Shown piece by piece: positions 1 through 50,727 of a stretch of 50,727 nucleotides of DNA. Source of the stretch: Flavobacteriaceae bacterium (lineage in GTDB: Bacteria > Bacteroidota > Bacteroidia > Flavobacteriales > Flavobacteriaceae); NCBI GenBank assembly GCA_002400885.1, contig NVRM01000007.1, positions 1 through 50,727 of the forward strand. The letters are read 5' to 3'. Below the pieces are notes generated by a model. That model was not told the DNA's origin. It ran no database searches and was given only the letters and a program-made list of their open reading frames with translations. Each line of letters starts with the position of its first letter. Position 1 is the stretch's first letter. A program made the translations under genes and the position numbers.

Positions 1-279
1 GTCAATACATTCTTGAGTAAAGACGGTTCACCTACAGTGCTACCCGAAGAAGTGATAAGAGCAACAGAAACTGAAAAACAACAGCAAATTAAAACCGTTC
101 ACAACCTACACAATAGCGAACAAGAAAAAACAGCGATACAGTTACAGTTACTTAAAGAAAAATCCATCAACAATGAAAATATTTTCGAGCAACTAATGGA
201 GGCTACAAAAATATGCTCTATTGGTCAAATCACCCAGGCATTGTTTACCGTAGGTGGGCAATACCGTAGGAATATGTAA
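1..279 (+). CDS. Methylmalonyl-CoA mutase family protein, C-terminal fragment (5' end outside window)
   Basis: Frame open from base 1; ends in ...NIFEQLMEATKICSIGQITQALFTVGGQYRRNM, typical of the mutase C-terminus (MCM large subunit / IcmF-like). Confidence 0.85.
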   Translation, partial: VNTFLSKDGSPTVLPEEVIRATETEKQQQIKTVHNLHNSEQEKTAIQLQLLKEKSINNENIFEQLMEATKICSIGQITQALFTVGGQYRRNM

Positions 280-315
280 GTTAGTCTTGTGACTTAAGAA
301 ATGAGATATTAGATA

Positions 316-342
316 AAAAGACCACAAATTGTGGTCTTTTTT
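316..342 (+). terminator. Intrinsic terminator
   Basis: AAAGACCACAAATTGTGGTCTTT hairpin followed by T run. Confidence 0.8.
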
Positions 343-411
343 AGGTATTTTCAGATGAGAATTTATAAAATCAAACCTCTCCCATCACTTCAAGTTAAAA
401 AAGCTACTTTA

Positions 412-801
412 TCAATAAAGTTTCATCCCTGTAAATTTCATGAATACGGTGTCGTTTTCAATACGAATAAGTACCTCCTGATCCAAAGACCTTCCATTCG
501 TATAGTAGCCTCCATTGGTTTTAACAACTACTCCATTTTCTCGAGTGAACTCAATAATATAATCACCATCAGATCCGTTTTTTTTCATAGATAAGAATCC
601 TATTTTTTGCCCCTTAGAGCTAAGGTCATCAACGGTAACAATTTCTAACTTTTCTGACGTGTATAATTTAATATTACTAATGGACTCATCTCCATTATTT
701 TTAATTGTATAACCAATTCCTGGCTGAATAAAACCACAAGAAATAAAGCTTAATACTACAACAATAAGTAGTAAATATTTCAGATTTAAAAAAGTCATCA
801 T
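412..801 (-). CDS. Hypothetical lipoprotein
   Basis: 129 aa; N-terminal hydrophobic segment with Cys (LSFISCGF) resembling a lipobox. Confidence 0.55.
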   Translation of the reverse strand: MMTFLNLKYLLLIVVVLSFISCGFIQPGIGYTIKNNGDESISNIKLYTSEKLEIVTVDDLSSKGQKIGFLSMKKNGSDGDYIIEFTRENGVVVKTNGGYYTNGRSLDQEVLIRIENDTVFMKFTGMKLY

Positions 802-806
802 AACAT

Positions 807-2918
807 TTATATTTTCGCTAAAATAGCCAAGGACATTCGTATAGTAGTATAATCTACTCCTCCTTCGAAAAATTCATAATATGGTTTTAACATGTCCGGG
901 CTTCCAAGTTCTTTTTTTGCTATTTTAACTTTTTCTACCTCTTCCTTTGTTACGAAATCGTATAAATTTACCGCCTTTCCATCCGTAAATAGTTTTGCAA
1001 TATGAGAATAGACAGTTACTGAATTCAACCCTCTCTTCAGTGCTATTTCATTTACAGACAGTCCTTTCTTATACAGTTTAAAAGTCTCATCAAAAGTATT
1101 TTTCTTTTTAGGTTTATCTCGTATAAATTTGGTGATCTCCGCCATAAACTCATCACCATACACTTCTAGTTTACGCTGCCCTACTCCACTTATATCTAAA
1201 AAATCGGAGTCACACACAGGTCTTGCTCTATCCATTTCTTTTAAGGTAGCATCACTAAACACTAAATAAGCAGGAATCCCACCTGCGGTAGCGATTTTAA
1301 AGCGCAATTTTTTCAATATATCAAACAAGGTGGATGTTTTAGTCGAAACGGACACTGTTTTCTTAACACTTCTTTTCGCTATATTCTTTAAATCTACAGG
1401 CCTGGTTAAACTCACTTTCTGACCTTTATAGAGTACTTTTTCAGAAAATGCCGTCAATTGTAAGGCATTGTGTTTATGAAATGCAATTTCACACAAACCT
1501 AAATTGGTTAATTGAATGAGGTACTGTTGCCAATCTTTCCAAGAGATATCATTTCCAATTCCGTAGGATTTTAACTGATCATACCCTTTGTCCAGTACCG
1601 TGGCATTTTTAGCACCACGTAGCACATCTACAATAGTCCCAACAGCTTCCTTTTCCTTCACTCTATATATTACAGACAAGGCTTTTTGAGCGATGATCGT
1701 TCCATCAAATATTTGAGGTGGATTTTTACACACATCACAATTTCCACAATTTTCAGACAATTCACCAAAATAACTAAGCAATAAAATACGTCGGCAGGTA
1801 GTGGCTTCAGAAAACTGTTTCATTCGCTCTAACTTTGCCACTTGCACATCGGCATTGGAGGCGCCTTCCGTAAATTTTCGCAATTGAATAACATCAGCAT
1901 AACTGTGAAAAAGTAAGGCATGTGATTTTAGTCCATCACGCCCTGCTCTCCCTATTTCTTGATAATAACCCTCAATGTTTTTAGGCATATTATAATGTAT
2001 CACCCAGCGAACATTGGATTTATCTATCCCCATTCCAAACGCTACTGTTGCACAAACTATTTGAGTTTTATCAAAAATAAAATCTTCTTGTACCTGAGTT
2101 CTATCATCAAAAGACATCCCAGCATGATAGGCTGCTGCACTAATTCCGCTCTTGTCTAATTTAGTCGCTATTTGTTCTGTAGCCTTCCTACTTAAACAGT
2201 AAATAATTCCAGAATCTCCGGGTCTTTTATTTATAAAACGCACTATTTGTCCAATCCTATCGTCCGCAGTTCTTACTTCAATTTCAATATTTTTCCGGTC
2301 AAAAGAAGCGATGAAAATCGGCGCTTTAGGAATAGAAAGTTGTGCCAAAATATCGGTTCTGGTGGCTTTATCCGCCGTGGCAGTTAATGCTATAATTGGC
2401 ACATTGGGCATGGTGCGTTTAAAAAAACCTAATTGCTGATAAGAAGGTCTAAAATCGTGTCCCCAAGAAGAAATACAATGGGCTTCATCTATGGCAATAC
2501 AACTGATGTACTTTTCATTTAAGATGTTTTGTAAGAGTTGTAAACTCTCCGGCGCCACATATAAAAGCTTTAAATCATGGCTTAAAACACGCTCAAAAAT
2601 ATCCGATTGATCCTCGTGATCCTGGCTACTATTATAATACGCAGCAGCAATACCATTGGCATTTAAACCGTCTACCTGATCTTTCATCAAGGCAATTAAC
2701 GGAGAAATAACCAAGGTAAGTCCATCCAATAATAAAGCAGGTAATTGAAAACAAATAGACTTCCCTCCACCCGTAGGCATTATTACCAAACCATCGTTCC
2801 CTTTTAATACTTCTTCTACTATTTCTTTTTGTTGGCCACGAAAGGTATCATAACCAAAATATTTTTTCAACGTTTTCTCTAAAATTCCATCGGTATACTG
2901 CATGGTCCAAAAATACAC
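807..2918 (-). CDS. recQ: ATP-dependent DNA helicase RecQ (start possibly at 2903)
   Basis: [41 protein letters not shown] motifs, RQC/HRDC-like C-terminus. Confidence 0.95.
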
Positions 2919-2923
2919 AAAAA

Positions 2924-2955
2924 AAAAGCCGTTCTACGGAATAGAACGGCTTTAA
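2924..2955. terminator. Intrinsic terminator between asnB and recQ
   Basis: AAAGCCGTTCTACGGAATAGAACGGCTTT inverted repeat with flanking A/T runs. Confidence 0.75.
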
Positions 2956-2999
2956 TTACACCCTGTGAACATTAAAAACAAGGTATTATAACTTCTTTA

Positions 3000-4664
3000 T
3001 TAATAGGCATCATCATGCACAGAAGCAATGGATCTTCCAGAAGGATCATTCATGTTTTTAAAACTTTCATCCCATTCCAATGCTATTTTTGTACTACAAG
3101 CCACTGATGCTTCTTGCGGCACACTTTTAGCAGCAGTATCTGAAGGGAAATGCCCTGCAAAAATGCTACGGTAGTAATATTCCTCTTTAGAGGTAGGAGG
3201 CTGAATTGGAAATTTATAATGTGCATTCTTCAACTGCTCATCCGTCACTTCTTTAGCAACCACTTCTTTTAAAGTATCTATCCAACTATAGCCTACACCA
3301 TCAGAAAATTGTTCCTTTTGTCTCCAGGCAACACTCTCTGGTAAATATTTTTCAAAGGCTTTACGAATCACCCATTTTTCCATGCGCTCTCCGTTGATCA
3401 TTTTGTCCTGCGGGTTGATACGCATGGCCACGTCTATAAATTCTTTATCTAAGAATGGCACACGTCCTTCTATTCCCCATGCTGCCAAAGATTTATTAGC
3501 TCTTAAACAGTCATACATATGTAATTTACTCAATTTACGCACTGTTTCTTCATGAAACTCCTTTGCGTTTGGAGCCTTATGAAAATACAAATACCCTCCA
3601 AACAATTCATCCGCACCTTCTCCAGATAAGACCATTTTTACCCCCATAGATTTAATTACACGGGCTAACAAATACATAGGCGTAGATGCTCTAATCGTAG
3701 TTACATCATAGGTTTCTATATTATAAATTACATCTTTTATAGCATCCAGTCCTTCTTGTATGGTAAATTTAATTTCGTGATGAACCGTTCCTATATGATC
3801 CGCGACTACTTGAGCAGCCGCTAAATCTGGTGAACCTTCTAAACCAACAGAAAATGAGTGTAACTGAGGCCACCATGCTTTGTCTGTATCATCCGATTCG
3901 ATGCGTTTCTCTGAATATTTTTTAGCAATCGCAGAAATCACCGAAGAATCCAAGCCTCCAGACAATAACACACCATAAGGTACATCCGACATTAATTGAC
4001 GGTGTACAGCAGCTTCTAGCGCATCGTGTAATGCATCGATACTTGTTTGGTTTTCTTTTACGGCATCATACTCCACCCAGTCACGTTTATACCATTGCAC
4101 CAATTCCCCATCTTTGCTTGACAAGTAATGTCCAGGAGGAAATAATTCAATTTTTGAACAAACACCTTCCAACGCTTTTAACTCAGAAGCCACATAAAAA
4201 GTTCCATGTTCATCCCATCCTATATATAAGGGGATGATTCCCATGTGATCTCTGGCAATAAAATATTCATCTTTTTCAACATCATAGAGCGCAAAACCAA
4301 AAATCCCATTCATATCATCAATAAAATCAACGCCTTTTTCTTTATACAACGCTAAAATCACTTCACAATCAGATTCGGTTCGAAAAGAATACTTCCCTTC
4401 AAACTGTTTGCGCAATGCCCTATGGTTATATATTTCTCCATTGGCGGCAAGCACCAAGTTATTATCTTCACTAAATAATGGTTGTTTCCCAGACGCTGGA
4501 TCTACAATAGCCAAACGTTCATGGGTCATAATTGCTTTATCATTACTAAAAACACCACTCCAATCCGGTCCGCGATGACGCACCTTTTTTGACATTTCTA
4601 ATAACTGAGGTCTTAACGCTTCCGCTTTTTCTTTTAAATCGAATGCACATACAATTCCACACAT
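3000..4664 (-). CDS. asnB: Asparagine synthase B (glutamine-hydrolysing)
   Basis: MCGIVCAFD N-terminal Ntn glutaminase; SGGLDSS PP-loop; about 554 aa. Confidence 0.95.
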   Translation of the reverse strand: MCGIVCAFDLKEKAEALRPQLLEMSKKVRHRGPDWSGVFSNDKAIMTHERLAIVDPASGKQPLFSEDNNLVLAANGEIYNHRALRKQFEGKYSFRTESDCEVILALYKEKGVDFIDDMNGIFGFALYDVEKDEYFIARDHMGIIPLYIGWDEHGTFYVASELKALEGVCSKIELFPPGHYLSSKDGELVQWYKRDWVEYDAVKENQTSIDALHDALEAAVHRQLMSDVPYGVLLSGGLDSSVISAIAKKYSEKRIESDDTDKAWWPQLHSFSVGLEGSPDLAAAQVVADHIGTVHHEIKFTIQEGLDAIKDVIYNIETYDVTTIRASTPMYLLARVIKSMGVKMVLSGEGADELFGGYLYFHKAPNAKEFHEETVRKLSKLHMYDCLRANKSLAAWGIEGRVPFLDKEFIDVAMRINPQDKMINGERMEKWVIRKAFEKYLPESVAWRQKEQFSDGVGYSWIDTLKEVVAKEVTDEQLKNAHYKFPIQPPTSKEEYYYRSIFAGHFPSDTAAKSVPQEASVACSTKIALEWDESFKNMNDPSGRSIASVHDDAY

Positions 4665-4980
4665 AATTCTATTTTTATATTATTTAGATGACAAATATGA
4701 TTTATAATAAATTCAATTGAAACCAAAAAACGCATTTTGGTTATAATTAATAATCAAAATCACTATTTTAGCTATCAAATGAAAGTACAAGCCCTAAGAC
4801 TAGCTTTTACCATTTACAATTTGCAGCATACCAAATATTGTCATTTTCTTACCATTTAGATTACCATTCGTCGAAAAAACGTACATTTAACTTATATTAA
4901 TTTTTAGGAATCGACAAAAACAAGTACTTTAGTCTTGTCAAAGCTATGATACCCCAATAAAATTAAAATTTGCTAATATT

Positions 4981-5559
4981 ATGGAAAGAATGTATCGCGT
5001 ATTAAAAAAAATAAATCCAAACTTTAATGAAGAGGATTGGAATAATTTTTCCTCAATCATCAAGAAGTATACCTTTAAAAAAGGAGCTTTAATTTCGACG
5101 CCTAAAACAGTGGTCGATGAACTCTATTTTATAGACGAAGGCTTATTGAAATATTACCACGTAAAAGACGGCAAAGAATTAGTCTTAGACTTCGGGATAG
5201 AAAATGAATTCTCTACAGATTTCAACTCTTTTTTCTTACAAGTTCCCTCTAAGATGTATATCTCTTCCTTAACAAAAGTGAGCCTTTTTGCTATTAAATA
5301 CGATGACCTTCAGAAACTATTTGACATATCTACCAATACCAATACTGTAGGTAGAAAACTTGCCGAAAATAGGCATATGAAAAAATCTCAAAGAGAATTC
5401 TCTTTACTTGCTTATAGTGCTACAGAACGCTATGAAAACTTAAAAGAACAACATAAGTCCGTTCCACACAGAATCCCCTTAAAAGATATCGCTTCTTACC
5501 TAGGAATTGAACCACAATCATTAAGTAGAATCCGCAGAAATATGGAGTTATCTGCATAA
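4981..5559 (+). CDS. Crp/Fnr family transcriptional regulator
   Basis: cNMP-binding-like fold plus HTH (IPLKDIASYLGIEPQSLSRIRR). Confidence 0.85.
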   Translation: MERMYRVLKKINPNFNEEDWNNFSSIIKKYTFKKGALISTPKTVVDELYFIDEGLLKYYHVKDGKELVLDFGIENEFSTDFNSFFLQVPSKMYISSLTKVSLFAIKYDDLQKLFDISTNTNTVGRKLAENRHMKKSQREFSLLAYSATERYENLKEQHKSVPHRIPLKDIASYLGIEPQSLSRIRRNMELSA

Positions 5560-5641
5560 TATAAACTTACCTTCACAAAACTAAGCTGTTACGCATTTAA
5601 TTAGATAGATTTACTATATTTACGTACCCTAATCTAACAAA

Positions 5642-7543
5642 ATGCGCAATAGCTTTTTACTTTTTATCAATCTTATATTATTAAGCCAAGTAAGTAGTTT
5701 TTCCCAAACAGCGAATTACTCAGACGGAAACAAAAAATTTGACAATTTGGCCTATATGGACGCTGTCAAAATATACGAAAATGTAGCCCGTAACGGATTT
5801 CATTCAGCCAGTCTTTTTAAACGTATTGGTGATGCTTATTATTTAAACGGAAAGTATAAATCCTCCGTGATTTGGTACGATAAACTTTTCAAAAATTACA
5901 ACACACAACATATTGAAGCCATCTATTGTTTTAGGTACGCACATTGCCTTAAGGCCAGTAATAACAGAATAGAAGGAGAAAAATGGATTGCAAAATTCTA
6001 CAAAAAACAAGGAATAAAACCACCTGTAAATCCTAGTCCAACCACTGTTGGCTACCATGATGGAAACTTCAAAATAAAAAAACTCTCTATTAACAGTCAT
6101 CACTCTGATTTCTCCCCCTTTATTTATAAATCTAACTTATATTTCACATCCTCAAGAACCAAAGGAAACCACTCCCATAAAAATGATTCTTGGACAAACC
6201 TCCCTTTTTACGACATCTACAAGTCTACCATTAACGGGAATAAGTTCTCCAATACTATCTCCTTAGGAAAGGAAATAAACTCTCCATTTAACGAATCAAG
6301 TGCGATTATAAGTAAGGATGGCAACTATCTCTATTTTACACGAAATATTTCAATACAACATGAGATTCAAAAATTCAAACTATTTAGATCGGTTAGAAAT
6401 GGAGAATCATGGAGTAAAGCAGTACAATTGCCTTTCACAAAAAACAACTATTTATTTGCACACCCTGCCCTAAATCCTACGGAAGATAAATTATATTTTG
6501 CCTCTAATTTGCCGGATTCTAAAGGAGACTCAGACATATATGTAGTAGATATTCTAGAAAACAATAACTATAGTACCCCTATAAACCTAGGTGCCAAAAT
6601 AAATACTTTTGGTAGAGACACATACCCTTTTATAGACAAGGATGGAAATTTATACTATGCTACAGACGGAAAACCAGGAAAAGGAGGTTTAGATATTTTT
6701 AAAGCCACTATGACTAAGACAGACACTATTGTAAATACCATTAGTTTTGGCATCAATAGTAACCATGACGATTTCAGCTATACTGAAGCACCTGAAACAG
6801 GTACTATTTACTTTGCTTCTAACAGAAACAACACGTTTGAAATTGATAATATTTATACCCTAGAAAAAACATACCCTCCGAAAGAAAAATGTACTGGAAC
6901 TATAAAAGGATACATTAAAAACGATGTAGGAGAACGCATATCACAGGCAACCGTTATGCTTCTAGATTTCGATCATAAAATCATCAGTGAAAAACGAACT
7001 GATCACAATGGAACTTATCATTTTAATTTAAAAACCTGCACTAAAAACTTTATAATTCGTACACACAAAGATAATTTTTTAGCCCAGGAAGATTTAGTCC
7101 TCCTAACAAAGAAGCTTCATAACAAGGTACTGAATATAACACTTGAACCCTATCAGCTTGTATTAAACGAAGGGAATGACCTTGGAGAATCCTTAAAACT
7201 TAACCCTATTTACTTTGATTTAGACGATGCTAGCATAAAATACAAAGCAAAAATTGAATTAGAGAAGATTGCACAAGCCATGCTCATTGCCTACCCTAAC
7301 GTTAAGATAGAAATTGGAGCACATACAGACAGTAGAGCTAGTGATTACTACAATTTAAAACTATCGGAAAGGAGAGCGAAAGCTACCATGAGGTATTTAA
7401 TCTCCCGTGGCATCCCTATTTCCCGTATCTCAGGAAAAGGATATGGAGAATCACAATTACGCAACAAATGTTCTAATGGAGTGCGATGTCTAGAAAAAGA
7501 ACATCAAAAAAACAGGCGAACTGAATTTATAATTTTAGACTAG
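5642..7543 (+). CDS. TPR / PD40 beta-propeller / CarboxypepD_reg-like / OmpA family protein (PorE-like architecture)
   Basis: Signal peptide, PD40 repeats (GDSDIYVVDI, GKGGLDIFKA), OmpA C-terminal motif (IEIGAHTDSRASDYYNLKLSERRA...NRRTEF). Confidence 0.85.
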   Translation: MRNSFLLFINLILLSQVSSFSQTANYSDGNKKFDNLAYMDAVKIYENVARNGFHSASLFKRIGDAYYLNGKYKSSVIWYDKLFKNYNTQHIEAIYCFRYAHCLKASNNRIEGEKWIAKFYKKQGIKPPVNPSPTTVGYHDGNFKIKKLSINSHHSDFSPFIYKSNLYFTSSRTKGNHSHKNDSWTNLPFYDIYKSTINGNKFSNTISLGKEINSPFNESSAIISKDGNYLYFTRNISIQHEIQKFKLFRSVRNGESWSKAVQLPFTKNNYLFAHPALNPTEDKLYFASNLPDSKGDSDIYVVDILENNNYSTPINLGAKINTFGRDTYPFIDKDGNLYYATDGKPGKGGLDIFKATMTKTDTIVNTISFGINSNHDDFSYTEAPETGTIYFASNRNNTFEIDNIYTLEKTYPPKEKCTGTIKGYIKNDVGERISQATVMLLDFDHKIISEKRTDHNGTYHFNLKTCTKNFIIRTHKDNFLAQEDLVLLTKKLHNKVLNITLEPYQLVLNEGNDLGESLKLNPIYFDLDDASIKYKAKIELEKIAQAMLIAYPNVKIEIGAHTDSRASDYYNLKLSERRAKATMRYLISRGIPISRISGKGYGESQLRNKCSNGVRCLEKEHQKNRRTEFIILD

Positions 7544-7544
7544 C

Positions 7545-7778
7545 TTATAAAATAAAAAGTATTAACATCGAAAATATCCCTAAAAAACCAAGGACCAAAT
7601 ATTTCCAAAGAATATGTGCCTTCCTGAGTTCCATAAATTCAAAACTCACGAATACAAATTTTAATACAGCAATACCAATAATTAATAAAGCCGCATAACT
7701 AATTTCACTTCCCGAAACAAAAGCGGTTGCAAAAGTGAGCACCATTAACAGTCCCCAAATAATGTTTATCTGTTTCAT
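7545..7778 (-). CDS. Cytochrome c oxidase subunit IV-like small membrane protein
   Basis: 77 aa, three hydrophobic segments, next to COX3-like gene. Confidence 0.65.
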   Translation of the reverse strand: MKQINIIWGLLMVLTFATAFVSGSEISYAALLIIGIAVLKFVFVSFEFMELRKAHILWKYLVLGFLGIFSMLILFIL

Positions 7779-7781
7779 AAT

Positions 7782-8363
7782 TTAAAATATTAAATAGATG
7801 ATAGGAAAGAGTAATAGCCAGATTAAGTCGCACATATGCCAAAATGCAGCTCCGGCCTCTATATCAATTAGGTCAACTTTAGCAGGATTCCTTTTTAAAT
7901 TATAGGTAGATACACCCAATATAATCAAGCCTACCAACACATGAATGACATGAAAAATGGTGAGCGCCCAATAAAAAGTAAAAAACAAATTATAATTCAT
8001 ATCCAAACCCGCTTCAATTTTAAGTGAGTATTCGATACCTTTTAAGACTAAAAAACAGAGTCCTAAAAACATAGTAAGAGATAAATAACGGATACTTTTA
8101 GCTACTTCTTGTCGTTTCAGTTCCATGACAGATTTTGCCATAAAAAAACCACTTGTTAATAAAAACACCGTATTTACCGCACCATAAGATGCGTTTAACA
8201 ACAATCGTGACTCGTGAAATAATTCTCGTTCTAAACTACCGTAATATACCATAGCCACAAGTGCCATTCCAAACGTAAAAAGCTCTAAAAATATGATGAT
8301 CCACATTAAAATACCCCCGGGAGGATAATACACGTTTTTCGAATCGATTGGCACTGTTTCCAT
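7782..8363 (-). CDS. Heme-copper oxidase subunit III family protein (NorE-like)
   Basis: Polytopic; HVIHVLVGLIILG and AAFWHMCDLIWLLLFPIIYL typical of COX3. Confidence 0.8.
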   Translation of the reverse strand: METVPIDSKNVYYPPGGILMWIIIFLELFTFGMALVAMVYYGSLERELFHESRLLLNASYGAVNTVFLLTSGFFMAKSVMELKRQEVAKSIRYLSLTMFLGLCFLVLKGIEYSLKIEAGLDMNYNLFFTFYWALTIFHVIHVLVGLIILGVSTYNLKRNPAKVDLIDIEAGAAFWHMCDLIWLLLFPIIYLIF

Positions 8364-8395
8364 GTTGTTTAATTGTAAATTAGTTCCTAATTAAA

Positions 8396-9385
8396 TTAAT
8401 CCCAGTCTAACAAACGTTGTTGACCTTCTAACTTCTGAATGTCCGTAATGTCTTGAGACATTTCTATCACACCTCTATACACGTTGTCTTTATCACGAAT
8501 GGCGAAATAACGAATGTGAATCATTTGTCCTTTAAAATTGATCCAAAACTCTGCATTATCTTTGGTTCCAGCTTTAAACTCTTCTACAATTCTCAATACC
8601 ATATCTACACTCTTTGGTGGATGGCAGAATCTAATTTCACGTCCTATAATACCTTTTGATCTTGGAAACACACGATCTTTTCCTCTATTGTAAAAAATCA
8701 CTTTGTCATTTTCATCTACATAAGTAATATCCACAGGTAAGAAACGCAATAACAAATTCACTTGCTCTGGAGTCATGTACCCTTCGTCATAGTGAAAGGT
8801 GTTTTCTAAAGAAAAACTCAATTCACGCTTTTTAAAATCTTTACTTGGGTGTACATACTCTTCCTCTTCAGATTTTTCTTCCACCGCAGGAAAAGGAGCA
8901 GGTGTTTCCTTTAACATCCATCCTATTTCTTCATCACCTATATAAAACTCTTTCCAATCGTCCTCGCTTAACAAGTCCATAGAATTTGGAAACAATTTCG
9001 AATCTTCAATATTCATCAAACGTTTAATACCTTCGATTAAATAAGGTAAGTTTTCGATGATTTTTTCGGTGTTTTTTTCTTCGTTGTATCCTTTTAACAA
9101 TCTAATCTGATCACGTAAAGTATCATGAAAAGACCACATTCCTTGACTAGGTCCATTCCATCCGTGCTTTTCTAAATAAGGAAACAATTGATTTTCCTTA
9201 CGAGCAAAACGTTTTTCAATCGTTGTTAAATGATTGAAAAGGTTAAAATATTCTTGAAAATCTGCCACTGGATCAGCTTCGTATAATTCCAATAATAGTT
9301 CTTGAATTAAATCAGATTCTTGGTAATACACTTTTAAGGGATGCCCTTCTGGTAGTTTTTCTACTGTTGGTAAAAATGAGTTCAT
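8396..9385 (-). CDS. DUF438 / hemerythrin HHE plus PAS domain protein
   Basis: N-terminal hemerythrin-like segment (FARKENQLFPYLEKHGWNGPSQGMWSFHD) and C-terminal PAS (VDITYVDENDKVIFYNRGKDRVFPRSKGIIGREIRFCHPPKSV). Confidence 0.85.
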   Translation of the reverse strand: MNSFLPTVEKLPEGHPLKVYYQESDLIQELLLELYEADPVADFQEYFNLFNHLTTIEKRFARKENQLFPYLEKHGWNGPSQGMWSFHDTLRDQIRLLKGYNEEKNTEKIIENLPYLIEGIKRLMNIEDSKLFPNSMDLLSEDDWKEFYIGDEEIGWMLKETPAPFPAVEEKSEEEEYVHPSKDFKKRELSFSLENTFHYDEGYMTPEQVNLLLRFLPVDITYVDENDKVIFYNRGKDRVFPRSKGIIGREIRFCHPPKSVDMVLRIVEEFKAGTKDNAEFWINFKGQMIHIRYFAIRDKDNVYRGVIEMSQDITDIQKLEGQQRLLDWD

Positions 9386-9406
9386 GTTGTAGTTTTTTTA
9401 GTGTAA

Positions 9407-10087
9407 TTATATTTTAGAAAACAATACATTCATCTGAAAATGCATGTAATTGTGTAGTTTTTGTTCTAAGTCCGCTAGTTTTACGTAGAGTGTTTGATAG
9501 GTATTACAAGCGCCCTCAGGAGCCGTAAATTTATTAGTAAGCCCAGATAATTCCTTTAAAAAAGCACCGATTGTCTTGTAATTTGACGCTAATTTTAGTG
9601 TAAGAATAGAGATTTCACTTGCTACATTTACTGTATTGCTATTGTCCGAATAAGAAGTCATTTTTGGAAATAATTGTACTTCATCCAATGTCAAACAATT
9701 GCTTAATAAGGTCGCTAATTGCATAAACACCGCGTTTACTTCCACTACTTCTCCATGATCTTCACCGTGTACTTGGGCTACTTTAGCAGCATATTGTCCA
9801 ATAAGAGGTACATTTTCAGAAAAATACTGATGAAAATTAGTACTTACATAGTCAATGCTATCTTCTATGTTAAAGTCGTCATATTTAACATCTCTAGAAA
9901 TTGTATTTGTAATGGCTTCTATCTCTTGTTTTAGCGTTTCAAAAGCAACTCCGCTTTCTTTGCAAGCTTGCTCCAATGTCATTCCTCCACCGCAACAAAA
10001 ATCAATATTGTATTTTCCAAAAACGTTATCAGCTCCAATATTCTGAGTCAATGTTTCTGCAACTGTATCTTGTATTTGTATCATCAT
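9407..10087 (-). CDS. ric: Iron-sulfur cluster repair di-iron protein (RIC; ScdA/YtfE family)
   Basis: DFCCGGGMTLEQAC N-terminal ScdA motif and hemerythrin-like His/Glu C-terminal domain. Confidence 0.88.
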   Translation of the reverse strand: MMIQIQDTVAETLTQNIGADNVFGKYNIDFCCGGGMTLEQACKESGVAFETLKQEIEAITNTISRDVKYDDFNIEDSIDYVSTNFHQYFSENVPLIGQYAAKVAQVHGEDHGEVVEVNAVFMQLATLLSNCLTLDEVQLFPKMTSYSDNSNTVNVASEISILTLKLASNYKTIGAFLKELSGLTNKFTAPEGACNTYQTLYVKLADLEQKLHNYMHFQMNVLFSKI

Positions 10088-10114
10088 AACCTGTGTTATT
10101 AATTAACTAGGCTG

Positions 10115-10122
10115 CAAAGATA
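10115..10122 (-). promoter_or_regulatory. -7 promoter box of ric
   Basis: TATCTTTG on minus strand matches Bacteroidota TAnnTTTG. Confidence 0.6.
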
Positions 10123-10126
10123 TAAA

Positions 10127-10148
10127 TAAAAGACTATTTTATCTTTTA
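10127..10148. promoter_or_regulatory. Putative NsrR/Rrf2-type operator upstream of ric
   Basis: TAAAAGA-CTATTTTA-TCTTTTA, 7-bp inverted arms; matches site at 14760-14781. Confidence 0.6.
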
Positions 10149-10190
10149 TTAAAACAATTATTTTTGTTAAAATTGATAAGCCGCTAATTA

Positions 10191-11963
10191 CTAGCTTGAT
10201 TGGTGTTTTATTTTTTCATACAGCAACACTAAAGACTGTAATAATTCCACAGGAGTGGTTAATATTTGATAGTGATTCTGCCCAAACATTTGAGGTAAAT
10301 AATATTTTGCAGACGCTTCAATTGCCAATGCATAGGAATTTATATTTCGTTGGTTTAATTCGCGCAGTGCTTGTTTTACATCATTTACACCATATTTTCC
10401 TTCATAGCGATCATAATCATTAGGCTTGCCATCGGAAATTAAAACAACCCATTTATTCTTGGTCTCACGAAGGTCTAATTCAGCCCCCGCATGACGCAAC
10501 GCAGCACCAATCCTAGTATAACCATTGGGTTCTATCGCTCCTACTTTATGCTTTGCTTTGTTCCAATCATCATCAAAACCTTTAAGGGTTATGTATGAAG
10601 AATGATTTCTAGTTTTTGAATAAAAAGCATTGATGGAAAAATCGATATTAAACTCCTCCAATATTTCGCCAAATAAGATGGACACTTGTTTTTCTACATC
10701 AATCACCCTATTCCCTGCTGCATAGCCATCACTAGACAAACTAACGTCCAATAACAATAAAATAGATAAGTCTTTTTCTTTTTTTCGTTTTGAAAAATAA
10801 ATATTCTCCGAAGGTGTATGCCCGGATTTTACATCCACAAATAAATCGGTTAAGGCATCTAAATCAAATTCCTCCCCTTGTGTTTGTCGTCTTACTTGCT
10901 GGTATTTATTATTAACAGAAGTCAGCATTTTACGAAGTCCCATAAGGGTACTTCTATTATCCGAGAGCGTTTTTTTATAATACGCAGCATCGGATTTCAT
11001 TATTTTTTTTGGGTACACCTTGCAAAAACCAGGTTTGTAAGCACGTTTCGAATAATCCCATTCGTCATAGGTAATATGATACCCTTTATCGTCCGATCTG
11101 GCACTTTCAGATACCGTGGTATTCTCTACAAACTCGGCTTGATATACAGAATGTGCAGTATCATCCACCCGGACTGTATATTTCATATTTATATCCTGCA
11201 ATGCCTCTTGATGATCATCCAACTCATCATCCCCATCAAAATCTCTCCAGCCACCATTGTGTTCATCTACGGTTTCTACTTTTTCGAAACTATGGTTTAC
11301 AGCAAAATCTTCTTGCTGTTTCTTATCTACTTGCACAGAAATAATTTCTTCAACTGCATTGGCTTTCAATACCGTTTGGGGTGCATCTGGATTTACTCCT
11401 TTTGTTTTATCGTCAAAATTACGTAAGGTCTCATCACTTCCCTCGGCATCACTTCGCATCCATTTTCCATATAGGACACTAAAATCTGCTTCCATATTCT
11501 TGGCTGTTTTCTCGATGATTAGTGCATGAATATCTGCATGAATTTGTTCACAAACAGGATATTGCTCAAACAGGGTTTTTAAAACCACAGCGGCACCTTC
11601 TTGGGCTTTAATTTGTGATTCTTTGGTACCATGTTCTACCTTCTCATCAGACCAGTTTTGCCCTAAATTCTTTTGTTCCGCTAAGTATAATACACGAAAC
11701 AGATAGAAGGCAATGTTTTTATCGTAATCGGTAAACCCATCAAAATAAAAAGGTAAAAAGAAATTAGCATTTCGATACCCTCCTTCTCTCTCCGCGGGAT
11801 ATATCTCAATTGATTTTCCTGTAATAGCACATGCTAACAAGGTTAATCTAGGCTTTATATCCGCTAAATTCACACGGTATTCAAGACGCTCCGCAGCCGA
11901 TCTTTTACGACGGCTTAAAAACTTAACGATCTTGGTATATAAAAATTCATCTGGTTCAAACAT
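10191..11963 (-). CDS. norD: NorD-like VWA domain protein (nitric oxide reductase activation)
   Basis: VWA MIDAS LLLLDVSLSSDG; adjacent to norQ/norB/norC. Confidence 0.85.
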   Translation of the reverse strand: MFEPDEFLYTKIVKFLSRRKRSAAERLEYRVNLADIKPRLTLLACAITGKSIEIYPAEREGGYRNANFFLPFYFDGFTDYDKNIAFYLFRVLYLAEQKNLGQNWSDEKVEHGTKESQIKAQEGAAVVLKTLFEQYPVCEQIHADIHALIIEKTAKNMEADFSVLYGKWMRSDAEGSDETLRNFDDKTKGVNPDAPQTVLKANAVEEIISVQVDKKQQEDFAVNHSFEKVETVDEHNGGWRDFDGDDELDDHQEALQDINMKYTVRVDDTAHSVYQAEFVENTTVSESARSDDKGYHITYDEWDYSKRAYKPGFCKVYPKKIMKSDAAYYKKTLSDNRSTLMGLRKMLTSVNNKYQQVRRQTQGEEFDLDALTDLFVDVKSGHTPSENIYFSKRKKEKDLSILLLLDVSLSSDGYAAGNRVIDVEKQVSILFGEILEEFNIDFSINAFYSKTRNHSSYITLKGFDDDWNKAKHKVGAIEPNGYTRIGAALRHAGAELDLRETKNKWVVLISDGKPNDYDRYEGKYGVNDVKQALRELNQRNINSYALAIEASAKYYLPQMFGQNHYQILTTPVELLQSLVLLYEKIKHQSS

Positions 11964-11988
11964 GGCAAATAATTTACAAGGATTGTAA

Positions 11989-12768
11989 TTATATCATTAA
12001 ATCACAAAGATCCTTTAGGGCTTCAATAGTCTCAAGGTCATCCGTTAGCGGCTCTACTACAGCTACTTCAACAGACAGTCTTTTTGGCAATCCAGATTTT
12101 ATTAATTTGGCAGCATCCACCAATAAACGTGTAGAGACCGTCTCTGTTAATCCCAACTCCGTAAGATTCCGCACTTTACTTCCTATATTCACTAATTTCT
12201 TTGCAATATCAGCGTCAATTCCTGTTTCATTTACTAAAATTTCAATTTCCGATTTTGCCGTTGGATAACTAAAAGACATGGCGGTAAAACGCTGCCTTGT
12301 AGATGGTTTTAATTCCTTAAATCCACGTTGGTATCCAGGATTAAAAGAGGCTACTAAAGTAAAGTCTTCATGTGCTTTTACGGTTTCTCCTGTTTTATCG
12401 ATAAACAGTTCACGACGGTGATCCGTTAATGAATGTACGGCAACAATTACGTCCGGTCTTGCTTCTGCTATTTCATCTAAGTAGATAATAGCACCCTTTT
12501 TAACAGCGGTAGTTAAAGGGCCATCCATCCAAACAGTTTCGGCACCTTTAATAATATAGCGCCCAATTAAATCGGTAGAAGAAGTTTCTTCATGACAAGA
12601 AATAGTAATTAATTCCTTCCCTAATCTATGTGCCATAAATTCAATAAAACGCGATTTCCCAGTTCCTGTAGGGCCTTTTATTAGAAATGGAATCTTATTT
12701 TTATAGGCATGCTCAAAAACCTCAATTTCTTTTCCTACGGCCTTGTAATAAGGTGTTTTTTTATTCAT
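11989..12768 (-). CDS. norQ: CbbQ/NorQ family AAA+ ATPase
   Basis: GPTGTGKSRF Walker A, IIYLDEIAEARPDV Walker B; adjacent norD. Confidence 0.9.
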   Translation of the reverse strand: MNKKTPYYKAVGKEIEVFEHAYKNKIPFLIKGPTGTGKSRFIEFMAHRLGKELITISCHEETSSTDLIGRYIIKGAETVWMDGPLTTAVKKGAIIYLDEIAEARPDVIVAVHSLTDHRRELFIDKTGETVKAHEDFTLVASFNPGYQRGFKELKPSTRQRFTAMSFSYPTAKSEIEILVNETGIDADIAKKLVNIGSKVRNLTELGLTETVSTRLLVDAAKLIKSGLPKRLSVEVAVVEPLTDDLETIEALKDLCDLMI

Positions 12769-12782
12769 AAGTCAACGTGTTA

Positions 12783-12827
12783 AAATAAAACAGGGCTTTA
12801 TAGTAAACTCAACTACTACAAAACCCT
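12783..12827 (-). terminator. Intercistronic hairpin / attenuator-like terminator between norB and norQ
   Basis: 14-bp stem (AGGGTTTTGTAGTA / TACTATAAAGCCCT, two G-U pairs), 8-nt loop, then GTTTTATTTT. Confidence 0.6.
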
Positions 12828-12853
12828 ATTTTCAATCTAAAAAAACTACATTT

Positions 12854-14233
12854 TTATTTTTCTAATGCTTCATCTGTAGGTTGCCCATGTTTGATAAAAT
12901 CAATCACAAAAGCAATAATTCCTACGGTAAACATAGTCGCACAAAGTAGTAATACTACAAAGTGTACTTGTATTTCGATTTGAATTTGCATAAAGCTCAT
13001 TTCAAGTCCTTTTTCAGGTAAAATTCTTTCTAAATAAACTTGAGCTACACCTGCTACACCAAAAGCAACTGTCATTCCGATCATACCAATATTTGATACC
13101 CAGAATGCCATTCTTCCTCTTGCACCATCGTATAATTTACGCCCCGTCATTTTAGGTAGAGAATAACTAATCATTGCAAAAATAATCATTGCATACGCTC
13201 CCCAGAATGCCAAATGCGCGTGCATTGCAGTTACTAAAGTACCATGAGTATATAAGTTTGTTTGAGGTAATGTATGTGCAAAACCTAACAATCCAGCACC
13301 AACAAAAGAAACAATAGCAGCTCCTAATGTCCAGTATAATGCCAATTTATTCGGGTGTTTTTTCTCCCCTTTTCTGTACATATTTACAGCAAACAATGCC
13401 ATTGCTAAGAACGCTAAAGGCTCCAAAGCAGAAAATATACCACCTACGATTAACCAAATTTTATTTACACCTATATAGTAGTAGTGATGTCCTGTTCCTA
13501 ACACTCCCGACAAGAATGTTAATCCAACGATTACGTATAACCATTTTTCGATTACTTCTCTATCTACTCCTGTTAATTTAATTAATAAGAACGATAAAAT
13601 ACCACCCATAATTAATTCCCATACTCCTTCTACCCATAAGTGAACAACCCACCATCTAAAGAAAGAATCCAATACTTGACTATCAAAAGGAATCATTCCT
13701 GGTAAGTATAACAATGCGGTAAATATAAGTCCCATTGTTAATACTAAAGAGGTTGTAGTTCTACGTTTTCCTTTAATTAAGGTCGCCAAAATCAAGTATA
13801 AAAACAGCAATACATTTACGACTACTAAATAATCCAATTGTCTAGGGATTTCTAAAAACTTACGTCCTTCCCAGATATTAAAGTGAAAACCAATAACGGC
13901 TACTACTCCAACCAATGCCAAACTAACTAATTGTACATAGGCCAATTTAACACTCACCAACTCGCGTTGTGCTTCTTCTGGAATAATATAATATGCGGCT
14001 CCCATAAACCCAGACAATAACCAAACTATCAATAAGTTCGTATGTACTGCACGTGCGGTATTAAAAGGAATAAATTCGTGCAAAGGATCAAATCCTGCTC
14101 TTGCGAATCCCATTATGAATCCGTACACTATTTGTAAAACTAATAAGAGTAACGATAAGGCAAAAAACCAATAGGCTACTTTTTGTGATTTATATTTCAT
14201 GTTGTATATTTTTGATACTAAATCTAAAACCAT
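12854..14233 (-). CDS. norB: Nitric oxide reductase subunit B (start possibly internal)
   Basis: Heme-copper oxidase fold with VVHLWVEGVWELIMGGIL and GTGHHYYYIG; adjacent NorC. Confidence 0.93.
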   Translation of the reverse strand: MVLDLVSKIYNMKYKSQKVAYWFFALSLLLLVLQIVYGFIMGFARAGFDPLHEFIPFNTARAVHTNLLIVWLLSGFMGAAYYIIPEEAQRELVSVKLAYVQLVSLALVGVVAVIGFHFNIWEGRKFLEIPRQLDYLVVVNVLLFLYLILATLIKGKRRTTTSLVLTMGLIFTALLYLPGMIPFDSQVLDSFFRWWVVHLWVEGVWELIMGGILSFLLIKLTGVDREVIEKWLYVIVGLTFLSGVLGTGHHYYYIGVNKIWLIVGGIFSALEPLAFLAMALFAVNMYRKGEKKHPNKLALYWTLGAAIVSFVGAGLLGFAHTLPQTNLYTHGTLVTAMHAHLAFWGAYAMIIFAMISYSLPKMTGRKLYDGARGRMAFWVSNIGMIGMTVAFGVAGVAQVYLERILPEKGLEMSFMQIQIEIQVHFVVLLLCATMFTVGIIAFVIDFIKHGQPTDEALEK

Positions 14234-14286
14234 GTAATCCCAAACGAATTTGACATGTTTTTTGTAATAGTTAAGATTTAGAGGGA

Positions 14287-14730
14287 TTATTTATTTGCTG
14301 CTCTACGTTTTGCTAATGGAGATACGATTCTATCGAAACCGTTTAGGTCAATCTTTCCGATCCATTCAAAAAATGCAACCATGTCGTTTGCTTCTGCTTC
14401 GCTCATATTATAAGCGACCATTTTACGACCACTTGGTTGCCATGGCACTGGAGACATAAGTGCAGCTTTAATATAGCCAGCTCCTCTACGATCCAATACT
14501 TTTGTTAATTCAGGAGCATAATAAGCACCTTCACCTAATAAAGTATGGCAGCCCATACAGTTGTTGGTCTCCCATAATTCTTTACCACGCACTACTGCTG
14601 CGGTCATTTTTTCTTTATTGGTTTGGTCATTTGCGCCAGCTAGCGAATAGATTGTCAATCCTATAAACACAAGGAATGTGACAAAAGTACCGCCCAAAAA
14701 GAAGTTTCTTGCTTGTTTTTTAGATAACAT
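14287..14730 (-). CDS. norC: Nitric oxide reductase cytochrome c subunit
   Basis: N-terminal TM anchor and CMGCH heme motif (NNCMGCHTLLGEGAYYAPELT). Confidence 0.92.
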   Translation of the reverse strand: MLSKKQARNFFLGGTFVTFLVFIGLTIYSLAGANDQTNKEKMTAAVVRGKELWETNNCMGCHTLLGEGAYYAPELTKVLDRRGAGYIKAALMSPVPWQPSGRKMVAYNMSEAEANDMVAFFEWIGKIDLNGFDRIVSPLAKRRAANK

Positions 14731-14759
14731 ACTTAAAGAGTTTGTTTGATTAGTGTTAG

Positions 14760-14781
14760 TAAAAGACCTTTTTATCTTTTA
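14760..14781. promoter_or_regulatory. Putative NsrR/Rrf2-type operator upstream of norC
   Basis: TAAAAGA-CCTTTTTA-TCTTTTA; same arms and spacing as ric site. Confidence 0.6.
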
Positions 14782-14795
14782 TTATGTATATGGTG

Positions 14796-14803
14796 CAAAT
14801 ATA
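14796..14803 (-). promoter_or_regulatory. -7 promoter box of norC
   Basis: TATATTTG on minus strand. Confidence 0.55.
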
Positions 14804-14814
14804 TACTATCAAAC

Positions 14815-14843
14815 AAAATAAAAGCATGACAGGTGTCATGCTT
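14815..14843 (-). terminator. Intrinsic terminator of the Rrf2 gene
   Basis: AAGCATGACA-CC-TGTCATGCTT followed by TTATTTTG on minus strand. Confidence 0.7.
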
Positions 14844-14867
14844 CTATGAATTACATGTTGCTACATG

Positions 14868-15320
14868 TTATTTTTTCTTATCAAGGCCGCTCAAAAACAA
14901 AACACTACCTTGTGCTTCGACTTCATTTGCAAATTCCTTAATGGTCTGATCTCTAAATTTTCCGAAGATTTTCTTTTTAAAAGGTTCCACTATAAAATGT
15001 ACTGGACAAGGATTATTACCATCACATTTTGCCAAACCAAGAAAACAATCATCTATCTTATTCGTCCCATCGATCTCCTCTATAATATCAATCACCGTTT
15101 TCTTCTCATTATCCTCTGTTAAGAAAAAACCACCATTAGGTCCTTTAGTCGATGAAATAATATTACATTTAACTAACTGTTGGAATAATTTTGCTAGAAA
15201 AGGACTCGGTACATTAATGCTGTTTGCAATCGATTTCACACTCATCTTTTTCTCTTTAGATGCGTGCTCCGCCAAATACAAGGTAGATAAAATGGCGTAT
15301 TTACTAGCTCTCGACAACAT
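14868..15320 (-). CDS. Rrf2 family transcriptional regulator (NsrR-like)
   Basis: Rrf2 HTH (MLSRASKYAILSTLYLAEHA) and C-x6-C-x5-C cluster-type motif (DDCFLGLAKCDGNNPCPVH). Confidence 0.88.
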   Translation of the reverse strand: MLSRASKYAILSTLYLAEHASKEKKMSVKSIANSINVPSPFLAKLFQQLVKCNIISSTKGPNGGFFLTEDNEKKTVIDIIEEIDGTNKIDDCFLGLAKCDGNNPCPVHFIVEPFKKKIFGKFRDQTIKEFANEVEAQGSVLFLSGLDKKK

Positions 15321-15380
15321 AATTCAACGTGTTTATAATTTATTAAAGGACAAAATTACAGAAAAAAAGACAAATTAGTA

Positions 15381-16757
15381 TTATATTTTTTCAAATTTTA
15401 CAGTAAAGTGTCTCATAATTGCTGCTTCGTCTACAATAGTGTAGCCGTGTTTTGCTTGATTTCTAGTGTCGTAAATGTTTTTTAAAGTAGCTGCAATAAA
15501 ATCCATATGATTGTTTGTATAAGTACGCCTTGGGATGGCCAAACGTACTAATTCCAATGCCGGATATCTATTTTCTCTAGTTACGGGATCTCTATCTGCC
15601 AATACCGTTCCTATTTCTACTCCTCTTACACCTCCTACAACATATATTTCTATGGCCAGTGCTTGTGCACGGTACTCTTCTCTAGAAATATTAGGGACAA
15701 ATTTATTTGCATCCAAAAATATGGCATGTCCACCTATAGGTTGCTGTACAGGAACGCCATACTCTAATAACTTATTGCCCAAGTATGCCACTTGCTCTAC
15801 CCTACTTTCTAAATAATTAAATTCAGTACTTTCATCTAATCCAACGGATAAAGCCCCCATATCTCTTCCATTCATACCTCCGTACGTTATAAATCCTTCG
15901 AACATAATATTGAAAACGGTGGCCTGTTTAAAAATCGATTCATCATTAAGTGCAATAAATCCTCCCATGTTCACCAAGCCATCTTTTTTTGCACTCATCG
16001 TCATTCCATCACCATAAGAAAACATCTCTTTTACGATTTTCTTTATACTCATATCCTCATAACCCACTTCTCTTTTCCTAATAAAATAAGCGTTTTCAGC
16101 AAAACGAGCGGCATCAAAATAGAGTGGAATATGATATTTCTTACACAAAGCACTAACTTCTTTAATGTTTTTCATAGAAGCTGGTTGTCCCCCAGCACTA
16201 TTACAAGTTATCGTAAAAATGATGAAAGGGATTTTTGCTATTGGATGCGCATTAAAAACATTTTCCAATTTTTTCAGGTCTATATTCCCTTTAAACGGAT
16301 GTTGTACTGAGGTATCAAATGCTTCGTCAATGGTACAATCTACAGCTGTTGCTTTTCTAAATTCGATATGCCCTTTTGTCGTATCAAAGTGAGAATTCCC
16401 CGGTACGATGTCTCCTTCTTTTACTAAGACAGAAAAGAGTACATTTTCAGCAGCACGTCCTTGATGTGTCGGTAAAAAATAATCAAACCCAGTAATTTTA
16501 TTCACGGTTTCCCTCAGTTCTAAAAACGACCTAGACCCAGCGTAGCTCTCATCTCCGACCATCATCGCCGCCCATTGCTTGTCGCTCATAGCGCCTGTCC
16601 CTGAGTCAGTTAAACAATCTATAAACACCTTCTCCGCATCGAGATTGAACAGATTATAGTCTGCTTGTTTAATCCATTTTTCACGTTGTTCTTGGGTAGA
16701 TCTTTTAATAGATTCCACCATTTTAATTTTATACGGTTCAGCGTATGGTAATTCCAT
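15381..16757 (-). CDS. tnaA: Tryptophanase
   Basis: LTDSGTGAMSDKQWAAMM, PTHQGRAAEN, PLP-lysine region SAKKDGLVNMGGF; FDTT and GVRGVEIG positions match tryptophanase rather than tyrosine phenol-lyase. Confidence 0.9.
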   Translation of the reverse strand: MELPYAEPYKIKMVESIKRSTQEQREKWIKQADYNLFNLDAEKVFIDCLTDSGTGAMSDKQWAAMMVGDESYAGSRSFLELRETVNKITGFDYFLPTHQGRAAENVLFSVLVKEGDIVPGNSHFDTTKGHIEFRKATAVDCTIDEAFDTSVQHPFKGNIDLKKLENVFNAHPIAKIPFIIFTITCNSAGGQPASMKNIKEVSALCKKYHIPLYFDAARFAENAYFIRKREVGYEDMSIKKIVKEMFSYGDGMTMSAKKDGLVNMGGFIALNDESIFKQATVFNIMFEGFITYGGMNGRDMGALSVGLDESTEFNYLESRVEQVAYLGNKLLEYGVPVQQPIGGHAIFLDANKFVPNISREEYRAQALAIEIYVVGGVRGVEIGTVLADRDPVTRENRYPALELVRLAIPRRTYTNNHMDFIAATLKNIYDTRNQAKHGYTIVDEAAIMRHFTVKFEKI

Positions 16758-16788
16758 ATTTGAAAAAATTAAGTGAGTAAATAAAAAG

Positions 16789-16804
16789 GGATTTTAAGAA
16801 ATCC
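16789..16804 (-). terminator. Weak terminator-like hairpin in tnaA leader
   Basis: GGATTT-CTTA-AAATCC then CTTTTTATTT on minus strand. Confidence 0.4.
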
Positions 16805-16822
16805 GCAGTGCGAAAAATAAAA

Positions 16823-16900
16823 TTAAGACACGTAAACTTCTGGTCGCTTAACGTTTAAGCAAACATCAGAAAAGTCGTTATTGAAAAAGAAATTCATCAT
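16823..16900 (-). CDS. Candidate 25-aa leader ORF upstream of tnaA (MMNFFFNNDFSDVCLNVKRPEVYVS)
   Basis: Begins about 18 nt after a TATATTTG box (16919-16926); located in predicted tnaA 5' leader. Confidence 0.4.
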   Translation of the reverse strand: MMNFFFNNDFSDVCLNVKRPEVYVS

Positions 16901-16918
16901 TCTTAATAAAGTATGTAT

Positions 16919-16926
16919 CAAATATA
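16919..16926 (-). promoter_or_regulatory. -7 promoter box of tnaA leader transcript
   Basis: TATATTTG on minus strand. Confidence 0.5.
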
Positions 16927-17016
16927 GGAAAATATTAACAGATAATATGCAGAAAGCTTATTTAAACCTATGCATTATTCAGTATCTTTGCCGACAAATT
17001 TACTTTAACTAACAAA

Positions 17017-20000
17017 ATGAAAAAAATACTCAATCAATTATATTCAACCCGTTTAATGGCGGTGTTGTTTTTAGTTTTTGCCATCGCCATGGCAGTTGCC
17101 ACCTTTGTAGAGAATGATTATGGTACCGAAACAGCCAAAGCATTAATATATAGCAGTTGGTGGTTTGAACTTATCATGGTTTTTATGGCCATCAATTTTT
17201 TTGGAAATATTTTCAAATACAAATTGTACAGAAAAGAAAAATGGGTTGTTCTAGCCTTCCATTTATCTTTTGTATTGATCATTATTGGAGCTGGAGTCAC
17301 TCGTTACATCAGTTTTGAGGGAATTATGCCCATAAAAGAAGGACAAACTTCTAGTGTTTTTCTTTCTGAAAAAATATTCATAGGAACAACGGTAGACGAT
17401 GGAGAAAATCAAAAAACTCCTAATTATGATGCCATTCTTTTAAGTGCTATGACTTCAAATAGCTATGCGTATTCTAGTGATTTTAAAGGAAAAGAATTTT
17501 CAGTAAAACTTACAGGGTACACCCCTAACTTCCAAGAGTCATTTACATTAGATGAGACGGGAGATACCTATATCAAATTTGTAGAATCTAGTTCAGGTGG
17601 AAGACACGACCATTATATTAAACAGGGAACCTCTCAAAGTATCCATGGTTTAACGATAGGTTTTGACACCGATGCTAAAAACGCAATTAACTTTAAAACA
17701 GTTGATGGTGTTTTAAAAATAAATACAGTTTTTGACGGTACCTATTACCGCATGGCTGACCAGTACAACGGAATTATTTTAAAAGACACCTTACAAGACT
17801 TTTCTTTACTGTCATTATACCGTTTAGGAAACAGTAACTTTGTAGTCCCAAGTCCTTCTGTGAAAGGGAAATATATCGAAAAAAGCGCAGAGGACCGCAC
17901 CAGTTTCCCTACACATAAATTAACTTTTGATGTGACTGTAGATGGGGTAACGGAAACTGTAGCTATAAAAGGTGCACAATACACTACCTACGCTCCTATC
18001 GAATTAAAGGTAAATGGTTTAAATTTTAGACTCACCTATGGTTCTAAACAGTTATCATTACCATTTAGTATTAAATTAAGAGATTTCCAATTAGAAAAAT
18101 ATCCTGGTTCTACGAGCCCTATGTCTTTTGCAAGTGAAATTACCGTAATAGACCCCGAAGAAACTTTTGATTTTAAAATTTTCATGAATAATATTTTAAT
18201 TCATCGCGGTTATAAATTTTTTCAAGCCAGTTATGAAATTACCGATGAATACGAAGAAACACGTTTGTCTGTAAACCATGATTACTGGGGAACACTTATT
18301 ACTTATATCGGATACTTCTTATTGTATGGAGCCATCACATTGACATTATTTATGAAAAAGACAAGATTTGGAACTTTACGTGCGCAATTACGTAAAATAA
18401 AATCTACAAAAGCTGCCACTGTTATTGCTATTATGGTAGTAGCATCTACCAGCATGTTTGGGCAAAATCACACAACACATCGAATGACCGATGTACAAAT
18501 AGATTCTGCTTTAAATGTCACCATGGTTTCTAAAACACACGCGGCAAAGTTTAGTAAATTAGTCATTCAAGACAGAGGTGGACGTATGAAACCTGTACAC
18601 ACTTTTGCTTCAGAGCTTCTTAGAAAAGTAAGTAAGAGCGAAGAATTCCGAGGTTATGATGCTGGACAAGTATTCTTATCTATCACTAAAAACCCACGAC
18701 TTTGGTTCCAAGTTCCCATCATTTATATTAAAAAAGAAAACACAAAACTTAGGGAAATTATAGGCATTGCTAAAGATGCAAAACACGCTCCTTTGGCAAG
18801 CTTTTTTGACGATAAGGGAGGCTATAAATTGATTGGTTATCAAGAGGACGCCGTTAAGAAAAAAATAAAAAGTAAGTTTGAAGAAAGTGTGATAAACGTA
18901 GACAGACGTTTGAACTTATTATACTCTGCTGTTACGGGTAGCATATTAAGAATTTTCCCATTGCCCAACGACCCAGAAAACACCTGGATTACACAAATGG
19001 AACTCAGAAGAAACAGTTACCCTGATGATATTTCCAATAAAGTGATCAAGATGATGCCTGTATATTTAGGAACATTGGATGATGCCGTGGTATCTGGTGA
19101 CTATGAACAATCTGACGCAATCATAGAAGGCATTCGCAATTTTCAAAAGAAATATGGTGCTTCAGTCATTCCTACAGACAAAAACATTGACTTAGAAATA
19201 GCCTATAACAAATACGATGTTTTCAAAAAACTATACTCGTATTATATGGGGATCGGAGTCTTACTATTTTTCTTAGTAATCTTCCAGATTTTCAAAGACA
19301 ACAAAGTAGTTCGCATCCTTATTAAAGTATGTATTGCTATTATTATTGGAAGCTTTTTAATGCATACAGGAGGCTTAATTGCCCGTTGGATGATTAGTGG
19401 ACATGCTCCCTGGAGTAACGCCTACGAAAGTATGATTTACGTGGCATGGGCAACGATGTTATTTGGATTGATTTTTGGCCGTAAATCAGCTTTAACACTT
19501 GGCGCAACTGCCTTTTTGACTTCATTTATTTTAATGATTGCACATTGGAGTTGGATGGATCCAGCAATTGCCAACTTACAACCGGTATTAAATTCCTACT
19601 GGTTAATGGTACACGTAGCGATTATTGTTGCCAGTTATGGGCCACTAGCTTTGGGAATGATTTTAGGTTTAATCTCCTTAATACTGATGATCTTAACGAC
19701 GAAAAACAACAAGAAACATGTAGGTGAAATGATCAAAGAATTGACCATTATTACCGAAATGACCATCACAGTAGGGGTTATTTTATTGACCATAGGTAAC
19801 TTCTTAGGAGGACAATGGGCCAACGAAAGTTGGGGACGTTATTGGGGTTGGGATCCAAAAGAAACATGGGCGTTGATTACCATTATGATTTACGCGTTTA
19901 TTTTACACTTACGATTGGTTCCAGGACTTAGAGGACGTTATACATTTAACTTTTTCGCAGTACTCGGTTTCGCTTCCGTAATGATGACGTATTTTGGTGT

Positions 20001-20142
20001 GAACTTCTACCTATCCGGATTGCATTCATACGCAAGTGGAAGTCAAGCAATCACTCCTGATTTTGTGTATTATTGTATGTCTATCTTTACCGTAATTGCT
20101 GTATTGGCATTTTTAAAATTTAAAAAATACTATAAAAAATAA
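17017..20142 (+). CDS. ccsBA: Cytochrome c biogenesis fusion protein CcsB(ResB)-CcsA
   Basis: N-terminal ResB-like domain; C-terminal [28 protein letters not shown] tryptophan-rich CcsA signature. Confidence 0.92.
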   Translation: [1041 protein letters not shown]

Positions 20143-20194
20143 ATAGTTGCATACAATACTGTAACTTTACACCTTTAAAAATAAAACTTAGACT

Positions 20195-20710
20195 ATGTTT
20201 AACAAGTATATAAAATTAGCAATAGCGGGAGCTATCAGTATATGGGCCGTATTTCAATTTATTGACGGGAACATTATGAATGGTATTTCCATACTATTTC
20301 TAGCAGGAATATTTGTATTCTTTTATTTCAAAAATGAATTCATTTTACTGTCTTTTTTACAATTGAGAAAACAAAATTTTGAAGGTGCCGGAAAATGGCT
20401 TTCTTATATTAAAAATCCTAGCAGTGCTTTAATCCAAAAGCAAGAAGGGTATTTTAACTTTTTACATGGTATTTTGCTCTCACAAACAAACATGACCAAA
20501 GCGGAAAAATTCTTTAAAAAAGCATTGAAGTTAGGTTTGTCTATGAAACATGATGAAGCCATGGCTAAATTACAATTAGGTGGTATTGCCATGACCAAAC
20601 GTAGAAAAAGAGAAGCTACGATGCTTATTAATGAAGCCAAGAAATTAGATACCCAGAAAGTATTGGCGGATCAAATTAAAATGATGAAAAACCAATTAAA
20701 GAAAATGTAG
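20195..20710 (+). CDS. Membrane protein with TPR-like C-terminus (hypothetical)
   Basis: Two N-terminal TM segments and TPR-like repeats (AEKFFKKALKLGLSMKHDEAMAKLQLGGIAM). Confidence 0.6.
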   Translation: MFNKYIKLAIAGAISIWAVFQFIDGNIMNGISILFLAGIFVFFYFKNEFILLSFLQLRKQNFEGAGKWLSYIKNPSSALIQKQEGYFNFLHGILLSQTNMTKAEKFFKKALKLGLSMKHDEAMAKLQLGGIAMTKRRKREATMLINEAKKLDTQKVLADQIKMMKNQLKKM

Positions 20711-20730
20711 TTTTCTTTTCATCATTTTAA

Positions 20731-20768
20731 AAAAGAGCAATTCAACATGTTGAATTGCTCTTTTTTTT
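20731..20768. terminator. Intrinsic terminator
   Basis: AAAGAGCAATTCAACATGTTGAATTGCTCTTTTTTTT. Confidence 0.85.
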
Positions 20769-20816
20769 GTTCCTATAAACGTCGATTACCAACAAAGCTT
20801 ACCCTTTAAAAGGCCT

Positions 20817-21476
20817 TTATTTTATGGAACCCAGTTTAGAAATCAACTGATATCCGTAATACAATTCCAAATCACGTTTTTCATTTACACCATCAATCAC
20901 AAAATAGATTTCCGCTGTAAATCGCTTCATGTTCGTTGTATCATAATAAATAACAGACTTCAATTCTTTCTTTTTAGAGAACAACTCCCCTGTTGCATAT
21001 CTTCTATTTGAACCAAAATGCATGGGTACAGATACATTTCTATAGCCCTCATAGATATAGGAGTTAAAACTATCCTTAATAGCCGCATCATATTTAGGCA
21101 TCCCTCTATATGGTTTTCCTTTATTGTTTCGTATATCTTTCTTTAAATACATTTTTGATGTATAGCCCGCGTTCATTATAGCTACTTTTTTATAACCTAC
21201 ATACTCCGCAATTCTATACCTCAATTTCAGCTTTGTATCTAATAAACAAAAAGCATTTATATCCACCGGCTGTTTGTACAATGCTTTCATGTAACATCGT
21301 GTCAAGATTCTTAGTGCTTTTTTACTTTTCACAATAGAAAACACTCTCATATTGTATCTTTTAGATACTTCTTTAACCTTTTTTAATTCAATACTTAAAC
21401 TATCATTGACTATAACCTTCTGAGAAAACCCCCATTGACAGACTAAAAAAAGAACTAATAGTAATTGTTTTTTCAT
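20817..21476 (-). CDS. Hypothetical secreted protein
   Basis: 219 aa with signal peptide MKKQLLLVLFLVCQWGFSQ. Confidence 0.6.
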   Translation of the reverse strand: MKKQLLLVLFLVCQWGFSQKVIVNDSLSIELKKVKEVSKRYNMRVFSIVKSKKALRILTRCYMKALYKQPVDINAFCLLDTKLKLRYRIAEYVGYKKVAIMNAGYTSKMYLKKDIRNNKGKPYRGMPKYDAAIKDSFNSYIYEGYRNVSVPMHFGSNRRYATGELFSKKKELKSVIYYDTTNMKRFTAEIYFVIDGVNEKRDLELYYGYQLISKLGSIK

Positions 21477-21590
21477 TTGCTTATTGTTTTTTTACAAACA
21501 CCCAGCCATTGTTACTCAAGTCACAAACAACACATACACCTCTGTAAATTAATTGTTTAAAACCTATTTCTACTGTTGTTTTGAAGACAC

Positions 21591-21620
21591 AAAAAATGCA
21601 ACCCATTGGGTTGCATTTTT
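21591..21620. terminator. Bidirectional-looking intrinsic terminator
   Basis: AAAAATGCAACCCATTGGGTTGCATTTTT. Confidence 0.8.
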
Positions 21621-21643
21621 AATACTATTTATAGGTATTGCAA

Positions 21644-23560
21644 TTAATACACTACATGAGGTTTTAATTCTTTATTAAATTGTATGATGTTCACACCGTT
21701 GTTTTGATATCCGTTCTTAAACTTTTTACTGTAATCAAATGCCGTACTCAAACGAGAAGATTTCCCTCCTGTTAAGCCTTCTTCTAAGCTTCCTGCACAA
21801 GCCAAACGCATCAGTACATCATAAGTTACATCAAATCCGCGCATGGCGTATTTTGACGGTGCCGTATGATTCTGTGCACGATATTTACGTGTGAAATCTG
21901 TGGTAGCTTTCGTTACGACATCAACATATTCACTTGCCGCAAATGTAAACGCTAATTTCCCCAAGGCATTGTTGTCTACTCTGTCAAAACCTTTGTTTTT
22001 AGAAATAGCAAACAAGCGTACTTTAGGTTCTTTCTCATCTTCTTCAGTAGGAATAGCTGCCACTGTATTTACAGCATCTCCCAATGTTAAATACTCATCC
22101 CCTAACAGTACAATCCAGTTGTTTTTATCTTTAGAAATATAATTTAAAATCTTTTCTTTCTTAACATAACCTTCTTTCTCCGGACGTACTACATGAACGT
22201 CTAACACCTGTTTCATCTTTTTTAATTCCTTCACCACTCTCCATATTGTACTTTGAGTTTTTTTAGAATTATCACCAACAACAATGATGTTTTCACCACT
22301 ATAATGTTCTTTTATGTAGTAAACCAATGCCTCTTCTAACATTTTCTTACCCGATGCAGCCTTTATTAAATTAGCAGCATTTAAGGAGTTTTGATATTTA
22401 CTAGAATACATAGGCGCCACTACAGGAGCATCGATTCTCTTTGCTAAATTATGAGCATTGGATAAAAACAAGGGACCTATAACAACATCTGTCCCTTCAA
22501 AATTATGATGACTTGCTATTTGCTCAATTCTTGAAGCAGAATTTTGGGTATCAAACACATCTAATTTCACGAAAATCCCTTTTTTACGTAAAGAATCAAT
22601 GGCAATTTTAGCCCCCATATAATAATCCGTAGCGATATTTAAGATTTTACTAGATTTACTTTTACCATCAAAAGACAGGTTCATATTCGAATTAAACGGT
22701 AGCATTAAAGCCACTTTTAACTGATGTTTACGAATGGTATCCTCATTTAAAAAGACATTCGTAACTTCCACTAGGTCTCTTATTTTAAGTTTCATCCCTA
22801 ATTTTAAACCCTCAGATAAGTGTGGGTTTAAGCCCATCAACTCGTCATCACTTACAGAGTAACGTTGTTTTAAATTAAAAAAGGTATCCCCTTTTACAAC
22901 GGTATGCATTAAAAACCCTTGTGCTTCAATTAACACAGGCGCTACAGGCTTATTTTTCTCACCAACAATAATTTGCTGCCCTAACTTCACGCCATTTAGC
23001 AAGCAAGGGTTTAAAGAAATAAGCTGCTCCTTTGTCAATCCAAAACGATGTTTTAAGTTAAAAAAATTATCGCCTTTAACAATCGTATGTACTTGGTACT
23101 TTTCGGTATCAATCGAAGTTTCTACTTCCGAAATCTCTTTTACGGGTGTTGAACGCTTCAGATACTTAATAGCCTGTCCTATTTTTAATCCATTTTTTAA
23201 ATAAGGATTCAAGCGCACTAATTCTCGCTCAGAATTTGCATACAGTTTACCTATAGCATACAATGTTTCCTTAGGTTTAGATACATGGTAGCCATAATTA
23301 GCGTCCGCATAAATAATTGCTCCTCCTTTATTATAGTTCAAATTAGGGACAATAATAACCGTACTCATCACGGGTTTACGTCCTAGATCGGGATTTAATT
23401 TTCTTAAATCTCGTTTTTTTATGTCGAACTTTTTAGCGATGCTTTTTAATGTTTCCCCCTGTTGAATGGTATAGGATACATACTTTTTTTCCTGGGCAAC
23501 AAGTACCACAGAAAACAACATGCAAACGATTACTAAAAACGATAGTCTTTTTTTAAACAT
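21644..23560 (-). CDS. LysM repeat plus periplasmic-binding-protein-like domain protein
   Basis: Repeated LysM segments (YTIQQGETLKSIAKKF, HTIVKGDNFFNLKHRFG, HTVVKGDTFFNLKQRY) then Peripla_BP_6-like region. Confidence 0.85.
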   Translation of the reverse strand: MFKKRLSFLVIVCMLFSVVLVAQEKKYVSYTIQQGETLKSIAKKFDIKKRDLRKLNPDLGRKPVMSTVIIVPNLNYNKGGAIIYADANYGYHVSKPKETLYAIGKLYANSERELVRLNPYLKNGLKIGQAIKYLKRSTPVKEISEVETSIDTEKYQVHTIVKGDNFFNLKHRFGLTKEQLISLNPCLLNGVKLGQQIIVGEKNKPVAPVLIEAQGFLMHTVVKGDTFFNLKQRYSVSDDELMGLNPHLSEGLKLGMKLKIRDLVEVTNVFLNEDTIRKHQLKVALMLPFNSNMNLSFDGKSKSSKILNIATDYYMGAKIAIDSLRKKGIFVKLDVFDTQNSASRIEQIASHHNFEGTDVVIGPLFLSNAHNLAKRIDAPVVAPMYSSKYQNSLNAANLIKAASGKKMLEEALVYYIKEHYSGENIIVVGDNSKKTQSTIWRVVKELKKMKQVLDVHVVRPEKEGYVKKEKILNYISKDKNNWIVLLGDEYLTLGDAVNTVAAIPTEEDEKEPKVRLFAISKNKGFDRVDNNALGKLAFTFAASEYVDVVTKATTDFTRKYRAQNHTAPSKYAMRGFDVTYDVLMRLACAGSLEEGLTGGKSSRLSTAFDYSKKFKNGYQNNGVNIIQFNKELKPHVVY

Positions 23561-23577
23561 ATATAATTACTATTTAT

Positions 23578-25110
23578 TTATTCCCACTCTATTGTTGCAG
23601 GTGGCTTAGAACTAATATCATACACTACTCTATTAACGCCTTTTACGTTATTTATTATCTTATTAGATATTTTTTGTAAAAACTCGTACGGTAAATTCAC
23701 CCAATCGGCTGTCATTCCGTCTGTTGATTCTACAGCTCTTAAGGCTACTACTTTTTCATAAGTACGTTCATCTCCCATCACTCCTACAGAGTTTACTGGT
23801 AATAACATCGCTCCTGCTTGCCATACTTTGTCGTACAGTCCGTCTTCTCTTAATCCATTGATAAAGATAGCGTCTACTTCTTGTAAAATTCTTACTTTTT
23901 CACGAGTAATATCTCCTAAGATACGAATAGCCAAGCCTGGTCCAGGAAATGGATGACGGCCTAATAACTCGGCGTCAATTCCTAATGATTTTCCTACTCT
24001 ACGTACTTCATCTTTAAAGATCATACGCAATGGTTCTACAATCTGTAACTTCATAAAATCAGGTAATCCACCTACATTATGATGTGACTTAATTGTTGCA
24101 GAAGGACCTCCTGTTACAGAAACCGATTCAATAACATCTGGGTAAATAGTCCCTTGTGCCAACCATTTTACGTTTTCTATTAAATGTGATTCATCATCAA
24201 AAACTTCGATAAATACACGTCCTATGATTTTACGTTTTTTCTCTGGGTCACTTTCTCCAGCCAGTTCATCCAAAAAGCGTGCCGAAGCATCTACTCCTTT
24301 TACGTTTAAGCCCATCCCTTCGTATTGTTTCAATACGCTGTCAAATTCATTTTTACGTAATAAACCGTTGTTCACAAATACACAGTGTAAGTTTTCCCCA
24401 ATGGCTTTGTCTAATAAAACTGCTGCAACGGTAGAATCTACCCCTCCAGAAAGTCCTAGAATTACTTTATCCGTTCCAACCTTTGCTTTAATAGCTGCTA
24501 TGGTTTCGTCTACAAATGAATCTGGTGTCCAATCTTGGTCTACCTTTGCGATTCCTACTAAAAAGTTTTCCAACAATTTAGATCCGTCCGTAGAATGAAA
24601 TACTTCTGGATGAAATTGAATGGCATATGTTTGCTCTCCTTCTATATGATAAGCTGCATTTTTAACATCGTGAGTACTTGCAATCAATTTGTATTCCTCA
24701 GGCATTTCCAAAATAGTATCACTATGGCTCATCCATACTTGACTTCCTTCGTTAATTCCTTTAAATAAATCACTGGTAGTATCTACAAAAGATAAATTTG
24801 CTCTTCCATATTCTCTGGTATTAGAAGCTCCTACTTTACCTCCAAAAAAGTGTGCCAAATATTGGGCTCCATAACAAACGCCTAATAATGGTTTTTTCCC
24901 TTTAATCTTTGATAAATCTGGTTGAGGGGCATCTTCTCCCCTTACTGAATAAGGGCTTCCTGATAAAATAACCGCGTTATAATCATCTACATCAAACTTT
25001 TCACTGTTAAAAGGATGTATTTCACAATATATGTTGAGTTCTCTAACTCTACGCGCGATCAACTGCGTAAATTGCGATCCGAAATCTAAAATAAGTACTT
25101 TGTGTTGCAT
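23578..25110 (-). CDS. guaA: GMP synthase (glutamine-hydrolysing)
   Basis: [55 protein letters not shown] at 25110 preferred over TTG at 25116. Confidence 0.97.
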
Positions 25111-25305
25111 GCGCAAAAATAATACTAAAATTTTTACGGGCTTATTATTTCTTGACTTTTTTTATGATGTTTATCATTAAGCCTCTTTTTACGCCGAAAC
25201 CAGTAGCTTTAACCAAATTAAACCATCGATTTAAGCCTTTTATATATTTAAAAGGACGCCTTCATGACTATCAATTCTAAAACGCAATCACAAAAGTGAT
25301 TTTAA

Positions 25306-27360
<2,055 letters not shown>

Positions 27361-27374
27361 AATATTTTAATAGG

Positions 27375-27419
27375 TTATAAGCCTAAAAGTTATTTAATTC
27401 AATAACTTTGGGCTTATAA
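27375..27419 (+). terminator. Hairpin terminator after gyrB overlapping downstream promoter
   Basis: TTATAAGCC-TA-AAAGTTATT / AATAACTTT-G-GGCTTATAA stem; TAACTTTG box inside 3' arm (27403-27410). Confidence 0.65.
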
Positions 27420-27435
27420 ATTTTAACGAAATATT

Positions 27436-29331
27436 TTGAAAAGCATGAAAAAACAAATTCTATTAGGGTTATTCCTAATAACTACACTTATTGGCTATAG
27501 TCAAACAGAAGCCAATCACGTGGTCAACTTTAAAGACAAAATTGACCAATTTTATTTCCACACTTTCTCAGGAGTGCCAATTATGTTAACAGAAGCATCT
27601 GTGGCTGGAGTTGACGGAAATACGGGGAAAATCATTTGGGAAGTCCCATTAAAAAACCTTGTATTAATAAAAGGACTTGTAAAATTAGAAGGGAATATGG
27701 AGATCCAAGAAGTGCCTTACACTTCCTACTTGGTTGTAAATAACCTCGTAATCGACACAAAAAACGGAAACATTGTATTAAACCCCGAAAATAATTTCAA
27801 GAAAATAATTAATTATGAAATTATACCTACACTAAATTCAGTGTTATTTGCCTGTTCTACTAAGGACAGAAAAGTAATGAAACTAACATTAGTTACCATC
27901 AAAGACTCCAAACAAGTATGGTCAAAAGAAATCGCTGTTAGTAAAAAAAATGGACTAAGCGCACTCTCTAATGGCACTACAAATGCTGCTTACTTTGTGG
28001 GAGGAAAATTTATCATTCAAAATCTTAAAGACGGAAACATTTTACACTCAGAAGACTCAAGACCAGGAGCTACTTTTTTAAGCCCTAACAAAGAAAGAGT
28101 TCTTATGGTACATGGTAAAAAAATGGGACTAGGGGCTGCACTTGGAGCTGGAATAACAATGAATGTAAACAAACTTGTTGCACATACAAATAAGATTTAT
28201 TCATTTGACTTGAACTCAGGAAAAACTACCTGGGATAAAGCTATCAAACTAGATGAGGGCTACTTAGAAAGTTACCCTATTTCTGACGACAGTTTTTTTG
28301 TTGCTGATGAAAAAGGAGGTAATCTATATAAATATGCTTCTGGAGATAAAATATGGAAAAAGAATTTTGAAAACAGAAGAATCAAGAATGTAGAAAAAAA
28401 CACAGATGGTTATATGATTTTTTACTCTTACAAAAAACTACAGGTTGATAGTAAAGGTAAAAAAATATGGAAAAAAGCAAAAGCAGCTAATGATAAAACA
28501 ATGTTTGCTGATATAGATGATAATGAATCATTTGATGAATACACCTATAACAACGGATCTGTAGTAGCTACACAATACAAACTTAAATATTATGTACACG
28601 GTTCTAAAAAACCTGAATGGAGAATATCTTTAGATAAGGAAGCTAAAATTGCATATGATGCAAAGAGAAAAAATATTATCTTATTGAACGGAAAAAAATT
28701 ATACATCATTAACCCAGACAAAAACAAAGGAAAAGATGGTGGTAAAAAATTAGATTTAAAAAAGGTAAAAGAAATTCATACAATTGAAGTTAGAGGAGAC
28801 AAATACTATATGTCTGGAGTTTCAGAATATGCAATAATTAACGAAAATGGTGTGATTGAAAAATCAAAATTCTATACACAACCAGGAGAAGCAGGAAGAA
28901 AACTACTAAATGGTCTTTCTATAGCTGCGGAAATTGGTGGAACGGCACTATCTGCAATTGGGTCATATAATGCCATTGCAGGAGGCGCATCTGCAGGATC
29001 AGGAATGATGGGCATGAATCCTCCTGGACTTGGAGGAGAGAAACAATTTAAAAAAGGAGCTTCTCAATACGAAACAGGTGCCTATACACAAATGGCCGCT
29101 AAGGCAGTTTATAACCCCAATAGGTTTGATGCCTTTAAAGAAACAGGAGATTATTCTTTTTTCTTTGCCAAAGAAGGAGAATACAAAGTATTGGTTAAAG
29201 TAGCCAAAGACACCGGAGAAGAAAAAGACAAATTCATCTTCAAAAACAATAAGCCAATGTACAAAGTAGACGACACAGAAAAAAAGGTCTATTATGTAAA
29301 AGGTAGTGACTTGTATATCTTTAACTATTAA
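27436..29331 (+). CDS. PQQ-like beta-propeller domain secreted protein (start possibly 27445)
   Basis: Signal peptide MKKQILLGLFLITTLIGYSQ; repeated AVDGNTGKIIWE-like and FDLNSGKTTWDKA propeller motifs. Confidence 0.75.
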   Translation: MKSMKKQILLGLFLITTLIGYSQTEANHVVNFKDKIDQFYFHTFSGVPIMLTEASVAGVDGNTGKIIWEVPLKNLVLIKGLVKLEGNMEIQEVPYTSYLVVNNLVIDTKNGNIVLNPENNFKKIINYEIIPTLNSVLFACSTKDRKVMKLTLVTIKDSKQVWSKEIAVSKKNGLSALSNGTTNAAYFVGGKFIIQNLKDGNILHSEDSRPGATFLSPNKERVLMVHGKKMGLGAALGAGITMNVNKLVAHTNKIYSFDLNSGKTTWDKAIKLDEGYLESYPISDDSFFVADEKGGNLYKYASGDKIWKKNFENRRIKNVEKNTDGYMIFYSYKKLQVDSKGKKIWKKAKAANDKTMFADIDDNESFDEYTYNNGSVVATQYKLKYYVHGSKKPEWRISLDKEAKIAYDAKRKNIILLNGKKLYIINPDKNKGKDGGKKLDLKKVKEIHTIEVRGDKYYMSGVSEYAIINENGVIEKSKFYTQPGEAGRKLLNGLSIAAEIGGTALSAIGSYNAIAGGASAGSGMMGMNPPGLGGEKQFKKGASQYETGAYTQMAAKAVYNPNRFDAFKETGDYSFFFAKEGEYKVLVKVAKDTGEEKDKFIFKNNKPMYKVDDTEKKVYYVKGSDLYIFNY

Positions 29332-29339
29332 AACAATTT

Positions 29340-29371
29340 TAAAAACCTCCAAATTGGAGGTTTTTTTTTTG
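29340..29371. terminator. Intrinsic terminator
   Basis: AAAAACCTCCAAATTGGAGGTTTTTTTTT. Confidence 0.85.
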
Positions 29372-29441
29372 CATTTAACTTAAAAAAACAAAGTGCAAAC
29401 AAACCAATTCCTTATTTTTGACACTTAAACCCAATCATATT

Positions 29442-30467
29442 ATGAAAAAACTACTCCTACTCTCCTTAATCCTACTCACCTCTTTAACATCTAGAGCGCA
29501 GGATTTAGAACTCCTTTTATACGCTAAAGACGACGCCAGTAAACTTATGGAAAACTACATGAATCCTGTGATGGAAGGAATGCTTTTCAGTTTAAATAAC
29601 GGATGGTATCACACGGCAAAAACCCATAAGAAATTAGGTTTTGACATCACTTTTAATGTGAATGCTTCTATTGTACCTTCTGGATCAAAATCATTTGTAT
29701 TTAATCAAGATGACTATAAATATTTAAAATTAGCTAATGGTGACAAAACAGCGACCATGCAAACCATTATGGGAGATGATAATGACCAGAACATTATTGT
29801 AAGTACAAACATCCAAGGAAAAACGGTTAAAGCAACTAGTTTTTCACTTCCCAATGGCATCACAGGAGATTTACCTATCAACGCAGTCCCATCACCGATG
29901 GTGCAAGTAGGATTAGGATTGCCATTTAAAACAGATTTAAAAGTACGCTACTTACCTACAATAAACACTGATGATGTGAATGGTTCTATGTTTGGATTAG
30001 GAATCCAACACGATATTATGCAATATTTAGGCCCACTAGACAAACTACCCTTAAACGTATCTATACTAGCTGCTTTTACAAATATGAATATAGATTATGA
30101 CCTACAGAATAGCAGCTCTATGGCAGGAAAAAACCAAAAAGCGAGTTTTCAAATGAAAGCATATACAGTGCAAGCTATTGCATCATTAAACTTCCCTTTT
30201 ATTGCAGTATATGGAGGTGTAGGATATGACTTTGGGAACACCACCCTAAAGCTAAAAGGAGATTACGAATTAGAATATACCGATGCAACAACAGGTATCA
30301 CTTTTACAGACGCTATTTCTGACCCAATTAATCTAGATTTTAATGCCAATAGTTTCAGAACAACTCTAGGCGCAAGAATAAGTTTAGGTTTCTTTAAAAT
30401 ATACGCAGATTACTCCATTAAGAAGTACAACACTATCTCTACTGGTATCGCCTTTAGTTTTAGATAA
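29442..30467 (+). CDS. DUF6588-like outer membrane beta-barrel family protein
   Basis: Signal peptide MKKLLLLSLILLTSLTSRAQ; C-terminal beta-strand repeats ending in ...GIAFSFR. Confidence 0.7.
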   Translation: MKKLLLLSLILLTSLTSRAQDLELLLYAKDDASKLMENYMNPVMEGMLFSLNNGWYHTAKTHKKLGFDITFNVNASIVPSGSKSFVFNQDDYKYLKLANGDKTATMQTIMGDDNDQNIIVSTNIQGKTVKATSFSLPNGITGDLPINAVPSPMVQVGLGLPFKTDLKVRYLPTINTDDVNGSMFGLGIQHDIMQYLGPLDKLPLNVSILAAFTNMNIDYDLQNSSSMAGKNQKASFQMKAYTVQAIASLNFPFIAVYGGVGYDFGNTTLKLKGDYELEYTDATTGITFTDAISDPINLDFNANSFRTTLGARISLGFFKIYADYSIKKYNTISTGIAFSFR

Positions 30468-30604
30468 TTCGTAAAAATAAGAGCACTATTTTAAGATTCT
30501 TTAATTTATAAAACGAATTCGTTTTAATTAATAGCAGACTAATTATCGTATGGTAAAATTGAGTACATTTACTAGATAATAGAAACAAAATAAAACAACA
30601 TATA

Positions 30605-31528
30605 ATGAAAGTAACAATAGTAGGAGCTGGTGCTGTTGGTGCAAGTTGCGCCGAGTACATTGCCATTAAAGATTTCGCTTCAGAAGTAGTATTAATTGAC
30701 ATTAAAGAAGGATTCGCAGAAGGAAAAGCAATGGACCTTATGCAATGTTCTTCCTTAAATGGATTTGACACTAAAATCACTGGAGTAACAAACGATTACG
30801 CAAGAACTGCAGGAACTGATATCGCAGTAATTACAAGTGGAATTCCTAGAAAACCAGGAATGACTCGCGAAGAATTGATCGGAATTAACGCTGGGATTGT
30901 AAAATCTGTAGCAGGAAGCATTATCGAGCATTCTCCAGAAGCTATTATTATTGTAGTAAGTAACCCAATGGATACTATGGCTTACTTAGCACATAAAACA
31001 TTAGGTTTACCTAAAAACAGAATTATTGGAATGGGTGGAGCTTTAGACAGCGCTCGTTTTAAATATCGTTTAGCTGAAGCTTTAGATTGCCCAACTTCTG
31101 ACGTAGAAGGAATTGTAATTGGAGGTCACAGTGACGTAGGAATGGTACCATTAATTAACAATGCAGTACGTAACAGTATTCCTGTTTCTGAATTCTTATC
31201 AGAAGAAAGAATGGCTAAAATTGTTGAAGACACTAAAGTAGGTGGAGCAACATTAACTAAATTATTAGGAACTAGCGCTTGGTACGCACCAGGAGCAGCT
31301 GTTTCTGAATTAGTAAAAGCTATTGCTTTAGATACTAAGAAAATGTTTGCTTGTTCTGCTTTATTAGAAGGAGAATACGGACTAAACGATATCTGTATCG
31401 GAGTTCCTTGTATCTTAGGAAAAAACGGTATCGAAAGAATCGTAGAAGTAAAATTATCTACTGCAGAAGCAGAAAAATTAAAAACAAGTGCAGAGGGTGT
31501 TAAGAAAACCAATGCATTGTTGAACTAG
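30605..31528 (+). CDS. mdh: Malate dehydrogenase
   Basis: MKVTIVGAGAVGASCAEYIA Rossmann; TSGIPRKPGMTREELI; GGHSDVGMVP. Confidence 0.95.
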   Translation: MKVTIVGAGAVGASCAEYIAIKDFASEVVLIDIKEGFAEGKAMDLMQCSSLNGFDTKITGVTNDYARTAGTDIAVITSGIPRKPGMTREELIGINAGIVKSVAGSIIEHSPEAIIIVVSNPMDTMAYLAHKTLGLPKNRIIGMGGALDSARFKYRLAEALDCPTSDVEGIVIGGHSDVGMVPLINNAVRNSIPVSEFLSEERMAKIVEDTKVGGATLTKLLGTSAWYAPGAAVSELVKAIALDTKKMFACSALLEGEYGLNDICIGVPCILGKNGIERIVEVKLSTAEAEKLKTSAEGVKKTNALLN

Positions 31529-31610
31529 AAATAGTATTGAGGTGTGAGATATCAGAATTGAGATGAGCAGCTTTGCCATTTTAAAAATGATATTTTAATG
31601 CTTAAAACAT

Positions 31611-31640
31611 AAAAAACCCCGCCATGGCGGGATTTTTTTT
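31611..31640. terminator. Bidirectional intrinsic terminator between convergent mdh and fhs
   Basis: AAAAAACCCCGCCATGGCGGGATTTTTTTT. Confidence 0.85.
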
Positions 31641-31681
31641 ATCTAATATCTAATATCTAATATCTCAGTACTCATATCTCC
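31641..31681 (-). repeat. Copies of ATATTAGAT-type word directly downstream of fhs
   Basis: Plus strand ATCTAATATCTAATATCTAATATCTCAGTACTCATATCTC. Confidence 0.75.
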
Positions 31682-31682
31682 G

Positions 31683-33359
31683 TTAAGATAGTCCCGAAAT
31701 TACTCCATCATCATCTATGTTCATATGTTCAGAAGCTGGGACTGCAGGTAAACCTGGCATACGCATCATCTTACCTAAAATAGGAATTACAAATTTAGCT
31801 CCTGCAGCAATTTCGATCTCACGTACTGTGATGGTGAAATTCTCAGGTCTTCCTACTGCTGTTTCATTGTCTGAAAACGATTTTTGAGTTTTCGCCATAC
31901 ATATGGCAAAATCACTAAATCCTAAACGATCAATTCTACGTAAGTTTAATTTGGCTTTTTTATCATAATCTACATGTGTAGCACCGTAAATTTCCTTGGC
32001 AATAATTTCTATCTTATCCTTAATTGGAGATTTCCAATCATATAAAGGTTTAAAGTTAGTCGTGTTTTCCTCCACAACTTTCACTACAGCTTCCGCCAAT
32101 TTCTTAGTTCCTTTACCTCCTTTTGCCCATCCATCAGAAACCACCGCTTGCACTCCTAATTCATTACAGCGTTCTATCACGTATTCTATTTCTTCGTAAG
32201 AATCAGTAACAAATGCATTGATCGCTACTACAGGCTCAATATTAAATTTACGTATGTTTTCTATGTGTTTTTCCAAGTTACAGAATCCAGCACGTACAAA
32301 GGCAATATTAGGCGTATTAAATTCGTCTTTTCTAGCACCACCATGATGACGCAAAGCTCTAATCGTAGCTACTAGCACCACTGCTTTAGGGTTTAAACCT
32401 GCATGTGCACATTTAATGTTTAGAAATTTCTCTGCTCCTAAATCAGCACCAAAACCAGCTTCAGTTACTACGTATTTAGACAAAGATAATCCCATCTTAG
32501 TCGCAATAATAGAATTTGTTCCTTGGGCAATATTTGCAAAAGGACCACCGTGAATAATTGCAGGATTTTCTTCTAATGTTTGCACTAAATTAGGTTTAAT
32601 GGCATCTTTCAATAAAATAGCCATGGCATTTTCCGCTTTCAAATCGCGTGCAAAAATAGCTTTTTTATCCAATGTAAATCCAATAAAAATATCTCCTAAA
32701 CGCTGTTTCAAATCAGAAAAATCTGAAGCCATACACAAAATAGCCATTACTTCAGAAGCTGGAGTAATATTAAATCCATCCTCTCTAGGAACACCATTAG
32801 CTGTCCCACCTAAACCGATGGTAATTTGTCGTAATGCACGGTCATTCATATCAATAACACGTTTCCAAAATATAGTACGTGCATCAAGATTTAAATTCCC
32901 AACACTACTCTGAAGGTTATTATCTATTAAGGCAGACAATAGATTATTCGCTTTTTCGATGGCATTAAAATCACCTGTAAAATGCAAATTGATATCCTCC
33001 ATAGGTACTACCTGAGAATAACCACCCCCGGCAGCCCCTCCTTTAATCCCAAAAACAGGACCTAAAGAAGGTTCTCTTAACACCACTGTTGCTTGCTCTC
33101 CAATCGCGTTCAACCCTTCCGTTAAACCAATAGATATCGTGGTTTTACCTTCACCTGCTGGCGTAGGAGTTAAGGCTGTAACTAAAACTAAGTTGTTGTT
33201 TTTAATTTTTTCCTCATCAATCAAACTCAAAGGTAATTTGGCCTTATACTTACCGTACATTTCCAAATCATCCTCTTCAATATTCAACTTTTTTGCAATA
33301 TTTTTTATGTGAATTAACTCTTTATTTTGAGCTATTTCTATGTCACTCAGATACTTCAT
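31683..33359 (-). CDS. fhs: Formate--tetrahydrofolate ligase
   Basis: TPTPAGEGKTTISIGLTEGL, REPSLGPVFGIKGGAAGGGYSQVVPMEDINLHFTGD. Confidence 0.97.
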   Translation of the reverse strand: MKYLSDIEIAQNKELIHIKNIAKKLNIEEDDLEMYGKYKAKLPLSLIDEEKIKNNNLVLVTALTPTPAGEGKTTISIGLTEGLNAIGEQATVVLREPSLGPVFGIKGGAAGGGYSQVVPMEDINLHFTGDFNAIEKANNLLSALIDNNLQSSVGNLNLDARTIFWKRVIDMNDRALRQITIGLGGTANGVPREDGFNITPASEVMAILCMASDFSDLKQRLGDIFIGFTLDKKAIFARDLKAENAMAILLKDAIKPNLVQTLEENPAIIHGGPFANIAQGTNSIIATKMGLSLSKYVVTEAGFGADLGAEKFLNIKCAHAGLNPKAVVLVATIRALRHHGGARKDEFNTPNIAFVRAGFCNLEKHIENIRKFNIEPVVAINAFVTDSYEEIEYVIERCNELGVQAVVSDGWAKGGKGTKKLAEAVVKVVEENTTNFKPLYDWKSPIKDKIEIIAKEIYGATHVDYDKKAKLNLRRIDRLGFSDFAICMAKTQKSFSDNETAVGRPENFTITVREIEIAAGAKFVIPILGKMMRMPGLPAVPASEHMNIDDDGVISGLS

Positions 33360-33383
33360 AAATCCTGACTTTAATGATTTTTA

Positions 33384-33461
33384 TTAAATAACGGCGATAT
33401 GCTTCTCGGCAAACACTCTAGAATGCATTCTTACTTCCATAAAAGTAAGTTTTAAAAACAT
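33384..33461 (-). CDS. Candidate 25-aa upstream ORF in fhs leader (MFLKLTFMEVRMHSRVFAEKHIAVI)
   Basis: Starts 13 nt after a TATATTTG box (33475-33482); ends in TAATAA 24 nt before fhs ATG. Confidence 0.4.
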   Translation of the reverse strand: MFLKLTFMEVRMHSRVFAEKHIAVI

Positions 33462-33624
33462 AAAATCGCGACAACAAATATAGTGAAATCAACACTTGGA
33501 TTCATTATAAAATATTGCATAAGAAAATAAGGGGAGAAAAACACTAAAAGTATTGGCTTTTGTGGTCTGAAATCATATATTTGCACGTTTCTTACAAATT
33601 CAAGTTTTAATAAATAAGATTATA

Positions 33625-36615
33625 ATGCAAAACAAAGGACTTATCAAGTTATTCGCTATTCTGTTTGGAATAGTAAGTTTATACCAATTATCATTTACTT
33701 ATTTCACAAATGGTGTTGAGAATAAAGCAAAGATTTACGCAACCTCTCAAACGGAAGACGGTAAAGAATTAGCAAAATTAGAAAGAAAATATTTGGACTC
33801 AGTTTCGAATTTACCTATCATTGATTTAGGATTCTCTCAATTTAGCTACAACGAAATTAAAGATAAGTCTATCAATTTAGGGTTGGATTTAAAAGGAGGA
33901 ATCAACGCTATTTTACAAGTATCTGTAAAAGATATTTTGATTGGTTTATCTAACGAATCTAAAAACGCAACCTTTAATGAGGCTTTAGCAAAAGCTACAG
34001 CACTTCAAAAAAAGAGTAACGAAACATTTTTAGACTTATTCTTCCAAGAATTTGAAGAAGTAAGTGCTGGAAAGGTAAAGTTAAGTGATCCTAGCATATT
34101 TGGAAACAAATCATTGCGTGAGAAAATTAACTTTAAAATGTCAAACAACGAAGTGCAACCAATTATAGAAGCCGAAGTTACAGGATCTGTAAATACTGCT
34201 TTTGAGGTATTGCGTAGTCGTATTGACAAATTTGGAGTTACACAACCAAAGATTCAACGTATTGGACAATCTGGACGTATCTTAATTGAATTACCAGGAG
34301 CTAAAGATATTGAACGTGTTCAACGTTTATTACAAAGTACTGCCGAATTACAATTCTGGGAAGTGTTTACCAACCAAGAAATTCAAAACTTCTTATTCCA
34401 AGCAAATGGTGTTATTGAAGCTTCTGTAGCTCAAGAGGATGACACTATTCCAACTAAAAAAACAAAAGAAGAAGAATTAGAAGACTTATTAGGAGCTGAT
34501 ACAGATTCTACTTCGGTAACTAAAGTAAATAATTTATTTGCTGTATTCTCACCTAACTTCGCACAGAGCGCTGCACAGGTAAGTTCAATTATCGGAAATG
34601 CTGCCGTATCTGATACCGCAACAGTAAACAAATATCTTGCATTAAAAGAGGTAAGACATTTATTACCTAACGAGTTAAAATATGTAAAGTTTTTATGGGA
34701 TGCTAAATCATTCACTGGAACTTTAATTAATGGAGAAAAGAAAGACTTAATCAATTTGTACGCCATCAAATCTAACAGAGATGATGTAGCACCAATTGAA
34801 GGAGACGTAATCGATGATGCCTCTCAGACCTATGACCAATACGGTTCTAGTCCAGAAGTAAGCATGACTATGAATTCTGTAGGAACTAAATTATGGGCAA
34901 AAATGACCACTGAGAATTCAGGGAAGTTTGTAGCCGTTGTTTTAGATAACTATGTATACACTGCTCCACATGTAAATGACCCTATTACTACAGGACGTAC
35001 TTCTATCTCTGGAGGAAGCATGACTGTGACAGAAGCACAAGATATTGCAAACGTATTAAAAGCGGGTAAATTACCAGCTGCAGCACATATTATTCAATCA
35101 GAAGTTGTTGGACCATCATTGGGACAAGAAGCGATCGATAGTTCTTTATTATCATTTGCATTGGCCTTAGTACTGGTATTACTTTGGATGGTTTTCTATT
35201 ATGGTAAAGCTGGATTAATGGCCAACGTTGCCTTAGCCGTGAATTTACTATTCATCTTTGGTATCTTAACTTCTTTTGGAGCGGTATTAACATTGCCTGG
35301 TATTGCAGGGATTATCCTAACCATAGGTATGTCTGTAGATGCGAACGTAATTATATTTGAACGTATCAAGGAAGAATTAGCCAAAGGACGTGGATTATTA
35401 GAATCTATCTCACATGGTTTTAGTGTAAAAGGAGCCTTGTCTGCTATTATCGATGCAAATATCACCACCTTATTAACAGGGGTAATCTTATATTTATTTG
35501 GAACAGGACCTGTAAAAGGATTTGCTTATACTTTAATTGTAGGTATCATTACTTCTTTATTTACTGCTATTTTCATCACCCGTTTAATAATAGACTGGTA
35601 TGCAGCAAAAGGAAAGAAATTTACCTTCACTACAAATATCACTAAAACGTGGTTTAGAAACGTACATGTAGATTTCTTAAAGAAACGTAAAATTGCCTAT
35701 ATTTTATCAACGGTATTTATTCTTGCTGGTTTGGTATCTTTATTCACCAATAGTTTAAACTACGGTGTAGATTTCGTAGGTGGACGTACCTATGTAATAA
35801 AATTCGATAAAGTTATAAAGCCTACAGATGTATCTGATGCATTAAAAGGAGCTTTTGGAAGTTCTCCAGAAGTTAAAACCTACGGTGATGTAAGTCAATT
35901 AAAAATCACGACCAAATACAAAATCGACGAAGAAGGAAATAAGATTGATGATGAAGTAATGAACATACTTTACACCAACTTAAAACAATTCATGCCAGCA
36001 GGTACTGACTTAGCCACTTTCACAGGAGGTTTTGACGGACAGAAAATTGGTGTAATGAGTCGTATTAAAGTAGAACCAAGCATTGCCGATGATATTAAAA
36101 CATCTGCTAAATGGGCGGTCTTCGGATCTTTATTCTTTGTATTCTTATACATCTTATTCCGTTTCCGTAAATGGCAATACAGTTTAGGAGCCGTAGTTGC
36201 GGTATTCCACGATGTATTAGTCGTAATGGGAGTATTTAGTATCTTCTACAAAATCCTACCTTTCGATATGGAAATTGGTCAGTCATTTATTGCAGCCATC
36301 TTAACCGTAGTTGGATATTCATTGAATGATACGGTAGTTATCTTTGATAGAATTCGTGAATTTAGCGGATTGGATAATAAAGGAAACTTTGCAACGGTTG
36401 TAAATAAAGCCTTAAGTAGTACGTTAGGACGTACCATTAACACCTCATTAACTACCTTGGTAGTGCTATCAGCAATCTTCTTCTTTGGAGGAGACTCTAT
36501 CAAAGGATTTATGTTTGCATTGATTGTAGGAGTTGTTGTAGGTACCTACTCATCTTTATTTATTGCATCGCCTATTATGTACGATACCGTAAAGAAGATT
36601 ACCAAGAAGCAGTAA
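33625..36615 (+). CDS. secDF: Protein translocase subunit SecDF (fused)
   Basis: LGLDLKGGINAILQV (SecD), GMSVDANVIIFERIKEEL, FVGGRTYVIKF and VGYSLNDTVVIFDRIRE (SecF). Confidence 0.96.
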   Translation: MQNKGLIKLFAILFGIVSLYQLSFTYFTNGVENKAKIYATSQTEDGKELAKLERKYLDSVSNLPIIDLGFSQFSYNEIKDKSINLGLDLKGGINAILQVSVKDILIGLSNESKNATFNEALAKATALQKKSNETFLDLFFQEFEEVSAGKVKLSDPSIFGNKSLREKINFKMSNNEVQPIIEAEVTGSVNTAFEVLRSRIDKFGVTQPKIQRIGQSGRILIELPGAKDIERVQRLLQSTAELQFWEVFTNQEIQNFLFQANGVIEASVAQEDDTIPTKKTKEEELEDLLGADTDSTSVTKVNNLFAVFSPNFAQSAAQVSSIIGNAAVSDTATVNKYLALKEVRHLLPNELKYVKFLWDAKSFTGTLINGEKKDLINLYAIKSNRDDVAPIEGDVIDDASQTYDQYGSSPEVSMTMNSVGTKLWAKMTTENSGKFVAVVLDNYVYTAPHVNDPITTGRTSISGGSMTVTEAQDIANVLKAGKLPAAAHIIQSEVVGPSLGQEAIDSSLLSFALALVLVLLWMVFYYGKAGLMANVALAVNLLFIFGILTSFGAVLTLPGIAGIILTIGMSVDANVIIFERIKEELAKGRGLLESISHGFSVKGALSAIIDANITTLLTGVILYLFGTGPVKGFAYTLIVGIITSLFTAIFITRLIIDWYAAKGKKFTFTTNITKTWFRNVHVDFLKKRKIAYILSTVFILAGLVSLFTNSLNYGVDFVGGRTYVIKFDKVIKPTDVSDALKGAFGSSPEVKTYGDVSQLKITTKYKIDEEGNKIDDEVMNILYTNLKQFMPAGTDLATFTGGFDGQKIGVMSRIKVEPSIADDIKTSAKWAVFGSLFFVFLYILFRFRKWQYSLGAVVAVFHDVLVVMGVFSIFYKILPFDMEIGQSFIAAILTVVGYSLNDTVVIFDRIREFSGLDNKGNFATVVNKALSSTLGRTINTSLTTLVVLSAIFFFGGDSIKGFMFALIVGVVVGTYSSLFIASPIMYDTVKKITKKQ

Positions 36616-36638
36616 AAACATACACTTTATATAACAAT

Positions 36639-36667
36639 AACCGTTTTGATACATCAAGACGGTTTTT
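36639..36667 (+). terminator. Intrinsic terminator after secDF
   Basis: AACCGTTTTGAT-AC-ATCAAGACGGTT then TTT. Confidence 0.8.
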
Positions 36668-36746
36668 GTATTTCAAATTAGCAAGTATAGGTGGAATTCA
36701 TTTCCATCTTAACAATTGATTATTAACTTTGTAGCAAAGTCAGCAT

Positions 36747-37862
36747 ATGAGTATTATTAAACTTCACGATAAATATTTTAAACAGTACATTTCAGAGGAC
36801 AAGATCCAAGCTGTTGTAAAAAAAATGGCCCATGACATAGGGAGAGAATACCAGAACGAAACACCTATCTTTATAGGGATTTTAAATGGTTGCTTTATGT
36901 ATATGGCAGATTTCATTCGTGAATACCCCGGGAACTGTGAAGTTTCGTTTGTAAAACTAGCCTCATATACGGGTACCTCTTCCACTGGTGCTGTGAAGCA
37001 ATTAGTAGGAGTAAATCAAGATTTAGAAGGACGCATCGTCGTTATCTTAGAAGACATTATAGATACTGGGAATACCCTAGAAGAAATCTATAAAATATTT
37101 AGTGACAAAAAAGTAAAACAATTAAAAATTGCCACCTTATTCTTCAAACCGGATGTATTTAGAAAGGAATTACCGATAGACCACATTGGGATGTCAATTC
37201 CAGATAAATTCATCGTTGGTTATGGATTGGACTACGACAATCTAGGAAGAAATTTTGCGGCAATTTACCAACTAACAACAAAGCCTAAAATGAAAAACAT
37301 TGTATTATTTGGTCCTCCAGGAGTTGGAAAGGGAACTCAGGCGGCCATATTAAAAGCAAAGTATAACCTTGTCCATATATCGACAGGTGATATTTTCCGC
37401 GACCACATTAAACGACAGACCGAACTAGGAAAACTAGCACAATCTTTTATGGATTATGGTAATTTTGTACCAGACAACGTAACGATCGACATGCTACAAA
37501 CGGAAATCGAAAAAAGTCCAGATGCAAATGGATTTATTTTTGATGGTTTCCCAAGAACCCCTACCCAAGCAGTAGCTTTAGATAAATACTTAACGGACAA
37601 AGGAGAACACTTAAGCGGAATGGTAGCTTTAGAAGTACCAGAAGAAACGCTTGTAACACGTATTTTAGAGCGTGGAAAAACAAGTGGAAGACCTGATGAC
37701 CAAGACGAAGCAAAAATCAGACACCGTTTCCATGAATATCACACAAAAACAGAAATGTTAAAAGATTTCTATTCAGAACAACATAAATACTTTGGTATTA
37801 ATGGTGTAGGACTTGTAACTGATATTACAGCAAGACTGAGCGAGGTTATTGACAATCTTTAG
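36747..37862 (+). CDS. adk: Fused hypoxanthine phosphoribosyltransferase - adenylate kinase
   Basis: Residues 1-181 HPRT (VVILEDIIDTGNTLEEI); from Met182 (37290) Adk (IVLFGPPGVGKGTQAA, FIFDGFPRTPTQA, GRPDDQDEAKIRHR). Confidence 0.93.
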   Translation: MSIIKLHDKYFKQYISEDKIQAVVKKMAHDIGREYQNETPIFIGILNGCFMYMADFIREYPGNCEVSFVKLASYTGTSSTGAVKQLVGVNQDLEGRIVVILEDIIDTGNTLEEIYKIFSDKKVKQLKIATLFFKPDVFRKELPIDHIGMSIPDKFIVGYGLDYDNLGRNFAAIYQLTTKPKMKNIVLFGPPGVGKGTQAAILKAKYNLVHISTGDIFRDHIKRQTELGKLAQSFMDYGNFVPDNVTIDMLQTEIEKSPDANGFIFDGFPRTPTQAVALDKYLTDKGEHLSGMVALEVPEETLVTRILERGKTSGRPDDQDEAKIRHRFHEYHTKTEMLKDFYSEQHKYFGINGVGLVTDITARLSEVIDNL

Positions 37863-37880
37863 TTCTAAATCACATAATAT

Positions 37881-37923
37881 AAACTGTTTAATTGTACCTT
37901 TGTGCGATTAAACAGTTTTTTTT
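37881..37923 (+). terminator. Intrinsic terminator after hpt-adk with promoter box in its loop
   Basis: AAACTGTTTAA ... TTAAACAGTTT TTTTT; TACCTTTG at 37895-37902. Confidence 0.7.
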
Positions 37924-37935
37924 AATTTTAAGACA

Positions 37936-38928
37936 ATGACAGAAGGGAATTTTGTAGACTATATAAAAATACACGCATCTTCAGGACATGGAGGGCAAGG
38001 ATCAATGCACTTACACCGTGAGAAGTACATCGATAAAGGTGGACCAGATGGAGGAGATGGTGGTAGAGGTGGACATATTATTGTACGTGCCGAACCTAAT
38101 TCTTGGACATTATTTAACCTGAAATTTAAACAACACTTTAAAGCTGATCCAGGTGGTTCTGGAGGTAAATCTGAAAGTACAGGTAAACAAGGTAGCGATA
38201 TCTATATAGATGTACCTTTAGGAACTATTATCCGTGATGGAGATACGTTGGAAGTGATTTTTGAAATCACTAAAGAAAATTCAGAACAAATATTGTTACC
38301 TGGAGGAAAAGGAGGAAGAGGAAACGCTCACTTTAAATCACCTACAAATCAAACACCTAGGTACTCACAACCAGGAATTGAGGGACAAGAAGGGTGGTTT
38401 CAATTGGAATTAAAAGTATTAGCCGATGTAGGGTTGGTAGGATTTCCTAATGCAGGAAAATCTACTTTATTATCCGTACTAACTTCTGCAAAACCAAAAA
38501 TTGGTGATTATCCATTTACAACTTTAAAACCTAATTTAGGAATTGTAGAATACCGTGGATACAAGTCATTTATAATGGCCGATATCCCAGGTATTATAGA
38601 AGGAGCTGCTGAAGGAAAAGGCTTAGGTCATTACTTCTTAAGACATATAGAACGTAACTCTACCCTACTCTTTTTAATCCCTGCAGATAGCATGGATATC
38701 ATAAAAGAGTACAATATATTATTGAACGAACTTAAACAGCACAATCCAGAATTAATGGACAAGCAACGTTTATTAGCCATTTCTAAATGTGATTTATTAG
38801 ATGATGAATTACAAGAAGAAATAGCCAAAGAATTACCAGAAGGTATTGATACTATTTTTATCTCTTCAGCAATCAACAAAGGATTGGTGGAATTGAAAGA
38901 TAAATTATGGGCAACCTTAAATGATTAA
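37936..38928 (+). CDS. obgE: GTPase Obg
   Basis: Glycine-rich Obg N-terminal domain; [29 protein letters not shown]. Confidence 0.97.
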
Positions 38929-39398
38929 TTCTTTATAATTACAGGGAGTGTAAAAGTACTGGAAACAGGAATTGCACGCTTAATAGCAGGTTGAATTAAA
39001 GGTATACTATCCGCACATTGCAATAGCATACGTTTAATTTGACCTAATTTTTTGGCGTTTTTTGAAGCCAAAGGTAACAAGACCACCTCCCCCTTTTTAG
39101 AGATATGCAACTGGATGATTATTGTATCGTTCAAATCTTGAGAAGAAGAATAGTGAAAACCTGCAACACAATCTCTAATGTAATTCATCAGAATTTCCTG
39201 GGAACATTTCCATTGGGCTTCTTTAGAAGTACAAGTACTACAAACTGCATACATAGGATAGAAATCCACTTGTTTTAAATCAATGATTGTATCAAGTACT
39301 CTCGCATCAGAGATCGTTCTCGCTTGCTTATCATCGAAGTTATTACAGCTCCAAATACTACATAAAAAAAGGATAGATAAAAGGATTTTCTTTGGCAT
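38925..39398 (-). CDS. Hypothetical lipoprotein with TonB-C-like fold
   Basis: Lipobox-like [12 protein letters not shown]-terminal [19 protein letters not shown] resembles TonB C-terminal domain. Confidence 0.55.
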
Positions 39399-39474
39399 GC
39401 ATATTAATTTTCTATGTGAAAATACAACAAATAAAGCGAACGCTCAAGAAAAGCAAAACGAACTCATTAAATAA

Positions 39475-40332
39475 CTATACACCTGTGTTTTCCATTTTAG
39501 AAATATACATTGCAGGGGGCTCTCCAACTTTTTTACAAAAAGCCTTGGTAAAAGATTCTCTGGTTTTAAAACCGGCCTCCTCCGCCAATGCCTTACAGGT
39601 ATAATGAGACAACATAGGATTTAATTTTAATTGTTCAATGATATAACAAATACGTAAATCATTCAAATAAGCACTAAAATTAACACCTTTGCAATGGTTC
39701 ACTACTTTGGATAAGTAGGTAGAGTTTGTATGGAGTTTTTGAGCCAATGAAGTTAAGGTCATCGATTTTTCTAAAAACCCTTGTTCTTTCTCGAACTTCG
39801 TCAATAAAAAAGAAAGTATCTCCATTGTTTCATCAGAGATATGAACGCAACTTTTAGTGTTTTCTTGGACTAATTTCACCTTTCCCTTCCTTGCAATACT
39901 CAAAGAAGTTTTTTTAAAAAAAAGGATCTTTTTTCGAAATATAAACCAACTAAAAAGCACCGATAGTAGTAAGAAAAACAGGAAGGTGTTTCTCGTTTTT
40001 TGTTTCTCTAGCAGTATTACTTCATCCTCTATTTCCAGCAACAATAACTCTAAATCATCAAAATTTGACCTTTCAAAAACTAAACTACCTGATTGCGTTT
40101 TCTGTAATTTGGAAACCAATGAGTCATACTTAAACTTTAACGGACCATGTAAAACACGGCCTGACTTCGAAATAGAATCATGAAAAAACATACTAGCCAT
40201 CCCCTCCCCCATATTCCACCTCACGTCTAATGGGATAATAATTCTATGCGCTCTTGCAAACATCTCTGAACTCAATGTCAAAGTGAAACAAATAAGCACA
40301 AGAAAAAGACTCTTATTAAGATAGTGTGTCAA
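39475..40332 (-). CDS. Membrane-anchored AraC/XylS family regulator
   Basis: N-terminal signal/TM, second TM (TFLFFLLLSVLFSWFIF), C-terminal AraC HTH (LAQKLHTNSTYLSKVVNH...ALAEEAGFKTRESFTKAFCKKVGEPPAMY). Confidence 0.8.
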   Translation of the reverse strand: MTHYLNKSLFLVLICFTLTLSSEMFARAHRIIIPLDVRWNMGEGMASMFFHDSISKSGRVLHGPLKFKYDSLVSKLQKTQSGSLVFERSNFDDLELLLLEIEDEVILLEKQKTRNTFLFFLLLSVLFSWFIFRKKILFFKKTSLSIARKGKVKLVQENTKSCVHISDETMEILSFLLTKFEKEQGFLEKSMTLTSLAQKLHTNSTYLSKVVNHCKGVNFSAYLNDLRICYIIEQLKLNPMLSHYTCKALAEEAGFKTRESFTKAFCKKVGEPPAMYISKMENTGV

Positions 40333-40532
40333 GAAATATATGATTTGAATTAAGTGTTGAATCTTTTAAACAACATTAACAATAGACCGCCCACTATTAA
40401 CCGTTGCAAATATACACTCATTCTTTTGATTTTACGCATACCGTTATTTATTGAATTAGGAAAACCAACTCAAGGTGATTTCATTATCGTTATAACAGTC
40501 CTCCTCCACTCAGAACACAAGACATCTTTCTT

Positions 40533-41771
40533 TTAAATTTCCCCTTTTAAAAATAGTGTTTTTCTTATTATTTTTATGCGTTGTTTCGCATATTTAGTAA
40601 GCACTAAATCTTTACTTTCGAACCTTTCTATATATTTCACGTACAAATCAAAGGCTATTTTTTTATCCTTATAATAGGCCTCTGATGTTACTGCCCATTG
40701 GAATAAACCCTTATAAAACCGTGTTCCACTTTGATAGGACTTCTTAAAATATAGGATTGCTTCCTTCAATTTTCCTTCTTCCTGATAAATGGTAGCATAC
40801 AAAAATTGAGGAGCACTAAAATCCGGTTCCGCACCAAACAAGGCAATCATTAATATAAGCTTCGCCTGTTTAGGGTTTTTATTTTTGTGATATATATTTG
40901 CCAGTTTAAATGCATAGTCCATACTTGTCTTGTCCATACGAACAGCTTTCCCATAATACACCTGTGCACTGTCTAATTGGTTCATTTTTTCAAAACAAGC
41001 CCCTTTTAAACTACTAACGGTAGCATTTGAAAAACGCAGACTGTCCAGCATATTACAATACCGAATGCTCTCCTTATACCTTTTATGTTTGTACAAAAAG
41101 GAGGCCTTCATTTGTAAAAAATTTAAATGTGTTCTATTTAACGCTAGGCCTTTATCTATGAAAAGTTCTGTAGAATCTTTAAAACGTAAAAGCTTGTAAA
41201 ATTTAGCGAGTTCAAAAATACTTGAAATATGTGCTGAGTCTTTTTTAAAGGTTTCTAAAAACAATTCTCCCGAAGCATAAAAACGGCCTTGTTTCTTGAA
41301 TATTTTTGCTAAACGATACGAATAATACGGGTTTGACGGATCATTTTTAATCAGATATTGATACAGTTTAACAGCCTGTTTCTTTTTACGCGTACTGCTA
41401 TATAGTCGCGCCAACCGGCTTGCGACCATAAGGTTAGAAGAATCCTTTACAAACACCCCTTCGTACAAATTAATGGCTTCTTTAGCCATACCGGCTGCAT
41501 GATAACTTTGTGCTAATTTTAATTGGATAGCATCTATCGATCCTAATTCTAACGCTTTTTTATAATTGTAAATAGCCTTGTTATAATATCCAATTTGATG
41601 GTAAATCGCTGCTTTTTCCGTAAAACCCTTAAGTATAGGATGTTCATTTGCATTCAACTCCAATAAACGTGTTTTGTAATTACCTTGTTGATTTCCTTCA
41701 TAAATCTCAAGATCCTGGGACCAGGTATTTACACAACAGAAAATAAAAAAACAATAAAATATCTTTCTCAT
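40533..41771 (-). CDS. Tetratricopeptide repeat secreted protein
   Basis: Signal peptide; successive TPR units (YNKAIYNYKKALELGSIDAIQLKLAQSYHAAG...). Confidence 0.8.
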   Translation of the reverse strand: MRKIFYCFFIFCCVNTWSQDLEIYEGNQQGNYKTRLLELNANEHPILKGFTEKAAIYHQIGYYNKAIYNYKKALELGSIDAIQLKLAQSYHAAGMAKEAINLYEGVFVKDSSNLMVASRLARLYSSTRKKKQAVKLYQYLIKNDPSNPYYSYRLAKIFKKQGRFYASGELFLETFKKDSAHISSIFELAKFYKLLRFKDSTELFIDKGLALNRTHLNFLQMKASFLYKHKRYKESIRYCNMLDSLRFSNATVSSLKGACFEKMNQLDSAQVYYGKAVRMDKTSMDYAFKLANIYHKNKNPKQAKLILMIALFGAEPDFSAPQFLYATIYQEEGKLKEAILYFKKSYQSGTRFYKGLFQWAVTSEAYYKDKKIAFDLYVKYIERFESKDLVLTKYAKQRIKIIRKTLFLKGEI

Positions 41772-41846
41772 AATTTTTTCAATTAATCCTCCAAAAAAAA
41801 ACCCAAAATCAATGCTACTTATTTAGATTGATTTTGGGAGAAACAG

Positions 41847-43367
41847 TTATTCTACTCTCAATGCTATAGGTAAAGAGTATTTCAAACCTACAGGTTTTCC
41901 GTCATGGAATGCAGGTGCCATTTTTGGAAGTGCATTAATAACCCTTATAGCCTCTTCTTGTAACTTTTTATGAGGTGCTCTGGAACGTACAGTCCCAACA
42001 TTCCCTTCTTTGTCTATAGAAAACATGACAAAAATACGCTTCACACCAGGGTCTATTCCTAAGCCTTTAGTTATATCTCTATTAAAATTTTGTTTTACAA
42101 AAGCATCGATCTTTTCTGATAGGCATTGCTTTGAGTTTTCCGCATCTTCACAGCCAGGATATATAGGAGCTTGATCTATTGTAGCAAAAGGAAGGTAGTC
42201 CTTTGTTTTTTCTTCCATTTCTTCTCTTTTTCGCTGTAGCCTTCCTGGACTTAACTCCCTAGATACATTGTTTTTATTTACATAAAAATGCCATACACGT
42301 TTCCCTTCTGGACTTAATTTAAAAGTTACTTCTCTTCCTTCTATTGGAGAGCCACCCTCTTTCCATTTTTCCATAGTTTTAAGTTCCTTTTTTGTCATGT
42401 CTTTTTCAGGAATTATTTCCCCATTAAAAACATTTCCAATGAAAATATGAAAATCACCACTTGAAATAAGTTTCCCTTGATTTTCTTGAGCCTCATTTAC
42501 GATATTTTGAACATCTACTTCCTTCTCACAAGAAGTATAAATAAGCATACTCAACAACACAGGAACTAGTAATAAATACTTTAATTGTTTCATTTTTTTT
42601 GATTTGTTTTTTGTAATCATCATGATGCGTTTTTTTAATAATGAATGTTTGTAAAACTGATTGACAAACGAAATGTTTTCTACGTTAAATGTATGGGCTA
42701 ATAGATTGTTAAAATATTGTTGCTTATTGGTGTTTTTGAGTACTTCTGCATCAGAGAGGTATTCATGTACCGTGGTAATCCTATGCTGATACACATAAAT
42801 TAGCGGATTAAACCACATGGCGATCTTCAATATTTCAAAGAACAACAGATCTAAGGTGTGTAGTTGTTTACTATGTACCAACTCATGTTTAACAACTTGC
42901 AATTGTTCCTCTTTCATCAGTTTTTGATGAATAAAAATATAGCTAAAAAACGAAAATGCAGACTCCTTGCCTTGTAGTAAAACCAAACTATAATTTTGCA
43001 TTTTTACGATTTTACTTTGCTGTAATAAACGTATGATTCGGAATAATTTTATACAAAAAACCAACGTACATACCACGACCCCCGCATAAAACAGAAACCC
43101 AAAATAATTTATAGATTGGTATATTTCCGTAGCTTCTATAGTACTTTGAGGATCCAACATCACCGTTGGAAATTGATAAACAACATCCTTAGGCACTACA
43201 TACTTTAAACTAGACAGTTGAATGAATGGAATAAAAAACGAAAGGAATGGAGTCCCTATTAAATACCATCTATTGTACTTAAAAAAAGTTTCCTTCTGCA
43301 AAAACAAATCATAAACCCCTAAAAACAATACTTGTATAAAAACGACTTGTAGTATATAATTAATCAT
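41847..43367 (-). CDS. M56 (BlaR1/MecR1-like) metallopeptidase with TonB-like C-terminal domain
   Basis: HELVH zinc motif (LQVVKHELVHSKQLHTLD), TM helices; C-terminal GVKRIFVMFSIDKEGNVGTVRSRAPHKKLQEEAIRVINALPKMAPA TonB-C-like. Confidence 0.85.
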   Translation of the reverse strand: MINYILQVVFIQVLFLGVYDLFLQKETFFKYNRWYLIGTPFLSFFIPFIQLSSLKYVVPKDVVYQFPTVMLDPQSTIEATEIYQSINYFGFLFYAGVVVCTLVFCIKLFRIIRLLQQSKIVKMQNYSLVLLQGKESAFSFFSYIFIHQKLMKEEQLQVVKHELVHSKQLHTLDLLFFEILKIAMWFNPLIYVYQHRITTVHEYLSDAEVLKNTNKQQYFNNLLAHTFNVENISFVNQFYKHSLLKKRIMMITKNKSKKMKQLKYLLLVPVLLSMLIYTSCEKEVDVQNIVNEAQENQGKLISSGDFHIFIGNVFNGEIIPEKDMTKKELKTMEKWKEGGSPIEGREVTFKLSPEGKRVWHFYVNKNNVSRELSPGRLQRKREEMEEKTKDYLPFATIDQAPIYPGCEDAENSKQCLSEKIDAFVKQNFNRDITKGLGIDPGVKRIFVMFSIDKEGNVGTVRSRAPHKKLQEEAIRVINALPKMAPAFHDGKPVGLKYSLPIALRVE

Positions 43368-43423
43368 AATTCAATGTTTTGTGTAATAGTTATCCTTCAC
43401 TAAAGGAATGCTGCTTTTAAACG

Positions 43424-43801
43424 TTATTCTACCTTCTTTTCATCCCCTATCATCCTTAAAATATCATCTAGTTCTGACATATCCATGTTGTTTTTCTTAA
43501 CAAAGAAGGAAACCATACTTTTAAATGAGCCATCAAAATAGCCATCCACTAGTTTATGTAACGATTGGTTACTATAAGATTCTTTTTCTACCAAAGGATG
43601 GTATACATAGCCTCTACCCTTCGCTGTATGCCCAACAAAATTTTTTGTTTCCAAAATTCTAATGATAGTAGATACCGTATTATATGCTGGCTTTGGCGCT
43701 GGTAATTCGGCAATAATTTCTTTTACAGAAGCCGACTTCAACTCCCACAATACCTGCATAAATTGCTCTTCCGCCTTTGTTAATTGTTTACTGTTTTTCA
43801 T
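43424..43801 (-). CDS. BlaI/MecI/CopY family transcriptional repressor
   Basis: LTKAEEQFMQVLWELKSASVKEIIAELPAPKPAYNTVSTIIRILETKNFV winged helix. Confidence 0.92.
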   Translation of the reverse strand: MKNSKQLTKAEEQFMQVLWELKSASVKEIIAELPAPKPAYNTVSTIIRILETKNFVGHTAKGRGYVYHPLVEKESYSNQSLHKLVDGYFDGSFKSMVSFFVKKNNMDMSELDDILRMIGDEKKVE

Positions 43802-43827
43802 AATAAGCTGTTTTTCAACACTACAAA

Positions 43828-43867
43828 TATAACTAAAAGATTAGTTTAAACTAATCTTTTAGTTATA
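43828..43867. promoter_or_regulatory. 40-bp perfect palindrome, putative BlaI-family operator
   Basis: TATAACTAAAAGATTAGTTTAAACTAATCTTTTAGTTATA; overlaps minus-strand TATATTTG box 43824-43831. Confidence 0.7.
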
Positions 43868-43945
43868 AATATATTTAAACTGTATTGCACACCTTAAATA
43901 TTTGTACGATTTTTGACCTAAATTCAGCATATAAAAAGACAGTTC

Positions 43946-44449
43946 ATGGATATAATTTTAGCAGTTTTAGGATTAATATTTGCATTTGTAGGCATTATCG
44001 GTGCTTTTTTACCCGTACTTCCAGGTCCAATAACTGGATGGGTTGGACTATTATTATTGCACTTAACGGACACCGTTCCTATGAACTGGCTGTTTTTAGG
44101 CATCACACTAGCCGTTGCCATTCTTATTTGGATATTGGATTATATGATTCCTGCCATGGGAACTAAAAAATTTGGAGGCAGTAAATACGGTGTTATAGGA
44201 ACCACGGTTGGATTAATTGTAGGACTGTTCTCTCCGATCCCTTTTGGTTTTCTAATCGGGGCTTTTGTAGGTGCCTTTGTAGGCGAAATGATCTATGATC
44301 GCAATGATAAAAAACGCGCCACCAAAGCTGCATTTGGCTCTTTTCTAGGTTTTATAACCTCTGCTTTTCTGAAATTTATAGTCGCGAGTATATTCTTAGG
44401 CTTGTATGTGATGAAATTGTGGGAATATCGGGAGATTTTCGGGTTGTAA
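43946..44449 (+). CDS. DUF456 domain-containing membrane protein
   Basis: Gly-rich hydrophobic repeats (FVGIIGAFLPVLPGPITGWVGLLLLHL) typical of DUF456. Confidence 0.85.
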   Translation: MDIILAVLGLIFAFVGIIGAFLPVLPGPITGWVGLLLLHLTDTVPMNWLFLGITLAVAILIWILDYMIPAMGTKKFGGSKYGVIGTTVGLIVGLFSPIPFGFLIGAFVGAFVGEMIYDRNDKKRATKAAFGSFLGFITSAFLKFIVASIFLGLYVMKLWEYREIFGL

Positions 44450-44725
44450 ATAGATATTAGATGTGAGATTTTAGATGTGAGATTGCCAAAGTTTCGTGAG
44501 TGAGGGTACTGGATACAAGACTATTCGATTCAGCGCTTCTTGTCCACAATCCTCCACAAAGATACGCGTCCTAACTCCTGTCTCTTATTTCCGGAAGTAA
44601 ATAGTATAAAAGCCCTTAAAAGACCATCCCACACAAAGCTTCGTGTCTTGATTCCTGTCTTTAAACTCTTTTTCGTGTCTATCGGTTTCTAACGCCCGAA
44701 TCCTATCTCAAATCTAAATCTACGG
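44450..44725. repeat. Degenerate repeat-rich intergenic region with inward-facing (T)TAGAT/GAGAT words
   Basis: TAGATATTAGATGTGAGATTTTAGATGTGAGAT at left end; TATCTCAAATCTAAATCTA (reverse orientation) at right end; internal degenerate direct repeat CACAAAG...CTCCTGTCT / CACAAAG...TTCCTGTCT. Confidence 0.65.
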
Positions 44726-44728
44726 CAT

Positions 44729-44831
44729 AAAAAAAGCGTCCCGGTTTTTCGGGAAGCTTTCCATTGGTTTTTTCAAACCGTGACATCTCTCGATGTCAAA
44801 CAACACAACTAAACCAAGAAATTAATCTTGG
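44729..44831 (-). ncRNA. Candidate orphan structured small RNA
   Basis: TTG-N19-TATCTTTG promoter (44837-44866), hairpins CCAAGA/TCTTGG, GACATC-GAGA-GATGTC, GGTTT-GAAA-AAACC, and terminator AAGCTTCCCG...CGGGACGCTT+T7; no ORF. Confidence 0.65.
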
Positions 44832-44836
44832 GTAGG

Positions 44837-44866
44837 CAAAGATACGCCTTTTATTAAAACTACCAA
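44837..44866 (-). promoter_or_regulatory. Bacteroidota promoter for sRNA candidate
   Basis: -33 TTG (44864-44866), 19-nt spacer, -7 TATCTTTG (44837-44844). Confidence 0.65.
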
Positions 44867-45062
44867 CTATAATTTTAAAAACAATGATTTATTTTGAATT
44901 ATTTCAGTTATATAGCCCTCTCCTATTCATAGAAAAACATCAGAATTAACAAAAGTAAAAAATCCGTGTAATATGAAAGAGAACTCTAATTTTCACGGGC
45001 GGTTTATGATATAGATTGTATCTTTGGCAACTATTAGTAAAATAACATTAAAATTTAGTAAC

Positions 45063-46763
45063 ATGCAGTTATCAGCATTAGAAATTGTACGAAGAGAATC
45101 GCTACAGAAACTACGTGACTTGGGTATTGATCCATTTCCAGCAGCAGAATTTAAAACCACCGCAACTATCGAGGAGATAAAGCAGGATTTTGAGAAGTTT
45201 GAGGGGAAGAAGGTAGTTTTAGCTGGGCGTTTGATGAGTCGACGTATTATGGGAAAAGCTTCCTTTGCTGAACTAAAAGACGCTTCTGGCCGTATGCAAA
45301 TTTACATCAACCGAGATGAAATTGCACCAGGAGAAGACAAGACCATGTACAATATCGTATTCAAGAAATTATTGGATATGGGAGATATTATTGGAATAGA
45401 AGGAGACGTTTTTAAGACCAAAGTAGGAGAATATTCTGTACGTGTAAAAAAATTAACCTTATTAACAAAATCATTAAGACCTCTGCCTGTTGTTAAAACA
45501 GATGCCGATGGTAAAGTACATGATGCGTTTTCTGATCCAGAAACGCGTTACCGTCAACGTTATGTAGATTTAATTGTAAACGACCATGTTAAAGAAACCT
45601 TTATCAAACGTTCAAAAATCACCAATTCTATGCGTGAATTTTTCAACAAAAGAGGTTATTTAGAAGTGGAGACTCCTGTATTACAACCTATTCCTGGTGG
45701 AGCAGCTGCACGTCCGTTTATTACACATCACAATTCTTTAGACATGCCTTTGTACTTAAGAGTTGCGAATGAATTATACTTAAAAAGATTAATTGTTGGT
45801 GGTTTTGACGCCGTTTATGAGTTTGCAAAAGACTTTAGAAACGAAGGAATGGACCGTACCCACAATCCAGAATTTACCGTTATGGAGTTGTATGTAGCTT
45901 ATAAAGACTACAACTGGATGATGAATATGACCGAGGAATTATTAGAGAAAATCTGTGTAGATTGTAACGATACCTCTGAGGTGATGATCGGCGAACATAA
46001 AGTAAGCTTTAAGGCGCCTTATGCACGTATACCTATCCTACAAGCCATTAAAGACCATACAGGTTATGACGTAGCAGGAATGGATGAATTCCAATTGCGT
46101 GATATTTGTAGAAAATTAAAAATGGACGTGGACGAAACCATGGGTGTTGGTAAATTGATTGATGAATTGTTTGGAGAAAACTGTGAACGTTTTTATATCC
46201 AACCTACATTTATTACTGATTATCCGAAAGAAATGAGTCCTTTAACAAAGGAACACAGAGATAACCCTGAATTAACAGAGCGTTTTGAGTTGATGGTCAA
46301 CGGAAAAGAATTGGCCAATGCCTATTCTGAACTGAATGATCCTATAGACCAACGTGAACGTTTTGAAGCGCAAATGGCCTTGTCTGCAAAAGGAGATGAC
46401 GAAGCGATGTTTATTGACCAAGACTTTATCCGTGCATTAGAATATGGAATGCCTCCTACTTCTGGTATCGGAATTGGAATAGACCGTTTGGTGATGTTTA
46501 TGACTAACAATGCCTCTATTCAAGAAGTGTTATTCTTCCCTCAAATGAAACCAGAGAAGAAAGCACCGACAGTTGAATTAAACGATGATGAAAAAATGGT
46601 ATTAGCCATTGTTCAAAAAGCAGAGAAAATAGCGTTGGATGATTTAAAAACTGAAAGTGGATTGAGCAATAAAAAATGGGATAAAACCATTAAAGGCTTA
46701 GGTAAATTCAACTTAACCAAAGTGGCCAAAACAGCTGAAGGTTTGTTTGTAACCCTAGGCTAG
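45063..46763 (+). CDS. lysS: Lysyl-tRNA synthetase (class II)
   Basis: FKTKVGEYSVRVKKLTLLTKSLRPLP, RYRQRYVDLI, FAKDFRNEGMDRTHNPEFTVME, GIGIGIDRLVM; promoter box TATCTTTG 45019-45026 supports start at 45063. Confidence 0.96.
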   Translation: MQLSALEIVRRESLQKLRDLGIDPFPAAEFKTTATIEEIKQDFEKFEGKKVVLAGRLMSRRIMGKASFAELKDASGRMQIYINRDEIAPGEDKTMYNIVFKKLLDMGDIIGIEGDVFKTKVGEYSVRVKKLTLLTKSLRPLPVVKTDADGKVHDAFSDPETRYRQRYVDLIVNDHVKETFIKRSKITNSMREFFNKRGYLEVETPVLQPIPGGAAARPFITHHNSLDMPLYLRVANELYLKRLIVGGFDAVYEFAKDFRNEGMDRTHNPEFTVMELYVAYKDYNWMMNMTEELLEKICVDCNDTSEVMIGEHKVSFKAPYARIPILQAIKDHTGYDVAGMDEFQLRDICRKLKMDVDETMGVGKLIDELFGENCERFYIQPTFITDYPKEMSPLTKEHRDNPELTERFELMVNGKELANAYSELNDPIDQRERFEAQMALSAKGDDEAMFIDQDFIRALEYGMPPTSGIGIGIDRLVMFMTNNASIQEVLFFPQMKPEKKAPTVELNDDEKMVLAIVQKAEKIALDDLKTESGLSNKKWDKTIKGLGKFNLTKVAKTAEGLFVTLG

Positions 46764-46796
46764 ATATTAGAGGTGAGTATTGAGATATTAGATAAA
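46764..46796 (+). repeat. GAGATATTAGAT-type repeat directly after lysS
   Basis: ATATTAGAGGTGAGTATTGAGATATTAGAT. Confidence 0.7.
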
Positions 46797-46835
46797 GGAT
46801 TCGATTCTTTAAAGCTAACACTTATAAAATTATAG

Positions 46836-46870
46836 AAAAGGAACTGCATTTAATTGTGGTTCCTTTTTTT
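46836..46870 (+). terminator. Intrinsic terminator of lysS
   Basis: AAAGGAAC ... GTTCCTTTTTTTT. Confidence 0.7.
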
Positions 46871-46916
46871 TGTGAGTAAAAACTAAAGCACCTTCTATAC
46901 AGTTCCTCTAAAACAC

Positions 46917-46952
46917 AAAAAAAGCCTCTGACATAACATCAGAGACTTTTTA
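46917..46952 (-). terminator. Intrinsic terminator of T9SS cassette
   Basis: AGTCTCTGATGTTATGTCAGAGGCTTTTTTT on minus strand. Confidence 0.75.
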
Positions 46953-46968
46953 AAATATATACTATATT

Positions 46969-48573
46969 CTACCTATTTAATATCTCGGGATTCAACACTA
47001 CAAATTCGGTACGACGATTTAATTGATGTTCATAATTTTCACACTTCACTTTATTTGAGCAATTATTTACTAAACGACTTTCTCCATAACCACGAGCAAT
47101 AATCCTATAGGAAGCAATGCCATGACTTACAATATAATCGACTGTAGATTGCGCTCTACGTGTTGATAATTTTTTATTATAAGAATCAGAACCTCTACTA
47201 TCTGTATGAGAACCTCCTTCTACTATTAACCCTGGATACTTTTTCATAATAGCAATCACCTTAATGAGTTCATAAGCAGCATCATCTCGTATTTCAAATT
47301 TATTTAGATCAAAATAAATAGGATTTATTTTGATTTTTATAGTATCATCCGAAATAACAAAACCATGAAGTTTTTTTTCTAATTCGATATTTAAAACCAA
47401 CTGAGAATCTGAATCCTTTGACGTATCAAAAACAATCGTATTGGACTCATAAGTATCCTTACTCGCTTCGAGTTTATATTCAGAAGAACAGTCTGCCTTG
47501 AAAGAAAATTTAGCACGCTCATCTGATGTAATCGTCTCGATAGATTTACCTTTCCTAATAATTTCTATTGTTGCATTTGGAATTCTGTTTTTACTATTTT
47601 TATCCAGTACTAAGCCCGTAACTAACTGTTGACATTTCATTTCTTTTACTGCTTCTATTACTTTTTCTAGCTTGAAAAAATAAATATCATCATCACCTTT
47701 CCCTCCCAGTCTATTTGAAGAAAAATACCCATTCTTATCCGTATTATTTACAATAAATGCAAAATCATCCTTCACACTATTGATTGGAGATCCTAGATTT
47801 ACAGGAGTCTCCGAACTACCAATAGCTACTTGATAGATATCAAGCCCTCCCAAGCCTTCTTTTCTTTTATCAGAAGAAAAATAAAGTACACCTGTCTCAC
47901 TTATAAAGGGAAACATTTCCTTTCCTAGTGTATTTATAATTCCTCCCAGATTTACAGGAGCTCCAAGGGATCCATTTGAATAAACATCTACCTTGAAAAT
48001 ATCAGTACCTCCAATTGTTCCCGGCATATCAGAAACAAAGTACATGGTCTTACCATCGGGAGATAAAGCGGGGTGTCCTACGGAGTATTCATCACTATTA
48101 AAATGAACCGAGGTAATATTTATCCATGCTCCCTTGCTATTTATAGTCGCCTTAAACATTTTTAAATTATTAATTCCATTCTTATCTTTTCTGTATTTTC
48201 CTTTAAAATAATTACTACGTGTAAAATAGGCCGTACGTAGATCTTTTGAAAAAACCACATTTGCCTCATGCCATTTGGAATTTAACTTATTGGAGAGCTT
48301 CTTTACATTTTCAATTTCACCATTTTCCATCATATCGCCAACAAACAAATCTAAGTATCCCTGCCCGTTAGGTTTCCAAGTATTATTTATAATAAAACTT
48401 TTTTTACGAGGAGATGCAAAAACAATTTTATCATTTCCGAAATATGATGTGCCAAAATTTGACAGTTTATTATTAATTTCAATATTTCGAATGGTATAAA
48501 TATCTTTATTCTGAGATTGACTCTCTTGCACAACTAGACAACAAACAAAGAGTAATAGTATCAATTTTTTCAT
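46969..48573 (-). CDS. OmpA family protein with PD40 repeats and carboxypeptidase-regulatory-like domain
   Basis: GGTDIFKVDVYSNG, GLGGLDIYQVAI PD40; OmpA motif GGSHTDSRGSDSYNKKLSTRRAQS...NRRTEFVVLN. Confidence 0.88.
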   Translation of the reverse strand: MKKLILLLFVCCLVVQESQSQNKDIYTIRNIEINNKLSNFGTSYFGNDKIVFASPRKKSFIINNTWKPNGQGYLDLFVGDMMENGEIENVKKLSNKLNSKWHEANVVFSKDLRTAYFTRSNYFKGKYRKDKNGINNLKMFKATINSKGAWINITSVHFNSDEYSVGHPALSPDGKTMYFVSDMPGTIGGTDIFKVDVYSNGSLGAPVNLGGIINTLGKEMFPFISETGVLYFSSDKRKEGLGGLDIYQVAIGSSETPVNLGSPINSVKDDFAFIVNNTDKNGYFSSNRLGGKGDDDIYFFKLEKVIEAVKEMKCQQLVTGLVLDKNSKNRIPNATIEIIRKGKSIETITSDERAKFSFKADCSSEYKLEASKDTYESNTIVFDTSKDSDSQLVLNIELEKKLHGFVISDDTIKIKINPIYFDLNKFEIRDDAAYELIKVIAIMKKYPGLIVEGGSHTDSRGSDSYNKKLSTRRAQSTVDYIVSHGIASYRIIARGYGESRLVNNCSNKVKCENYEHQLNRRTEFVVLNPEILNR

Positions 48574-48585
48574 AGTGTATTTTTA

Positions 48586-49509
48586 TTAAAAGAATCTAGG
48601 GGATTTACCTTGTCTTGAATTATCCACGTTATAGTGTAACATTATTTCATGCGTTCCAGAATTATAATTACTAAAATTAGATATTGTATAATCGTAGGCA
48701 TAGCCAATCCTAAAATTTGATTGCACAAACAAACTTACGATTGCACTTACAGAATCATCCAAACGATATGAAAGTCCGAACTCTAACTTTTCATTTATAA
48801 GTGCATTAAATGATACGTCTATGGAAACGGGGGCTCCCATAGCTGCTTTGGCAAATAATGACGGCTTTAACTTTAAATTTTCCGAAACATCAAACACATA
48901 TCCTGTTGTAAAAAAATAATGCATTTTTTCACATGCATTACTAATCATACCATCTTTTTTCTCAAAATGAAGCGTCTCTAACATATTAGGAATAGAAAAA
49001 CCTGTATAAAATCTTTCTCCATAATAAAATATTCCTACACCTACATTTGGGTATATATTATTCACATTATTTCTGTCAATTAAATAATCTTCCTCCTCTA
49101 CAGCTGTCATACTATTAAAATCAATCCTTTGGAATGTAGCCCCTCCTTTTATCCCAAAAGCAAGTCTCCCTATATCAGATGTTTTTATTGTGTATGAAAA
49201 ATCGGCAAAAATATTTTGTTCTTTAACAGGTCCTATTTCGTCAGCAATCGCAGTAAACCCAAGTCCTACATTCCTACCTACAGGTGCATTTATACTTGCT
49301 GTAACTGTCTTAGGAGCCCCTTCAAACCCAACCCATTGTGTCCTGTAAAGCACCCCTATATTCAACGTCCCTTCGGATCCAGCGTATGCGGGATTTATAA
49401 CGTTCATATTATACATATACTGCGTATACTGTGGACTCTGCTGCGCAGAACCAATGCTCATGCATAGCAACACGGTCAAAAGTGAAATTAACTGTATTTT
49501 TCTTTTCAT
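48586..49509 (-). CDS. PorP/SprF family T9SS membrane protein
   Basis: SAQQSPQYTQYMYNMNVINPAYAGSEGTLNIGVLYRTQWVGFEGAPKT. Confidence 0.93.
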   Translation of the reverse strand: MKRKIQLISLLTVLLCMSIGSAQQSPQYTQYMYNMNVINPAYAGSEGTLNIGVLYRTQWVGFEGAPKTVTASINAPVGRNVGLGFTAIADEIGPVKEQNIFADFSYTIKTSDIGRLAFGIKGGATFQRIDFNSMTAVEEEDYLIDRNNVNNIYPNVGVGIFYYGERFYTGFSIPNMLETLHFEKKDGMISNACEKMHYFFTTGYVFDVSENLKLKPSLFAKAAMGAPVSIDVSFNALINEKLEFGLSYRLDDSVSAIVSLFVQSNFRIGYAYDYTISNFSNYNSGTHEIMLHYNVDNSRQGKSPRFF

Positions 49510-49560
49510 TTTCTTTATTTTTTTTTGTTTTTATAACAATTCTCCTGGTTATATTTTACT

Positions 49561-50727
49561 CTACCTGTTTAAATAAACCCATCCTGTTGCAATATTTTTT
49601 TTAAGGTCATTAAACTTAATCACATAAAAATACGTTCCCGCTGGAACCAGTTCAGAACTATTCAGAGTCATCCTTCCACTCGAATAGCCATCCCACCATT
49701 TTGGTTCTTTCGAAGTATCTCCATCATGTTTATACTGATAAACAATATTTCCATATCTATTTCTAATTTCCATTTCAAAATTAGGAGCAACAAAAAGAAT
49801 GTTTTCAATTCTAAAGTCTTCGTTTTTCCCATCATTATTGGGAGAAAAAGAATTGACAATTACCAGTGACGAAACCCCCAATACGTCCGACAAGGCATCT
49901 CCAAACCCTTCAAGTCCATCCACATGATCTAAAATACCATCGCCGTCAGAATCCTCACCATCCACGACACCGTCTTCATCGCTATCTACAAGCGTCGATA
50001 AATTAGGATTGTTCGGCTCTAAATAATCAGCAACACCATTCCCATCTTGATCAGGTAAATTGGTAGCGTCTGCTAGATCTCCTAGACTATCCACTAAGCC
50101 ATCATTATCCTCATCTGGCAGGCCTCCTTCAATAAGGTCATTCAATCCGTCATTATCTGAATCTAAATCTCTATAATCTTCCACATTATCTCCATCTGTA
50201 TCCGGAGTCTCAGCGATTGTTCCTGATTGATTAGGATCTACTATGTCTATCACTCCATTTTGATCAATATCTGGATTAGAAGAATCAATCATTCCATCGT
50301 TATCTTTGTCTAATATCGAATCAGACCCTCCTTCTATTAAATCACTAATCCCATCATTATCTGAATCAACATCTTGAAAATCTGGAATCCCATCTCCATC
50401 GGTATCCACTGGCCCCTCAATAGCAGTACCACTATCTATACTCGTTTCAAGCTCATCTGCAAAGCCATTGGCTCCGAACGGCCCGTCTACACGTCCGTCT
50501 CCATTTAGATCTATTCCTCCATTACTCGATTCTTCAATATCCAATATCCCGTCATTGTCCGAATCTAAGTCTAAAGAATCTGGGATCCCATCGCCATCAG
50601 TATCCTTACCATTGGTTGATGTAGCTTCTTCAACAGTATCAAGAATACCATCATTATCGTCATCTAAATCTACACTGTTTGGAATCCCATCTCCATCGGT
50701 ATCAAGCATCTCTCCAAATTCTTCTGG
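49561..50727 (-). CDS. T9SS type B (CHU_C) sorting-domain protein with DxDxDG calcium-binding repeats (N-terminus outside window)
   Basis: Repeated DTDGDGIPDSLDLDSDNDGI; C-terminus FSPNNDGKNEDFRIENI...NRYGNIVYQY...VPAGTYFYVIKFND..GWVYLNR. Confidence 0.93.
   Translation of the reverse strand, partial: PEEFGEMLDTDGDGIPNSVDLDDDNDGILDTVEEATSTNGKDTDGDGIPDSLDLDSDNDGILDIEESSNGGIDLNGDGRVDGPFGANGFADELETSIDSGTAIEGPVDTDGDGIPDFQDVDSDNDGISDLIEGGSDSILDKDNDGMIDSSNPDIDQNGVIDIVDPNQSGTIAETPDTDGDNVEDYRDLDSDNDGLNDLIEGGLPDEDNDGLVDSLGDLADATNLPDQDGNGVADYLEPNNPNLSTLVDSDEDGVVDGEDSDGDGILDHVDGLEGFGDALSDVLGVSSLVIVNSFSPNNDGKNEDFRIENILFVAPNFEMEIRNRYGNIVYQYKHDGDTSKEPKWWDGYSSGRMTLNSSELVPAGTYFYVIKFNDLKKNIATGWVYLNR

Follow-up and report, generated by a model that had tools for sequence, protein, structure and literature searches.

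Does the DNA between a DUF456 gene and lysS in a Flavobacteriaceae bacterium hold a free-standing RNA gene and, if so, of what kind and with what role? The locus lies at positions 44866-44729 (minus strand) of the window, that is, the whole stretch of 50,727 nucleotides analysed here (contig NVRM01000007.1), where the initial annotation had placed a candidate orphan structured small RNA (sRNA) with its own promoter and terminator.

A structured RNA gene under selection

The strand, coordinates, sequence and TTG-N19-TATCTTTG promoter described for this RNA were all confirmed in the sequence, and no open reading frame (ORF) of at least 40 aa covers it on either strand, in agreement with the earlier view that it is non-coding. 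The RNA is intergenic, with a promoter and an intrinsic terminator and without an ORF, and the features of the locus are as follows.

43946..44449, plus strand: DUF456 gene (an ORF, named in the initial annotation), which adjoins the RNA in most lysS-linked loci
45024..46763, plus strand: lysS, divergent neighbour, which likewise adjoins the RNA in Lutibacter, Polaribacter and Tenacibaculum
44864..44866, minus strand: -33 element TTG, 19 nt from TATCTTTG; TTG-N19-TATCTTTG is kept in four congeners
44837..44844, minus strand: -7 element TATCTTTG, a TAnnTTTG sigma-A box of Flavobacteriaceae (consensus per PMC9723704)
44729..44832, minus strand: sRNA gene of about 104 nt, with a predicted start and an end within the T run (fold, homologues, covariation)
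44814..44831, minus strand: hairpin 1 (CCAAGA/TCTTGG), clade-specific, where other genera have the terminator hairpin of tRNA-Asp
44799..44809, minus strand: near-invariant single strand GTTGTGTTGTT, the proposed seed; 89 of 95 aligned sequences have GTTGTGTTG without a change
44782..44797, minus strand: hairpin 2 (GACATC/GATGTC), a covarying helix; all six pairs changed on both sides, 98% of cells paired
44766..44779, minus strand: hairpin 3 (GGTTT/AAACC), conserved in sequence itself
44729..44762, minus strand: conserved intrinsic terminator, (AAT)GGAAAGCTTYCC ... GCTTTTTTT (fold and alignment)

In F. psychrophilum, the TAnnTTTG box is found at -12 to -5 (Guerin et al., PMC9723704), and on this spacing the start would lie near 44832 (minus strand), giving a body of about 104 nt. 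In Lutibacter and Polaribacter, TATATTTG is the equivalent of the -7 box TATCTTTG.

The folding energy of the 108-nt sequence is -37.3 kcal/mol, as compared with -20.8 +/- 3.3 for dinucleotide shuffles (z = -5.06), and the predicted fold consists of the three hairpins and terminator that had been proposed. The GNRA-type loops that had also been pointed out, GAGA and GAAA, are indeed present at the tips of hairpins 2 and 3 in this RNA, but the loops vary among homologues, and the GNRA character is therefore incidental.

Conservation of the stems in relatives had been set as a check, and compensatory changes were indeed found. In an alignment of 90 distinct sequences, which was fitted to a covariance model and so favours the structure, standard pairs fill 97.6% of pair cells (85.1 +/- 0.5 in shuffles), changes on both sides occur in 13 of 21 pairs, a result reached by none of 500 shuffles, and the covariation score is 0.394, as compared with 0.133 +/- 0.007 for shuffles and at most 0.08 for slid structures. 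RNAalifold, run on that alignment, predicts nearly identical helices, and a nine-sequence MAFFT alignment already displays the structure. In four of the five pairs of hairpin 3, both partners have changed at least once or come close to it; the terminator hardly varies. This covariation shows that selection acts on the RNA. Together with the fold, the homologues and the conservation of the promoter, it is strong support for a structured RNA gene that stands alone, with a promoter and a terminator of its own.

Almost no variation is seen in GTTGTGTTG, in the GGUUU/AAACC hairpin or in AATGGAAAGCTTYCC; in hairpin 3 and AAUGGAAAGCUUYCC, the letters themselves are kept as well as the pairing. A small ORF starting from the conserved AUGG was considered and rejected, since AUG, GUG or UUG may stand at that place and the ends of the frame differ.

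Comparison with known RNA families

No Rfam 15 family reaches its gathering score at this locus, and the homologues in other genomes have no Rfam match besides the neighbouring tRNAs. The best relaxed matches, Phe_leader (29.3 vs 55 bits) and GibS (24.4 vs 115), derive for the most part from the terminator and from A/T-rich DNA, and these, 6S-Flavo and other sub-threshold matches were set aside as below gathering. GibS and BTnc231 of Bacteroides (RF04182, RF04180) are, like this RNA, intergenic Bacteroidota sRNAs with a terminator; however, the scores (BTnc231, 14.3 vs 80.4) are far under gathering, the GibS match is mainly terminator and A/T-rich upstream DNA, and the present family has no matches beyond Flavobacteriaceae.

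Flavo-1 (RF01705), which had been named as a possible identity, is also a structured RNA of flavobacteria and does occur in this genome, but it is unlike the RNA in sequence and architecture and its cut-off of 42 bits is never passed at the locus. Elsewhere in the window genome, Flavo-1 lies above its cut-off at 13 places. 6S-Flavo (RF01685) is likewise a stand-alone flavobacterial RNA; it forms one long bulged hairpin and has no match to this locus, and a whole-genome search with it was uninformative, as the genome is 75% complete and the control matched nowhere. The initial annotation had said that an exact match to an Rfam family would make the RNA real but not new; no family, Flavo-1 included, matches this locus at its gathering score, but the RNA is probably already known in one species as Rfp18 (see below).

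Distribution and genomic settings

By DNA search, the RNA was found in all four sampled genomes of the genus (one of them that of the window), with weak matches in others. Its conserved 3' motif ACCARTGGAAAGCTTCCC occurs, with one mismatch tolerated, in 45 of 301 Flavobacteriaceae genomes, and most of the matches examined are this RNA. A covariance model built from nine diverse sequences (R2) detects it in 146 of the 301 at E <= 0.001; the filters of this search were strict, so that weak members were perhaps missed, and the E-values are rough. With a wider model (R3), matches were obtained in 31 of 195 genomes sampled in the order and eight of 245 in the class, all of them from Flavobacteriaceae and none from outside the family. 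Genera bearing the RNA in the named scan include Flavobacterium (with F. psychrophilum), Polaribacter, Tenacibaculum, Lutibacter, Lacinutrix, Bizionia and Tamlana, among others. Several genomes hold two to five copies (e.g., G036, G107 and G202; loci L028, L039 and L072). A 3.3-kb contig labelled Candidatus Gracilibacteria (L133) has the Flavobacteriaceae-type trio of lysS, sRNA and DUF456 and is probably misbinned.

Two settings are seen. In the window, Lutibacter, Polaribacter and Tenacibaculum, the RNA is free-standing between lysS and DUF456, while in Flavobacterium, Lacinutrix and Bizionia it sits just 3' of tRNA-Asp. Among 68 named loci, lysS adjoins the RNA in 38, with an upstream TAnnTTTG box in 36 of these; one further locus (L107) has DUF456 within range without lysS. 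In 25 of the 68, the RNA immediately follows a tRNA-Asp(GUC) gene of like orientation, and at a further four an apparent tRNA 3' end lies at the edge. A terminator hairpin usually separates tRNA from sRNA, and in four loci the two are merely 8 nt apart. In some genomes tRNA-Asp and sRNA form tandem units, at least once 341 bp apart. The lysS of the window organism is 81-84% identical to that of Lutibacter, which suggests that the two are close. Given its family-wide spread, its link to tRNA-Asp in 25-29 of the 68 named loci and its probable identity with Rfp18, the label "orphan" does not fit this RNA.

In F. psychrophilum DSM 3660, an island of about 9.5 kb that encodes a tyrosine integrase and has a large ORF resembling a restriction enzyme (L256; G720:C43:4280-13865) is flanked by two repeats, each containing the complete sRNA together with the tRNA-Asp 3' end. 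The island uses this site and restores both the tRNA-Asp end and the sRNA, which explains the two sRNA copies of the type strain.

Relation to Rfp18 of Flavobacterium psychrophilum

Rfp18 has been described as an sRNA of the fish pathogen F. psychrophilum that is conserved in the genus and strongly folded, and its pairing has been predicted within the 107-bp fpp2-fpp1 intergenic region, through a region given as the "third stem-loop" (Guerin et al., PMC9723704). In a delta-rfp18 mutant, the mRNAs of fpp1 and THC0290_0300 were lowered, while that of fpp2 was not (Guerin et al., PMC9723704). The RNA studied here shares with Rfp18 a strong fold, conservation beyond the species and an about equal map position, and the published fpp2-fpp1 target region of Rfp18 carries a stretch complementary to it. 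The DSM 3660 copy, 3' of tRNA-Asp, is on a contig that also holds a 195-aa ORF (upstream of dxs), dxs and two M36-type metallopeptidases, genes which match THC0290_0297, THC0290_0298 (dxs, TSS 356,002) and the metalloprotease THC0290_0300 (anchor span THC0290_0297-0300). Via the dxs anchor, the homologue is placed at approximately 334 kb of THC02/90, between Rfp11 (182,564) and Rfp36 (840,245), and linear interpolation, which assumes that Rfp numbers follow chromosome order, gives an Rfp number of 16.8.

The fpp2-fpp1 region begins ACAACAACACACTAAAACGC and holds, at the fpp2 stop and just before a terminator-like hairpin, the 9-nt AACAACACA, the complement of the invariant UGUGUUGUU of the sRNA. 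The best 14-nt sRNA window against this region is AAGTTGTGTTGTTT (p ~0.007 vs random local windows, uncorrected for window number). It is thus likely that the RNA in F. psychrophilum is Rfp18. Against a different RNA, such as another Rfp or a tRNA-Asp trailer that the published study did not score as an sRNA, stand the genus-wide conservation, the position and the fpp2-fpp1 complementarity, all of which fit Rfp18; we consider this the less probable case, although one to be taken seriously. In its favour, the interpolated 16.8 would also allow the number of a neighbour (e.g., Rfp15), there are two copies in the type strain, and the best pairing lies in a weakly folded UG-rich stretch with no obvious fit to the "third stem-loop". 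The duplex energy of the whole sRNA with the fpp2-fpp1 region does not stand out, which counts against the pairing. The scopes also differ, the genus as published for Rfp18 and the family for the RNA described here.

A proposed trans-acting role

On balance, we favour the view that the RNA regulates in trans and belongs to a single family of sRNAs spread across Flavobacteriaceae, of which Rfp18 is most likely another member. In this proposal, sigma-A would transcribe the RNA of about 104 nt, which in other genera would derive from the tRNA-Asp transcription unit. Helix 2, free in sequence, would keep the exposed UG-rich part of the RNA away from an unvarying module at its 3' end, and the near-invariant, single-stranded UG-rich GUUGUGUUGUU would pair with AC-rich mRNA segments (AACAACAC), so that seed pairing may alter translation, stability or termination of the mRNA. 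The putative pairing site in F. psychrophilum would lie after the stop codon of fpp2 and before the terminator-like hairpin ahead of fpp1; a site 5' of fpp1 fits the published result that fpp1 mRNA, but not fpp2 mRNA, is lost in delta-rfp18. No seed match of at least 8 nt was found beside fpp2-like metalloprotease genes in 22 other Flavobacterium genomes.

Target searches in the four congeners gave no clear enrichment: the complementary 10-mer AACAACACAA occurs 102 times, as compared with 86 for the reversed control. Sites of the AACAACACAA type stand just before the start of purD in four of four congeners and of purE in three of four, and also at carB and trpA, and a complementary site falls inside the start of a transketolase gene; all five genes are presumed to be such from recognition of their N-terminal sequences. 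In three congeners (L301, L269, L275), transketolase-like genes begin ATGGCAACAACACAACAA, with an 11-nt complement of the sRNA in codons 2-5. Across 90 purD leaders, a seed match of at least 8 nt is present in 14 of 72 sRNA-positive genomes and the reversed motif in 12; since the latter is as common, the purD matches are explained by AC-rich leaders, and purD and purE were not retained as seed targets. Flavobacteriaceae leaders just before start codons are AC-rich (e.g., AAACAACAACA-ATG) and carry the motif in both orientations (L350-L439), by which seed searches with GU-rich sRNAs are confounded. The RNA may have a broad effect on AC-rich leaders. The fuller version, in which a family-wide sRNA, often made with tRNA-Asp, would act through its invariant UG-rich seed on the AC-rich leaders of these bacteria, which lack Shine-Dalgarno sequences (with the purD, purE, carB and transketolase starts among the matches), and so couple tRNA-Asp transcription to nucleotide biosynthesis, appears improbable.

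The lack of clear enrichment in the seed target tests would also suit an RNA that binds or titrates a protein, with the invariant GUUGUGUUG and hairpin 3 with AAUGG as the recognition site and mRNA pairing of minor importance, as would the retention of hairpin 3 and AAUGGAAAGCUUYCC in sequence rather than in pairing alone. However, no protein partner is known, and the effect of delta-rfp18 on specific mRNAs (PMC9723704) speaks against it if Rfp18 is this RNA, and we regard such a role as unlikely. Although the RNA lies directly 3' of tRNA-Asp in many genera, 8 nt away in four loci, a leader or attenuator of a neighbouring gene or a functionless tRNA-Asp trailer is very hard to reconcile with an RNA that in the window clade has a promoter and a terminator of its own, is oriented away from lysS and keeps its fold, and on which covariation shows selection.

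Significance

The RNA is a real, well-conserved gene of a known kind that is absent from Rfam, for which reason genomes are not annotated for it. No other description of it was found in the open-access literature, and its family-wide extent with covariation, its two genomic settings and its near-invariant UG-rich segment appear undescribed. Few sRNA families are known in Bacteroidota besides those of Bacteroides, and this one, with a conserved seed-like segment and a fold backed by covariation, is present in about half of the sampled Flavobacteriaceae genomes. The shift between the two forms of the gene, one linked to tRNA-Asp and one standing alone under its own promoter, offers a natural experiment on the gain or loss of an sRNA promoter. 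If the RNA is Rfp18, then Rfp18 would lie just 3' of tRNA-Asp near 334 kb of THC02/90, with the sequence AAGTTGTGTTGTTTACGTTACGCC..., the published protease phenotype would reach a much wider group of bacteria, and a comparative search for targets would become feasible.
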